A stretch of 64,000 nt of DNA from Methylocapsa palsarum (GTDB lineage Bacteria > Pseudomonadota > Alphaproteobacteria > Rhizobiales > Beijerinckiaceae), in NCBI RefSeq assembly GCF_900114285.1, contig NZ_FOSN01000003.1, positions 62,001-126,000 on the forward strand, in the 5' to 3' direction. Positions 1 to 64,000 of the stretch are shown piece after piece; within the stretch, counting starts at the first letter, position 1; each line of letters starts with the position of its first letter. The notes below the pieces were generated by a model, which was not told the DNA's origin, did not search any database, and worked only from the letters and a program-made list of their open reading frames with translations. The translations under genes were made by a program, and so were the position numbers.

Positions 1-2
1 AA

Positions 3-1094
3 AGCGGACCGGCTTCGATCGCGCTGCTCGCCTGGGATCATGCGACGGTCACGCATAATTCCGTCATCGATGCTGCGAGATGGGCGTATGTTCTGGGAAT
101 AAGCGTCATCGACAATTCGATGGCCCGGATCGAAACCAGGAGCGGCGTTTTCACCTACAATCGCGCGGATGATTGCGGAACCGAACGCACGATCTACGGC
201 CTTCGCGTCCCCGGCGCGGGCTTGTCGTCCGATTTCGGCTGCTGGTATAGCGCGGGAAGCCTCGGCGGCGACAATGTCACGCCCTCGCATCGGACAGTGG
301 AGCATCACAACGTCATCAACGGAGCCTGGTCGTCGAAATGGCCGACCACGCAGAGCGGATCGTTGACGCCGACGGGGTTCGACGGAGTTTCATGCTATTT
401 CGATTTGAACACATCGTTCGGGATCGATTTCTATCAGAACATTTGTTCCGGCAGCCAAAATCGGATGCTGCAATGGACCGGGATGTGGAACGACAGTTTT
501 CACGACAACATTTTCTATGCGAATTACACGCGCGGACTGCAGGCCACAGGCCGCGAGCCGCGGGTCGGAAACCTGATCATGTTGCCGGCAAAGCAGTTTA
601 CGACCGCCGGAACCTATTCGGGCGTTCAGCCCTGGGCGGTTTTTCAGAAGAACATCGTCTCGTTCAACATGAATGATCCCGCGAAACCCGCTTGGGTGGA
701 CGGATGGGGCGCCATTGCGGGGAACCCGGCGAACCTTGGGAAAAACTGGAGCCCTCGCGAGATTTCAACCGCAAGCAATCTCTACTACCGGGCCGACGCG
801 CCGCTCACGCATTTCGGGCAGTCGACGCCGTTCGAGGCGTGGCAGGCCGCGCCCGATGAACATACCGGCGCGACCCAGGATATCGGCTCAATCGTGCAGA
901 AGGATCCGAATTTCGCCGATACGAGCTGGCGCAGCCATCAGCTTTTCAAATCCAGCCCGAGCGAGGGATCCGTTTTGTGCGCCGATCGGACCCATGGCGA
1001 GCAGTATAGTCCCGCCTGCGCGCTGCCGGGCGCCTCGGCGTCGCCGGAGACGGGGTTCATGCTCTGGGATCCGACGACAGCGGGCGCGCATTAA
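3..1094 (+). CDS. Right-handed beta-helix (pectate-lyase-fold-like) protein, 3' part only
   Basis: The reading frame is open to the left edge, so the N-terminus and signal peptide are outside the window; about 363 codons are visible up to a TAA at 1092-1094. The first 40 residues alternate short hydrophobic strands with Asn/Asp/Ser turns (for example HNSVIDAARWAYVLGISVID), the look of parallel beta-helix rungs. The rest has paired cysteines (DDCGTERT, FGCWYSAGS, SCYFDL, NICSGS) and many aromatic residues, as in secreted polysaccharide-binding or polysaccharide-cleaving proteins. I see no catalytic motif. The substrate is unknown. A repeat element begins five bases after the stop. Confidence 0.6.
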   Translation, partial: SGPASIALLAWDHATVTHNSVIDAARWAYVLGISVIDNSMARIETRSGVFTYNRADDCGTERTIYGLRVPGAGLSSDFGCWYSAGSLGGDNVTPSHRTVEHHNVINGAWSSKWPTTQSGSLTPTGFDGVSCYFDLNTSFGIDFYQNICSGSQNRMLQWTGMWNDSFHDNIFYANYTRGLQATGREPRVGNLIMLPAKQFTTAGTYSGVQPWAVFQKNIVSFNMNDPAKPAWVDGWGAIAGNPANLGKNWSPREISTASNLYYRADAPLTHFGQSTPFEAWQAAPDEHTGATQDIGSIVQKDPNFADTSWRSHQLFKSSPSEGSVLCADRTHGEQYSPACALPGASASPETGFMLWDPTTAGAH

Positions 1095-1099
1095 GGCTC

Positions 1100-1214
1100 G
1101 AGCGCTTTCCGATCGCATGAAATCATGCGATCGATCAGACATCGCTCCAGCGTCAAAGGCTTGCGCATATTCTTATCGATTGGATTGATTCAATCCGATC
1201 GGACTATGCTCTAA
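1100..1214 (-). repeat. Two-hairpin dispersed element, copy A
   Basis: First full copy of the dispersed element, in the orientation GAGCGCTTTC hairpin, then linker, then GCGCATATTC hairpin. It sits between the converging 3' ends of the beta-helix gene and the broken AraC gene, where it could also act as a bidirectional terminator. Confidence 0.85.
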
Positions 1215-1316
1215 GGCGTCTTCGCCAACAGGTGGGCGTGCGTGGGAGATTCGAGGCCTGTAGCGCCCACCGAAGACTTTTTCTCCGTTCGGATGGGCGA
1301 AGCATGGAGCGGCAAT

Positions 1317-2304
1317 CTATCGGCGGAGTCGATACTCGCGTGGAGCGCAGCCGAAGTGTTGTTTGAACGAGCGGCAGAAGTGTGAGGAATCGTTAAACCC
1401 CCACCGGAACGCGATATCCGAAATGCGGTCGCCGGCATGTCTTGGGTCGGTCATTTCTTTCGCGCAATGTTCGAGCCGGCGCCGCCACACATAACGCATG
1501 AGCGACGTTCCCTCCTCGCCAAACAGGTCGTTGAGATAGCGCGCCGAGAGGCCTGCCTGCCGTGCGATCATGGAGGTGTTGAGGCCGCATTCGGCAAGGC
1601 GCTGTTCAAGCAACGCCTTGATGCGAAACATTGACGCCGACCGACTTCGCGACAAGGTGAAATTCGTCGGCCGAACCGAAGCCAGGGCCAGCGTCACCAG
1701 ATCGAGCGCCGGATCGGCGATCGCCGCGGACTCTTGCGGCGTGAACGCGCCGGCGCGCAGGCCAGAGGCGCGCATGAAATTCGACGCGACCGCTCCGACG
1801 CCCTTGGAGCCGGAAATGCTGAGCGCGGCGCAATGTTCGACCCCCGCCATCCGGGTTTTGAGCACCGGCCGGGGTATCGACAAAAGGAGCTTGGAATAAT
1901 CTCCGACAATGGATTCGATGCGGCCGCGTCATGTCATAAAAGGTCATGTCGCCGGGCAGAAGGACCGCCTCTTTCCCATCCTGCTCCAGAACATAATGAC
2001 CGGACAGCAGGACAACGGCCAGATAGACGTCATGGCTGGGAAGCTGTGGCTCCACGCCGCGGCGCTCAAGCTCGACGCCGTTCGAATGAACGATCGACAA
2101 ACGCAGATTATCCCATGAATGGATCGTTATCTCCTGGGACAGAAACTGTCTTGTCGGCGAGACGACTTCGATATCGGCGTATTCCCGGCAGATGACGTCG
2201 CGCAGCCAGCCGGCGCGATCGGCGACGGGTACGTCGTTTGTGGAGAACCGCAAAGGCGCCGCCGACTCCCGAGGCGCTGTCTTAAGGGGGAGGGGAGCGT
2301 TCAT
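1317..2304 (-). pseudogene. AraC-family transcriptional regulator, frameshifted
   Basis: The N-terminal half is an AraC-binding-like ligand domain (LLPGDMTFYDMTRPHRIHC) read from an ATG at 2304 with AAGGAAG eight bases upstream. The C-terminal half, with two helix-turn-helix motifs (TSMIARQAGLSARYLNDLF and ISDIAFRWGFNDSSHFCRSF), is in another frame. Removing one C near 1905 (minus strand) joins the halves as RIHC-GDYSKLLLSIPRPVL, which fits the family pattern of this region. Both halves are otherwise intact, so the break is recent or a sequencing error. The gene diverges from the membrane protein at 2500, a common target arrangement for AraC proteins. If the frameshift is real, the DNA-binding domain is lost. 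Confidence 0.8.
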
Positions 2305-2499
2305 GAGCGGCTTCCTTGCGAACGGACGGCTTCGGGTATGTTGCTCTGACAGCCGCGCTCCCGCAACAGCCGCCACAGTCAAGTTTTTGTTCCGCCCCGC
2401 GCATGTGGCGCCGGGCGAAGAGAGCTAGACTGAGGTCGTTCGCGAGGGTCCGAAGCGGCCGCGCGCAAAGCTTTGTTCGATAAAACATCGGGAGCGAAA

Positions 2500-3003
2500 A
2501 TGCCTCAAGACTCCAGACATGCCGGCAATGTGACGCTGTTGCGCGGCGCCTGCCTCTGGCTATTGGCCGCGCTGGTCCTCGCATGGTGCCTTGTTGGATT
2601 GGCTTTTGGTCTGCCGGTCTTGAAGGAGATCTTCCCCGGTAAATTCTCGCGCGTGCTTCAGGCGCATCTCGACTTTCTGGTCATGACCGCGCTGATCCTT
2701 GGTTTTTATGCAGCGAAGACGCCGCTGCCCTGGCATGTGCGCTGGGCGATGGTTGTCGGGGCTTTCACAAATTCCAGTCTGTTTCTTTTGCAGGCCGTCT
2801 TTCCGGTCGTGGACAGTCCGGCGCCTCCGAGCGGCGCGATCTACACGGTCTTTTTTCTTTATCTCATGGCCAGCCTTCTGCTCACAAGCTACGGCTTCGG
2901 CAAGGCGGCGGTCATCGTCTTCCGCTCGACGTTCGAGGCGTCGCCGGGAGTGGCCTCAAACGAGGACTCGCGTGAGCGTTCACATTCCGCTTCCGAAGCT
3001 TGA
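2500..3003 (+). CDS. Small four-helix membrane protein of unknown function
   Basis: This is a 167-residue protein with four predicted membrane segments (around residues 17-40, 58-78, 88-105 and 115-140). The ATG at 2500 follows GGGAG at a good distance, and the upstream in-frame TTG has no such site. The second helix contains AHLDFLVMTALILGFYAAK, where a His-Asp pair is followed by a long hydrophobic run. The layout loosely recalls the four-helix HabA/styrene-oxide-isomerase group, but that is only a resemblance. The soluble C-terminal tail is acidic and Ser-rich. It is divergent from the AraC pseudogene and may have been its target. Confidence 0.65.
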   Translation: MPQDSRHAGNVTLLRGACLWLLAALVLAWCLVGLAFGLPVLKEIFPGKFSRVLQAHLDFLVMTALILGFYAAKTPLPWHVRWAMVVGAFTNSSLFLLQAVFPVVDSPAPPSGAIYTVFFLYLMASLLLTSYGFGKAAVIVFRSTFEASPGVASNEDSRERSHSASEA

Positions 3004-3082
3004 AAACTGGTTTCGTCCTTGAGCGGCTGGAGCTCTTGCTCCCGACAACCGCCCGCGTCTTCGCGAGCCGGGATTGGCGGCG

Positions 3083-4165
3083 TCAGCCCTTCTTGTCCTC
3101 TTTCATGTCGCCCTTTTTCTTGTCGCCCTTGGTGAACAGGAAGGGCGCGACATCGGCGACGCCCGGCGCCCGCACGATGACGAAAGGCGTCGGACGGCAA
3201 ACCGCCATTGCCGAGAGTCCGACGCGCGCCGTCAAGAGCCCGTTCAGGACGCCTTCGCCGAGCCGCGCCGAAATTCTCGCGGCGATGCCATGGCCGAGGA
3301 ATTGTTGCAGGATGCTGTCGCCGGCCGCCATGCCGCCGGTGATCGCGATATGGGCGCCGATCGAGCGGAGCACCTTGAGGAAGCCGAGAAATCCGGGCTT
3401 TCCGCCGTAGATCACCGAGATGCGGCGAATCAGCTGGATCGCCTGCGCGATCACGAAAATCACGTCGATGATCGCGCGCGGGGCGAGCGCCGTCACGACC
3501 GAGACGCGTTTGGCCGCCGACGCGATCTCCTGGCGCACCTGGCGGTCGAGCGGTTCGACGAGGGTGCGCTCGGCGATGTCGATGAGGTCGCTGCCGTCGA
3601 CGATATCCCGGCTGAGTTCGCGCAACTGCGCACGGGCGACGGACGCGTCGGGACGCTCGGCGTAGAGATCCGATAATTCGCGGACCAGCCGGCGCGCGTC
3701 CTCGAAATCGTCGGCCTCCCGCGCTCGTGCGAGGCCGATGTGAAGCTCGGCGATACGGCGTTGCCGGTTGACCGCGCTAAATTCGCGGGCGGCGAGAACG
3801 AAGCAGGCGAGCGCCGCGATCCCCGCCAGCACAAGGCCGATGAGTCCGAGAGCCGGCGCGCGCGCGAAAAGATCGTCGATCAGGTGAGTGATCCAAAGCC
3901 CGGCGGCGAGGGAGACGAGGCCTCCGATCGCAGACCAGAAGGCGCCGCTCCAGGACATCGCCATACGAGCGAAGACGCCCTTTTTCTGCGCCTTCTCGAT
4001 CGCCGCCTCGTCCAGATCGAGGGCGGTGATGGCCTCGATTTCGGCCTCGAAAGGGTCGTGCGTGGATTCGATCACCACCGGCTGGCGAGGCGTCGCCTCG
4101 CCCTGGTTGAGGTTGAGCTCGTCGAGGCGGAATGCGCGCGGCGGGCGTTTCTGGTCAGGCGTCAC
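3083..4165 (-). CDS. ycjF: YcjF family membrane protein (TIGR01620/DUF697)
   Basis: This 360-residue partner of YcjX has two membrane helices (AFWSAIGGLVSLAAGLWI and ALGLIGLVLAGIAALACF), a helical middle section, and a C-terminal DUF697 region with a further hydrophobic stretch. The family in enteric bacteria belongs to an envelope-stress or phage-shock-linked pair whose biochemical role is unknown. I chose GTG at 4165 because GGAAAGGG lies eight bases upstream; a TTG at 4183 is possible. It follows ycjX with about 45 bases between them, so the two are probably one operon. The tail is a run of Lys and Asp (TKGDKKKGDMKEDKKG). Confidence 0.85.
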   Translation of the reverse strand: MTPDQKRPPRAFRLDELNLNQGEATPRQPVVIESTHDPFEAEIEAITALDLDEAAIEKAQKKGVFARMAMSWSGAFWSAIGGLVSLAAGLWITHLIDDLFARAPALGLIGLVLAGIAALACFVLAAREFSAVNRQRRIAELHIGLARAREADDFEDARRLVRELSDLYAERPDASVARAQLRELSRDIVDGSDLIDIAERTLVEPLDRQVRQEIASAAKRVSVVTALAPRAIIDVIFVIAQAIQLIRRISVIYGGKPGFLGFLKVLRSIGAHIAITGGMAAGDSILQQFLGHGIAARISARLGEGVLNGLLTARVGLSAMAVCRPTPFVIVRAPGVADVAPFLFTKGDKKKGDMKEDKKG

Positions 4166-4210
4166 AGGAAAAGCCCTTTCCAAGTTCGGGTAGGTTTGTC
4201 GCCCAAGGAG

Positions 4211-5707
4211 TCAGGTCAGTTTGTCGCCAAGGAGGTACTGCAGCGCGCGGTCCATCCGAATATGGGGTGGGGGCAGCAAGGTTCCATCCGGAGCTCTCCT
4301 TGGCGGCGGCGGACGAAAGCGGACGAACCGGTAGTCGATTTCGTTGGCCATGATTGCGAGGGGTTCGCCGAGAAGGATCGCTTGCGGATCGCGTGGCAAT
4401 TCGCCTGGAAAAATCGCGGCTTCCGACTTTCCGTCGAAAACTTCATCGCCGATACGCTCCTGATCGAGAGGCGTGCCGATGACGGCTTCCATGGGGGCTT
4501 GGCCGAAGCCGTTGACTTTTGCTTCGCGGGTCGCGCGAACCGCGGCGAGCGCGATGACGTCCACCTCCGCGCCGATCGTCTCGACGCGGGCGATCGCGCG
4601 GGCGGTGATGAGCCGCAAGATCGCCTCGAGCCTGTCGTGGCTGGTGTGGTGCAAATGATCCGCCTTGGTCGCGGCGAAAAGGATTTTGTCGATCCTTGGG
4701 CGGAACAGGTTCATCAGGAAACCGCCTCGCCCGACCCGGAAGGCCGTCAGCACATCTGTGATTGCGACTTCGAGATCGCGGATCGCGGCCGGCCCGGCAT
4801 TCAGCGCGGACAGCGCGTCGACGAGAACGATCTGGCGGTCCAGTCTGGCGAAATGATCCTGAAAAAACGGCCTGATCACGTGCGTCTTGTAGGCCTCGAA
4901 GCGTCGCTCCATCATCCCCGCGAGGGAATCGGGGGCGTAGACGGCGCCCTCGTCGACGGCGAGCGGCGCGAAGGTGAGCGCCGGGGATCCTTCGAGGTCG
5001 CCTGGCATGAGGAAACGGCCCGGCGGCAGACTGGAGAAACTATATTCGTCGGCGCGGCAGGCGCGAAGGTATTGCGTGAAGAGTTCGGCCGCGCGGCGGG
5101 CGTCTTCCTCGCTTGCCTTGGCGATCGGCGTCGAGGCTCCGGCGAACTCGCGCCATTTCGTCGACAGCGGGGCCCGCGCGGCGGTGGCCGATGCTATAAA
5201 GGTTTCGCGCGACCATTGAGCGAAGGACTTATTGAGCAGCGGCAGATCGAGCAGCCATTCCCCCGGGTAATCGACAATGTCGATCGCCAGCGATTGGGGC
5301 CCCGGACGAAAGCCGCCTCTTGATTCGAAATCGAGGCGCAGACGGAGTTCGGATATCCGGCGCGTCGATTGCGGCCAATGCCGCCCTTCCGGGCCGCTGC
5401 TTCCGCCGCTGAGCGCGGCGGCATGCTCTTCATAGGCGAAGCGAGGGACGGCGTCGTCGGGTTGCGGCTCCAGGGAGCCTGCGCTGAGGCGTCCTTCCGC
5501 CCGCACCCTGAACACCGGCAAAGCATTGCGCTGCGCCCCTCGCGCCGCGGCCTTGGTTAAATGTTCGATCAGCGCCGTGATGAAAACGGTCTTGCCTGCG
5601 CGCGACAGCCCGGTGACGCCCAGCCGGACATGCGGACCGACGGCGTATTCAAGCAGGTTCTGCGCTGCGGCGCGGGCTTCAAAGAAAAGGTCGGAAATGA
5701 GCGCCAA
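4211..5707 (-). CDS. ycjX: YcjX-like P-loop GTPase/ATPase (DUF463)
   Basis: This 498-residue protein has a Walker A motif GLSRAGKT at residues 33-40, a Walker B/DxxG-like AIDIVDYPGEWL and a late TKADH that resembles a G4 guanine-specificity motif. This arrangement defines the YcjX family, which was described as an ATPase and later shown to have GTPase-like structure. The only usable start is TTG at 5707; the preceding sequence has no in-frame ATG or GTG. A dispersed two-hairpin element lies 46 bases upstream, inside what should be the 5' leader. It works with YcjF encoded just downstream, probably at the inner membrane. Confidence 0.88.
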   Translation of the reverse strand: MALISDLFFEARAAAQNLLEYAVGPHVRLGVTGLSRAGKTVFITALIEHLTKAAARGAQRNALPVFRVRAEGRLSAGSLEPQPDDAVPRFAYEEHAAALSGGSSGPEGRHWPQSTRRISELRLRLDFESRGGFRPGPQSLAIDIVDYPGEWLLDLPLLNKSFAQWSRETFIASATAARAPLSTKWREFAGASTPIAKASEEDARRAAELFTQYLRACRADEYSFSSLPPGRFLMPGDLEGSPALTFAPLAVDEGAVYAPDSLAGMMERRFEAYKTHVIRPFFQDHFARLDRQIVLVDALSALNAGPAAIRDLEVAITDVLTAFRVGRGGFLMNLFRPRIDKILFAATKADHLHHTSHDRLEAILRLITARAIARVETIGAEVDVIALAAVRATREAKVNGFGQAPMEAVIGTPLDQERIGDEVFDGKSEAAIFPGELPRDPQAILLGEPLAIMANEIDYRFVRFRPPPPRRAPDGTLLPPPHIRMDRALQYLLGDKLT

Positions 5708-6088
5708 GTGTCGGTCCCGGTGGTTTTCGAAAAGGAGAGTTTGGGTTGTCTAGAGCATATTCCGATGGGATTGAATCAATCCGATCGACAAGAATATGCT
5801 TAAGCTTTCGACTCTGGAGCGATTTCTGATCGATCGCATGACTGCATGTATCGGAAAGCGCTCGAGCGCAAATTTGGTTCAGATTGAATCGATCCGACGG
5901 GAGAACGCTCTGATCCGCGCGGCTTTGGACTGAGATCGCGTCGCGGCGTCGTGGCGGCATTATAAATTCATTTATGATCAATAACTTGAGAGTTTTTTGG
6001 CGCTATTGAGCAATCATAGGGAGATCAAAAACGAGCCGCGTAAGCGCCGGTCGTGAAAAAGCCGCCGCCGCCGCGGGCGCGCCGGCTT
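5708..6088. other. Intergenic region with repeat copy B and an AT-rich palindrome
   Basis: No gene is supported here. It holds dispersed element copy B (5753-5863) and then an AT-rich stretch containing the 14-base perfect palindrome ATAAATTCATTTAT at 5962-5975. The AT content around 5955-6030 is clearly higher than in the flanking genes. Since ycjX reads leftward from 5707, its promoter must lie inside or beyond the repeat, possibly at the AT-rich stretch. Confidence 0.6.
5753..5863 (+). repeat. Two-hairpin dispersed element, copy B
   Basis: Full copy in the orientation GAGCATATTC hairpin, linker, GAGCGATTTC hairpin. The inner arms are TGGGATTGA/TCAATCC and GATCGCATGA/TGCATG. It is preceded by CTAGAGC. 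It lies 46 bases upstream of the TTG start of ycjX, so it may be transcribed as part of the ycjX leader. Confidence 0.85.
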
Positions 6089-7156
6089 TCAGGGAGGAGG
6101 CGGCGCGGGGGCCTGAAGGGCTGCGGTTCGAGCCGCCTCCAGCGCCACGGCCTGATCGATGAGGTCTTTGCGAACCGACAATGGTCCGATTTCCACTCCG
6201 GCCATATTGCGCATTAGAAGCGGAAGGTTCGTTCCCGGCGTTCCATCTCGGGAAAAGAGATTCAAATCTTCGTCTGGACTGGACGCCAGCCCTTCGATCG
6301 CCCTTATGGCGTAGTTCAGGAGCCTTTGACCTTCGCTCGGGCAGGGAGCGCCGCGCGTCTCCGGAGGCCCGGGCGAATCAAAAAGTTCGATCTTGATGGG
6401 CGCGTGGTCCAGCGCGCGTTCCCCCATGCCGACCGCTATTTCGGGCGCGCGCATCAAGCTGACCGTCCGGGTCGGCACTCTGGAACGGTAGAAGGTTGAC
6501 GCCGTCTTGTTGGCGGGCTTCTCCGCGCTTGCGGCCCGGCTGCCGGTGAAGCCCGGCCGGTGCGAGGCCAGCCATCGCGCGCGGAGCGTGTTGCCGATCC
6601 CGCGCGTTGCGATCCAGGTGAGGGAGGCGGTCTTCGAGACGTTTCGTTGAGCTTTGGCGCGATTGCCGAGGAAGACAGCTGATTCGCATTGCGCTGGGGC
6701 CCAACGGGAAAGGATCGCCTTCGCCGAATGCAGCCCGTAGTTGAGATAATAGCGGCGCAGCAGCATGGCCGCGACAATCGCGCCTTCCGAGGCTGAGGCG
6801 AAAGCGACGTGCCCTTCGGCGTCGGCCGCGAGTTCTCCCGTCCAGCCGGCCCGCTTCACGCACCAGTAATTGTTGAGCTTGACGCATCGCGGGACATTGG
6901 GGACATCGTCGGCAAGGGCCGCATCATGAGGAAACGTCAGATTGTCCGCCGACTGAGCTTTCCAGTTGCTCACCGAGCGGTCGGCTGGCCGGAACACCGG
7001 GAGAGCCGCCGCGGGAGGCGGCTGTTGCAAGACCTCCCCCGCAACGGCGCCGATGCCGCTGGCGCCGCCCGGCGCGCCGGCCTCGGACAAGCCGGGCCAT
7101 TCGGCCGGGCCGCCGCTTATCGCCGCGAGCGCCAGGGCGAAGATCTCGGGACTCAT
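6089..7156 (-). CDS. Unrecognised protein with a possible phage-P5-like domain
   Basis: I do not recognise a named family. The 355-residue product starts with a Gly/Ala/Pro-rich stretch, then has a conserved-looking core at residues 88-155: CVKLNNYWCVKRAGWTGE, then HVAFASASEGAIVAAMLL, then GLHSAKAILSRWAPAQC. The spacing (N..W..G.., ..F.S...GA.....LL..Y....GL.S...I..RWAP) recalls the domain of phage structural protein P5 and related cell-wall proteins; this is a pattern match by eye only. Four cysteines lie in or near the core. The tail ends in ALQAPAPPPP. There is no clear signal peptide. It could be cotranscribed with ycjX downstream. Confidence 0.55.
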   Translation of the reverse strand: MSPEIFALALAAISGGPAEWPGLSEAGAPGGASGIGAVAGEVLQQPPPAAALPVFRPADRSVSNWKAQSADNLTFPHDAALADDVPNVPRCVKLNNYWCVKRAGWTGELAADAEGHVAFASASEGAIVAAMLLRRYYLNYGLHSAKAILSRWAPAQCESAVFLGNRAKAQRNVSKTASLTWIATRGIGNTLRARWLASHRPGFTGSRAASAEKPANKTASTFYRSRVPTRTVSLMRAPEIAVGMGERALDHAPIKIELFDSPGPPETRGAPCPSEGQRLLNYAIRAIEGLASSPDEDLNLFSRDGTPGTNLPLLMRNMAGVEIGPLSVRKDLIDQAVALEAARTAALQAPAPPPP

Positions 7157-7209
7157 CCACCTGCCTCTTTGAAGGGAGGGCTAAGCAACATCTGTTTCGC
7201 TTTCGATGT

Positions 7210-7728
7210 TCAGGAATTGGACAATGTCGCGAGCGTCACGAAACGGTCAAGCCATCCAGGACATGACGCCGCGTCGCTCCAATCCTCGCAGGCGAAATCG
7301 ATGACCGCAAGGCAGGGCGCGGGAAAATGTCTGCGAATGGCGGCGAGGCTCCCGGCGTCGCCGTCGCTCGCCCTGGCGCTGGCGAACTCGCCAAGGGCGG
7401 GATTGTGCGCCACAATCAGCAGGCTTTTTACGCCGCTGGGCGTTTTGGCGAGGACGCCGTCGATGGCGCTCACGGCCGCATTGTAGAGCGAGGGTTCGGA
7501 CCAGCGGGCGACGGGCTTCGGAATCTGCTGTTCGACGATGTCGAGCGTCTCACGCGTGCGGAAGGCCGGCGAGAATAAAATGCGGTCTGGCGAAAGTCTC
7601 GACGTGCGCAAATATTCCCCCATCCGGGCGGCGCCAGCGCGTCCGGACGGCGTCAGAGGCCGCAGAAGATCTCCGCCGGTGGCGTAGGTCGCAGCCTCGG
7701 CGTGTCGCAGAAGAAGGAGCCGAAGCAT
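7210..7728 (-). CDS. SixA-like histidine phosphatase
   Basis: The 172-residue product begins MLRLLLLRHAEAA, placing the phosphate-accepting His of the RHA motif close to the N-terminus as in SixA, a phosphohistidine phosphatase of about 160 residues. A second conserved His lies in IVAHNPALGEFA. The conserved LTPSGRAGAARMGEYL and RILFSPAFRTRETLDIV segments match the family. I prefer the ATG at 7728 because it puts the motif where SixA has it; an in-frame ATG at 7785 would add 19 residues with no resemblance to the family. The likely role is removing phosphate from His-containing phosphotransfer proteins, but this branch also contains uncharacterised phosphatases. Confidence 0.85.
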   Translation of the reverse strand: MLRLLLLRHAEAATYATGGDLLRPLTPSGRAGAARMGEYLRTSRLSPDRILFSPAFRTRETLDIVEQQIPKPVARWSEPSLYNAAVSAIDGVLAKTPSGVKSLLIVAHNPALGEFASARASDGDAGSLAAIRRHFPAPCLAVIDFACEDWSDAASCPGWLDRFVTLATLSNS

Positions 7729-7964
7729 GGACAAATCGGGGCAAGATTTCGGGATCGCCGTCTCAAGGCTTGCGTCCTTTTTCATACTTTTGGCGCATTA
7801 AACAAGGGCTTCACCCTTTTCACGCGCTTTCACCACCCAGATGCGTCGAAACGAGGCGAGCGGAGCGCCAGGATTTCGACATTCAGGGTTTCAGAAGAAA
7901 GCGCACAGCGCCGGCAATGTAAATCGGACCAGCCTGGACGGCGTATGCCGAGGCGGCGGGCTGG

Positions 7965-8076
7965 GCATAGTCCGATTGGGTTGAATCAATCCAATCGAGA
8001 AGACTATGATCAAGCTTTTGACTCTGGAGCGATTTCTGATCAATCGCATGACTTCATGCGATCGGAAAGCGCTCTA
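7965..8076 (+). repeat. Two-hairpin dispersed element, copy C
   Basis: Full copy with outer arms GCATAGTC and GACTATG, a paired change relative to GCATATTC/GAATATGC in copy E, so the stem is kept although the bases differ. Its right end, CGCTCTAGA, contains the stop codon of the phasin gene on the opposite strand (8074-8076). Confidence 0.87.
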
Positions 8077-8484
8077 GACTTTTCTCACCGAATCGGAAAA
8101 TCGTTCGACATTAGAGACTGCCGATTGGCCGACTTCCTCAGCCGAGCGAATGGCCGTGCTCACGGATTTCAACCAGGCTTCCTGATAGGATTTCGTTATT
8201 TCCAAAGGCAAGGTTGACATCAATTCGCCCAGGCGGCGGGTGTATTGACCTGCGTGCTCGAAGGCTTCCTTGACGAAATTGGTCTGTATTGTGACTATTT
8301 CCTCGACGCCGTGAGCGCCGCGGAGTTTTTCCAGGGTCTGAGTGGCGTGTTCAAACGATTCTTTTGACATCTGCGCCACTTCGCCGGCAAACGCCTGTAA
8401 GTTTTTCGTTGTTGCAGCCATTCCGGAAACGGCTTCTTCCATCCCGGTTTTTCCGGCCGATAGCCGTTCGTCTTGCTGGGTCAT
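8074..8484 (-). CDS. Phasin family protein
   Basis: This 136-residue, highly helical protein has no signal or membrane segment. The pattern of amphipathic helices (NLQAFAGEVAQMSKESFEHA, IVTIQTNFVKEAFEHAGQYT, GELMSTLPLEITKSYQEAW) is that of phasins, which coat polyhydroxyalkanoate granules in alphaproteobacteria and help organise them. Its ATG follows GGAG. The stop codon falls exactly on the end of repeat copy C, so the repeat directly follows the coding region. The product suggests that the cell stores PHA, although no PHA synthase gene is in the window. Confidence 0.85.
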   Translation of the reverse strand: MTQQDERLSAGKTGMEEAVSGMAATTKNLQAFAGEVAQMSKESFEHATQTLEKLRGAHGVEEIVTIQTNFVKEAFEHAGQYTRRLGELMSTLPLEITKSYQEAWLKSVSTAIRSAEEVGQSAVSNVERFSDSVRKV

Positions 8485-8574
8485 CAGGCGTTACTCCGTT
8501 GCAATCAACCCGGATACGTTGCCACTCCCCTTATTGAACGAACAAGTTGCTCTTCAGTTCCTTCGCTCTTGCGA

Positions 8575-8648
8575 GATCCTTTGCTGTCCCAAGGATCCTT
8601 TGTCGTCCCAAGATCCCTTTGCCGGAGGAGATCCTTTACCGTCCCGAG
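8575..8648. repeat. Four imperfect 18-19 bp tandem units upstream of the phasin gene
   Basis: Units begin GATCCTTTGCTGTCCCAAG, GATCCTTTGTCGTCCCAA, GATCCCTTTGCCGGAGGA and GATCCTTTACCGTCCCGAG. They lie between the end of alaS and the start of the phasin gene, so they are in the phasin promoter or leader. No open frame uses them. Confidence 0.8.
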
Positions 8649-8705
8649 CGGCTTTAAAGCTTGTCGAACTTAAGGGTTTGGATCCTGGCTTTGCGCGAGC
8701 CTCCG

Positions 8706-11381
8706 CTACGCCCCCTGGCCGCTCAGACCTTCGCAGACCGCCGCAAGCGCAGCTTCGGACGCGGCGCTGTCCGGGCCGCCGGCTTGCGCGAGATCACGGC
8801 GGCCTCCGCCGCCCTTTCCGCCAAGTTTGAGCGCCGCGGCCCGAACCAGTTCGACGGCGTCGAAGCGCCCAGTCAAATCCGGGGTGACGCCGACGACGAT
8901 CCCGGCCCTGCCGTCAGCATCGACGCCAACGATGGCGACGACGCCGGAGCCGATTCCCTGCTTTGCTTCGTCGGCAAGCGATTTCAAATCTTTCATCTCG
9001 ATTCCGGTCACGGTGCGCGCGGCGAACTTGACGCCGCCGACCTCGCGCGTCTGTCGGGCCCCCGCGTCGTCGCCGCCCATGGCCAGTTTTTTGCGCGCGT
9101 CACTTAACTCCCGCTCGAGTTTCCGGCGCTCATCGATCAAGCCGGCGAGTTTCGCCGCGGCGTCTTCGTCCGGCGTCTTCAGCAGCGCCGCCACCTCGTG
9201 AAGACGGCGCGTCTGGAGGTTCAGATGGCGCCGCGCCTCGACCGCGGTCTTGGCCTCGATGCGCCGCACGCCTGCTCCGACGGCCGATTCCGAGACGATC
9301 GTGATGAGACCGATATCGCCGGTGCGCGCGACATGCGTCCCGCCGCAGAGCTCGATCGAGAAGGGGACGGGTGCGGCGTCGCCGTTCTCGGGGGTCTGCG
9401 CAAAGCCCATTGAAACGACCCGGACCTCGTCTGCGTATTTTTCGCCAAAAAGGGCTCTTGCGCCTGCATTGATCGCGTCTTCGACGGCCATCAGGCGCGT
9501 AGCGACCGGCGCGTTCTCGAGGATCGTTTTGTTGGCGATGTCCTCGACCCGCGCGAGTTCCTCCGCCGAAATCGGTTTGGGATGAGCGAAGTCGAACCGT
9601 AGCCGGTCGTCGGAGACAAGCGATCCCTTCTGGGCGACGTGGTCGCCGAGGACGAGACGGAGAGACTCGTGCAGCAGATGAGTCGCTGAATGGTTGGCGC
9701 GGACGGCGGTTCTGCGCGCGTGATCGACGATCAATTCGACGGCGAGTCCCGCCTTGACTTCGCCGGCCTCGACAAAGGCGTCATGCACGAAAAGGTCGCC
9801 GAGCTTTTTGCGCGTGTCGCCAATCCGCACCCGCAGGTCTTTGGTCTGAAGAATGCCGGCGTCGCCGATCTGTCCGCCGGATTCGCCATAGAAAGGCGTT
9901 TGATTGAGAATGACCGAGCCGCTTTCGCCAGCGCGCAAGGCGTCGACCTCGACGCCGTCCTTGACCAAGGCGAGCACGACGCCTTCCGCCCGTTCGGCGT
10001 CATAGCCCAGAAAATCGGTGGCCCCGGTTTTCTCCTTGAGAGCGAACCAGATTCTTTCCGTTCCGGTCTCGCCGGAGCCTGACCATGATTTGCGGGCCTC
10101 GGCCCGCTGGCGCGCCATGGCGGTCTCGAAACCCTCGACGTCGACGTCAATGGCGCGCGCCCGCAAGGCGTCCTTGGTAAGGTCGAGCGGAAAGCCGTAA
10201 GTGTCGTAGAGCTTGAACGCGACATCGCCCGGCAATGCATCTCCCTGCGAGAGATCGCGGACGGCCTCGTCGAGGATCGACAGGCCGCGCGCGAGCGTTT
10301 CGCGAAAGCGGGTTTCTTCGAGGCGAAGGGTTTCGATGATAAGGGGTTCGGCCCGCAAAAGCTCGGGGTAGGCCTGACCCATCTGTTGCGAAAGCACCGG
10401 AACGAGCTTCCACATCAAAGGATCGGGGGCGCCCAGCATTTGCGCGTGCCGCATAGCCCGGCGCATGATGCGGCGAAGCACGTAGCCGCGCCCCTCGTTC
10501 GACGGCGAGACGCCATCGGCGACGAGAAAGGCGGAGGCGCGAAGGTGGTCGGCGATGACCCGGTGGCTCGCCTTTTGCGGGCCGTCGGGATCAACCCCGG
10601 TCGCGGCGCCGACCGCGATGATCAGCGCGCGCATCAGGTCGATGTCGAAATTGGATTGCACCCCCTGAAGGAGCGCAGCGATCCGTTCAAGCCCCATGCC
10701 CGTGTCGATCGACGGCTTTGGAAGGGCCACCCGTTCGCCGGGCGAGACCTGTTCAAACTGCATGAAGACGAGATTCCAGAATTCAAGGAATCGGTCGCCG
10801 TCTTCGTCGGCGCTCCCGGGCGGGCCGCCTTGCAGCTTGTCGCCCTGATCGTAGAAAATCTCCGAACAGGGGCCGCAGGGGCCGGTGTCGCCCATCGACC
10901 AGAAGTTGTCGGAAGTCGCTATCCGGATGATCCTCGAATCCGGAAAGCCCGCGATCTTCCGCCAGAGTTCGAAGGCCTCATCGTCATCATGATAGACGGT
11001 GACGAGCAGGCGGTCCTTCGAGAGCCCGAACTCTTGCGTGATCAGCTTCCAGGCGAGTTCGATCGCGAGCGGCTTGAAATAGTCGCCAAACGAAAAATTG
11101 CCGAGCATTTCGAAGAAAGTATTATGCCGTGCGGTGTAGCCGACATTGTCGAGATCATTATGTTTGCCCCCCGCGCGCACGCATTTTTGCGCCGTCGCCG
11201 CGCGGGAATAGGGCCGCTTTTCCTGGCCGGTGAACAGGTTCTTGAATTGAACCATGCCCGCGTTGGTGAACATCAACGTCGGGTCGTTCCGGGGAACCAA
11301 CGACGACGATTGTACGATCTCATGGCCGTTTTTGGCAAAAAAGCTGAGAAACGCGGACCGGATCTCGTTGACGCCGTTCAT
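8706..11381 (-). CDS. alaS: Alanyl-tRNA synthetase
   Basis: The 891-residue protein is full length for AlaS, a class II synthetase that charges tRNA-Ala. The N-terminal catalytic domain shows [16 protein letters not shown] and [15 protein letters not shown]. The editing domain carries [13 protein letters not shown] and the zinc-binding [13 protein letters not shown] near residue 670. The C-terminal DHHA1 region has Gly-rich [15 protein letters not shown]. It lies about 290 bases downstream of recA on the same strand, the usual alphaproteobacterial order. Nothing is missing from the catalytic or editing motifs. Confidence 0.97.
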
Positions 11382-11668
11382 TCATGATGTCCAGTTTTTG
11401 CCGATGTCCAGATTTTTGGCGGCGGCGCGATTGTCCATCTCGCAGGCGAATTCTAGAGCTGCGGCGTGCGCCCCGCGCCTTCACGTCTGAGTTAGCAGGT
11501 CTATTTCAAAAAACTTCCCGGTCAAGGCAAGATTAGTTTTGGGGCGCGAAAAGACCGATGTCGCAGCCATCCCGATCGGGGCCGCGACGCGCGTTTTCGT
11601 TCACTTGAGATTTCATTTGGGATTTCGCACGCGGGAGTCACGCGGACATGGACTTCAGGCGCCGAATT

Positions 11669-12745
11669 TCAAGCGCCTGACGCGTCATCGGACTCCTCGG
11701 CCTGGTCGAGGATCCGGTCCGCGATCAGGCCCGAGTTCTCCCGGATCGCCTGTTCGATGCGATCGGCGATCAACGGATTGGCCCGAAGGAAAGCCTTGGA
11801 GTTTTCGCGGCCCTGTCCAAGGCGTTGACTATCGTAGGAAAACCATGCGCCTGATTTCTCGACGATGCCCGCCTTCACGCCGAGATCGATGAGCTCGCCG
11901 GTCTTCGAGACGCCTTCTCCGTACATGATGTCGAATTCGACCTGCTTGAAGGGCGGCGCGACCTTGTTCTTGACGACCTTGACGCGGGTCTGGTTGCCGA
12001 TGACTTCATCGTGGTCCTTGATCGAGCCGATCCTGCGGATATCGAGGCGGACGGACGCGTAAAACTTCAGCGCGTTGCCGCCGGTCGTCGTTTCGGGGCT
12101 GCCGTACATGACGCCGATCTTCATCCGGATCTGATTGATGAAAATGACCATCGTATGGGATCGCGAGATCGAAGCCGTAAGCTTGCGGAGCGCCTGGCTC
12201 ATGAGCCGCGCCTGAAGCCCGGGCTGGCTGTCGCCCATCTCGCCTTCGATCTCCGCGCGGGGGGTCAGCGCCGCGACCGAATCGATGACGAGCACGTCGA
12301 TGGCGCCGGAGCGAACCAGCGTGTCGGTGATTTCGAGCGCCTGTTCGCCGGTGTCGGGCTGAGAAACCAGAAGGTCTTCAAGGTTGACCCCGAGTTTTCG
12401 CGCGTAGACCGTGTCGAGCGCGTGCTCGGCGTCGACAAAGGCGCAAACCCCGCCTTTTTTCTGCGCTTCGGCGATCACATGCAACGTCATCGTGGTCTTG
12501 CCGGACGATTCGGGGCCATAAATCTCGATGACCCGGCCGCGCGGCAGGCCGCCGACTCCAAGGGCGATGTCGAGCCCGAGCGAGCCGGTCGGCACGGTTT
12601 CGATTTCGACGGCCTTCTGGTTCTTGCCAAGGCGCATGATCGAGCCTTTCCCAAAGGCTCTTTCGATCTGCGACAGGGCGGCGTCGAGCGCCTTGGTCTT
12701 GTCCACGGAAGTCCCTTCAACAAGGCGAAGCTTCGCTTGAGTCAT
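11669..12745 (-). CDS. recA: Recombinase RecA
   Basis: This 358-residue RecA has the Walker A motif [10 protein letters not shown] near residue 68, [16 protein letters not shown] as Walker B with the L1 region following, and [15 protein letters not shown] leading into loop L2. It binds single-stranded DNA, promotes strand exchange and triggers LexA self-cleavage. I take ATG at 12745 because [20 protein letters not shown] aligns with the N-terminus usual in Hyphomicrobiales; upstream in-frame ATGs at 12754 and 12766 exist. An SOS box lies 64 bases upstream of this start, so the gene should be LexA-controlled. Confidence 0.97.
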
Positions 12746-12808
12746 TGATGTCATTCTTTCTGGCATGAGCGGGGCTGGTGCGCAACGGGAGCTGCGATGA
12801 CGTTAAAT

Positions 12809-12823
12809 GTACATGATTTGTTC
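12809..12823 (-). promoter_or_regulatory. SOS box (LexA operator) of recA
   Basis: Read on the plus strand it is GTAC-N7-GTTC (gtacatgatttgttc); on the transcribed strand GAAC-N7-GTAC. The established alphaproteobacterial LexA box is GTTC-N7-GTTC, so one half-site carries one change. The position, 64-78 bases upstream of the recA start, is where the operator is expected. Confidence 0.8.
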
Positions 12824-12976
12824 TCATCCGCAAGCCGTTTCCGATCAAAAAATCCCGTTTGCGATCAAGCGGCGACAGTCCGCAACGGCGCGGCGCGCGA
12901 CGCGCGGAACAGGCCGATCTGGCGCGGCAATTGCGACCAGGGGTCTCATCGCAATTCCCGGCAAGGCGCGGATTGA

Positions 12977-13591
12977 ATGAAGTTTTACATGACGCCAGGG
13001 TCCTGCTCGACGGGCATTCACATCCTGCTTGAGGAAATCGGCCTCATCTTCGAGGCCTATGTCGTCAATCTGGTCAAAGGGGACCATCTCAAGCCCGACT
13101 ATCTCGCCATCAACCCGCGCGGAACGATTCCGACATTGGTGCGGGACGACGGCGTGGCGCTGACCGATTTTGTCTCGATTGCGACATGGCTGGCGGAGGC
13201 TCATCCGCGCCGGAAGCTGTTGCCGCAGACTCCGGCCGCCGCCGAGGACGCAATGGCGAGTTTGAGGTTTTGCGCCGAGCATATTCACGGCGACGGCTTC
13301 CGTCGCGTCTTCACGCCCGAGCGCTACGCGTCAGACAAGGTCCCGCCCGACGCCGTCAAGGCGCAAGGCAGGGAGATCGTCGGCAAGGCGTTCGAAACCG
13401 TGAACGCGGACCTGACGGGCAAGGATTACATAGCGGGCGATTTCTCGATTGCGGACGCGGCGTTGTTTTACGTCGAGTTCTGGGCCGACAAGACCGGGTT
13501 GGCGCTGCCGCCGAACTGCCTCGCTCACTATCAGCTCATGCGGACGCGCCCCGCCGTGCGGCAGGTTCTGGCCGAGGAAGGCTATCGATGA
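12977..13591 (+). CDS. Glutathione S-transferase family protein
   Basis: The 204-residue protein has an N-terminal thioredoxin-like domain starting MKFYMTPGSCSTGIHILLEE, in which the Ser/Cys after the first strand is the usual catalytic position, followed by the cis-proline segment NPRGTIPTLV and by DFVSIATWLAEAHP. The C-terminal all-helical domain contains the N-capping motif GDFSIADAALFYVEFW typical of GSTs. The substrate is unknown. It is followed after 37 bases by a nitroreductase gene, and the two appear to be translated as a pair, which may point to a joint role in detoxifying or reducing electrophiles. Confidence 0.88.
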   Translation: MKFYMTPGSCSTGIHILLEEIGLIFEAYVVNLVKGDHLKPDYLAINPRGTIPTLVRDDGVALTDFVSIATWLAEAHPRRKLLPQTPAAAEDAMASLRFCAEHIHGDGFRRVFTPERYASDKVPPDAVKAQGREIVGKAFETVNADLTGKDYIAGDFSIADAALFYVEFWADKTGLALPPNCLAHYQLMRTRPAVRQVLAEEGYR

Positions 13592-13628
13592 GTCCGGCGT
13601 TTGCCGGAGGGATCCTGCCGGGGCGACA

Positions 13629-15251
13629 ATGAACTTCCAGCATGACGACAGTCTGCCCAAAGATATTCGCGGCTATCATCGGCGCACGAAACATGCGCCG
13701 ATGCGCTATGCGCTGGGACCGGCGTTTTTAGATTGGACATCGCAGCCCTCGCCCTATCGCCTGTTCGCGGGAAGCCGGCAGATCTCGCTGCCGCTTCTGC
13801 GCGCGGAGGGTACGCCGCACTTTCCCGAGGCGGCGCCGCGACCCGCGCCGCTTGATCTCGACGCGCTCGGGCTCTTCCTTGAACTCGCTTTCGGGATCAG
13901 CGCATGGAAGAGCGCGGAAGGATCGACCTGGGCGCTGCGCAACAATCCCTCGAGCGGAAACCTGCATCCGACGGAGGCCTATCTCGTTCTCGACGCGCTC
14001 GCCGGTCTGGGCGATCATGCAGGGCTCTACCATTACGCCCCGCTCGCCCACGCGCTGGAGGAACGGGCGAGTTACGCCGTCGCGGGTGTTTTGCCCCCTG
14101 GCGGCTTTTTGCTGGGACTGAGTTCGATTCCCTGGAGGGAGGCGTGGAAATACGGCGAGCGGGCCTTTCGCTATTGCCAGCTCGACGCAGGGCACGCGAT
14201 CGGCGCGGCCGCACAGGCCGCCGCGGCGCTCGGCTGGCGAGCGAGCGTTCTGCCGGAACCCTCCGACGATGACGTCGCGGACCTCCTTGGCCTGAACCGG
14301 CCGGACGCCGCTCACCGGCGCGAAGCGGAGCATCCCGATCTCCTGCTTTGGATCTCGGCCGCGGACGCGCCGCCGGGCGCGCTTGACTGGCGAGCGCTGA
14401 CCGCCGCGCCGCCCGTCTGGCGCGGGGCCGCTAATCAATTGAGCGAGGATCATGACGGCTGGCCGCTGGTTGATCTCGCGGTCCGGTTTTGCCGGAAATC
14501 GCGGGGCGGCGGAGAGGTTGAGAAGAACCCTTCTTCGGCGGCTCCACCCCTGCCGCCGCCTCCGGAGTTCGCGGGCGTGACCGCCGCCGCGGCGGCGCGG
14601 AGGCGGCGCAGCGCGCAACGATTCGACGGCAAGGCGGTCATGCCGCTTTGTCCCTTCCTTGGAATGCTGGGCGCCGTCATGCCGGGCGCCGGGCCGCTCA
14701 TGAACGCTTTTCCCTGGACCGCCGGCCTGACCCTTGTCCTGTTCGTTCATCGCGTCGAGGGCGTCGAGCCCGGACTTTATGCATTGGAGCGCGGCGCGGA
14801 GGCCTCGGCAAGATTTCGCGCCGCCGCATCGTCCGATTTCGAGTGGACGCCCGCGGGTTTCGAAGCGCCGTTGTTCCGTTTGCGCGGGGGCTCGTTCGAA
14901 AAGGAAGCGACGCGCCTCTCGTGTCTCCAGGCCATCGCGGGCAAGGGCTGCTTCAGCCTCGCCATGATCGCCGATTTCGACAGGATTCTCGATCTTTGCG
15001 GCGATTTCGGCTACCGGCGCCTGCATTGGGAGGCGGGACTCATCGGGCAGGCGCTCTACCTCTGGGCGGCCGCCGCCGGTCTCGCTGGAACCGGCATCGG
15101 CTGCTTCTTCGACGACGAAGTTCACGCCTTGCTCGGCCTGCCTGAAACGAACGCGCCATTTCAGGACGTCTATCATTTTACCGTTGGCGCGCCGGTCGAG
15201 GACGCGCGCATTCTGACGCTTCCGCCCTATCCTGAAGAACGATGGCGATAA
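13629..15251 (+). CDS. SagB/ThcOx-like dehydrogenase with two nitroreductase domains
   Basis: This 540-residue protein contains two nitroreductase-fold halves. The first (about residues 70-240) has RNNPSSGNLHPTEAYLVLDA and DAGHAIGAAAQAAAALGW; the second (about 320-530) has RRRRSAQRFDGKAVM and HWEAGLIGQALYLW. These match FMN-dependent SagB/ThcOx dehydrogenases, which oxidise azolines in some peptide natural products, although many relatives have no known peptide substrate. No precursor peptide, cyclodehydratase or docking protein is nearby. The ATG at 13629 overlaps the stop of a 14-codon frame that starts at the GST stop. Confidence 0.82.
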   Translation: MNFQHDDSLPKDIRGYHRRTKHAPMRYALGPAFLDWTSQPSPYRLFAGSRQISLPLLRAEGTPHFPEAAPRPAPLDLDALGLFLELAFGISAWKSAEGSTWALRNNPSSGNLHPTEAYLVLDALAGLGDHAGLYHYAPLAHALEERASYAVAGVLPPGGFLLGLSSIPWREAWKYGERAFRYCQLDAGHAIGAAAQAAAALGWRASVLPEPSDDDVADLLGLNRPDAAHRREAEHPDLLLWISAADAPPGALDWRALTAAPPVWRGAANQLSEDHDGWPLVDLAVRFCRKSRGGGEVEKNPSSAAPPLPPPPEFAGVTAAAAARRRRSAQRFDGKAVMPLCPFLGMLGAVMPGAGPLMNAFPWTAGLTLVLFVHRVEGVEPGLYALERGAEASARFRAAASSDFEWTPAGFEAPLFRLRGGSFEKEATRLSCLQAIAGKGCFSLAMIADFDRILDLCGDFGYRRLHWEAGLIGQALYLWAAAAGLAGTGIGCFFDDEVHALLGLPETNAPFQDVYHFTVGAPVEDARILTLPPYPEERWR

Positions 15252-15510
15252 AAGCGCCCGCCGCGCGGCCGGAAGGCGGGGACGCAAGCAATTCTCGATA
15301 CTTCAGGCGAGCAATTTCTCGATACTTCAGAACCGAAGCAGGGATCGCGAACGCGCGTCGAAGCCTGCGTTTCCTCGCTGGATCATATTCTACTCGATCG
15401 GATGACTTCATGCGATCGGAAAGGGCTCTCTCCGCATCGCCGGGAAGTCCCGGATCGCCGGCGCGCGAAGGGCGCATCGGAGACCGCCGCAAGACCAGCG
15501 GCCTTTCCTT
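15252..15510. other. Intergenic region with a 20-23 bp duplication and a repeat fragment
   Basis: No gene is seen. It contains a near-perfect duplication (GCAATTCTCGATACTTCAG, then GCAATTTCTCGATACTTCAG, about 15289-15331) and a fragment of the dispersed element at 15392-15428. The flanking genes converge here. Confidence 0.6.
15392..15428 (+). repeat. Fragment of the dispersed element, copy D
   Basis: Only the inner part of the second hairpin remains (CGATCGGATGACTTCATGCGATCGG followed by AAAGGGCTC, here described in parts). The first hairpin has been lost or altered beyond recognition. Confidence 0.6.
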
Positions 15511-16041
15511 TCAGCCGCTCCACTTGCCCGCCGCGGCCTCGTCTTTCGCTTCCGCCTCGACCCAACCGGATAAAAGTTTGTGATCCGACTCTTTTTTTGA
15601 ATCGGCCGCACCGGCGCGAATCACGGCGAATTCGCCCGAGGGATCGTCGGTCAGATGCTGTTTTTTCCAGAAGGGCGCCCGAGTTTTCAAATAATCCATC
15701 AGGAAGGACGCAGCCGAGAAGGCCGCGTCGCGATGCGCGCTGGCCGTAGCGACAAGGACGATCGGCTCGCCCGCTTTGATGAGGCCGTGCCGGTGGACGA
15801 CGATCGCGCCGGCGATGGGCCAGCGCGCGATCGCTTCATCGACAATGCGGCTGATTTCGGCTTCAGCCATGCCGGGGTAATATTCGATCTCGAGCGCGGC
15901 CAGCGCGCCGCCTTCGTCGCGGCAAAGGCCGGTGAAGGTCACGACGGCGCCAAGATCTGTGCGGCCGCTGATGAGCGCGGCGCTTTCAGCCGCCGCGTCG
16001 AAACTCTCCTGCTGGACCTTGACGATGGAGACGGCCGCCAA
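15511..16041 (-). CDS. moaE: Molybdopterin synthase catalytic subunit MoaE
   Basis: The 176-residue protein matches MoaE, the large subunit that transfers sulfur from MoaD to precursor Z to form molybdopterin. Family blocks visible are GAVVTFTGLCRD, LEIEYYPGMAE, VVHRHGLIKAGEPIVLV, AHRDAAFSAASFLMDYLKTRAPFWKKQ. The start is TTG: GGGAGG lies eight bases upstream and no ATG is available. It starts three bases after the moaD stop, so the two subunits are made together. The last 30 residues (after DSKKESDHK) form an extra acidic/Ala tail not needed for the core fold. Confidence 0.95.
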   Translation of the reverse strand: MAAVSIVKVQQESFDAAAESAALISGRTDLGAVVTFTGLCRDEGGALAALEIEYYPGMAEAEISRIVDEAIARWPIAGAIVVHRHGLIKAGEPIVLVATASAHRDAAFSAASFLMDYLKTRAPFWKKQHLTDDPSGEFAVIRAGAADSKKESDHKLLSGWVEAEAKDEAAAGKWSG

Positions 16042-16044
16042 GCG

Positions 16045-16296
16045 CTATCCTCCCGTCATCGGCGGAAAGAACGCGATTTCGCGTGCCGAATCGAGAGCGG
16101 TCTCGTGATTGACGTGGGTTTTATCGACCGCCGCCCGGATGGTTTTGCGATGCTCGAAGGCGGCCGCGTAGGATTCGTTTCTTTCGCTGAGCCAGCCCAT
16201 CAGATCGGCGACGGTGGCGACGCGCTCGGGAAGAGTGACGTCTTCTTCGGCTTTGCCGACCTTTTCGCGAACCGAGGCGAAATAGAGGATTTTCAT
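16045..16296 (-). CDS. moaD: Molybdopterin synthase sulfur carrier subunit MoaD
   Basis: This 83-residue beta-grasp protein ends in the essential Gly-Gly (FFPPMTGG), which is activated as a thiocarboxylate. It begins MKILYFASVREKVGKAEEDV, typical of MoaD. It is located between pgsA (33 bases upstream) and moaE (three bases downstream), the usual order in the Hyphomicrobiales. Together with MoaE it forms the heterotetrameric synthase in the cytoplasm. Confidence 0.95.
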   Translation of the reverse strand: MKILYFASVREKVGKAEEDVTLPERVATVADLMGWLSERNESYAAAFEHRKTIRAAVDKTHVNHETALDSAREIAFFPPMTGG

Positions 16297-16329
16297 GAAT
16301 TTGTTCCGCTTCGTCAGGGGCGTGAGGCG

Positions 16330-17022
16330 TCACTCGTCGATGACGTGCCGCAACGCGGCCCGGAGATAATCCCATCCGGTGTAAATCGTCAGCAGTGCGG
16401 AAAGCCAGAACAGGGCGAGGCCGATGTTCGTCGTCCAGGGGAGCACGGCGTCGCCCGCGGGCCCCGCGATCAAAAAGCCCAGCGCGATGAGTTGCAGCGT
16501 CGTTTTCCATTTCGCGATCCGGCTGACCGGGAGCGAGACCTTGACCTCCGCCAGTTGCTCGCGCAATCCCGAGACAAGGATTTCCCGGCACAAGATGACG
16601 ATCGCGGCGACCAGCGAGTAGCTCATGATCGTATGATCCGCCACGAGCATCAGCAGCACCGAGGAGACCAGCAGCTTGTCGGCGATCGGGTCGAGCATCT
16701 TGCCGAGGGCCGATTGCTGGGACAGCGCGCGGGCAAGATACCCGTCGAGAAAATCAGTGATTCCCGCGACGATGAAAAGGCCGAGCGCGACCCACCTCAT
16801 CGACGGAAGTTCCGGCCAGAACAGGCAGCCGACCACGACAGGCACCGCGGCGACCCGGCCGTAAGTCAGGATATTGGGTACGCTCCAGGTCTGGCCCGAG
16901 CTCCTCGAAGTCGTCGTGATCGCCATGATTCGAGGGAACAGTCTCTGTGAGTTTGCGTCAAGTCTATAACGAAGTCCCTCGCCTAAAGCGATGGGGGAGG
17001 CCGAATTTGCCGGGACCGTCAT
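16330..17022 (-). CDS. pgsA: CDP-diacylglycerol--glycerol-3-phosphate 3-phosphatidyltransferase
   Basis: The 230-residue membrane enzyme carries the CDP-alcohol phosphotransferase motif D-x2-DG-x2-AR-x8-G-x3-D-x3-D in TDFLDGYLARALSQQS followed by ALGKMLDPIADKL. It makes phosphatidylglycerol phosphate at the inner membrane. Several hydrophobic helices follow. The ATG at 17022 starts directly after the uvrC stop and has GAGGG upstream. However, the first 32 residues are not typical of PgsA, and a second ATG at 16926 (MAITTTSRSSGQTWSVPNIL) could be the true start. A second CDP-alcohol transferase gene lies at 52818. Confidence 0.93.
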   Translation of the reverse strand: MTVPANSASPIALGEGLRYRLDANSQRLFPRIMAITTTSRSSGQTWSVPNILTYGRVAAVPVVVGCLFWPELPSMRWVALGLFIVAGITDFLDGYLARALSQQSALGKMLDPIADKLLVSSVLLMLVADHTIMSYSLVAAIVILCREILVSGLREQLAEVKVSLPVSRIAKWKTTLQLIALGFLIAGPAGDAVLPWTTNIGLALFWLSALLTIYTGWDYLRAALRHVIDE

Positions 17023-19173
17023 TCATTCGCGGCCCTCATGGAAGAAATCATAGACAAGGCGCGCCACTGCGGCGTTAACTCCCGGAACCTTTTCCAGATC
17101 CGGCAGGGCCGCCCGGGAAATCGCTTTGGCGGTGCCGAAGGCGTGCAGAAGGGCGCGTTTGCGCGCCGGGCCAACGCCGGCGATCTCGTCGAGGGGGCTT
17201 TTGGTGAAATCTTTCTTGCGCCGGGCGCGGTGCGTTCCGATGGCGAACCGGTGCGCCTCGTCGCGAAGGCGCTGCACAAAATAAAGTGCCGGATCGCGCG
17301 GCGGAAGCCGAAATGGTTCGCGCCCGACGACGAAAAACGTCTCGCGGCCGGCGTTGCGGTCCGCGCCCTTGGCGATTGCGGCGACGGTGACCCCGCTCAC
17401 GCCGAGTTCCGCGAGGATCGCGCGGGCGGCGTCGAATTGACCTTGGCCGCCGTCGATCAGGATGAGGTCCGGCCGTTGCGGAAACGCCTCCTGGCGTTCG
17501 TCGGGGTCGTCCTGCGGCTCGGATTCAAGATCCAGATCGGCGACGACCGGATGATCGGGCGGCGAGTCCAGACTCGTCGAAGCCTGACTTGTCAGAATCT
17601 GGCTCGTCAAAATCTGGCCGGCCTCGTCCTTGACCAGTCGCGCGAAGCGCCGCCGCAGCACCTCGCTCATCATTCCGTAATCGTCGCCGGGCGTCAGCGT
17701 CTCGCTCTTGATGTTGAAGGTGCGGTAATGGGATTTCATGAATCCCTCGGCGCCGGCGACGATCATCGCGCCCACGGCGTTTGTCCCCATGATATGCGAA
17801 TTGTCGTAGACTTCGATCCGTCGCGGGGGCGCGCTCAAGCCGAAGGTCGAAGCGAGCGCGCCGAGAAGCTGCTCCTGCGACGCGGATTCCGAAAGCCTGC
17901 GGCTGAGCGCCTCGCGTCCGTTTTGCGCCGCATGTTCCACAAGCTCTTTTTTTTCGCCTCTCCGGGGCGCGGCGATTTCGATTTTCTCGCCGCACCGCTC
18001 CCTCAGCGCCTGTTCGAGCACGGCCCGGTTTTCGATGTCGTGAGACGTCAGGATCAAATGAGGCGGTGGTTTATCGGCGTAGAACTGCGCAAGAAAAGCG
18101 TCGAGCACCTCCGCTGGCGAAAGGCTTTTGTCGGCGCGCGGGAAATAGGCCCTGTTTCCCCAGTTCTGATAGGCGCGAAAAAAGAACGCCTCGATACAGA
18201 ATTGCCCCGCCTGCTCGACGACGGCGAATACGTCGGCCTCGTCCACCGTCTTTGGATTGACGCCCTGGGCCCCCTGGATCGCCGACAGCGCGGCGATGCG
18301 ATCGCGCAGCCGCGCGGCGCGTTCGAACTCCATCAGATCGGCGGCGTGCGTCATTTCCTGCGCCAGGCGTTCGCGCACGGCGCGGCTCTTGCCCGTCAGG
18401 AAATCGTGCGTCTCGCGCACGAGCGCGGCATAATCGGGCTCGCTGATTTCTCCGGTGCAGGGCGCCGAGCAGCGCTTGATCTGATAGAGCAGGCAAGGCC
18501 TTGTGCGGTTGTCGTAAAAACTGTCCGAGCAGGAGCGCAGGAGGAATGCGCGCTGCAGCGCGTTGAGAGTGCGGTTGACCGCCCAGACGCTTGCGAACGG
18601 GCCGAAATAATCGCCGTTCCGGTTGCGCGCGCCGCGATGCTTGGTGATCTGAGGCGCGGAATGATCCTTGGTGACGAGGATATAGGGAAACGACTTGTCG
18701 TCCCGCATCAGCACGTTGAAGCGGGGCTTCATCTGCTTGATGAAATTGGTTTCGAGCAGCAGCGCTTCCGTCTCGGTTGCGGTCGAGACGAACACCATCG
18801 ACGCCGTCAGTCCGATCATCCGGGCGATGCGGTTGGTATGGCCGGACAGCCGCACGTAGCTCGCGATGCGCTTGCGGACGCTTTTCGCCTTGCCGACGTA
18901 AAGGACTTCGCCGTCGGCGGCGATCATGCGATAGACCCCCGGCCCCGCCGGGGCGTGGCGCAATTGGGCTCGGATGACGGAGGCGCCGCGGCGCAGGGAG
19001 GCGGGCGCAGCCCCGTCCTCGGGACCGATGTCCAGATCGGGACCGCCTTCGGCCTCATCCAGGCTTGCCTCCAGACATTCGTCTGCGCGATCGTCTGGGG
19101 CAGGGGCAGGGGCAGGCGCAGGCCGGGCGGCGTGTCCGGTCGTTTCGGGAGCATTGTCCGGGGGACGGGTCAT
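17023..19173 (-). CDS. uvrC: UvrABC excinuclease subunit C
   Basis: The 716-residue protein has an N-terminal GIY-YIG nuclease domain ([20 protein letters not shown], near residue 77), a UVR motif ([14 protein letters not shown]), the C-terminal RNase H-like nuclease ([20 protein letters not shown]) and tandem helix-hairpin-helix motifs ([17 protein letters not shown]). It makes both incisions in nucleotide excision repair. It has a longer than usual N-terminal extension rich in Ala-Pro (residues 17-27) and a linker insertion with a 15-bp triplicated segment ([13 protein letters not shown]) before [10 protein letters not shown]. The ATG overlaps the stop of a 44-codon frame upstream. Confidence 0.96.
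17576..17620. repeat. Three 15-bp tandem units within uvrC
   Basis: Units GTCGAAGCCTGACTT, GTCAGAATCTGGCTC and GTCAAAATCTGGCCG. They are in frame and encode the repeated five-residue unit seen as [15 protein letters not shown] in a non-conserved linker of UvrC. Confidence 0.8.
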
Positions 19174-19304
19174 GACGCAGATTTAGGCTGTCCGTCTTCC
19201 GGTGAAAAGTCTCTTTGACGCGAGGCTCGTCCTGACTTCTTGACGCGAGGCTTCTTGGCTTCGGCCGTGCGTCCAGTCCCCGCGCGGCCCGGCGACTTTT
19301 CCAT
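19170..19304 (-). CDS. Possible 44-residue basic protein between the radical SAM gene and uvrC
   Basis: An open frame starts at ATG 19304, overlapping the TAA of the radical SAM gene as TAATG, and ends with TGA overlapping the uvrC start as ATGA. The product is Lys/Arg-rich ([19 protein letters not shown]) with no recognisable domain. The exact fit at both ends suggests translational coupling, but a 44-codon frame can occur by chance in this GC-rich DNA, and I see no clear ribosome-binding site of its own. It also contains part of a local duplication (GACGCGAGGCT twice at 19217-19253). Confidence 0.35.
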
Positions 19305-20536
19305 TATAGCAATTGCAATTGTTCCCCCGCGCGCGGGGGAGGCATGAAGAGATCCGTGCGCAACGGCGTCCGGCTTTTCGCCAGTCCCAATCGAGAGGCG
19401 GCGATTTCGAAGCGGCGTCCGACCGTCCACGCATAGGGGCCGGCTCCGGTCATGCGTTTGCCGAAGGCGGGATCGTAGTCCTTGCCGCCCCGCGTCGAAC
19501 GCACGAGAGACATGACATGCGAGAGCTTGCCGGGGAAATGCGCCAGAAGCCATTGCTTGAAAATGTCGCGCACCTCCAGCGGCAGACGCAGCATGACATA
19601 ACCTGCCCCGCTTGCTCCCATCGCCTGGGCGCGGGTCAGGATGGCCTCGATTTCGGCGTCGTTGAGCGCCGGAATGATCGGCGCGACCATGACAGCCGTC
19701 GGAACGCCCGCCTGCGCCAGCCGCCTGATCGCTTCAAGGCGGCGCTCCGGAGCGCTCGCCCTTGGCTCCATCTTCCGCGCAAGCTCCTTGTCGAGAGTCG
19801 TGACCGAGAGGGCGACCTTGACCAGACCTTTTTCCGCCATCGGGCCGAGCAGATCGAGGTCGCGCAGGATGAGCGCGGATTTTGTGACGATGCCGACCGG
19901 ATGGTTGGTCCTCGCCAGAACCTCGAGGATCCGCCGCATCACCTTGCGCGTGCGTTCGATCGGCTGGTAGGGATCGGTGTTCGTGCCGATGGCGATGGTC
20001 TTTGGCCGATAGTTTCGCGCCGACAATTCACGCTCCAGAAGCTCGGCGGCGTTGGTCTTGGCGAACAGGCGGGTTTCAAAATCGAGGCCCGGGGAGAGGC
20101 CCAGAAACGCGTGTATCGGCCGCGCGAAGCAATAACTGCAACCATGTTCGCATCCGCGATACGGATTGATCGAACGATCGAAGGAAATGTCGGGCGATTC
20201 GTTGCGGGTGATGATGGATTTGGCGCGTTCTTCGCTGACATGGGTTCGTAGCGGCGGCAGATCATCGGCTTCGCCCCAGCCATCGTCTTCGCGAAACCGC
20301 GCCTCGCTTTCAAAACGGCCGCTGGCGTTGGTGACGGCGCCGCGACCATGCAAAACTCTAAGGTCCGGCAAAACCGCAAGGTCCGGCAAAGCCGTAAGGT
20401 CCGGCAAAGCCGTAAGCTCCGCGAAAGCCGCCAGATCTGGCAAAGCTCGCGCGCCCGGAGATTCAGCAAAGGCGGCGGAGCTGAAATGCGCCTCTTTCGC
20501 GAATGTCGGCACGAAAAACTCCGCATAAGGGGTCAT
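19304..20536 (-). CDS. PA0069 family radical SAM protein (SplB-like)
   Basis: The 410-residue protein has the radical SAM cluster motif in RGCEHGCSYCFARP (Cys-x3-Cys-x2-Cys), preceded by ISFDRSINPYRGC as in the PA0069/spore-photoproduct-lyase-related group. Further blocks are TIAIGTNTDPYQPIERTRKV and ALSVTTLDKELARKMEPRA. Its reaction is unknown. The N-terminus holds five 18-bp tandem units giving repeated ALPDL-x hexapeptides before the usual RGRGAV-like segment (HGRGAVTNASGRFES). The start is uncertain: ATG 20536 or ATG 20590. It is on the minus strand, divergent from the glycogen operon. Confidence 0.85.
   Translation of the reverse strand: MTPYAEFFVPTFAKEAHFSSAAFAESPGARALPDLAAFAELTALPDLTALPDLAVLPDLRVLHGRGAVTNASGRFESEARFREDDGWGEADDLPPLRTHVSEERAKSIITRNESPDISFDRSINPYRGCEHGCSYCFARPIHAFLGLSPGLDFETRLFAKTNAAELLERELSARNYRPKTIAIGTNTDPYQPIERTRKVMRRILEVLARTNHPVGIVTKSALILRDLDLLGPMAEKGLVKVALSVTTLDKELARKMEPRASAPERRLEAIRRLAQAGVPTAVMVAPIIPALNDAEIEAILTRAQAMGASGAGYVMLRLPLEVRDIFKQWLLAHFPGKLSHVMSLVRSTRGGKDYDPAFGKRMTGAGPYAWTVGRRFEIAASRLGLAKSRTPLRTDLFMPPPRAGEQLQLL
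20360..20449. repeat. Five 18-bp tandem units in the radical SAM gene
   Basis: Units are AAGGTCCGGCAAAACCGC, AAGGTCCGGCAAAGCCGT twice without change, AAGCTCCGCGAAAGCCGC and CAGATCTGGCAAAGCTCG. They are in frame and encode hexapeptides of the form ALPDLT. The identical pair suggests recent expansion. Confidence 0.9.
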
Positions 20537-20687
20537 CGACTTATTAGAACAAATAGAGAACGTTACGAATTCGGTCAAGGAGTTTTTCATCCGATGGAGC
20601 TTAGACTTGCGTCGGGATATTGGCCGGAGCCTCGAAATCCTGCGATAAGGGGCGGTCTGGCCGATCGAAGCGGGGGGGTGAGAGACA

Positions 20688-23189
<2,502 letters not shown>

Positions 23190-23190
23190 A

Positions 23191-25458
23191 ATGGGCGCAA
23201 CCGGCGTCGATGCCGGACCCTCCGCCAATACGACCTGGCGCGTCGGCGCCGTCGACGCCGAAGCCCTGCTGAGCGGCCGGCATCCAGATCCCTTTTCGGT
23301 GCTTGGCCCGCATCAGACGCCGGCGGGCGTCGCCATCCGCGCGTTCGCGCCTTATGCCGAACGCCTCAGCGCGCTCGTCGAGGATGGAGCGACGATTATT
23401 CTGACCGGGAGTGGCGGCGGTTTTTTCGAGGGCCTCGCCCCTGGCCGAACGGGCCGTTTCCGCTATCGATTGAGGGCGGAGAACGCGGGCGGAACCTGGG
23501 ATTATGAAGACCCCTATGCATTAGGCGCCGTGCTCGGGGAAATCGACGACTATCTTTTTGTGCAAGGCGCTCATCGCGAGATCTACAACAGGCTTGGCGC
23601 CCACCCTATGCGTTTCGAGGGGATCGAGGGGACGCATTTCGCCGTCTGGGCGCCGCGTGCGCTGCGGGTCTGGGTGGTCGGCTCCTTCAACGGCTGGGAC
23701 GGCCGTTCGCATCAGATGCGCAAACGAATCGATTCCGGGCTCTGGGAAATTTTCGCCCCCGGAGTCGGCGAAGGCGCCGTCTACAAATATGAAATCGTCT
23801 CGCGCGACGGGCGCCTCCTGCCGCTCAAGGCCGACCCTGTCGGATTCGCCGGCGAAATGCGCCCCTCCACGGGTTCCATCGTCGCGCAAACCGAACATTT
23901 CGTCTGGTCGGATCTGGCATTTTCCGAACGCGCGAAAGCGTCCGATCCGCGGCGCTCGCCGATGAGCATCTACGAGGTCCATCTCGGCTCCTGGCGGCGG
24001 TGCCCGGGCGGCCGCTTTTTGTCCTACGACGAACTCGCCGTACAGCTTGTCCCCTACGCGGCCGACCTTGGCTTCACGCATCTGGAGCTTCTTCCCGTTT
24101 CAGAACATCCTCTCGACGAATCGTGGGGCTACCAGCCGATCGGGCTGTTCGCGCCGACGAGCCGGTTTGGCGATCCGTCCGGTTTCGCCCGTTTTGTGGA
24201 CCGGGCTCATGCGGCTGGACTTGGCGTGATTCTCGACTGGGTTCCGGCGCATTTTCCGACCGACGCGCACGGCCTCGCCAAGTTCGACGGCGAGACGCTC
24301 TACGAGCATTCGGATCCGCGCCGGGGCTACCACCCGGACTGGAACACCGCGGTCTATGATTTCGGTCGCCCCGAGGTGATGTCGACTCTGGCCGCGAACG
24401 CGCTGTTCTGGTTCGATCGCTATCATATCGATGGGTTGCGCGTCGACGCGGTGGCTTCCATGCTCTATCTCGACTATTCCCGCAAAGAGGGCGAATGGGC
24501 GCCAAACCCCGACGGGAGCAACGACAACAAGGACGCCGTCGCCTTTCTTAGAAGAGTCAATGAACTCGTCTATGGCTTGCATCCAGGCGCGTTCACCGTT
24601 GCGGAAGAGTCGACGGCCTGGTCGGGGGTCTCGGCGCCGACCAGCGCGGGCGGCCTCGGCTTCGGGTTCAAATGGAACATGGGGTTCATGCACGATACTC
24701 TGGAGTATATGGCGCTCGACCCCGTGCATCGCCGCTGGCGTCACGACAAGCTGACGTTCGGCCTGCTTTACGCTTTTTCGGAAAACTTCGTGCTGCCGCT
24801 CAGCCACGATGAGGTCGTGCACGGCAAAGGCTCGCTTTGGCAAAAAATGTCGGGCGACGACTGGCGAAAGTTCGCCAACCTGCGCGCCTATTACGGGTTC
24901 ATGTGGGCGCATCCCGGCAAGAAGCTTTTGTTCATGGGGCAGGAATTCGCGCAGCGCCGCGAATGGAGCGAGGCGCGCGAACTCGACTGGGATCTTTTGC
25001 AATCGCCTGCGCATCGGGGCGTGCAGAGATTGATCCGCGACTTGAATCATCTGCATCGAACGCAGCCCGCGCTCCACGCCCGCGATTGCGAGCCCGAAGG
25101 CTTCCGCTGGATCGTCGCGGATGATCAGGAGCAGTCGGTCGCGGCCTTTGTCCGGTTTGGCGCGGCGGGCGACCCGCCTGTCGTCATGGTCGCCAATTTC
25201 ACGCCGGAGCCTCGCCGCGCCTACAGGCTTGGACTGCCGCGGCCGGGAGGATGGCGCGAGATCCTCAACACGGACGCGGATGTTTACGGGGGATCGGGAA
25301 TGGGAAATCTTGGCGGTGTCACCGCGGCCTCTGACGCGTTGCATGGCTTTCCGGCATCGGCCGAACTGACCCTGCCGCCACTATCGACGCTGTATTTCAC
25401 GCCTGCGGACGAGCCGTCCGCAGAGACGACGATCCTTGCTCGAGGGATGCCGGCATGA
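23191..25458 (+). CDS. glgB: 1,4-alpha-glucan branching enzyme
   Basis: The 755-residue protein has two N-terminal carbohydrate-binding modules (the second around [20 protein letters not shown]) followed by the GH13 catalytic barrel. Conserved regions are [32 protein letters not shown] (nucleophile Asp), [11 protein letters not shown] (acid/base Glu) and [15 protein letters not shown]. It makes alpha-1,6 branches in glycogen. I start at ATG 23191, directly after the glgP stop; an in-frame ATG at 23158 would overlap glgP. The end overlaps the glgC start as ATGA. Confidence 0.96.
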
Positions 25459-26710
25459 GGCTCAGCGCTCCGATCGGCCGGCAAGCGATGGCCTTTGTTC
25501 TTGCGGGCGGACGCGGCAGCCGCCTGATGGAGCTCACGGACCGCCGCGCGAAGCCCGCGGTCTATTTTGGCGGCAAGTCCCGGATCATCGACTTCGCGCT
25601 TTCGAATGCGTTGAATTCGGGGATCCGCCGCATCGGCGTCGCGACTCAATACAAGGCCCACAGCCTCATCGGCCACCTGCATCGCGGCTGGAATTTTTTC
25701 CGGCCCGGCAGCAATGAGAGTTTCGATATCCTGCCCGCGAGCCAGAGGGTTTCGGAAACCCAATGGTACGCCGGCACCGCCGACGCGGTCTATCAGAACA
25801 TCGACATCATCCGCGACCATGCGCCAAAATACATGGTGATTCTCGCGGGCGACCACATCTACAAGATGGACTACGAGATGATGCTGCAACAGCATGTCGA
25901 CACGGGCGCCGACGCGACGATCGGATGCCTCGAGGCGCCGCGCTCCGAGGCCAGCGGCTTTGGCGTCATGCATGTCGACGAGAAAGACCGGATCATCGCC
26001 TTCGTCGAGAAGCCGAAGGATCCGCCGCCGATGCCGGGCTTTCCAGACCTGTCTCTGGTCTCGATGGGCATTTATGTGTTCGAGACGAAATTCCTGTTCG
26101 ATCAGCTCGAACGCGACGCCGCCGATCCTCATTCAAGCCGCGATTTCGGCAAGGACATCATCCCGCATGTGGTCCAGAACGGCATTGCGGTCGCGCATCA
26201 TTTCGCGCGATCCTGCGTGCGCTCGGCAAACGACGGCGAGGCCGTCTACTGGCGCGATGTTGGCACTGTCGACGCCTATTGGGAAGCCAATATCGACTTG
26301 ACCGACGTCGTTCCCGATCTCGATCTCTTCGATCGCGAATGGCCGATCTGGACCGACGGGGCGGTGACGCCGCCCGCGAAATTCGTGCACGACGAAGATG
26401 GCAGACGCGGCATGGCGATCTCGTCTCTGGTCTCCGGCGGGTGCATCATTTCCGGCGCGAAGGTCAGGCGCTCGCTCCTGTTCACCGGCGTGCGGGCCAA
26501 TTCCTATTGCGACATCGAGAACGCCGTCATTCTGCCCTATGTCGATATCGGCCGCTCCGCGCGCCTCAAGAATGTCGTCATCGACCGCGGCGTCAAGATC
26601 CCGGAAGGGCTCGTCGTCGGCGAGGATCCAAAGCTCGACGCCGCGCGATTCCGGCTGACCGAAAAGGGGATCTGCCTGATCACGCAACAGATGATAGATC
26701 GGCTCGGCGC

Positions 26711-26714
<4 letters not shown>
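25455..26714 (+). CDS. glgC: Glucose-1-phosphate adenylyltransferase
   Basis: The 419-residue protein makes ADP-glucose, the committed step of glycogen synthesis. It has the nucleotide-binding loop [20 protein letters not shown] with [19 protein letters not shown], the [12 protein letters not shown] block, [12 protein letters not shown] and FVEKPKDPP, where the Lys is the usual glucose-1-phosphate contact. The left-handed beta-helix at the C-terminus is present. It overlaps glgB upstream and glgA downstream by four bases, so the three are translationally coupled. Allosteric control by a glycolytic intermediate is usual in the family but cannot be read from the sequence. Confidence 0.97.
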
Positions 26715-34060
<7,346 letters not shown>

Positions 34061-34074
34061 ACGAGCCTTGATTT

Positions 34075-34911
34075 TCACGCGCCCGATGCGAACTCCGGCT
34101 TGCTCCCCATTCGGCTTTTCTGCGAGCGATCGTCGTCATCAGCGGCGGCGTCGGCGACCTCGTGCAACGTATCCTGCGCCGCGCTTTTGACGCGGCCATA
34201 TTGCTGGATCGCGATGTCCGAGGCGGCGCGTCTTGCGCTGTCGCTTACGCCGCCAAGATAATCGCTTTCGGTCCGTGTGACCGGCAGCGCCGCTCCGATC
34301 GCGGCGCCGGCTGCGACGCCAAGAGCCGCGATGACGAACGGCTGCTCCTCGATGATGTCCGACAACGAGCGCTTCACGTCAGCGAAAGACGAGCGGGCCC
34401 CGCCGATCTGATCCTTGGCGTAACGCGCGCCCGACGACAGATAATCGCGCGTCGTCTCGGTCGCCTGTTCCGCGGCGCCGCTGATGTGGTCGGCGACATC
34501 GCCGGCCCGGTCCTTGATATCCACGGCCCTGTCGCCAAGCGACGAGACGAGATCCGAAACTTTTTCGGCGGCCTTCTCCATCGGTTTGACGAGTTTCTCC
34601 TTGAAATCGCCGACGCCTGATCCGGCGGATGTTCGTCCGCCATGGGATTTGCGATGGCGTTCGCCGGCAGGCAATAACAACATCGCCGCGCCGAATCCGA
34701 TCAATGCTACGGCGACAGGATTTTCCCGCGCTGCTTGTAGAATGCCATTCATGAGAGCCTCGCCGCCTTTTCCGCTATTCCACATCAGTTCGCTGACAAG
34801 TGGTCCAGGTGAGAGATTGTCTTTGAGTTTATCGACAGAAGATTGGAGGCGCGCACGCGCGCGTTCCGCGTCACGTTCGCTCTGCGCGACGACGTCGCTG
34901 ATGTCCGTCAT
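34075..34911 (-). CDS. DUF3618 domain protein with a membrane helix
   Basis: The 278-residue product starts MTDISDVVAQSERDAERARARL, the N-terminal DUF3618 signature, then has a membrane segment (ENPVAVALIGFGAAMLLLPA), a long helical region with alternating charges (SDLVSSLGDRAVDIKDRAGD, VADHISGAAEQATETTRDYL), and a second short hydrophobic stretch (FVIAALGVAAGAAIGAALP) near residue 205. The second segment, with its Gly/Ala pattern, resembles the C-terminal anchor of ElaB/YqjD proteins. ATG 34911 follows AAGGGG. It starts 13 bases after the holin-like gene, so they are one operon. Function unknown; envelope stress is likely from the neighbours. Confidence 0.8.
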   Translation of the reverse strand: MTDISDVVAQSERDAERARARLQSSVDKLKDNLSPGPLVSELMWNSGKGGEALMNGILQAARENPVAVALIGFGAAMLLLPAGERHRKSHGGRTSAGSGVGDFKEKLVKPMEKAAEKVSDLVSSLGDRAVDIKDRAGDVADHISGAAEQATETTRDYLSSGARYAKDQIGGARSSFADVKRSLSDIIEEQPFVIAALGVAAGAAIGAALPVTRTESDYLGGVSDSARRAASDIAIQQYGRVKSAAQDTLHEVADAAADDDDRSQKSRMGSKPEFASGA

Positions 34912-34924
34912 CACAACTGCCCCT

Positions 34925-35320
34925 TCACGACAACTGCCCCTTGACGACGTTTGCATCCTTGACGACCTGCCTGATCGTTCGTTCTGGCGCCAGTGTCACG
35001 GCTTTGCCAGCACGCCAGGCCGCTGAGAAAACAGCACCGCCGATTAAAGCTGCGCCAAGACCCACCGCCAGCTCCGCAAAATCGGCGCGAAACTTCAGGA
35101 CGACGAGCCAGTCGACAAGAGCCTGCAGCAACAGAAACAACGCGACGGCCATCAGTACGGCGGAAACGACAAAGCTCGCGACGATACGGATGAGCTTATC
35201 GACCATCTCCCGCACTTCGCTTCGCGCCAGCCGGAACTCGCTCTGCACCAGATCCGCCGCATGGGTCGCAACCTCGACAAAAAGCTCCGGCGTCGAGGGA
35301 CGGCGAACCCTCTCATCCAT
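34925..35320 (-). CDS. Phage holin-like membrane protein (DUF1469 / holin superfamily type)
   Basis: This 131-residue protein has an amphipathic N-terminus (ELFVEVATHAADLVQSEFRL) and two membrane helices (IVASFVVSAVLMAVALFLLL and FAELAVGLGAALIGGAVFSA), the arrangement of the putative actinobacterial holin-X/DUF1469 family. In Proteobacteria such genes are found next to ElaB/YqjD and DUF3618 genes, as here, and are not phage lysis genes. Its start overlaps the end of the upstream gene by eight bases. There are no phage genes nearby. Confidence 0.82.
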   Translation of the reverse strand: MDERVRRPSTPELFVEVATHAADLVQSEFRLARSEVREMVDKLIRIVASFVVSAVLMAVALFLLLQALVDWLVVLKFRADFAELAVGLGAALIGGAVFSAAWRAGKAVTLAPERTIRQVVKDANVVKGQLS

Positions 35321-35846
35321 GATTCAAATCCCGCGCATGGTTCAAATCCCGCGGCCGGGAATTTGCCGTCGCGCGGCTAAAATCGCCGGAGCCTGACTTG
35401 AGAAGGCGCGACAACATAAAGCCGACGATAACGCTTCCTCCGAAGAAAGCGACCGGCTCGGTCCGGGCCAGAGAACTCACCGAAGCGACGATGTCTTCGA
35501 TTTTCTGATCCTCAAGGTCCTTCGACATTTGCTCGACCTTGGTCGCCGCGTTGCGGATGACGTTGGCGAGACTAGGGCTTTCGCCGCCAAGGCGGTCGGC
35601 AGCTTCCTGCGCCGCCTGCGCCGCGCTTCCGACGCTTCGCAAGCCATAGGTCTTTTGCTGCTCCGCGAAATTCATCAACCCCTCTCGCATCCTGGATCCG
35701 CTCTGAGGCAATACATGCTTTCGCGAATCCGGAGCGGCTCCAGCAGTTTTGCGGCTCGCTTGCGGAAAATCGGTTGAAGGCTTGCCGAAAGCTGCCGACC
35801 GACCGGACGACGCCGATGGACGAGACATGGAAGGCGATTGAGACAT
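35313..35846 (-). CDS. Membrane-anchored protein of unknown function in the stress cluster
   Basis: The 177-residue product has a Ser/Arg-rich N-terminal 50 residues, a helical coiled region (VIRNAATKVEQMSKDLEDQK), then one membrane segment (VAFFGGSVIVGFMLSRLLKS). The ATG at 35846 has AGGAG at a good distance. The C-terminus ends RDLNHARDLNHG, produced by an 18-bp duplication. Proteins of this kind in Hyphomicrobiales are sometimes labelled nutrient-deprivation-induced; I cannot confirm that here. Its end overlaps the holin-like gene, which suggests the products are made together. Confidence 0.7.
   Translation of the reverse strand: MSQSPSMSRPSASSGRSAAFGKPSTDFPQASRKTAGAAPDSRKHVLPQSGSRMREGLMNFAEQQKTYGLRSVGSAAQAAQEAADRLGGESPSLANVIRNAATKVEQMSKDLEDQKIEDIVASVSSLARTEPVAFFGGSVIVGFMLSRLLKSGSGDFSRATANSRPRDLNHARDLNHG
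35323..35358. repeat. 18-bp tandem duplication at the 3' end of the unknown gene
   Basis: TTCAAATCCCGCGCATGG is followed by TTCAAATCCCGCGGCCGG. The copies are in frame and give the repeated hexapeptide RDLNHA-RDLNHG at the C-terminus. Confidence 0.85.
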
Positions 35847-35964
35847 TTGGGCTCCTGCCGCTACGCGTATTAAACAGGTTCAGCCGGGTTTTGTTCCTAA
35901 GCAAGTCGCCATCAAAGCTTAAGCAAACTCGCAGGACCGCTGCGCCGACTGTGAATTCGCCGCT

Positions 35965-36297
35965 TTAGTCGCTGCGCGGCGCCAGTCCGCGGCTCAGCAT
36001 TCCCATGAACAGGCCGAAGGAAAACGCGATCGTTACGGCGACGAGAGGGTTACGCTCGATTGTAGACTCGAGTTCAGCGCCGATGCCGTTGATACGATCT
36101 TGAGCATCCTCTGTTGTGTCAGACAATTTCCGGCGGGCGTTGCCGACGGTGCCCATGACAGTATCGGTCGTCTCCGCCGCCTGCTTGCTGACGAGATCAG
36201 TCACGGTGATGGTAAGTTTTGCGATCTCATCGCGGAGAGAGGCAAGATCGCCCGGGACTTCTTGGATGGCTTCGTTGATCGACTTTATCGCGGACAT
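35965..36297 (-). CDS. ElaB/YqjD-like (DUF883) inner-membrane protein
   Basis: The 110-residue product begins with a helical, charged region (LASLRDEIAKLTITVTDLVS; ARRKLSDTTEDAQDRINGIG) and ends with a single C-terminal membrane helix (NPLVAVTIAFSFGLFMGMLS). This layout is that of ElaB/YqjD proteins, tail-anchored membrane proteins made in stationary phase, some of which bind ribosomes in E. coli. It lies 118 bases upstream of the three other small membrane-protein genes on the same strand, and probably shares their regulation. Confidence 0.82.
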   Translation of the reverse strand: MSAIKSINEAIQEVPGDLASLRDEIAKLTITVTDLVSKQAAETTDTVMGTVGNARRKLSDTTEDAQDRINGIGAELESTIERNPLVAVTIAFSFGLFMGMLSRGLAPRSD

Positions 36298-36408
36298 GTG
36301 CGCTCCAATGAGGTTATATCTGAAGCGGCGACAGGGGCCTCGCTTCTTCTACTGGGCTTAGCAACGCCGCAATATTGGACAAGTTCCTCATTCGACGGCG
36401 CCGCGCTC

Positions 36409-36444
36409 GCGGCTGGGAAGACAGGAGCGGCTGGGAAGACAGGA
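36409..36444. repeat. Perfect 18-bp tandem duplication upstream of the alpha-glucosidase
   Basis: GCGGCTGGGAAGACAGGA occurs twice with no difference, ending 14 bases before the ATG at 36459. The second copy runs into the ribosome-binding site AGGAAGG. Confidence 0.9.
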
Positions 36445-36458
36445 TAGGAAGGCGCGCA

Positions 36459-38066
36459 ATGCCCGACGCTTGGTGGAAGACGGCTGTCGTTTACCAGATC
36501 TATCCACGGTCGTTTCAGGACTCGAACGGCGATGGAATCGGGGATCTTGAAGGAATCCGGTCACGGCTCGACTACCTCGTCTGGCTCGGCGTCGACGCCA
36601 TCTGGATTTCGCCGTTCTACCCCTCGCCAATGCACGATTTCGGATATGACGTCGCGGATTATTGCGATGTCGATCCGATCTTCGGATCGCTCGCCGCCTT
36701 TGACCGGCTCGCGGCGGACGCCCATGGGCGGGGGATCAAGATCATTCTCGATCTCGTCCCCAATCATACGTCTTCGTCGCACGCCTGGTTCATGGAGAGC
36801 CGCGGCTCCCGCGATAATCCAAGGCGGGGCTGGTATATCTGGCGCGACCCTGGGCCAAATGGAGGGCCGCCGAACAATTGGATCAGCAATTTTGGCGGGC
36901 CGGCGTGGACCTTCGATGACGCGACAGGGCAATATTATTATCACGCCTATCTGCCGACGCAGCCGGATCTCAACTGGCGAAACCCGCAGGTGCGGGAGGC
37001 CATGCATGAGGTGATGCGGTTCTGGCTGAAGCGCGGGGTCGATGGTTTTAGAGTCGACGTCATCTGGCATCTGATGAAGGACGAACTCCTGCGCGACAAT
37101 CCGCCCAATCCCGCCTGGACGCCCAAGGATCCCGCCATCGAGCGGCTCTTGCCGGTTTACTCGGCCGATCAGCCTGAAGTTCACGACGTGATCGCAGGGC
37201 TGCGGCGCGTCCTTGACGAGTTTGACGCTCGCGTGCTGATCGGCGAAATCTACCTTCCGCTCGAACGCTTGGCGGCCTATTACGGCAAGGATCTCGCCGG
37301 CGCCCATCTCCCGTTCAACTTTCAGCTTCTGGAAGTGCGCTGGTCGGCGAAGGCGATCGCCCGCCTCGCTGAAACCTACGAAGCTTCAATCCCAGAAGGC
37401 GGCTGGCCGAACTGGGTTCTCAGCAATCATGATCGGCCGAGGATCGCCGCGCGGGTCGGCGCCGCGCAGGCCCGGATCGCAATCATGCTGCTGTTGACTT
37501 TAAGAGGAACGCCCACCCTTTATTATGGCGATGAAATTGGCCTCAGCGAGGTCGAGGTTCCGCCCGAGCGGATTCGGGATCCATGGGCGCTGCGGGAACC
37601 GGACATCGGCGTGGGGCGCGATCCAGCGCGCTCGCCGATGCAATGGGACGCCGGCGCCTTCGCCGGCTTTTCGACGCACGAGCCGTGGCTGCCTCTGACC
37701 GACGATTGGCTGACGCGAAATGTCGAGACGATGCGCGTCGCGCCGGGGTCGGTGCTGCGGCTTTTCCGGACTCTCCTCTGGTTCCGGCGCAGCCGCAGTT
37801 CCTTACGCAGTGGAGATTGGCGCCTGTTGTCCGCGGAGGACGACATTTTGGCTTACGAGCGCGCCGACAGCCGCGAGCGCACGATCGTCGCGCTCAATTT
37901 CGCCGCCGCTCCAAGGCAATGGCGGCATCCGGACGACCTGCGCGATGGTCTGATTGCACTTTCGACGCAGGGCGATCGCGGTAGCGATCCCATTGGGCCC
38001 ATTCTGAATTTGCGCGCGGACGAAGGCGTCGTGATCGCCGCCGCCAGAAAGACGGCGCCGCTCTGA
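36459..38066 (+). CDS. GH13 alpha-glucosidase
   Basis: The 535-residue protein carries the four GH13 motifs: DLVPNHTSS, GFRVDVIWHLMKD (nucleophile Asp), LIGEIYLP (acid/base Glu) and LSNHDRPR. The start WWKTAVVYQIYPRSFQDSNG and HDFGYDVADYCDVDPIFG are those of oligo-1,6-glucosidase/alpha-glucosidase (AglA-like) enzymes that hydrolyse maltose-type or isomaltose-type oligosaccharides. No signal peptide is seen, so it acts in the cytoplasm. ATG 36459 has AGGAAGG seven bases upstream. It is separated from the glycogen operon by the divergent stress cluster but may act on short glucans from glycogen breakdown. Confidence 0.92.
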   Translation: MPDAWWKTAVVYQIYPRSFQDSNGDGIGDLEGIRSRLDYLVWLGVDAIWISPFYPSPMHDFGYDVADYCDVDPIFGSLAAFDRLAADAHGRGIKIILDLVPNHTSSSHAWFMESRGSRDNPRRGWYIWRDPGPNGGPPNNWISNFGGPAWTFDDATGQYYYHAYLPTQPDLNWRNPQVREAMHEVMRFWLKRGVDGFRVDVIWHLMKDELLRDNPPNPAWTPKDPAIERLLPVYSADQPEVHDVIAGLRRVLDEFDARVLIGEIYLPLERLAAYYGKDLAGAHLPFNFQLLEVRWSAKAIARLAETYEASIPEGGWPNWVLSNHDRPRIAARVGAAQARIAIMLLLTLRGTPTLYYGDEIGLSEVEVPPERIRDPWALREPDIGVGRDPARSPMQWDAGAFAGFSTHEPWLPLTDDWLTRNVETMRVAPGSVLRLFRTLLWFRRSRSSLRSGDWRLLSAEDDILAYERADSRERTIVALNFAAAPRQWRHPDDLRDGLIALSTQGDRGSDPIGPILNLRADEGVVIAAARKTAPL

Positions 38067-38152
38067 TCGAAGGCGCTCGCCTGACGCTTCGCAGAAGCAG
38101 GCGGCTGAACCGCCGCCCCTTCAGATCGTGGGTTTCAACATAACGGCGGTCC

Positions 38153-39562
38153 TCAGGGATTGGCGCCGGCGTCATGGCGCCGCCAGTCGAACATCTTGAC
38201 CGCGTTGTTGACCGAATTCACGGCCATCTGCATGATCGACGACACGCCCGTCACTGCCGGATTGGCCGCTTGAACCGGGGCGGACGCGGTTTGCTCGGGC
38301 AGCGCCTCGGCTGTCTGTGTCGGACGCTCGGCGGCCGCATGCGCGACGGGCTTTGGCTTGATCGCAGCATGCGCAGTCTGAGCGTTGGCGTTGGCCTTGG
38401 CCCGATCGGCCGCCGCCTGCTTCGGCGCGGGCGCCGGATGAGCCGGCTTTGCGGCCGCCGCTTTTACGATCGGCGCCGCGGCGGATTTGGCGGGAGCTGC
38501 GGGTTTAGCCTGCGCGTTGCTCAGCGCCGGTGCGGGCGTTGCGAGAGGCGCGGGAGCGGCGGCAGGCGTGTCGATCAAGGCGGCGGCGGGTTTGGCCGCG
38601 GAGAACGAATGCGGCGTGTCCGTCATCGATTGAGACGAAAGGGAAGACTCGGACTGAGACGAAAGAGAGGATACGTCGGCGTTCGCCGGAGCCAGAGCGG
38701 CGACGCTTGGGGCCGTTTCAGCGAGAGGCGCGGCGACGACGGCGGGCGTGACGGCCGCCTCGGCGCCGCTCGCCACCCGCACCGCGTCCGCAGCCACAGT
38801 GGCGCCTGCTTCGTCGGAACTCGCGAGCGCGGCGTCCGGAGCGTGTTTTTCGGTCATCGCCTCGTGCGTCTGCTGTGAATCGGGCGAGATCTCGGCTTTC
38901 AGCTGCGCCGGTTGCGCGCCGCCCGCAAATCCGCTTTCGAACTTCGCAATGATGCCGCCCAAACCCACGACGACGATCGCGGCCATGATGTAGAGGGTGC
39001 GGCGCGATCGGGTTTCTTCGTCGGCTCCCGCGCGATCCGAAACCCCGCCGGCGATCATGTAGCGTTCCGATGGATCGAGACCGGAGAGGGGTTTTACGGC
39101 TTCGTCTCCGGCCAGTTCAGATTCGTCTGATCTTTTCAGCGCAAAGACCGGCTCGTTCGCGCCGCCGAGCAAGGCGGCCTCGATTTCCGAAAAGTTGTCG
39201 CGGACGGCGCGAAGCGGAGAAAGCGCCTCGGAGCGGGCGGCTCCGATCCTCGCATCGGGCGAGGGCTCGATCGAGCCGAGCAATCCAGCCTCGATCGCGG
39301 CGAAATCGCCGCCGATTCGAAAATCCCGCGGGGAAATGTCCTTGGTGGAAATGTTCTGGGCGGAAATGTTCTGGAACGACGCCATAGGCGACGCCTTTGG
39401 CTCCGCGGAGCCGCGGCCATAAAGATTCTGTCCGTCGGCGAGGCCGGAAAATTCCGCCACAGGAGCTTCGTTGACCGGATCCGCATTGAACTGAAGCCGC
39501 AGCCGGCGCTCAAACTCGTCCAAATCGATCATAGGGCGCCGTTTTTCAACAGGCTCACTCAT
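38153..39562 (-). CDS. Ala/Pro-rich single-pass membrane protein of unknown function
   Basis: The 469-residue product has a charged N-terminal cytoplasmic part (DLDEFERRLRLQFN), one membrane helix near residue 195 (TLYIMAAIVVVGLGGIIAKF) and a long low-complexity Ala/Pro/Lys periplasmic tail (repeated PAPA, AKPA, KPAAP). That layout resembles bridging proteins with a flexible periplasmic arm, but no SPOR, TonB or peptidoglycan-binding domain is visible. It contains 15-bp triplicated (QNISAQNISTKDIS) and duplicated (SSLSSQSESSLSSQS) segments. ATG 39562 follows AGGAG. Confidence 0.7.
   Translation of the reverse strand: MSEPVEKRRPMIDLDEFERRLRLQFNADPVNEAPVAEFSGLADGQNLYGRGSAEPKASPMASFQNISAQNISTKDISPRDFRIGGDFAAIEAGLLGSIEPSPDARIGAARSEALSPLRAVRDNFSEIEAALLGGANEPVFALKRSDESELAGDEAVKPLSGLDPSERYMIAGGVSDRAGADEETRSRRTLYIMAAIVVVGLGGIIAKFESGFAGGAQPAQLKAEISPDSQQTHEAMTEKHAPDAALASSDEAGATVAADAVRVASGAEAAVTPAVVAAPLAETAPSVAALAPANADVSSLSSQSESSLSSQSMTDTPHSFSAAKPAAALIDTPAAAPAPLATPAPALSNAQAKPAAPAKSAAAPIVKAAAAKPAHPAPAPKQAAADRAKANANAQTAHAAIKPKPVAHAAAERPTQTAEALPEQTASAPVQAANPAVTGVSSIMQMAVNSVNNAVKMFDWRRHDAGANP
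39331..39375. repeat. Three 15-bp tandem units in the Ala/Pro-rich protein gene
   Basis: Units GGGAAATGTCCTTGG, TGGAAATGTTCTGGG and CGGAAATGTTCTGGA, in frame, encoding the five-residue unit repeated in QNISAQNISTKDIS. Confidence 0.8.
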
Positions 39563-39922
39563 GGTTCAGATCTCCTGTTCCGATCGAGTCCCCGCGTGCT
39601 TGGCCGCTGGACGTCGTCGCAGTGCCGGAATAAATATCCGGCGAAATATCGATTGGGAATTTCACTCCCAACACGTTAAGCAAGGCCTTATCGACTATCC
39701 GCATCAGGCGCGACCAGCTGAGCCGATCTATCCAAAATGCGGAAAGATATTAAGAAAGCGTAATTGTGGCTGTTCTTTGCTGCTGACCCAGAATCTTGCC
39801 CGTCGGCGTCAAGGCCAGCGCGATAAGCTTAACCTCTGCTGAAATGACGGCGCGGGAGTTTCGAAGCGCCCTTGTTCGTCGCCTTATCCCTTCGATTTGC
39901 TTTCTCCCCAGCCGGAGGCAAC
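39563..39922. other. Divergent intergenic region with two inverted repeats
   Basis: No gene is supported in these 360 bases. Two short inverted repeats lie near each other: CCGGA-N7-TCCGG at 39625-39641 and TTGGGA-N7-TCCCAA at 39653-39671. The region must hold promoters for the membrane protein on the left and the ABC transporter on the right. Confidence 0.5.
39625..39671. promoter_or_regulatory. Pair of inverted repeats, possible operator sites
   Basis: The palindromes CCGGA-N7-TCCGG and TTGGGA-N7-TCCCAA are separated by 11 bases. Both have the same spacing, which suits a dimeric regulator, but no candidate regulator is encoded next to them. They could also be short hairpins in a leader RNA. 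Confidence 0.3.
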
Positions 39923-40849
39923 GTGCCGCCCATAATATCCATCTGCAATCTGACCAAGACCTACGCCTCCGGTTTTCAGGCCCTGAAAGGGATCAATCTG
40001 GAAATTCATTCGGGAGAAATTTTTGCGCTGCTTGGCCCCAACGGCGCCGGCAAGACGACGCTGATCAATATTGTTTGCGGCATCGTGAACCCGACGGGCG
40101 GCTTTGTGCTGGCCGACGGTCATGATGTCGTTCGCGATTACCGGGCCGCGCGGTCGCGCATCGGCCTTGTGCCGCAAGAGCTGTCTTCGAACGCATTCGA
40201 TACGGTCTGGGCGGGCGTGACCTTCAGCCGCGGCCTTTTCGGCAAGCCCGCGGACAAGCCCTATCTTGAAAAGGTGCTGAAAGACCTCTCGTTATGGGAC
40301 AAGAAGAATAGCCCGATGATGACGCTCTCAGGCGGCATGAAGCGGCGCGTGATGATCGCCAAGGCGCTTTCGCACGAACCTCAGATTTTGTTTCTCGACG
40401 AGCCTACGGCGGGCGTCGACGTCGAACTGCGGCGCGATATGTGGGAAATGGTCCGATCGTTGCGGGCGAGAGGCGTCACCATCATCTTGACCACGCATTA
40501 TATCGAGGAGGCCGAACAGATGGCCGACCGGATCGGCGTCATCAACAAAGGCGAACTGATCCTCGTCGAGGAAAAATCGGCGCTGATGAAAAAGCTCGGC
40601 AAGAAACAATTGACCGTACAGCTGCAACATGCGTTGACGTCTGTGCCGGCCGGACTTGCCGGTCATCAGGTCGAACTTTCGGCTGACGGCGAGGAGCTCA
40701 TCTACACGTTCGATCCGAGAAGCGGCGAGAAGGGGATCGCCTCGCTGATGAAGCAATTGAGCGAACTCGGGATCGAGTTCAAGGATTTGCAGACCAACCA
40801 AAGCTCGCTGGAAGAGATTTTCGTCAGCCTGGTAAGAGCCGCCCCATGA
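39923..40849 (+). CDS. ABC transporter ATP-binding protein (ABC-2 type exporter, YadG-like)
   Basis: The 308-residue protein has Walker [15 protein letters not shown], the signature [15 protein letters not shown], Walker [13 protein letters not shown] and the switch His in [12 protein letters not shown] start at GTG 39923, since GGAGG lies six bases upstream; the upstream TTG at 39872 has no good site. The C-terminal DUF4162-like region ([15 protein letters not shown]) is typical of ABC-2 exporters. Its stop overlaps the permease start as ATGA. Substrate unknown; the E. coli relatives YadG/YadH have no established substrate. Confidence 0.92.
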
Positions 40850-41634
40850 GCGCGCAAGAGAAGAGAAACGTCGTCGCGTTCGAGGCGATTCGCGCAATTT
40901 ATTTTTTCGAAATGGCCCGGTTCCGGCGAACGCTGCTGCAGAGCATCGTCTCCCCGGTGCTTTCGACCTCGCTTTATTTCGTCGTCTTCGGCGCGGCCAT
41001 AGGCTCGCGCATCGCGGCGATCGACGGAGTGAGCTATGGGGCCTTTATCGTGCCAGGCCTCATCATGCTCTCGGTGCTGACGCAAAGCATTTCCAACGCT
41101 TCATTCGCGATCTTCTTTCCGAAATTCTCGGGCACGATTTACGAAATTCTTTCCGCTCCTGTGTCCTATATCGAAGTCGTCGTTGGCTATGTCGGAGCGG
41201 CCGCCAGCAAATCGATCCTGCTCGGGCTCATTATCCTGGCGACCGCGCGCTTGTTTGTAACGTTCGACATCGCGCATCCGGTGTGGATGTTGTCGTTTCT
41301 TGTGCTCACGGCGGCGACGTTCAGCCTATTCGGATTCATCATCGGAATCTGGGCCGATGGATTCGAAAAGCTTCAGCTCGTGCCGCTGTTGATTATCACG
41401 CCGCTCACCTTCCTCGGGGGAAGCTTCTACTCGATCGACATGCTTCCGCCTTTCTGGAGAACGGTCACGCTGTTCAATCCCGTGGTTTATCTCGTCAGCG
41501 GATTCAGGTGGAGCTTTTTCGGGCGTTCCGACGTGAGCGTTGGACTCAGTCTGGCGATGACCGGCGTCTTTCTCTTCATATGTCTCGCCGTCATCTGGTG
41601 GATTTTCAGGACCGGCTACCGCCTGCGGACGTGA
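40846..41634 (+). CDS. ABC-2 type transporter permease (YadH-like)
   Basis: The 262-residue protein has six predicted membrane helices (for example [59 protein letters not shown]-like near the end) and the ABC-2 signature [20 protein letters not shown] followed by [20 protein letters not shown]. It forms a dimer with the preceding ATPase to make an exporter. Translation is coupled to the ATPase gene by an ATGA overlap. Confidence 0.93.
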
Positions 41635-41678
41635 CCAGCATCACGACAATGATCCGCGACTGCGTCCGCGTTTCCCGC

Positions 41679-41930
41679 TCAGTAGGTGCGGCCGGGACTG
41701 GTCTGGTCGGGTGAGTCGCGCCGGGAGTTCTCCTCCCGTTGCTGCTTCGCCTTGTGGCTCTGATGCACGCCGTAGGCGCATCCGGTGGCGGCCCCGACGG
41801 CGCCGTGCCCCATCATATGGCCGACGATTCCGCCCACAATCGCGTCCTTGACGCAGCCTGCTTTTGTCGGGCTGGCGGTGATGGCGAAGGCTAATCCGGC
41901 AATGGCCGCCGTAAAGATGAATTTGTTCAT
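41679..41930 (-). CDS. Small secreted glycine-zipper-like protein
   Basis: The 83-residue product has a signal peptide (MNKFIFTAAIAGLAFAITAS) with cleavage likely after TKA. The mature part has a Cys followed by a Gly-rich stretch (DAIVGGIVGHMMGHGAVGAA), a glycine-zipper-like pattern, and a basic C-terminal tail. The ATG at 41930 follows the strong site AAGGAGG; an upstream TTG is not needed. No function can be assigned. Such proteins often associate with the outer membrane. Confidence 0.7.
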   Translation of the reverse strand: MNKFIFTAAIAGLAFAITASPTKAGCVKDAIVGGIVGHMMGHGAVGAATGCAYGVHQSHKAKQQREENSRRDSPDQTSPGRTY

Positions 41931-42024
41931 TTGATCCTCCTTCGCAGGGCTAACGGACAAGCGCAGGTTTGGTTCAAAGCCAACAGTCGGGACATCCTCA
42001 AAAAAAAGCGAGAGCCGCCGTTCC

Positions 42025-43461
42025 TCAGAGGGCTTTCATGCGCGCCGCCGTGACGCGCAGACGCGCCACAGCCAGACTGCGCATCCCGGCGACGTCAGCG
42101 CTCAACACGACGAAGGCGTAGACCGTGACCCCGGCCGCGACCTGCCCCGCGAGCGTGAAAAATCCTGGATCCTGGTCACGCATGGGCAGAAGCGCCGCGG
42201 CCATGATCGCGTTCCCCACGACGATCGTGGCGAGATCGCGGATGCGCGGCCATTGCGGCTTCGTCGCGCTGGCGCACGCGAGAAGCGTGACGAGAGCCGC
42301 GACGAGGGCGCCCGCCTGCGCGATCGCGAGGCTCGAAGCGTCGGAAGCTCGCGGCAGCAGGAAAATAAGCAGCGGATCGACCACGCAGGCGACCAACGCC
42401 GCGGTGATGAGAGGGCCGGTTTTCTTTTCGATCTGAAAGATCGGATAAATTCCGAATTGGATGATGGCCGTGCAGAACAGACCCGTCATCATCAAGGGGA
42501 GCAGCATGCTGAATGGGCCGCGGAACTGCGGAGGCACGATCAAGAGCTCCACCGACGGCAGGGTCAGCCACAATCCCGTGCAGGCGGGAAGGACCACGGC
42601 GATGACGATCGTCATATTGCGGGCGATCTGGCGTCTCGCCTGTGTCGCGCCGCGAAGCTCATGGGTCGCGACCGCGATCTGAAACAGGACGATGTCCAGC
42701 GCCGATCCAATCGCCTGAATCGCCTTGGTTCCGAAATCGAAGGCGAGCGAGAATTGGCCGGTTTCCGAAAATCCGTAAAAAATCGCGACAATCGAGCGAT
42801 TGGCGAGCGGGATCAACAGGTACAAGAAATTGGCCCCGACGATCGGCACGCTGTAGCGCATGAGCGACTCGGCGATCGAAAATTTGGCGAGGATCGCCTT
42901 CGAGCCCGGATCGTTCAGCGCGGCCCGCGCCGTGATCACGGCGCCGCTGAGACTGACGATCCCTCCGACCAGCGTCATTTTCGCCGAGCCGAACCAGAAC
43001 GCTCCGCCGCCCATCAGGGCGAAGGCCACAAGGTTTTTTACAAGGATAAGCCGTGTGAACAGGCGGTCGTGGAAGCGGGCGCGAACGAGGGCCGTATGAT
43101 AGTCGAAAAGCCCGTTGGCGACAGCGACGCCGAGCGCGAGGGCGATCAAGCCGTTTGAAAGCGTGAAGCGGACGCCGGACAGCATGAGCGCGGACGCCCC
43201 GAGAGCCAGCCCCACGGAAATGATCGCGAAACTGAAATCGAGCGTCGCGCGCAACGCCGGCTGCTCGCTCCTGATCCTTTCGGAATAGAAACGCGTCGCG
43301 CCGAGCCGGATCCAATCGAAAAAGGCGGTCTGCACGGCGATCGCGGTCGCATGGGCGAGGGCGAAACGTCCGTATTCCTCGGGACCGAGGAATCGCGCGA
43401 CCAGCAGGCCGATCGCGAAATTGAACAGGATATTGAAGAAAAACGCGACGAAAACGGTCAT
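42025..43461 (-). CDS. Lipopolysaccharide/polysaccharide flippase (Wzx, MOP superfamily)
   Basis: The 478-residue protein has about 12-14 predicted membrane helices and no soluble domain. The N-terminus (NILFNFAIGLLVARFLGPEE, then YGRFALAHATAIAVQTAFFD) and later SVPIVGANFLYLLIPLANRS are typical of polysaccharide-exporting flippases, which move lipid-linked sugars across the inner membrane. Glycosyltransferases or a polymerase are not found next to it, so its substrate is unknown. Confidence 0.85.
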   Translation of the reverse strand: MTVFVAFFFNILFNFAIGLLVARFLGPEEYGRFALAHATAIAVQTAFFDWIRLGATRFYSERIRSEQPALRATLDFSFAIISVGLALGASALMLSGVRFTLSNGLIALALGVAVANGLFDYHTALVRARFHDRLFTRLILVKNLVAFALMGGGAFWFGSAKMTLVGGIVSLSGAVITARAALNDPGSKAILAKFSIAESLMRYSVPIVGANFLYLLIPLANRSIVAIFYGFSETGQFSLAFDFGTKAIQAIGSALDIVLFQIAVATHELRGATQARRQIARNMTIVIAVVLPACTGLWLTLPSVELLIVPPQFRGPFSMLLPLMMTGLFCTAIIQFGIYPIFQIEKKTGPLITAALVACVVDPLLIFLLPRASDASSLAIAQAGALVAALVTLLACASATKPQWPRIRDLATIVVGNAIMAAALLPMRDQDPGFFTLAGQVAAGVTVYAFVVLSADVAGMRSLAVARLRVTAARMKAL

Positions 43462-43674
43462 CGCGGAGCGTCGGCCGTCCGCCGCCCGAGAAGGTCTCGA
43501 AGAGGCGCGCGCTGGCGATGAGAGAGCGTTATTTCTCCAACCGGCGTCAACGTGGAAAATTCTCCCCCAGAACGATTCATTCGTATTTCATGCTAAGTTT
43601 AACCTGACGCGTCAAATTTACGCGAACAAGGCGCAGCGGCTTTGCGGCGGAAGACAGACCGGGTACAAGCCCGC

Positions 43675-44406
43675 ATGACCCACGACGTTTCTCTCTCCGC
43701 CGCCGCGCTCGCCGGACTTTTGTCATTCCTCAGCCCCTGCGTTCTGCCGCTGGTGCCGCCCTATCTCACCTTCATCGCCGGCACGACGATCGAAGAGGTC
43801 GCGACCCAGCGCGAAAGCCAGGCGCGCAAGGATATTCTTGTCGCGGCGGCGCTGTTCATCTTGGGGTTTTCAACGGTGTTCGTCGGCCTTGGCGCGACGG
43901 CATCCGCGTTCGGTCAGGCGCTTCGCGAGCATCTTTCCACTTTGTCGCTTCTGGCCGGCGTCGCCATCATGCTGATGGGCTTCCATTTTCTTGGCGTTTT
44001 CCGGCTGGCTTTCCTCTATCGCGAAGCGCGCGTTTCGGTGGAAAAGCCGGTCGGGGTCTGGGGCGCCTATGTCATGGGGCTGGCTTTCGCCTTCGGCTGG
44101 ACCCCCTGCATCGGCCCCATTCTCGCCGCCATCCTTGCCGTGGCCGCCTCCGAGGAGACCGTCGGCAAGGGCGCGACGCTGCTGGCCGCCTATTCGCTCG
44201 GGCTCGGCGTTCCGTTTTTCCTGGCGGCGCTGGCGATCGAACCCTTCATCCGCTGGATCAAGCGCTTCAAACGCTATTTCGGCGTTCTCGAACGCGTCGT
44301 CGGGGTTTTGCTGGTCGCCACCGGAATAGCCTTCCTGACCGGATCGGTTCAGGATCTCTCGTCCTGGCTGCTGCAGACGTTTCCGGGCCTCGCCAACCTC
44401 GGATGA
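43675..44406 (+). CDS. ccdA: Cytochrome c biogenesis protein CcdA
   Basis: This 243-residue protein has six predicted membrane helices and two conserved cysteines, in LLSFLSPCVLPLVPPY and FGWTPCIGPILAAI, which carry reducing power across the membrane. CcdA passes electrons from thioredoxin to periplasmic thiol-disulfide proteins that keep apocytochrome c reduced. The start at ATG 43675 removes a short basic leader (MRRKTDRVQAR) that is not typical of the family. No other cytochrome c maturation gene is nearby. Confidence 0.93.
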   Translation: MTHDVSLSAAALAGLLSFLSPCVLPLVPPYLTFIAGTTIEEVATQRESQARKDILVAAALFILGFSTVFVGLGATASAFGQALREHLSTLSLLAGVAIMLMGFHFLGVFRLAFLYREARVSVEKPVGVWGAYVMGLAFAFGWTPCIGPILAAILAVAASEETVGKGATLLAAYSLGLGVPFFLAALAIEPFIRWIKRFKRYFGVLERVVGVLLVATGIAFLTGSVQDLSSWLLQTFPGLANLG

Positions 44407-44430
44407 TCCTTGGCCGCCGGATGCGGGGCG

Positions 44431-45021
44431 TCAGCCCCAGTAACCCGGCAGATCCTGCGCCTCGGGCAGGCGCGCGAGCTTCGTCGCCACCTCGGCCGCG
44501 AGATCGAACTCCAGCTCGATCAGGCGCCGGCTCATGAAGGTGCGGAAGTAATCGCCCCACATGAATTCCTGGTAGGGCGTGCCGTGGTCGTCGAACGCCT
44601 TGCCGCGCAGGCGCCGCCCGAGCGTCCGCCAGATATTGTCGGTGAGGTCGGCGATGGAGGCCGGAATCGCGGCGAACGGTCTGCGATTTCCGTCGGCGTC
44701 TATTGGCCAGCAATAATGATGCGCCTCCATCGTGCGCCAGAAATCCCCGGTTTCCTTCTCGGACCAGTCGGCGAGCCGATCGCCGAGAATAGCCTCGGGA
44801 ATTTTCAAGGACCAGAGCGCGCGCACGAGGTGGTGATGGTCGACGATGTAGATCCGCTGGCCTGGGCCCAGAACGTGAGGAATAGCCTTTTTCTCGAGAA
44901 GGGTCTCGAGATCGGAGGGCTTCATATCCGCGATCTTCGCCGCGCGGCCAGCGACCTCGTCGAGCCCGAGCGTCATCTGCGTCGGCCGCAGTTCGTCGAT
45001 CGATATTCTTTTGGCTTTCAT
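44431..45021 (-). CDS. ParB-like nuclease domain protein (ParBc_2 type)
   Basis: The 196-residue protein begins with ISIDELRPTQMTLGLDEVAG and has IYIVDHHHLVRALWSLKIPE, the layout of the PF08857 ParB-like family, in which a DHHH or similar motif is conserved. Later blocks are WRTMEAHHYCWPIDADGN and YQEFMWGDYFRTF. This family is found in single genes in many proteobacteria and has no proven function; it is not the chromosome-partitioning ParB. I prefer ATG 45021 to the upstream TTG. Confidence 0.8.
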   Translation of the reverse strand: MKAKRISIDELRPTQMTLGLDEVAGRAAKIADMKPSDLETLLEKKAIPHVLGPGQRIYIVDHHHLVRALWSLKIPEAILGDRLADWSEKETGDFWRTMEAHHYCWPIDADGNRRPFAAIPASIADLTDNIWRTLGRRLRGKAFDDHGTPYQEFMWGDYFRTFMSRRLIELEFDLAAEVATKLARLPEAQDLPGYWG

Positions 45022-45373
45022 GCGCCCCGCCTTTGCCTTGAAGCCCAACGGCGACTGGAAATACTGAGAATGAACTTCAAAGAAAAATTATTGATAAAAT
45101 CACTTGATCCCGAAACAGGAAATGCGCCGACGCAGGCCTCTTTGCGCCATGCGATCGGAAAGCGATCTAAACGAAGAGGTTTCACTCGGGACGAGGGGCG
45201 GGGCGGCCCAGCCTTTGCTGCTCGAACCTATGTTTGGGCCGGGCGCCCTAATGTCAAGCTTGCGCCAATGCTGAAGCTGCCTATGTTACAGGCTCCTTTT
45301 CATGTCTAGGATCGGGTTCCGTCGCCGCGGCGCCCCGGCGCCGAACGATTGGACCTGGAGCGCGGCGGATCAT
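45022..45373. other. Intergenic region with a fragment of the dispersed element
   Basis: No gene is seen. A short remnant of the dispersed element lies at 45148-45171 (CATGCGATCGGAAAGCG then ATCTAAA). The region must contain the promoters for the ParB-like gene (leftward) and the flavin reductase (rightward). Confidence 0.5.
45148..45171 (+). repeat. Remnant of the dispersed element, copy H
   Basis: Only one arm of the second hairpin remains: CATGCGATCGGAAAGCG followed by ATCTAAA, which compares with CATGCGATCGGAAAGCGCTC in complete copies. Confidence 0.5.
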
Positions 45374-45901
45374 ATGAGCGAATTGCACGACGGGGATGTT
45401 CTTTCGGCCGATCTGGAGGCGCGCGTGGACCCAGCCCGGTTTCGCGAGGCGATGAGCCGGGCGCCCGCCGCGGTTCATATCGTCACGACCGACGGTCCCG
45501 CGGGACCAGGCGGCATCACGGCGACGGCCGTGACCTCGATCTCAGCCGAGCCGCCGCTCGTTCTCTTCTGCATCTACAGGGCGTCTCCCACGGCGGAGAG
45601 GATGATCGCCAACAACGTTTTCTGCATCAACACGCTGGCTTCCCCTGACGAAGCGCTGGCGGACGTCTTTGCCGGGCGCACCCATCAACACCTTGAGGAG
45701 CGGTTCGCCAACGGGACATGGACCAAGCTCGAAACCGGCTCGCCCGTCCTCGCCAGCGCCGCCGCCGTGTTCGATTGCCGGATCGTCGAGGTGAAGCCGG
45801 CCGCGACGCATTACATCGTCATCGGAGCTGTCGAGGCGGTCAGCTTTGGCCCCGAGCAGGAAAGCCTCGTCTATCTCCATCGCAAATACAGAACTCTTTG
45901 A
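45374..45901 (+). CDS. Flavin reductase family protein
   Basis: The 175-residue protein has the FMN-binding split-barrel pattern: REAMSRAPAAVHIVTTDGPA, ITATAVTSISAEPPLVLFCI, NVFCINTLASPDEALADVFA and a C-terminal HRKYRTL. Such enzymes reduce FMN with NAD(P)H to supply two-component monooxygenases. No partner monooxygenase is adjacent. ATG 45374 is preferred; an ATG at 45302 would add 24 residues that do not look like the family. Confidence 0.88.
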   Translation: MSELHDGDVLSADLEARVDPARFREAMSRAPAAVHIVTTDGPAGPGGITATAVTSISAEPPLVLFCIYRASPTAERMIANNVFCINTLASPDEALADVFAGRTHQHLEERFANGTWTKLETGSPVLASAAAVFDCRIVEVKPAATHYIVIGAVEAVSFGPEQESLVYLHRKYRTL

Positions 45902-46051
45902 GGTCAGGCCTCGAGAACGAGGCGCGACGCTTCTCTTCGGCGCCCCTTGAGCGGGACAGACTTTCCTGACGCCGTTGGGCCTTCGCCGTTTGCGAAGTCG
46001 ATCCCTTGGCAGGCGCAGCTTTCTTGCGGCTGATTTCTTGACGCCGCCCTT

Positions 46052-46164
46052 AGAGCGCTTTCCGATCGCATGAAATCATGCGATCGATCAGAAATCGCTC
46101 CAGGGTCAAAGGCTTGAGCATATTCTTGTCGATTGGATTGATTCAATCCAATCGGAATATGCAC
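46052..46164 (-). repeat. Two-hairpin dispersed element, copy E (best copy)
   Basis: The clearest copy. First hairpin: GAGCGCTTTC, inner arm CGATCGCATGA, loop AA, inner arm TCATGCGATCG, bulge ATCA, GAAATCGCTC. Linker CAGGGTCAAAGGCTT. Second hairpin: GAGCATATTC, bulge TTGT, CGATTGGATTGA, TTCAATCCAATCG, GAATATGC. The two four-base bulges face each other across the linker. Confidence 0.92.
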
Positions 46165-46412
46165 TAGCGGCCGGCGCCAATACAGGCGCGGCTTTCATGG
46201 CTGAGACCTTCTCTTTCATTCGCCACCAATCTTTCATTCGCCGCCAAGGGTTTTGAACGAATTGCCGGCCGACGCATTCAGCGGTCCTGGTCCGATGGCG
46301 CCGGGCAGATGGCGAAGGAAGGCATTTGTTCAGGATTTCAAGCGACGATTTTGTGTCGCGCGCGTCGAAAGCGCGCCTCAAGCTCAAGTCGGCATGCGGT
46401 TTGCTCGTTGTT

Positions 46413-46448
46413 TGCGGAGGACTCTGATTGTGCGGAGGACTCTGATGG
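46413..46448. repeat. 18-bp tandem duplication upstream of usg
   Basis: TGCGGAGGACTCTGATTG followed by TGCGGAGGACTCTGATGG, about 110 bases upstream of the usg start in non-coding DNA. Confidence 0.85.
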
Positions 46449-46560
46449 TCTCCGCTCCAACGCGGAGGCCGACCGCGCGTTGAGACAGCAGGCGAGGACT
46501 TTCATCGCGAGATCAGCGATGAACCGGGTCGCCTTGCGTTACTGGCGAGGAGAATGTGAA

Positions 46561-46914
46561 ATGACCAACGCCAATGACACGGGATCTCCGAAGGTTCTGG
46601 GATCTCCGAAGGTTTTGGGAAGCCCGAAGGTGCTGGGAACCCCGAAGGTGTCCGCCGACTTTCTCAAGCAGCTTGCGGGCTACGGACTGGCGACTGCCGA
46701 GATCCTCTACAGGCTGCCGGATCATCCCAAGCTTTTGCAGACATACATCTGGCAGGATTACGATATTGCGCCGGATTTTCCGACCTTGATCAAGTTTTTG
46801 ACGTTCTGGCGCGAGAAACTCGAAGGTCCGCTCCACAGCGTGCGCGTCGGCCATAGCAAGCTGATCAAGCCTGCCGAATTCAGGACAATCGACGGGGAGT
46901 TCCGGCTGAACTGA
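46561..46914 (+). CDS. usg: Usg family protein with an N-terminal hexapeptide repeat
   Basis: The 117-residue protein matches the small alphaproteobacterial Usg family: FLKQLAGYGLATAEILYRLP, LLQTYIWQDYDIAPDFPTLI and LHSVRVGHSKLIKPAEFR. The function is unknown; the name comes from a gene next to tryptophan genes and no such genes are here. The family core is about 90 residues. The extra N-terminus is (GSPKVL)x3-GTPKVS, made by four 18-bp units. ATG 46561 follows GAGGAGAA. Confidence 0.9.
   Translation: MTNANDTGSPKVLGSPKVLGSPKVLGTPKVSADFLKQLAGYGLATAEILYRLPDHPKLLQTYIWQDYDIAPDFPTLIKFLTFWREKLEGPLHSVRVGHSKLIKPAEFRTIDGEFRLN
46581..46652. repeat. Four 18-bp tandem units at the start of usg
   Basis: GGGATCTCCGAAGGTTCT, GGGATCTCCGAAGGTTTT, GGGAAGCCCGAAGGTGCT and GGGAACCCCGAAGGTGTC, in frame. 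The first two differ by one base, suggesting recent growth. Confidence 0.92.
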
Positions 46915-46966
46915 AGCGCGTTCGGTCACTCTGCCTCTTCGCAAAAGCTGGAGACGGCGGCCTTTG

Positions 46967-48061
46967 TTAGCCGGCCCCCTGAGTCTCCGGCCGCGCCGGC
47001 TTGTCGAACGCCATCACTTTCGAGACGAACGCTTTTGTCGTCCCGGCGTTCGTCAGGCCGCACTCGTTGCAGAGGGTGGTGAAGTCTTCGCCGATGTAGC
47101 TCTTGTAATAGGGTTCGTGAAAACTCTGCGGGAAAAGGTCGAGCAGGCCGTCGTAATCCGGCTCGTCGCCGCATTGTAGCGAATCAACAAGGACAAGCCG
47201 GCCGCCCGGTTTCAGCACCCGCGCGAACTCTCGCAACACGGTTCGGCGCACCTTGGGCGGGAGTTCGTGAAACACAAAGATGCTGGTCACAGCGTCCTGG
47301 CTTTCGTCCGGCAGCGGGATCAATTCCATATTGCCCACGATCAGGCCGGCGCGGGGCCAGCGCGCGAGATGCCGCCTCGCCTCGTCGAGATAAGGTTCGG
47401 ACAGATCGAGGCCGGTCACGCGGAGCCGGGGCCATGCCTGCTTGACGAAATCCAGAAAGCGGCCGGTTCCGCAGCCGGCGTCGAGCAGGCGCAGCTGGCG
47501 CTGGTCCCGGCCTTTGAAGGCCTCGCTCAGAAACGGCAGCGCCTGGCGACGGATGGCGTTGGCCGCGCCATTGAACAAAACCTCGACCTGGGTATCGTAT
47601 CGCTTCGCAGAATCCTCCGTCATCCAGCCGCCGGACTGGAAATGAAAATTCTGCAGGTAGTAGCGCGGCCGCTTGCCGCGATTTTCCTCGGTCAGGACTT
47701 CGCTGTGCTCGCCGTTCTCCCGACGCCGGTGCACGACGGGCAGATCCTCGAAGAAAAGCCTTGAGCGTTCGATCAGCGCCGCGAAGGATCCGTCGTGGTC
47801 CGCCGGAACCGGATAGATCCCTGCTTCGACGTTGGCGAGGTCCTGGCGCCAGAGCGCGCCGAGATCGGCAAGGAAGCGCTTGCGGTCCGGCGTCGGCCCG
47901 TCGGTATGGGGCCGCGGCCGCGCGCTCTCCCTGTCTTGCTCGCGCTGTCGTTGCGCCGCCCGGCTCATGGCGATCCCGTGTCCGAGATACCAGGCGATGC
48001 GGGGCAATTGCCGGGCGCCGTAGGCGGCGCGCGTGGCGAAGCGGGACAAAGACGAGGTCAT
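46967..48061 (-). CDS. Class I SAM-dependent methyltransferase
   Basis: The 364-residue protein has the SAM-binding motif LRLLDAGCGTGRFLDFVKQ, VTGLDLSEPYLDEARRHL, the following LIVGNMELIPLPDESQDAV and FARVLKPGGRLVLVDSLQC. About 140 residues precede the methyltransferase fold, including a basic N-terminus and YYLQNFHFQSGGWMTEDSAK, which recalls UbiE/methylase-like proteins of cyanobacteria and proteobacteria that act on lipids or quinones. The substrate is unknown. ATG 48061 has GAGAG upstream. Confidence 0.85.
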   Translation of the reverse strand: MTSSLSRFATRAAYGARQLPRIAWYLGHGIAMSRAAQRQREQDRESARPRPHTDGPTPDRKRFLADLGALWRQDLANVEAGIYPVPADHDGSFAALIERSRLFFEDLPVVHRRRENGEHSEVLTEENRGKRPRYYLQNFHFQSGGWMTEDSAKRYDTQVEVLFNGAANAIRRQALPFLSEAFKGRDQRQLRLLDAGCGTGRFLDFVKQAWPRLRVTGLDLSEPYLDEARRHLARWPRAGLIVGNMELIPLPDESQDAVTSIFVFHELPPKVRRTVLREFARVLKPGGRLVLVDSLQCGDEPDYDGLLDLFPQSFHEPYYKSYIGEDFTTLCNECGLTNAGTTKAFVSKVMAFDKPARPETQGAG

Positions 48062-48346
48062 GCCTGTACTCTCGGAGATCGACGCGACGCCGCCAAGGTT
48101 GCTGCAAAAACATCCAGCGAACAATGATTTTGCGCTCTTAGGGGGCGTTCTTCCCAGATAGGAGGCGGTTCGGGCGACGTCCAGAACTCCCTGTCGGCGG
48201 ACTTCGCGATTTCCCGCGCATGTCAGGCATCAAAAGAATTTGACCGTCGGCGGCGATGAGCCCCGGTTCGCTCGAAGCGGTTTGGACTTTACAACCCCGA
48301 GGGCTATCGTTGTCCCTCAATGAAAACAATTGCCGGGAGGAAGAAA

Positions 48347-48622
48347 ATGACCTTACTCGATCGACGTTCATTGCTGCGGAACCTGCTGGGCGGCGTGGTC
48401 GCCTCTGCAGTGGTCAGCGGGACGTTCGCGCCCGGCCTCATCATCGCGTCGCCCATGCCGGTGAGCAGGCTTCCCACCGCGCCGGCCGAAAACCTCGTCG
48501 AGGAAGCCCGGGTCGTCGTGCATCACCACCACCATCATCACCGGCACTCGCGCCATTGGCACCACCATCGCCGGCATGTGTGCTGGTGGCATCAGGGGCG
48601 GCACGTCTGCGGTTGGCGGTAG
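48347..48622 (+). CDS. Small exported His/Trp/Arg-rich protein
   Basis: The 91-residue product starts MTLLDRRSLLRNLLGGVVAS, a twin-arginine-like signal (DRRSLLR followed by a hydrophobic run), with the strong site GGGAGG upstream of ATG 48347. The mature part ends in a His/Arg/Trp-rich tail: VVVHHHHHHHRHSRHWHHHR, then RHVCWWHQGRHVCGWR, with two cysteines. The tail is suited to binding metal ions such as nickel, copper or zinc, or anionic surfaces. I recognise no family and know no function. Confidence 0.7.
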   Translation: MTLLDRRSLLRNLLGGVVASAVVSGTFAPGLIIASPMPVSRLPTAPAENLVEEARVVVHHHHHHHRHSRHWHHHRRHVCWWHQGRHVCGWR

Positions 48623-48632
48623 GTGGCGAGCT

Positions 48633-49343
48633 TCAGATCAGCCGTAGCCCTTTCAGACTCGCGTGGCCGTGACGGCCGATGATCAGGTGGTCGTGGACCT
48701 CGACCTTCAGCGGCTTTCCTACAGCGATGATCTGATGGGTCATGTAGATATCGTCCGTCGAAGGCTCGGGGTCGCCGGACGGATGGTTATGTACGAGGAT
48801 GATCGCCGAGGCGCTGAGTTCGAGCGCCCGGCGCATGATCTCTCGCGGATAGACGGGGGCATGGTCGATGGTGCCGACGCCCTGGACCTCGTCGGCGATA
48901 AGGTGGTTCTTCTTGTCCAGAAAGAGAATCCGGAATTCCTCGCGGTCGAGGAAGGCCATCGCCGTGCGGCAATAATCCACCACCGCGCTGAAGCTCGAGA
49001 GAGACGGCCGGTTCTCGATGGAGGATCGGGCGAGCCGGCGCGCGGCGGCCTCGACGATCTTTAATTCGCAGACGGCGGCCTCGCCGAGGCCATCGATTTC
49101 CTGAAGCCGCTCCGGCCGCGCCGACACGACCTGCGCGAACGAGCCGAAACGCGAGATCAGGCTCTTCGCGAGCGGCTTGACGTCTCGCCTCGGCATCGCC
49201 CGGAACAGGACCAGCTCAAGAAGTTCGTAGTCGGCGAGGGCGTCCGCTCCCGCCTTGCGGAAACGGTCGCGCAGCCGTTCGCGATGGCCGGTGTAATGGG
49301 GCTCGGCGGCGTCTTCGGGGCCGGGAGCCGCCGCCCTTGTCAC
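48633..49343 (-). CDS. radC: RadC family JAB-domain protein
   Basis: The 236-residue protein has N-terminal helix-hairpin-helix-like segments ([40 protein letters not shown]) and a C-terminal JAB/MPN domain with the metal motif E-x-H-x-H-x7-S-x2-D around [20 protein letters not shown]. RadC was once linked to DNA repair, a role later questioned. The GTG start overlaps the stop of map as GTGA, so the two genes are coupled. Confidence 0.93.
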
Positions 49344-50176
49344 GAACCGCCCGGGGCGTCGAAGGGCGGGTGATGGAGCCCCTTGGGGGACATTGTGAAG
49401 GTCTCGAACCCGGTTTCGGTGACGGCGATCGAATGTTCGAACTGCGCCGACAGCGAACGGTCTCGGGTGACGGCGGTCCAGCCGTCGGAGAGGATCTTCA
49501 CCTGCGGGCGGCCGAGGTTGATCATCGGCTCGATGGTGAAGAACATGCCCGGCTTCAGGATCACGCCTTCGCCGCGCCGGCCGTAATGCAGGATGTTCGG
49601 CTCGTCGTGAAACAGGCGGCCGAGGCCATGGCCGCAGAAATCGCGCACGACGGAGCAGCGCTCCGACTCGGCGTATTCCTGGATGGTGGCGCCGATGTCT
49701 CCCGTGGTGGCTCCGGGGCGCACGGCGGCCATGCCGCGCATCAGCGCCTCATAGGTCACTTCGATCAGGCGCTGGGCGCGGCGCGAGGTCTCGCCGACGA
49801 TATACATCCGGCTCGAATCGCCGTGCCATTCGTCGAGGATCAGGGTGACGTCGATGTTGACGATGTCGCCGTCCTTGAGCGGCTTTGCGTCAGGCATCCC
49901 GTGGCAAACGACATGATTGATCGAGGTGCAGATCGATTTGCGGTAGCCGCGATAGTCGAGCGGGGCGGGGTAGGCCCCGTGGTCCATGGCGAACTCGAAG
50001 ACCAGCTTGTCGAGGAACTCCGTGGTCACGCCGGGGCGGACCAGTTCGGTCAGCATGTCGAGCGCTTCCGCGGCGAGGCGGCCCACGCGGCGCATTCCGG
50101 CGTATCCTTCCTCTCCATGCAGTCTGATATGTCCGCTCTTGCGGCTTGCAACCTCTAGCGCGTCGACGAAAGTCAT
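49340..50176 (-). CDS. map: Type I methionine aminopeptidase
   Basis: The 278-residue enzyme removes N-terminal Met from new proteins. The metal ligands are visible: Asp in [20 protein letters not shown] (two Asp), His in [16 protein letters not shown], Glu in [12 protein letters not shown] and Glu in [17 protein letters not shown] 50176 gives the usual length; ribosome-binding sequence before it is weak. It is followed by radC with a four-base overlap. Confidence 0.96.
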
Positions 50177-50466
50177 CGATATTAATCTCGAAGGCGGAAC
50201 CAATGGTTCAGGATCGCCCCCAATCTAAGCTTTTGTCGCGCCGACGCAAGTTTGACTTAAGAAAACAAGGGCGCTTCGACGCGATTGCGGCGGGATTTTC
50301 CGCGAGCCCGCGATCGAAACGCCAAGCTGCGTCTAAGCTTTGCCTGGGATCGTCGCCCGCCACGCTCGGTTGATCGCCGGCGGAAAATAAGGCACAAGGT
50401 CCGCCGTCGCCCGCGCTTCGCGGTTGCGGCCCGTCCCGCACTCTCTTTCGGCTGGCGCCGCATCTC

Positions 50467-51774
50467 ATGCTGCCTCCCTTGCGCATCGGCCTTGCTGGCC
50501 TTGGCACCGTCGGCGCGTCCGTCATCGCTTTGCTTGACCGGCAGGCGGCGGCGCTGACGGCGCGCATCGGGCGCGAGGTCCGCGTCGTCGCGGTCAGTGC
50601 GCGCGATCCCGGCAAGGAGCGGGGCGTCGACCTTCAGCGTTTCGCGTGGGTCGCCGATCCGGTGGCGCTCGCAAAATCGTCCGATATCGACCTTTTCGTC
50701 GAATTGATCGGCGGCGAGGAGGGCGTCGCGCTGGCGGCCGCGGAAGCGGCGCTCCGAGCCGGCAAATCCGTCGTCACCGCCAACAAGGCGCTGCTCGCCA
50801 GGCATGGCATGCGCCTCTCCCGGCTGGCCGAGGAACATTTCGTCGCGCTCGCCTTCGAGGCCTCGGTCGCCGGCGGCATCCCGATCGTCAAGACCTTGCG
50901 CGAGGGCCTCGCCGGCAATTCGATCGAGCGGGTCTATGGAATCCTCAACGGCACCTGCAATTACATCCTGTCGCGCATGGAGCTTGAAGGTCTGTCGTTC
51001 GCCCGCTGCCTCAGCGAAGCGCAAGGGCTGGGTTACGCGGAGGCCGACCCCACCTTCGACATCGGCGGCTTCGACACGGCCCACAAGCTCGCCATCCTCA
51101 CGTCTCTCGCCTTCGGAACCGTGATCGACGCCGATTCGATCGCGATCGAGGGCATTCAGTCGATCAGCCTCGCCGACCTCGAAGCGGCGGCCGAACTCGG
51201 CTACCGGGTGAAGCTCCTTGGCGTCGCAAGGCGGACGGCGGATGGGATCGAGCAGCGCGTGCATCCGACGATGGTGCCGAAGTCCTCGTCCATCGCGCAG
51301 GTCATGGGCGTCACCAACGCGGTCACGATCGACGCCGACGCCGTGCACGAACTGACCCTCGTCGGCCCCGGCGCCGGCGGAGAGGCGACGGCCTCGGCGA
51401 TCGTCGCCGACATCGCCGACATTGCGCGGGGCGTGCGGACGCCTCCCTTCGGCCTGCCCGCGGCGTCGCTTGCGGCGATGCCGCACGCGCCGATGCAGCT
51501 TCACAGGGGCGGCTATTACATCCGCCTCTCCGTTCACGATCGTCCGGGCGCTGCGGCGGCGATCGCCACGCGCATGGCCGAGCGCGACATTTCGCTGGAG
51601 AGTATCGTGCAGCGCCGACGTCCGGGCGCGCATGAGGGACCGGCCGGAGCGGTGCCGGTCATTCTCATCACCTATGCGACGCATGAGAAGACCATCCGGG
51701 AAGCGCTGCAGGCGGCTGTCGCGGACGGATTTCTGGCGGAACGGCCGCAAGTGATCCGCATCGAGCGGGAGTAG
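50467..51774 (+). CDS. hom: Homoserine dehydrogenase
   Basis: The 435-residue protein has an N-terminal Rossmann motif IGLAGLGTVGASVIALL, VVTANKALLARHG, the catalytic block FEASVAGGIPIVKTLREGLA with GILNGTCNYILSRM, and EADPTFDIGGFDTAHKLAI. The C-terminal ACT domain (YYIRLSVHDRPGAAAAIATR) is the site of feedback regulation in the family. It reduces aspartate semialdehyde to homoserine for threonine and methionine. It stands alone, with no thr or met genes beside it, and I see no known riboswitch upstream. Confidence 0.96.
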   Translation: MLPPLRIGLAGLGTVGASVIALLDRQAAALTARIGREVRVVAVSARDPGKERGVDLQRFAWVADPVALAKSSDIDLFVELIGGEEGVALAAAEAALRAGKSVVTANKALLARHGMRLSRLAEEHFVALAFEASVAGGIPIVKTLREGLAGNSIERVYGILNGTCNYILSRMELEGLSFARCLSEAQGLGYAEADPTFDIGGFDTAHKLAILTSLAFGTVIDADSIAIEGIQSISLADLEAAAELGYRVKLLGVARRTADGIEQRVHPTMVPKSSSIAQVMGVTNAVTIDADAVHELTLVGPGAGGEATASAIVADIADIARGVRTPPFGLPAASLAAMPHAPMQLHRGGYYIRLSVHDRPGAAAAIATRMAERDISLESIVQRRRPGAHEGPAGAVPVILITYATHEKTIREALQAAVADGFLAERPQVIRIERE

Positions 51775-51912
51775 GGCGCCCTCGCCGCCGGGCCGATAAA
51801 CGCGCGCTGGCATTCTTCTTGCGGAATTTCCTCCGAACCCGCTCCGGTCGTTCGTCCTTTTGCGACGCTTTTGTCCGGCGTGCTGACCATCCGGCCTGTC
51901 AGAGGATGTTTC

Positions 51913-52662
51913 GTGACCGATCTGGAAGAAATGAAAAAGCGCAAGATGCCGCTCAATCTGGCGATTGTGCATGTCGATCCTGACGCTTTCCTCGCGAATT
52001 TCATGGGCTGGCTCGAAATTACCGCGTTCATCAAGGCCCAGAGGGAAGGCGAAGCCGAAATTCCCGCCGACGGGATCACGCCGAAACTGTCGCCGGAGAA
52101 GCTGCGGACGGGCGGGGTGCACGATGTCGGAAATGACGCGATCTTCGCATTTTGTATGACCGCGGCGCTGAAAGCCGACAAAGCCGCCGTGGACAAGGTG
52201 GAGGCCGCCCTCATCGAGAGCATGGGGAAGGAATTTCCAGGCTCCTTCGGCCTCTGGCATTTCCGCGCCACGATCGACGCTCCGGTGACGCTGGAGGATT
52301 TTGTCGGTCAGGCGGGCAAGAAATTATTGGCTGAGGATCTGCCGCCGCCGCCGCTCCGGGCCAAGGAAAACTGGAACACCGGGCTGCGTTTCTTTGAAAA
52401 AGCCCGGAAAACCAATTTCGTCCGCGAGGTCATGTACCCCCTCGCCTTATGGACTCGCGCGCGCTGGACAGAGACCCAGGAAAAGGGCGTGGCGTTCCTG
52501 CAGCACATCGAGGACAACCTGCCGATCCTGCGCGAGGCGCTCGAAGACGGCCGCAACGACGAACCCTTTATCGCCAATGTCCTTTTGAAAATGGCTCCCG
52601 GCGTCGACATGGAGCTGAACGAGGAATACCAGGGCTATCTGCGCTCCCTCGCCCGACGCTGA
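51913..52662 (+). CDS. Conserved-looking protein of unknown function
   Basis: This 249-residue soluble protein has no domain that I recognise. It is acidic and helical, with LAIVHVDPDAFLANFMGWLE, VGNDAIFAFCMTAALKADKA and FVREVMYPLALWTRARWTET as the most regular parts. There is no signal or membrane segment. I chose GTG 51913 with AGAGGA about ten bases upstream; an ATG at 51931 is also possible. It lies between hom and a CDP-alcohol transferase on the same strand. Confidence 0.65.
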   Translation: MTDLEEMKKRKMPLNLAIVHVDPDAFLANFMGWLEITAFIKAQREGEAEIPADGITPKLSPEKLRTGGVHDVGNDAIFAFCMTAALKADKAAVDKVEAALIESMGKEFPGSFGLWHFRATIDAPVTLEDFVGQAGKKLLAEDLPPPPLRAKENWNTGLRFFEKARKTNFVREVMYPLALWTRARWTETQEKGVAFLQHIEDNLPILREALEDGRNDEPFIANVLLKMAPGVDMELNEEYQGYLRSLARR

Positions 52663-52817
52663 GAGAGCAGGGCCTTTTCACCGCCTGTTTGCGCTGGTCC
52701 GCTCGAGGGCGAAGCGCTGTTGATCTGCGCCCCGAGGCCGCTAGGGATCGCGCCGCCTCCATGATAACCTGACTGCGTTCCGGGCCTTTTCTTCGTCCAT
52801 GCCCGCGCGGACCAGCA

Positions 52818-53366
52818 ATGGGATTTTCGCTCACCCGCAGCCTGCCGAATCTGATCTCGCTCGCGCGGCTGGTGCTGGTTCCGGCCATCATTTCGATGAT
52901 CTCCGCGCAGCGGTGGAAAGAGGCCAGCGTCGTCTTTGTCGTGGCCGGGGTTTCCGATGCGCTCGATGGCTGGATCGCCAGAAGCTTCAATCTGCGCAGC
53001 GAACTTGGCGCCTACCTCGATCCGCTGGCCGACAAAGCGCTGATCGTTTCGATTTACGTGACGCTGGCGATCGTCGGCGTCCTGCCCGCGACCATCGCCA
53101 TCATCGTCGTCGCCCGCGATGCGATGATCGTCGGCGCCTTCATGATTTCATGGTTTTTGGACAAGCCGGTCGAGGTCCGGCCGCTTTTGATTTCGAAGCT
53201 CAACACTTTGGTGCAGTTGACCTGCGCGGCTCTCGTGCTCGGAGCCAAGGCGTTTGACGTTGCGACCGGCGCCTGGCTCGGGCCGCTGATCTACCTTGTG
53301 GCGGCGCTCAGCCTCGCGTCTCTGGGGGCTTATTTTAACGGATGGATCAGACATATGAGCGTCTGA
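52818..53366 (+). CDS. CDP-alcohol phosphatidyltransferase family protein
   Basis: The 182-residue membrane protein has the motif D-x2-DG-x2-AR-x8-G-x3-D-x3-D in GVSDALDGWIARSFNLRSEL followed by GAYLDPLADKAL. The best match by eye is a second PgsA or cardiolipin-synthase-like enzyme, shorter than PgsA at 16330. The acceptor alcohol is unknown. In Hyphomicrobiales this gene is commonly found directly before an AI-2E permease and hdaA, as here. Confidence 0.9.
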   Translation: MGFSLTRSLPNLISLARLVLVPAIISMISAQRWKEASVVFVVAGVSDALDGWIARSFNLRSELGAYLDPLADKALIVSIYVTLAIVGVLPATIAIIVVARDAMIVGAFMISWFLDKPVEVRPLLISKLNTLVQLTCAALVLGAKAFDVATGAWLGPLIYLVAALSLASLGAYFNGWIRHMSV

Positions 53367-53529
53367 TCGCCGGGAGCGAAGAATTGCGAGGATATGATAT
53401 AGGTATCCGCCGCAGGTTGGGGCTCTCATAGTCGGGTTTTCATAGGCTTGGGCTCCTCACGGGCTAGGGCTCTCAGGCTTGGGCGTGAGGGCGCTGGCCG
53501 CACGCAGCGCGAAATCGGGAGACGAAACA

Positions 53530-54678
53530 ATGCGGATCGATTGGCAGGTCGGCTTTTGGGTCGGCGCCTTTGTGCTTCTCATCCTGCTGCTGTGGCTGTT
53601 CAGCGGCGTCCTCCTGCCGTTCGTGGCCGCCGTTGCGCTCGGCTATCTTCTGGACCCGGTCGCGGACTGGCTGCAAAAGCTCGGCCTGAGCCGGCTGGGC
53701 GCGACCTTCGTCATCATGGCGGGTTTCATTTTTCTCGGCGTGGCGAGCCTCGTTCTCATCGTGCCGGTCCTCGGAAGCCAGCTGGCGAGCTTCATCGAGG
53801 CGCTTCCCGCCTATGGCTCGCGCCTCGCCGATCTGATCTCGGAGGAAGGCGCGCGGCTCGTGCGCGATTACGGCGGCGTCGTCGCGGAAAAGCTCGGCCT
53901 TGGAGCCGATGCGGCCGCCGATATCCGCAAATCCACGACCGACCTCCTGCCGGAGGCGGCGGCGTGGGCCGCGAGCCTTTTGAAATCGGCCTGGACCAAC
54001 GGGGCCGCGCTGATCAGCCTGATGTCGCTCCTCGTCGTGACGCCTGTCGTCGCCTTTTATCTTTTGCTCGACTGGGACAAGATGGTGGCGACGATCTACA
54101 ATCTTGTTCCGCCTCGCCATCAGGACACGGTGGCGGAACTGGCGCGCGAGATCGACACGGCGCTCGCCGGGTTCTTGCGCGGGCAATCGCTGGTGTGTCT
54201 TTTTCTCGGCCTTTGGTACGGCATCGGCCTGTCGCTGATCGGGCTCAATTTCGGCCTTCTGATCGGCCTCACCGCCGGGGTTTTGAGCTTTGTTCCCTAT
54301 GTCGGATCGCTGACCGCGCTGGTTCTCTCCGTATCGGTCGCCATCGTCCAGGACTGGCCGCAATGGAGGTTGCTGTTCGAGGCGATCGGGGTCTTCTTGG
54401 CGGGACAATTCATCGAAGGCAATATCCTCTCGCCGAAACTCGTCGGAGAATCGGTCGGCCTTCATCCCGTGTGGCTGATTTTCGCCTTGCTCGCCTTTGG
54501 CAGTCTGTTCGGCTTCACCGGGCTCATCACGGCGGTCCCGATCGCCGCCGCCGCCGGCGTCATCCTGCGCTTTGCGGTCGGTCGCTATCGCGAGAGCGAC
54601 CTTTACACAGGAAATGCGGATCCAAGCGCGCGGAGCTTTTTCGAACAGACCGCGGCGCGTGCGGACAAAAGGCGCTGA
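53530..54678 (+). CDS. AI-2E family transporter (PerM-like)
   Basis: The 382-residue protein has about eight predicted membrane helices. It has the family layout: an N-terminal pair (FWVGAFVLLILLLWLFSGVL), a central soluble segment, and C-terminal blocks GLNFGLLIGLTAGVLSFVPY with VGSLTALVLSVSVAIVQ and GNILSPKLVGESVGLHPVWL. Members export small molecules or act in sodium-proton exchange; the substrate cannot be told. I use ATG 53530 after GGGAG. The stop overlaps the hdaA start by one base (TGATG). Confidence 0.9.
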   Translation: MRIDWQVGFWVGAFVLLILLLWLFSGVLLPFVAAVALGYLLDPVADWLQKLGLSRLGATFVIMAGFIFLGVASLVLIVPVLGSQLASFIEALPAYGSRLADLISEEGARLVRDYGGVVAEKLGLGADAAADIRKSTTDLLPEAAAWAASLLKSAWTNGAALISLMSLLVVTPVVAFYLLLDWDKMVATIYNLVPPRHQDTVAELAREIDTALAGFLRGQSLVCLFLGLWYGIGLSLIGLNFGLLIGLTAGVLSFVPYVGSLTALVLSVSVAIVQDWPQWRLLFEAIGVFLAGQFIEGNILSPKLVGESVGLHPVWLIFALLAFGSLFGFTGLITAVPIAAAAGVILRFAVGRYRESDLYTGNADPSARSFFEQTAARADKRR

Positions 54679-55409
54679 TGGTCCGGCCCCGTTCGATCGG
54701 TTCTGGATCATCCGGCGGTCAAAGCCGGCAGCTGGCGTTGGAGCTCGCGGGCGAACCCGCCTTCGGGGCGGACGACTTCCTGGTGTCTCCTACCAACGAA
54801 AAAGCCTGCGCGATGATCGATCTCTGGCCCGACTGGCCCGACCCCGTGCTGCTGATTTTGGGCCAGCGGGGCGCAGGCAAAAGCCATCTTGGGGCGATCT
54901 GGGCCGGCCGGGCGGGTGCGGGCATTGTCGAGGCGAGGGCTTTGGCGGCGCAAGATGTGGCCGCGATCGCCACAAGGGGACCTTTACTGGTCGAGGATAT
55001 GGAGGCCTTCGCCGCGGCCGGCCGAGGGGATGCGGAAGCGGCGCTGTTCCACCTTATGAACCTCATGCGCGAGCGCGGAGCCGCGCTCGCGATGACCGCC
55101 GTCTCGCCTCCGGACGCCTGGGGCCTTCAAACGCCGGACCTTCTGTCCCGGCTGCGCCTCGCCACCGCCGTCGAGATCGGCTTGCCCGATGACGCTTTGA
55201 TGCGAGCCGTTCTGGTCAAGCTTTTGATCGACCGTCAGCTTGTGATCGATGCGAGCGTTGTTGAATATGCGGCTCTGCGCCTCGACCGTTCGCTCGGCGC
55301 GGCGCGCGCGTTTATCGACGCCCTCGACCGCGAGGCCTTCGCCCGGAAACAGCGGGTGACGCGAAAAATGGCGGCGGAGATCCTCGACGCCATGGCGGAC
55401 GAGGAATAG
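54678..55409 (+). CDS. hdaA: HdaA, DnaA-inactivating ATPase
   Basis: The 243-residue protein is a short DnaA-like AAA+ protein: QLALELAGEPAFGADDFLVS, Walker A ILGQRGAGKSHLGAIW, a Walker B-type LLVEDMEAFA, and the sensor-like DLLSRLRLATAVEIGLPDDA. It lacks the DnaA DNA-binding domain, as expected for HdaA, which with the beta clamp promotes DnaA-ATP hydrolysis. An N-terminal clamp-binding segment (QLALEL) is visible. It ends at TAG 55407. The frame continues for another 33 codons as a Lys/Ala/Gln-rich tail after two in-frame TAG codons. Confidence 0.9.
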   Translation: MVRPRSIGSGSSGGQSRQLALELAGEPAFGADDFLVSPTNEKACAMIDLWPDWPDPVLLILGQRGAGKSHLGAIWAGRAGAGIVEARALAAQDVAAIATRGPLLVEDMEAFAAAGRGDAEAALFHLMNLMRERGAALAMTAVSPPDAWGLQTPDLLSRLRLATAVEIGLPDDALMRAVLVKLLIDRQLVIDASVVEYAALRLDRSLGAARAFIDALDREAFARKQRVTRKMAAEILDAMADEE

Positions 55410-55486
55410 GCCAAGAAAGAGGAATAGGCCAAGAAACAAGCCAAGAAACAAGCCAAGAAACAAACCAAGAAACAGGCAAAAGTCAT
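55401..55486. repeat. Tandem KKQA-encoding units after hdaA
   Basis: Two copies of GAGGAATAGGCCAAGAAA (55401-55418, 55419-55436) are followed by 12-bp units GCCAAGAAACAA, GCCAAGAAACAA, ACCAAGAAACAG. The copies carry an in-frame TAG in each GAGGAATAG. Confidence 0.85.
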
Positions 55487-55507
55487 CCGTCAGACGAAGG
55501 TTCGATC

Positions 55508-56275
55508 ATGAGCACGAATCAGCAAGCCTACGCCGCCGCGCATTATTCGCCTCTGGCGGAGAATTATGTGACGAGCCTTGATCACAGCGTCGGCGAGGAT
55601 CTTGACCAGATCGAGACGATTTTGCGGGAAGGCGGCGCGGCGCGGGTTCTTGATCTGGGATGCGGAGGCGGTCACGTCAGCTATCGGGCCGCGGCGCACG
55701 CCGGGGAGGTGGTCGCCTGCGACGTCACCGCCAGCATGCTCGAGGCGGTCGCGCGCACCGCCGCCGAACGCGGTCTCGCCAATATCCACGTCCAGCAAGC
55801 GGCGGCAGAAAGCCTGCCCTTTGACGACGCGTCCTTTGATTTTGTGCTCTGCCGTTTTACGGCGCATCATTGGCGCGATCTGGAGGCGGGCCTTCGCGAA
55901 GCGCGGCGCGTGCTGAAGGACTGCGGCCGCGCCGTCTTCATCGACGTCGTCGCTCCCTCCGAAAGGGTGCTGGACACGCATCTTCAGGCGATCGAATTGC
56001 TGCGCGACTTCTCTCACGTTCGAAACTACAGCGTGGCGGAATGGGTCGCGGCCCTGTCGCGCTCAGGGTTCGCCGTCGATCAGATCAGCGCCCGCAAGAT
56101 GAGGATGACGTTCCCGGTCTGGATCGCCCGCGCCCGAACCGCGCCGGACATCGCGGCCGCCATAAGGTCTCTCCAGTCGGCGGCGCCCGATTTCGTGCGG
56201 CGTTATTTCGCGATTGCGGAGGAGGGCGATTTCGACCTCGATTCCGCGACGTTTCTGACGCGCCGGTCGGCGTGA
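55508..56275 (+). CDS. Class I SAM-dependent methyltransferase, UbiE-like
   Basis: The 255-residue protein has the SAM motif ARVLDLGCGGGHVSYRAAAH, VACDVTASMLEAVARTA, the AESLPFDDASFDFVLCRFTA block and ARRVLKDCGRAVFIDV. The AHHWRDLEAGLREARRVLK pattern resembles small-molecule and quinone methyltransferases. Its substrate is unknown. Its ATG overlaps a TGA that ends the extended hdaA frame, as ATGA. Confidence 0.88.
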   Translation: MSTNQQAYAAAHYSPLAENYVTSLDHSVGEDLDQIETILREGGAARVLDLGCGGGHVSYRAAAHAGEVVACDVTASMLEAVARTAAERGLANIHVQQAAAESLPFDDASFDFVLCRFTAHHWRDLEAGLREARRVLKDCGRAVFIDVVAPSERVLDTHLQAIELLRDFSHVRNYSVAEWVAALSRSGFAVDQISARKMRMTFPVWIARARTAPDIAAAIRSLQSAAPDFVRRYFAIAEEGDFDLDSATFLTRRSA

Positions 56276-56362
56276 GGCGCAGCGCGAGGCGAGAGCGCCA
56301 TTACGACTACGGAGATTATCTCCAACTGGACGGAGGACGGCCCCGTCCAGTCTCGCCAATCC

Positions 56363-56962
56363 TCAGGGACCGACGTAGCGGATCGTGTTTCCCTTTGGAT
56401 CGGTGATCATGGCGCCCGCCTCGACTTGCGGTTCGGCCACCGACCGTCCGGTGACGACGTCGGACTGAAGCGCCGCAACAGAATTCGGCGAGGCTCGACG
56501 CGAATCGATCGCGAGGAGGGCGCTGCGGGCGCTCTTCGAAATGACCTTGATCGAGGACAGCGACGCAAAATCTTCCGCCCTGTGATGACGGCCGGCATCG
56601 CCGATGAAGACCCGGACGCCGAAGTGGGTCATAACCGCGTCGCCTTCGCGAAGGCTATCGTCGTCCATCAGGCCCGGCGCGGGGCGCAGCGGGCCGCCGA
56701 CTTTGGCGACATGCATCTTTTCCACGGCCTTCGGACGATGGAGCGAAACCGCTTTTGTCTTATGACGGGAGGCTGCGGAACGGTATCCCGAGTCCGACGG
56801 GAACGGGCCGGGGCGCATCGGAGAGGCGCTGGTCGCGGGTTGCGGCTGAAACAGGAAGTCGAAAAACCCGGCGTTCGCCGAATTTAGCGGAAGCGTCAGC
56901 GCCAGGGCGGCGGCTCCCGCAAGGCGAGAAATCCCAAGGATATTTCTGGGGAGGAATGTCAA
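56363..56962 (-). CDS. Secreted protein of unknown function
   Basis: The 199-residue product starts at TTG 56962, which has AGGAG seven bases upstream. The N-terminus LAGAAALALTLPLNSANAGF is a signal peptide. The mature part begins FFDFLFQPQP, followed by a Pro/Ser-rich and basic section and a C-terminal section (MTHFGVRVFIGDAGRHHRAE, GNTIRYVGP) that is more folded in appearance. The FFDFLF-type start is shared by several exported alphaproteobacterial proteins linked to envelope functions. No function can be given. Confidence 0.7.
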   Translation of the reverse strand: MTFLPRNILGISRLAGAAALALTLPLNSANAGFFDFLFQPQPATSASPMRPGPFPSDSGYRSAASRHKTKAVSLHRPKAVEKMHVAKVGGPLRPAPGLMDDDSLREGDAVMTHFGVRVFIGDAGRHHRAEDFASLSSIKVISKSARSALLAIDSRRASPNSVAALQSDVVTGRSVAEPQVEAGAMITDPKGNTIRYVGP

Positions 56963-57143
56963 CGCTATCTCCTGGTGGACAAAGATAATCGAAGGACAGA
57001 CCGCGCAGCCGCATCCGGAGCGAACCGCCGTCCTTCACTGGATTACCGCGAGGTTTACCTTATATTGCAAAGCTGGGGCGCCACGCAAGAGCCATATTGT
57101 CGACAAAATTGATGCGCCCGGCACTTTATGGCGCGCGCATGGA

Positions 57144-58007
57144 CTACGACGCGCGCGTGATTCTTTCGTATTCGGCCTCGACCGTTCGCGCGCCGTAACG
57201 CCGTTCCAGCCGTCTGATCGTGAAGTGCCCACGCGCAAGCCTCTGGAAATGGTCTACGAAGGCGTAGTTGACGCCGGCGCCGCAAACCCCACCGATGATC
57301 GGTATGCTTTGGGCGGCCAGCTTCTGGGAAACCATAAAGCCGAAACGCGAGCCGACTAAAGTGATGAATCGCACAAGCGCGGGAGCCGCTTCCTCCACGA
57401 TTCCGCGTTCGAGCAGAAAGCGGGCCGCCTCGCTCACCGATTTCGCCAACATGCCCCGTACGGCGAAATAGCCGGTCTCGACCCTGTCGTCGCCGAAGCG
57501 GCCGGCGCCGGGTTCAGCGCGGCCGCCGAGGGCGAACACTTCGAGGCAAGCGAGCGCGGTCGCCGGATTTTTGAGATCCTCGCCCTCGCCGCGCGCGATA
57601 TCCGCGATGGAGCGGAGCATGATGGTCGTCGTGAAGGGAAGCTCGATCGCGAGGCCGGAAAATCCGGCGGCCCCGCCCGCCGCTCCCGCGACCACCACGA
57701 CGCCTCTGTGAAGGCGGCGCCGGTCTTTCAGCCGGGCGCCGTTCAGACTGCGGAGCGCGAGCGACATCGCGGTATTGATCGCCGACTCGGCCGCTTTGTT
57801 CGCGACGTCCGAAACCTGCCCGGGAACGAGCGATCCCAGCAGGTCGACCTTACGCCCCACGATTGCGGTCAGGCGCATCGCGAGACTGCTGTATTCGAGT
57901 TCCGCCACGGCGCGTTCGAGCGCGGCCATGTCCTGCCCGTCGAGGGCTGAAAGCCCGCCCGGAAGAATCACGTCTCCCTGCTCCGCCGAATTGACCATCG
58001 GGCTCAT
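57144..58007 (-). CDS. EcsC family protein
   Basis: The 287-residue protein has the EcsC pattern: LTAIVGRKVDLLGSLVPGQV, a Gly/Ala-rich hydrophobic stretch (VVVVAGAAGGAAGFSGLAIE), and IIGGVCGAGVNYAFVDHFQR near the end. Ser-rich helices suggest membrane association. The Bacillus relative affects an ABC exporter and secretion; the role in Proteobacteria is not known. I start at ATG 58007 since GAGAGG lies seven bases upstream; an in-frame ATG at 58070 has no such site. It is divergent from the protease gene at 58327. Confidence 0.85.
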   Translation of the reverse strand: MSPMVNSAEQGDVILPGGLSALDGQDMAALERAVAELEYSSLAMRLTAIVGRKVDLLGSLVPGQVSDVANKAAESAINTAMSLALRSLNGARLKDRRRLHRGVVVVAGAAGGAAGFSGLAIELPFTTTIMLRSIADIARGEGEDLKNPATALACLEVFALGGRAEPGAGRFGDDRVETGYFAVRGMLAKSVSEAARFLLERGIVEEAAPALVRFITLVGSRFGFMVSQKLAAQSIPIIGGVCGAGVNYAFVDHFQRLARGHFTIRRLERRYGARTVEAEYERITRAS

Positions 58008-58326
58008 CGAAATCCTCTCGTTAAGCTTGTTTCCCAAATCAACTTGCTGAAAACTTGGCTTTAATTTCAAATTAACCGGAACCCAAGCGGTTCATCGGCG
58101 TTTAGCGATGGCCAAACCTGAAATTAAGAAATGGAACTTGCCGTCTTCTCGCGCAAGTAAAAGTCTTAACTTGGGCCTTTGAATTCGAAAACGCGGCGAT
58201 GGCCTCCTTCCAGGGGGCAGGCAAGCCGGGGTGGAAAAGGTTCGCTAAAAAGTGATTTTCCTGCTTAAGCGCGCAGCAAAACGGACCTGCCAGAACTCGA
58301 TCCCGGACGCCTCCGGAGTTGAGATC
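58008..58326. other. Divergent promoter region between EcsC and BTLCP genes
   Basis: No gene is seen in about 320 bases. The middle has AT-rich stretches and a short inverted repeat ACTTGC-N11-GCAAGT near 58136. Both flanking genes are read away from here. Confidence 0.45.
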
Positions 58327-58983
58327 ATGAGCGCTTTTGTTTCACGGGGTTTGCGCCGATTTGCGGCGGTCGCCTCGCTTGGAGCTTCCCTTGGCCTCAC
58401 CCTTGGAGCCTCCCTTGGCGTCGCAGTCCCGGCGCAGGCGTCGCCGATCATGTCGGCGACGTTCGCGCCATTAGGCCAGCCGACGAGCGTTCCCTTCGGC
58501 TGGGCGGATTTTTGCCGCCGCTACGCCGGCGAATGTGACGGCGGCCCACTCCCTTCGCTCGACATCAATCTGACGACCAAATCGATCAAAGAGATCGAGC
58601 GGATCAACAAATGGGTCAACGAGCATATCCAGCCGGTCTCTGATATGGAGCATTGGGGCGTCGTCGACCAGTGGGACTATCCGACCGACGGTAAGGGCGA
58701 TTGCGAGGACTTCGCGCTTTTGAAGCGTAAATTGCTCATCGACGAGGGCTTCCCGCGTCAGGCTTTGTTGATGACGATCGTCAAGGACGGGCATGCCGAA
58801 GGGCACGCGATCCTCACCGTCAAGACCAATGCCGGAGAATTCGTTCTCGATAATCTGCGCGCCGAGATCAGGCCTTGGGACCGCACTGGATATCGTTTTG
58901 TAAAGCGGCAATCGCAGAACGAGCAGAATGTCTGGCTTCAGATCGGCGATCCGACGCCCGCGCCTGACTACGTGTCCCGTTGA
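58327..58983 (+). CDS. Transglutaminase-like cysteine protease (BTLCP)
   Basis: The 218-residue protein has a signal peptide with a duplicated segment (SLGASLGLTLGASLGVAVPA) and a papain/transglutaminase-like core with the catalytic Cys in GDCEDFALLKRKLLIDEG, His in EGHAILTVKTNAG and Asp in FVLDNLRAEIRPW. This is the bacterial transglutaminase-like cysteine proteinase family; the best-known relative, LapG, releases surface adhesins. No LapD or adhesin gene is in this window, so its target is unknown. ATG 58327 follows CGGAG. Confidence 0.92.
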   Translation: MSAFVSRGLRRFAAVASLGASLGLTLGASLGVAVPAQASPIMSATFAPLGQPTSVPFGWADFCRRYAGECDGGPLPSLDINLTTKSIKEIERINKWVNEHIQPVSDMEHWGVVDQWDYPTDGKGDCEDFALLKRKLLIDEGFPRQALLMTIVKDGHAEGHAILTVKTNAGEFVLDNLRAEIRPWDRTGYRFVKRQSQNEQNVWLQIGDPTPAPDYVSR

Positions 58984-59013
58984 AACGCCGTTTTGAAATC
59001 TCTTGAGCCTCTG

Positions 59014-59065
59014 GAGCGATTTCTGATCGCTCGCATGACTTCATGCGATCGGAAAGCGCTCTAGA
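59014..59065 (+). repeat. Half copy of the dispersed element, copy F
   Basis: Only the second hairpin is kept: GAGCGATTTCTGATCGCTCG, then CATGACTTCATGCGATCGG, then AAAGCGCTCTAGA. Its right end supplies the stop codon (TAG in CTAGA) of the TonB receptor gene on the opposite strand at 59061. Confidence 0.8.
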
Positions 59066-61463
59066 ACGTGACCTTGAACCCGGCGTAAAGCGACAGCGGC
59101 TGCATCGGCGTGATCGTTCTCGCGTCTGTCGTGAAATTGGTCGCGACCGCGTTCTGCGCGCCTGTTCCCGTATCAAAGAAGGTTCCGTATGTGGCGCTGT
59201 GGTTGTTGAAGAGATTGTTGATCAGCCCAAAGATCTGGAAATGTTCGGACACCTGATACGACGCGTGTAAATTCGCCACCCAGAAGGCGGGAAGCTTCGA
59301 GTTCTGGTTCGAATCATCTCCGATGAAATACTGGGTTCCGACGATGCGCACGTCGCCGCCCAGCTTGAATTGAGGCGTGAAGGAATAGTCTGCGCCGAAT
59401 TTGATCTGCTGGCTTGGAATGCCGGGAATACGATTTCCGGGCGTCACAAAAATGTTTCCGTCGGCGTCGGCGAACGGGTTGTTGGGCGAGGCTAAAGCGC
59501 CCGAAAAACGATAGGTCGCGTCCACATAGCTGTAGTTCAGATAGGCAAGCCAGTCGCCGCTGTGGAACTCGACGCCCGCTTCGACGCCCTGCCGCAGGGT
59601 GCCGGGCACATTGGCGTAATAGCCCCGCCCGGTGATTGTGCTGGCGAGCGAGATAATGTCGTTCGATACATTGGTGCGGAAAAATCCCGCTTTCCAATCA
59701 ATGCGGCCATCGGTGAGGACATGTGACGTCCCCCGCAGCCCCGCCTCGACCGTGTGCGAGACGACCTGCTGAAGCGGCGGGTCCGCCACCAGCGAATTGG
59801 CGAGGAGACAGGGCTGGATCTTGCTCGCGCAATCGAGTTCGAGCGGCGTCGGCGCCCGGTTCGCCTCGGAATAGCTGGCGTAGGCCGAGACGCCCGGCAG
59901 GATCTTGTAGGTGAGGCCGGCGACCGGATTGACGCGCGTGAAGGTGTTCGCGCTGTTGAGTTCCGGCGACAGTCCGCCGGCGTCGTTGGTGTCGATGTTG
60001 GCGACGTTGAGTCTTGCTCCGGCGGTCAGCGCCAGCTCCGGCGTGAGATTGAACGTGTCTAGCGCAAAGAGTCCCCAGTAGGTTGTCGTTCCGGTGAGAA
60101 AGGTCGGGACATAGCCGATCCGGCCGAGCGTCTCGATCGTCGCGCCGGCGCCCGGAAACGAACCGTCCGGACTGACGACGAAATTGGGGTTTATGACGCC
60201 GAGCGTGCTGTTCGCGCTGAAGCTGAAAAAGCTGGCGTCGACGCTGCCGCCGACGACCAGATAATTGTCGTGGCCAAGAATCTGATCCTTGTTCGTGGCC
60301 TGGACCGCCGCTCCCGCAGTCGTGGAATGGGTGAAGGTCCGGTCGATTGTGCCGTACACGGTATTGCCCGAAAACGATATCGGATTGCCATGCTGATCGA
60401 GGATCACGAAGCCGTTGCCGTTCGCGACGCTGGGAAAACCGTCGTCCGAAAGGCAAAGGCTGCCGGCGAAATCGTTCGGCAGATTATTGGAGCCGCAATC
60501 CTGGACGTCGGCGTCGTTGCCGTCCGTATGGGTCTGCTTGAATGTCCGCAAATAGAAATTGCTCGACAGCGACCAATGGGGAACGATGTCGAACCGACCG
60601 GTCAGGGCGAGCGATCCGGCCTCGTTGGCGGTCGTCTGCGGCGAGGTGAAGACATTGCGGATGTCCGGGCTCAAAAGCTCGACCGGGGTAGGGCCGATCA
60701 CCCCAAGCCGAGACGCCGCGCCCGACGCGATCAGGTGCAATTCGGCGTCCTGGCTACGATAGCCGACGTCGCCATAGGCGCGTGCGAGCCACGAGGGTGA
60801 AAAGTAGCGCCAGCCTCCGTCGCGCGCCGTGTCGGCGGTGACGTAGACGCTGTAATTATCGATTTGCTTGCCATATTCGAACAGGCCGCTGACCCGGCCA
60901 TAGGAGCCGCCGAGAACCTGAGCTTCAAGCCCCTGCCAGTTGAAGCCGTTTTTCATCTCGATGTTGATCGCGCCGCCGAGCGCATTGAGGCCGAAGATCG
61001 GATTGCCGGTGAAGACGTCGGTGCGTCTGATCGCCTGCGGCGGAATGAGATCCCAGTTGACGGTGTCGCCGAAGGCCTCGTTGATGCGGATGCCGTTTTG
61101 ATAGACGGCGAGGCCTTGCGGCGTTCCCTGCTGCGGCGAGGCGAAAAAGCCGCGATATTGCAGCTCCTGCGAAAACGGATTGCCGTTGATGTCATCGACG
61201 AAGACGCCCGGCGTGCGCTGGTCGATCGCATCGGTCACGTTGGGCGAGCGCGTGCGGGCGAAGTCGGGCGCGGTGATGGTTTGCGACGAGCTTGGAAATT
61301 TGTCGCGATCTTCGCCTGGTCCCGGCACCGGCGTCGTCGCGATCGCGCTCACCTCGGGAAGTTCGAACGGAGCCGCCGTCTGAGCGAAGGCGGGGGCGCT
61401 CGCGCAGAGGCAAAAGACGCCGCTCAAAGTGGAGATGGTTGAGAGGTGCAATTCCCGCCGCAT
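59061..61463 (-). CDS. TonB-dependent outer-membrane receptor
   Basis: The 800-residue receptor has a signal peptide, a plug domain (ARTRSPNVTDAIDQRTPGVF, FSQELQYRGFFASPQQGTPQ, FGLNALGGAINIEMKNGFNW) and a C-terminal 22-strand barrel ending NHSATYGTF...SLYAGFKVTF with the terminal Phe. It imports a metal complex or other large ligand using TonB energy. The barrel has two Cys pairs (VQDCGSNNL/GSLCLSDD and LDCASKIQPC). It lies about 250 bases downstream of a response regulator gene. No substrate is shown by the sequence. Confidence 0.93.
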   Translation of the reverse strand: MRRELHLSTISTLSGVFCLCASAPAFAQTAAPFELPEVSAIATTPVPGPGEDRDKFPSSSQTITAPDFARTRSPNVTDAIDQRTPGVFVDDINGNPFSQELQYRGFFASPQQGTPQGLAVYQNGIRINEAFGDTVNWDLIPPQAIRRTDVFTGNPIFGLNALGGAINIEMKNGFNWQGLEAQVLGGSYGRVSGLFEYGKQIDNYSVYVTADTARDGGWRYFSPSWLARAYGDVGYRSQDAELHLIASGAASRLGVIGPTPVELLSPDIRNVFTSPQTTANEAGSLALTGRFDIVPHWSLSSNFYLRTFKQTHTDGNDADVQDCGSNNLPNDFAGSLCLSDDGFPSVANGNGFVILDQHGNPISFSGNTVYGTIDRTFTHSTTAGAAVQATNKDQILGHDNYLVVGGSVDASFFSFSANSTLGVINPNFVVSPDGSFPGAGATIETLGRIGYVPTFLTGTTTYWGLFALDTFNLTPELALTAGARLNVANIDTNDAGGLSPELNSANTFTRVNPVAGLTYKILPGVSAYASYSEANRAPTPLELDCASKIQPCLLANSLVADPPLQQVVSHTVEAGLRGTSHVLTDGRIDWKAGFFRTNVSNDIISLASTITGRGYYANVPGTLRQGVEAGVEFHSGDWLAYLNYSYVDATYRFSGALASPNNPFADADGNIFVTPGNRIPGIPSQQIKFGADYSFTPQFKLGGDVRIVGTQYFIGDDSNQNSKLPAFWVANLHASYQVSEHFQIFGLINNLFNNHSATYGTFFDTGTGAQNAVATNFTTDARTITPMQPLSLYAGFKVTF

Positions 61464-61562
61464 ATCGAAGGCCTATCCGTTTCGTCGCTGGTGCGCGTCG
61501 ATTGACCTGTAGCCGAAGCGAAAAAATATTTCGCGGCGACGCCAGGGCGCGAGGGAACCATG

Positions 61563-61576
61563 CCTCAGGCCTGAGG
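61563..61576. promoter_or_regulatory. Perfect 14-base palindrome upstream of the TonB receptor
   Basis: CCTCAGGCCTGAGG lies 100 bases upstream of the receptor start and is a perfect palindrome. Its position fits an operator for the receptor gene. A link to the response regulator next door is only inference. Confidence 0.4.
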
Positions 61577-61712
61577 GGCCGTCTCTAGGCGATGTGCCCT
61601 AAGCGTTCGGGATAATCTGGCAATCGCCGCTTGCGCTGAAGCCTCCGCCAGAGGGCTTACGGCCTGAGTGTTGCCGCACGGACACAGGCGGGGATTTTTG
61701 GCGGTGCGCTGC

Positions 61713-62345
61713 TTAAAAAGCGCCGGTATGGCGCACCGCGACGCCGATCAATTCGGCAAGGCTGCTGACGCCGAGCTTGCTGCGCAGCAACGAGCAGACA
61801 TTGACGACCGTCTTGTAGCTGACGTTCATCTCGCTCGCGATGCTTGAGTAGGATTTGCCTTCGGCGAGCAGGGCGAGCGTTTGAACCTCGCGTGATGACA
61901 ATTGCGACAGGAGATTGGGTTTCGCCCGCGCGCCGACGAGGGCGACATCCATCGCCAGCATGTGGCTGAGGTAGGGCTCTCCATCGCGCACTTTCCGGAA
62001 GGCGGCGACGAACTCATCGGGGTCCGAATCCTTGACGACATATCCGTTCGCTCCAGCTTCCAGCGCGCGGCCGACGATCACCGGGTCCGCATGCATGCTG
62101 AAGACGAGAATGCGCGCTCGAAGGTCGCGCAGCCGGATGCGCCGGATCAGGTCGAGGCCGCCGAGGCCGCTGCCGCTGATGACGAGATCGATGATCGTGA
62201 CGTCCGGGCGGCGTTTGTAGAACAGCCGATAGCCGGTCAGGAAATCCGCGGCGTCGTAGATCATGGCGACGCCGGCGTCTTCAAGCAGCTTGCGACAGGC
62301 TCGCAGCACGATGGGATGGTCGTCGATGATCAGCGCCGAAGTCAT
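61713..62345 (-). CDS. NarL/FixJ-type response regulator
   Basis: The 210-residue protein has a receiver domain with acidic residues at 8 and 9, the phospho-acceptor Asp 53 in DVTIIDLVISG and the conserved Lys in YVVKDSDPDEF. The C-terminal LuxR-type helix-turn-helix is in LSSREVQTLALLAEGKSYSS, then IASEMNVSYKTVVNVCSLLR. It overlaps the kinase gene upstream by four bases, so they form a matched pair. It probably regulates the receptor gene downstream, by gene order. Confidence 0.93.
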   Translation of the reverse strand: MTSALIIDDHPIVLRACRKLLEDAGVAMIYDAADFLTGYRLFYKRRPDVTIIDLVISGSGLGGLDLIRRIRLRDLRARILVFSMHADPVIVGRALEAGANGYVVKDSDPDEFVAAFRKVRDGEPYLSHMLAMDVALVGARAKPNLLSQLSSREVQTLALLAEGKSYSSIASEMNVSYKTVVNVCSLLRSKLGVSSLAELIGVAVRHTGAF

Positions 62346-63865
62346 TCCGCGGCTTCGCCCTCACTGGACGGATGTTCGATGTCCGGGGCGTCGAGCGGAA
62401 ACGTCACCAGGATTCGCGCGCCTTTGGCCTGAGAGGCGTCAAGCCTCCATTCCCCGCCAAGCGCTTGCACGCGGCCTTTCATTCCCGAGAGGCCAAATCC
62501 GGGGCGGATGTCGGACGCCATGCCCTTGCCGCTGTCGCGCACCTCCAGCGCGAGGCGCCGCGAACCATGCGCATGAGACTCATTGGCGCGCCCTGTTTCT
62601 TCATGCAGAATCACGGCGATCTTCGAAGCTCCGGCATGCCTTATGGCGTTCGTGAGGCTTTCCTGAATACAGCGATAGATCGTTAAATCAATGCGGTCGC
62701 CATAAGTCGCTTCTAGTCCCGCGGCGTCCAGCGAAATCGAGACGGCCGGGTAAAGCCGGCCAAAACTCGCGGCAAGATCGGCAAGGACATCTTCAAGCGG
62801 GGCGTGGCCGAGCGCCATCGGCCGCAGGCTGTTCAGAAGATGCCGGTTCGTCAGCTGCATCCGGTCCGCGATTTCGACGATGACGCTGGAACATTCCTCG
62901 ACTTCCGCCAGCGTCTTCGATGAGTCTTCCGAAGCGCCCGGCGAAAGTGCTCCGATTTTCGCGCAGGCGCCCGCCAGAGACCGCGCGTTGGTCTTGAGGC
63001 CGAACAGGCAGGGGCCGAATTCGTCGTGCAGCTCAAGGGCGATGGCTCGTCTTTCTTCGTCCTGGACCTCAATCAGCCGGCGATTCAGGTCGGCGTTTGA
63101 CCGATGTGCGGCGTGAAGACTCTTGGCCAGTCCATTGAATCGATTAACAATTTCAGCCAATTCGCGCACGTCAGGCTGTTCGATGCCGATTTTGTATCGC
63201 CGCTGCTCCAGCGTGAGGAGGCCAGCGGAGACTCGCGTCAGCGGTTCGAGTATTCGGCCGAACATGACGTAAAGAACAGCCGCGGCGATCGCATTGGCGA
63301 AAAACGCCAGGCCGGCAAGCGCTTTGGTGTGGCCCCAGATTTCCTCGATTTCATCTTTTGGTTCACCGATGATGCTTACTGAGCCGATGTTACGGCCAAG
63401 GACGGCCACCGGATGTTCGATGCGCTCTGTCCGCGGCGAGACAAGGGCGGAGAACCAGGCGGGAGCCGAGCGTTCGCCGGGATGTCGCTTGATCGGCGCC
63501 TTGCCGCCGATCAAATGCCCGGTCGCGTCGAAGACCTGAACCGCCGCGTGGCGGGTGTAGCGCAATTGTTGCTGGAGGATCTGGAGCAGCCGCTCGGGCG
63601 TCGTGTCCGGCGCCATCAGACTGACGGTTTCGGACGCGAGCAATTGCGCCAGCCGCATCGAACTGCTCATTTCAACGCCGGCTGCGTCACGCGCCCGCGT
63701 GACGATGACGCAAAGGCCGATGATCGCGGCAAGGATCTCGATGAGAAGGAAAGCCGACAGGAGCTGCGTCCGGAGCGAACGCCTGGCCCAAACCGCGCGC
63801 AACCCTCTTCGCCGGGCGTCCGGTAAAGACAAGCACGCCTCGTCCAAACATTCCTCCCGCGCCAT
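62342..63865 (-). CDS. Membrane sensor histidine kinase (HisKA_3)
   Basis: The 507-residue kinase has two membrane helices (about residues 35-56 and 183-203) around a periplasmic sensor region of about 125 residues, then a HAMP-like stretch. The phosphorylated His 280 is in DEERRAIALELHDEFGP of the HisKA_3 family, and the ATPase domain shows LTNAIRHAG, VRDSGKGM and GFGLSGMKGRVQALGG. The signal is unknown. A copy of the dispersed element lies 60 bases upstream of the start. Confidence 0.93.
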   Translation of the reverse strand: MAREECLDEACLSLPDARRRGLRAVWARRSLRTQLLSAFLLIEILAAIIGLCVIVTRARDAAGVEMSSSMRLAQLLASETVSLMAPDTTPERLLQILQQQLRYTRHAAVQVFDATGHLIGGKAPIKRHPGERSAPAWFSALVSPRTERIEHPVAVLGRNIGSVSIIGEPKDEIEEIWGHTKALAGLAFFANAIAAAVLYVMFGRILEPLTRVSAGLLTLEQRRYKIGIEQPDVRELAEIVNRFNGLAKSLHAAHRSNADLNRRLIEVQDEERRAIALELHDEFGPCLFGLKTNARSLAGACAKIGALSPGASEDSSKTLAEVEECSSVIVEIADRMQLTNRHLLNSLRPMALGHAPLEDVLADLAASFGRLYPAVSISLDAAGLEATYGDRIDLTIYRCIQESLTNAIRHAGASKIAVILHEETGRANESHAHGSRRLALEVRDSGKGMASDIRPGFGLSGMKGRVQALGGEWRLDASQAKGARILVTFPLDAPDIEHPSSEGEAAE

Positions 63866-63924
63866 GGCAAGCCAGGAACGCCCAAGCGAAGATCACTCGA
63901 ACGAACCTGCGTCAGCCGCGCTTA

Positions 63925-64000
63925 GAGCATATTCCGATTGGATTGAATCAATCCAATCGAGAAGACTATGCTCAAGCTTTTGACTCTGGAGCGACTTCTG
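63925..64000 (+). repeat. Two-hairpin dispersed element, copy G (cut by window end)
   Basis: The first hairpin is complete (GAGCATATTC, CGATTGGATTGA, ATCAATCCAATCG, AGAA, GACTATGCTC) and the second begins GAGCGACTTCTG at the end of the window. It is 60 bases upstream of the histidine kinase start, which reads the other way. Confidence 0.88.

Follow-up and report, generated by a model that had tools for sequence, protein, structure and literature searches.

Copies of the element in the window

The question raised by this locus is what kind of sequence the two-hairpin repeat recurring along it is, and by what machinery it could have been dispersed. The window, i.e., the whole stretch of DNA analyzed (G000:C26:62001-126000; 64 kb, 62.6% G+C), belongs to a genome of 4.1 Mb in 78 contigs. 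A repeat search, blastn and a covariance model agreed in finding four complete copies, one copy cut by the window end and two copies of the left half alone, to which the repeat search added a 25-base scrap. The complete copies, composed of two hairpins and a linker, are located at 1099..1213 (plus strand; the 5′ TA is lost, reading TC, and the 3′ TA is intact), 5751..5864 (minus strand; half 1 with a one-base deletion), 7961..8075 (minus strand) and 46052..46166 (plus strand), the last one being taken as the reference copy. The copy cut by the window end (63923..64000, minus strand) is complete in the genome as C26:125923-126037. A degenerate left half (half 1) stands alone at 15388..15429 and another solo half 1 at 59011..59062, both on the minus strand, as is the scrap of the half 1 end at 45148..45172.

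The copy positions 1100, 5753, 7965, 46052 and 63925 given in an earlier note, prepared from the sequence alone, were right to within a few bases, and both orientations are indeed present. Of the three fragments also claimed there, those at 59011-59062 and 15388-15429 are real left-half hairpins, while the one at 45148-45172 is a mere scrap that the covariance model misses. The claim that the element occurs only outside genes agrees with the window ORFs checked, except that two copies start inside a stop codon, which they re-form: the TA-G of the copy at 7961..8075 is the TAG stop codon (8074-8076) of a phasin-like ORF (8074-8484), and that of the solo half at 59011..59062 gives the stop codon (59061-59063) of a TonB-receptor ORF.

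The E values of the four complete copies with the covariance model ranged from 6e-26 to 4e-21 and, together with the genome-wide matches described below, they exclude a chance origin. No Rfam family matched the window at the gathering score. Elsewhere in the window (20350-20439), about five units of an 18-base sequence (GCAAAACCGCAAGGTCCG-like) stand in tandem amid long ORFs.

Architecture of the element and conservation of its pairing

Inside the flanking TA dinucleotides, the unit runs from GAGC to GCTC over about 112 bp. In the consensus, hairpin 1 consists of a 9-pair outer stem with one mismatch, a 10-pair inner stem and a four-base bulge facing the linker, and hairpin 2 is its mirror. 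In the reference copy, hairpin 1 (46053..46100, plus strand) has this same composition of stems, with the bulge ATCA on the linker-facing arm; it is followed on the same strand by the linker (46101..46115) and by hairpin 2 (46116..46164), with an outer stem that has 10 pairs in the consensus (one foot base is altered here), an inner stem of 11 pairs, the four-base bulge TTGT on the linker-facing arm and, in the loop, the CcrM site GATTC, 21-25 bases from the outer end. The GAGC...GCTC feet, the stems and the mirror-placed four-base bulges were correctly described beforehand as regards the consensus; the copy at 46052 has one foot altered to GCAC. The second half is an inverted relative of the first (about 80% over a stretch of 50 bases), and the ends of the element are imperfect inverted repeats to the same extent. 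With RNA parameters, the consensus folds into two hairpins with -54 kcal/mol, versus -43 kcal/mol for a forced single long hairpin.

The pairing was evaluated in alignment A4, which comprises 25 of 30 rows from the own genome and its relatives, two hybrid rows and three odd rows having been left out. Paired cells amounted to 95.5%, versus 83.5 in shuffles, and two-sided changes were found in 23 of 38 pairs, versus 12.4 in shuffles; when the structure was slid along the alignment, the pairing dropped to 31-45%. Columns 89-95 are paired in only 13 of the 25 rows. Within the own genome alone, the signal was weak (7 pairs with two-sided changes versus 2.2), because the copies are too alike, the mean column identity of the 43 sampled there (alignment A1) being 94%. 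Across related species, the pairing, including both four-base bulges, is kept by compensatory change. The earlier reading of the repeat as a hairpin element depended on the stems being preserved elsewhere, and they are, in the 25 copies of A4.

Copy number and distribution

The genome-wide search with a covariance model, which had been proposed as a check, gave at least 150 element matches in the own genome. The lowest of them scored 107 bits, above the 83 bits reached by reverse-strand echoes of one copy. Such echoes are possible because the element is nearly palindromic, and the per-genome counts of the relatives may contain them. The model matches 14 of the 15 genomes of the genus and 19 of 40 relatives overall. 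Five plasmid records, of Methylocella and Methylosinus, match the element as well, and the copy of Methylocella tundrae T4 plasmid p1 lies between annotated genes and agrees in coordinates and strand with the match at C2:38003-38111 of G014, which is probably that strain, so that the genus would be Methylocella in the GTDB sense; phage records gave no element match at the sensitivity used. In a plasmid of Methylosinus trichosporium OB3b (L240 1497-1605), a half 1 hairpin of the family sits right at the point where an annotated gene has its stop codon; next to it comes a short palindrome, TA-GAGC...GCTC-TA, which may be a minimal element with one arm.

Among 80 alaS loci, the covariance model gave four rows at E up to 1, located in L101, L092 (two rows) and L074. 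L101, from Bradyrhizobium, is a clear two-arm copy and was also the sole find of a strict descriptor run over these loci. Run over the window, the strict descriptor found no copy, since the TA or a foot has decayed in the copies located there.

Whole elements also form tandem arrays (G000:C37:168248-168586 and L030 1500-1726) in which they are joined by GCTC-GAGC or by a couple of bases, without TA; these tandem copies are not accounted for by simple insertion at TA. Arrays of half-units with a pitch of about 54-62 bases were observed at L195 5878-6128, G009:C1:2414841-2415008 and G002:C131:25094-25308, and their layout suggests that a hairpin on its own can be amplified in tandem.

A second two-arm family, TA-GAGCGAAATGCG...CATCATGCTC-TA (105 bp), is present in 12 of the 15 genomes of the genus and gave no match in the genome of the window. 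Its copies often adjoin those of the first family, as they do in L308 and L309; in L304 (second-family copy at 9495-9599) the adjoining pair shares one TA. The genome G008, of the same genus, contains no first-family match, 28 second-family matches and at least 150 matches to transposases of the IS5/DUF4096 type.

Variable positions and insertion at TA

The comparison of orthologous intergenic regions, another check proposed at the outset, was centred on the gene order alaS-phasin-sixA-ORF6089-ORF4211, which is kept in eight of the nine relatives examined, G008 being without two of the genes. Among the genomes compared, the element occurs in the phasin/sixA gap only in G000, the own genome, and in the sixA/ORF6089 gap only in G004. 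In the ORF6089/ORF4211 gap it occurs in G000, with weak matches (32, 26 bits) in G004 and G001, and beyond ORF4211 G004 has a half copy and both G007 and G009 have elements that are hybrid with the second family. The window copy at 7961-8075 has no match in the orthologous gap of the eight relatives that have both flanking genes. So, the gene order is constant and the element positions vary, some of them as judged by weak matches.

Filled and empty sites were compared between G002 and G014, which are 98% identical. Over 140 kb and further stretches they share nine copies, and several are polymorphic. At L201 9721-9840, G014 is filled, reading GCGC-TA-[element]-TA-GAGG, and G002 is empty, reading GCGC-TA-GAGG. 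At L301 9237-9353, G002 is filled with a TA at each side, and the empty site of G014 has one TA with an adjoining deletion. At L050 2449-2553, a second-family repeat occupies a TA in G002 and is absent from G014. The places compared were 25 in the G014 pieces and 24 in the G002 pieces, some of them being one copy present in two loci; many were without a counterpart among the compared pieces and were left out of the judgement. Four further cases were excluded from the TA evidence: site 1 (L200 11048 versus L193) and L304/L303, polymorphic but not clean, L280/L298, lacking a matching left flank, and L299 1259/L302, which is complex. Insertion at a TA, which is duplicated, was thus seen for the first family at two sites, one of which adjoins a deletion, and for the second family at a single site. 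Such TA duplication is a hallmark of IS630/Tc1-mariner transposition.

Concerning the target, a pyrimidine (C or T) precedes the TA position in 38 of the 43 sampled copies and a purine (G or A) follows it in 40 of 43; the TA itself is present at the 5′ end in 28/43, at the 3′ end in 26/43 and at both ends in 20/43. As the element starts with G, its insertion into a TAR stop codon re-forms TAG. Of 48 intact TA-GAG ends, taken from 33 of the 43 copies with most tandem neighbours left out, 21 terminate an open frame that is 100 codons long or longer, versus 29 of the 167 remaining YTAG sites of these loci (Fisher p = 4e-4); with a minimum of 200 codons the figures were 10/48 versus 15/167 (p = 0.04), the open frame being in both tests a crude proxy of a gene in G+C-rich DNA. 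This excess at frame ends, together with the pairing kept across species, is what could be expected if a once mobile element were now retained for a host function, either transcript-end processing or a regulatory site linked to CcrM/GcrA. That is considered very unlikely, as the positions vary among relatives of the same gene order, and the structure is equally explained by a transposition unit.

IS630 elements as candidate mobilisers

The transposase families searched were Y1, DDE_3 and DUF4096. Genes of DDE_3 (IS630-type) transposases are present in all 15 genomes of the genus, including the own genome. When the 256 tetramers were compared as TA-flanked ends bracketing an IS630 gene at IS distance, GAGC ranked first, with 7 of 21 genus loci (of at least 3 kb), three of the seven being the same IS; the next best tetramer had 2 and the mean over 256 was 0.11. 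An order-wide search covered 121 genomes, 51 of them with a DDE_3 match. Among 29 new loci of the order, a TA-GAGC span was found in 13 (next tetramer 3, mean 0.34), and the other 16, several of which are cut by contig ends, were without it.

The own genome has one complete IS630 of this TA-GAGC kind, of about 1050 bp, at L208 1381-2428, with two ORFs overlapping at a run of eight A (coding strand); its product is an IS630 family transposase by NCBIfam, NF033545 being above the cut-off for the larger ORF. Its inner end sequence differs from that of the element. Beyond GAGC and GANTC, the best agreement between the element and IS ends was 13 of 16 bases, with the IS of L332, from a genome of another family, a likeness reached by 53 and 89 of 5000 shuffles. 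Judged by these alignments, the additional likeness to IS ends is modest. No IS630 element with arms or with ends near-identical to those of the element was found in the DDE_3 loci of the genus and the order.

The ends of the IS630 elements were also inspected for GANTC, the CcrM site. The 13 new loci with TA-GAGC contain 19 spans; one was kept per locus for the 12 loci with ends matching in at least 14/25 positions, a rule set after seeing the rows, and L327 (9/25) and the alternative spans were dropped. To these 12 loci, for which the pattern had been predicted beforehand, were added eight of the genus, in which it had been first noticed. In the resulting 20 rows, GANTC is at base 21 of the transposase-upstream end in 20/20 and of the other end in 0/20. 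These rows are related by descent and thus not independent: one and the same IS, all in one genome, accounts for L210, L222 and L236, and L231 is closely related to it. L327, whose left end is spurious, lacks GANTC at base 21 of its single convincing end, so that when all 13 new TA-GAGC loci are counted the site is present in 12 of 13. The IS630 target in the same 20 rows has a pyrimidine before TA in 18/20 and a purine after it in 20/20, and the element prefers this same YTAR. At the upstream ends of the genus IS630 loci and of L312-L332, additional GANTC sites are repeatedly found at bases 32-35 and 55-56, where they may belong to the promoter of the transposase.

As to the element itself, 37 of the 43 copies of the own genome have a GANTC that starts at base 21 counted from the half 2 end; counted from the half 1 end, none of the 43 has it there and one has it at base 20. 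Of the 23 related-genome rows of A4, 15 have the site at base 21 of half 1 and 5 at base 21 of half 2, three rows having it in both halves, and the remaining six are without it at that base. GANTC is found at base 21 also in the copy of Rhizobium plasmid pRL12 (L239) and in the second family. The own genome encodes a CcrM-like protein, with 597 bits to the NCBIfam CcrM model, which does not reach its cut-off of 830, and with a RAMA domain above cut-off.

Other transposases considered

An IS5-type (DUF4096) transposase, or another DDE transposase also targeting TA or YTAR, could in principle mobilise the element as a miniature derivative: IS5-type IS are present in 15 of 15 genomes of the genus, and several have TA-flanked ends with GANTC at base 19 or 21. 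This last arrangement was found at one end of ten IS5-type loci (L241-L243, L245-L247, L256, L261, L262 and L269), which end in GGTC and have further sites at 28 and 42-44. GANTC is therefore not unique to IS630, and the IS630 assignment rests on the GAGC terminus and the TA duplication, not on GANTC; as far as these ends indicate, CcrM sites may be a wider feature of transposon ends in the genus. The IS5-type mobiliser was rejected for the mismatch of its ends, despite the GANTC near one of them: a TA-flanked inverted repeat was recognised in 12 of 30 IS5-type loci (L241-L270), and none starts with GAGC, the starts being GGTC, GGTT, GGCG and GATC. Moreover, G008, with its wealth of DUF4096 matches, has second-family copies yet lacks the first family. 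We consider this origin unlikely.

RAYT transposases (Y1, HuH) cut single-stranded hairpins and are not known to duplicate their target. The earlier note had likened the element to a REP/BIME or REPIN doublet spread by such an enzyme, and in outline the resemblance stands: this is a dispersed mobile element of two inverted hairpin halves. Its doublet of bulged hairpins, high copy number and tandem clusters fit the description of REPINs in PMC3116915 and PMC3733652. The link with RAYT did not stand, a TA duplication and termini matching IS630 being found instead. There is no match to Y1 (PF01797) in the own genome, an absence that by itself would be compatible with a RAYT lost after spreading; Y1 is present in only 3 of the 15 genomes of the genus and in none of those richest in element matches (G000, G004 and G010). 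A RAYT gene flanked by the hairpin was looked for in 40 relatives, whose 14 Y1 loci, including flanks of no more than about 1.5 kb at each side, gave 0 matches to the element model, and the Y1 candidate was rejected. Dispersal by RAYT seems, all this considered, highly improbable.

Comparison with other intergenic repeats

The name CIR stands for Caulobacter CcrM-associated intergenic repeats. According to the review PMC2229807, they are intergenic, measure about 110 bp, occur in Caulobacter, Brucella and further alphaproteobacteria, and consist of two arms joined by a linker, with GANTC in a terminal loop; its table lists them with TA termini, without a terminal inverted repeat and with a question mark for target duplication, and more information on their mobility is called for there. 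The element shares with the described CIRs the length of about 110 bp, two arms and a linker, the GANTC in the loop of one arm (37/43 own copies) and the TA ends; it differs from the table entry in its imperfect inverted ends of the IS630 type, and it shows a TA duplication. It can be called CIR-like, by likeness to the description of CIRs rather than to the sequences of CIR1-4. No DDE_3 match was obtained in the control genome of Caulobacter vibrioides, so the IS630 reading is unproven for the Caulobacter CIRs.

A precedent for a repeat moved by IS630 is RUP of Streptococcus pneumoniae, according to PMC2229807 a 107-bp intergenic repeat with 108 copies and TA as target, for which an IS630-type mobiliser was proposed. 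Size, intergenic location and target are similar to those of the element. RUP belongs to another phylum, differs in sequence and, as described there, has ends highly similar to those of its IS, unlike the ends of the element, which in turn differs from RUP in having two separate bulged arms and a CcrM site. With respect to REPIN/RAYT systems, as described in PMC3116915 and PMC3733652, the inverted hairpin doublet is shared, and the element differs in that no RAYT was found, TA is duplicated, there is no GTAG tag and the arms are of about 50 bp.

The copies from Rhizobium and Bradyrhizobium follow the same two-arm plan and end in TA-AAGC/GCTC-TA or GCTT-TA. In rhizobial plasmids, a family of the same plan was found in 250 records and 411 places, 40 records covering most of the query. 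RIME repeats of the Rhizobiaceae are about 110 bp long and contain two palindromes, and we take this plasmid family to be probably of the RIME type. Its sequence differs strongly from that of the element, and RIME1 is likened to it by plan only; RIME repeats of rhizobia are discussed in PMC2573895. Many matches of related repeats in rhizobia and some in Methylocella (plasmid hits H6-H19 and others, and H46 and H47) are listed under annotated genes. Going by these annotations, these families appear to be not strictly intergenic, or to overlap gene ends.

Proposed mechanism and meaning

Considering the observed copy number, pairing, TA-duplicating insertion, GAGC termini and GANTC position, the repeat is most probably a CIR-like MITE, i.e., a non-autonomous miniature transposon, of the IS630 (Tc1/mariner-like) type, which would be mobilised in trans and might be controlled by CcrM. 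An IS630-family transposase supplied in trans would move the element by cut and paste after recognising its outer ends (GAGC and some 20 further bases); the GAGC...GCTC unit inserts at TA, preferably YTAR, with duplication of the TA. Each arm folds on itself, so that one end has the CcrM site GANTC in its loop, 21 bases from the end, exactly the position that it occupies in the transposase-upstream end of the IS630 elements of the order. The CcrM methylation state could then influence either the recognition of the end or the expression of the transposase.

Dam methylation gates IS10 in a like manner. More tentatively, and with some doubt on our part, CcrM methylation might gate transposition throughout an entire class of mobile elements in alphaproteobacteria, formed by IS630-type elements and their two-arm derivatives (CIR, RIME-like and Methylocella repeats): the GANTC kept at base 21 would allow movement or transposase expression mainly from hemimethylated DNA, just behind the replication fork. 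No published link between IS630 and either CIR/RIME-type repeats or CcrM was found among the papers listed from the open-licence literature, which is weak evidence of absence; the available portions of PMC2229807 and PMC9296519 do not link IS630, such repeats and CcrM.

Descriptions of the two-arm intergenic repeats of alphaproteobacteria (CIR and RIME) have so far not included how they move. A concrete candidate mobiliser, and also a reason for the presence of the CcrM site, emerge from the TA-duplicating insertions, together with the shared GAGC ends and the constant position of GANTC. If the gating by methylation were true, the CcrM site behind the CIR name would be an inherited part of a transposon end.
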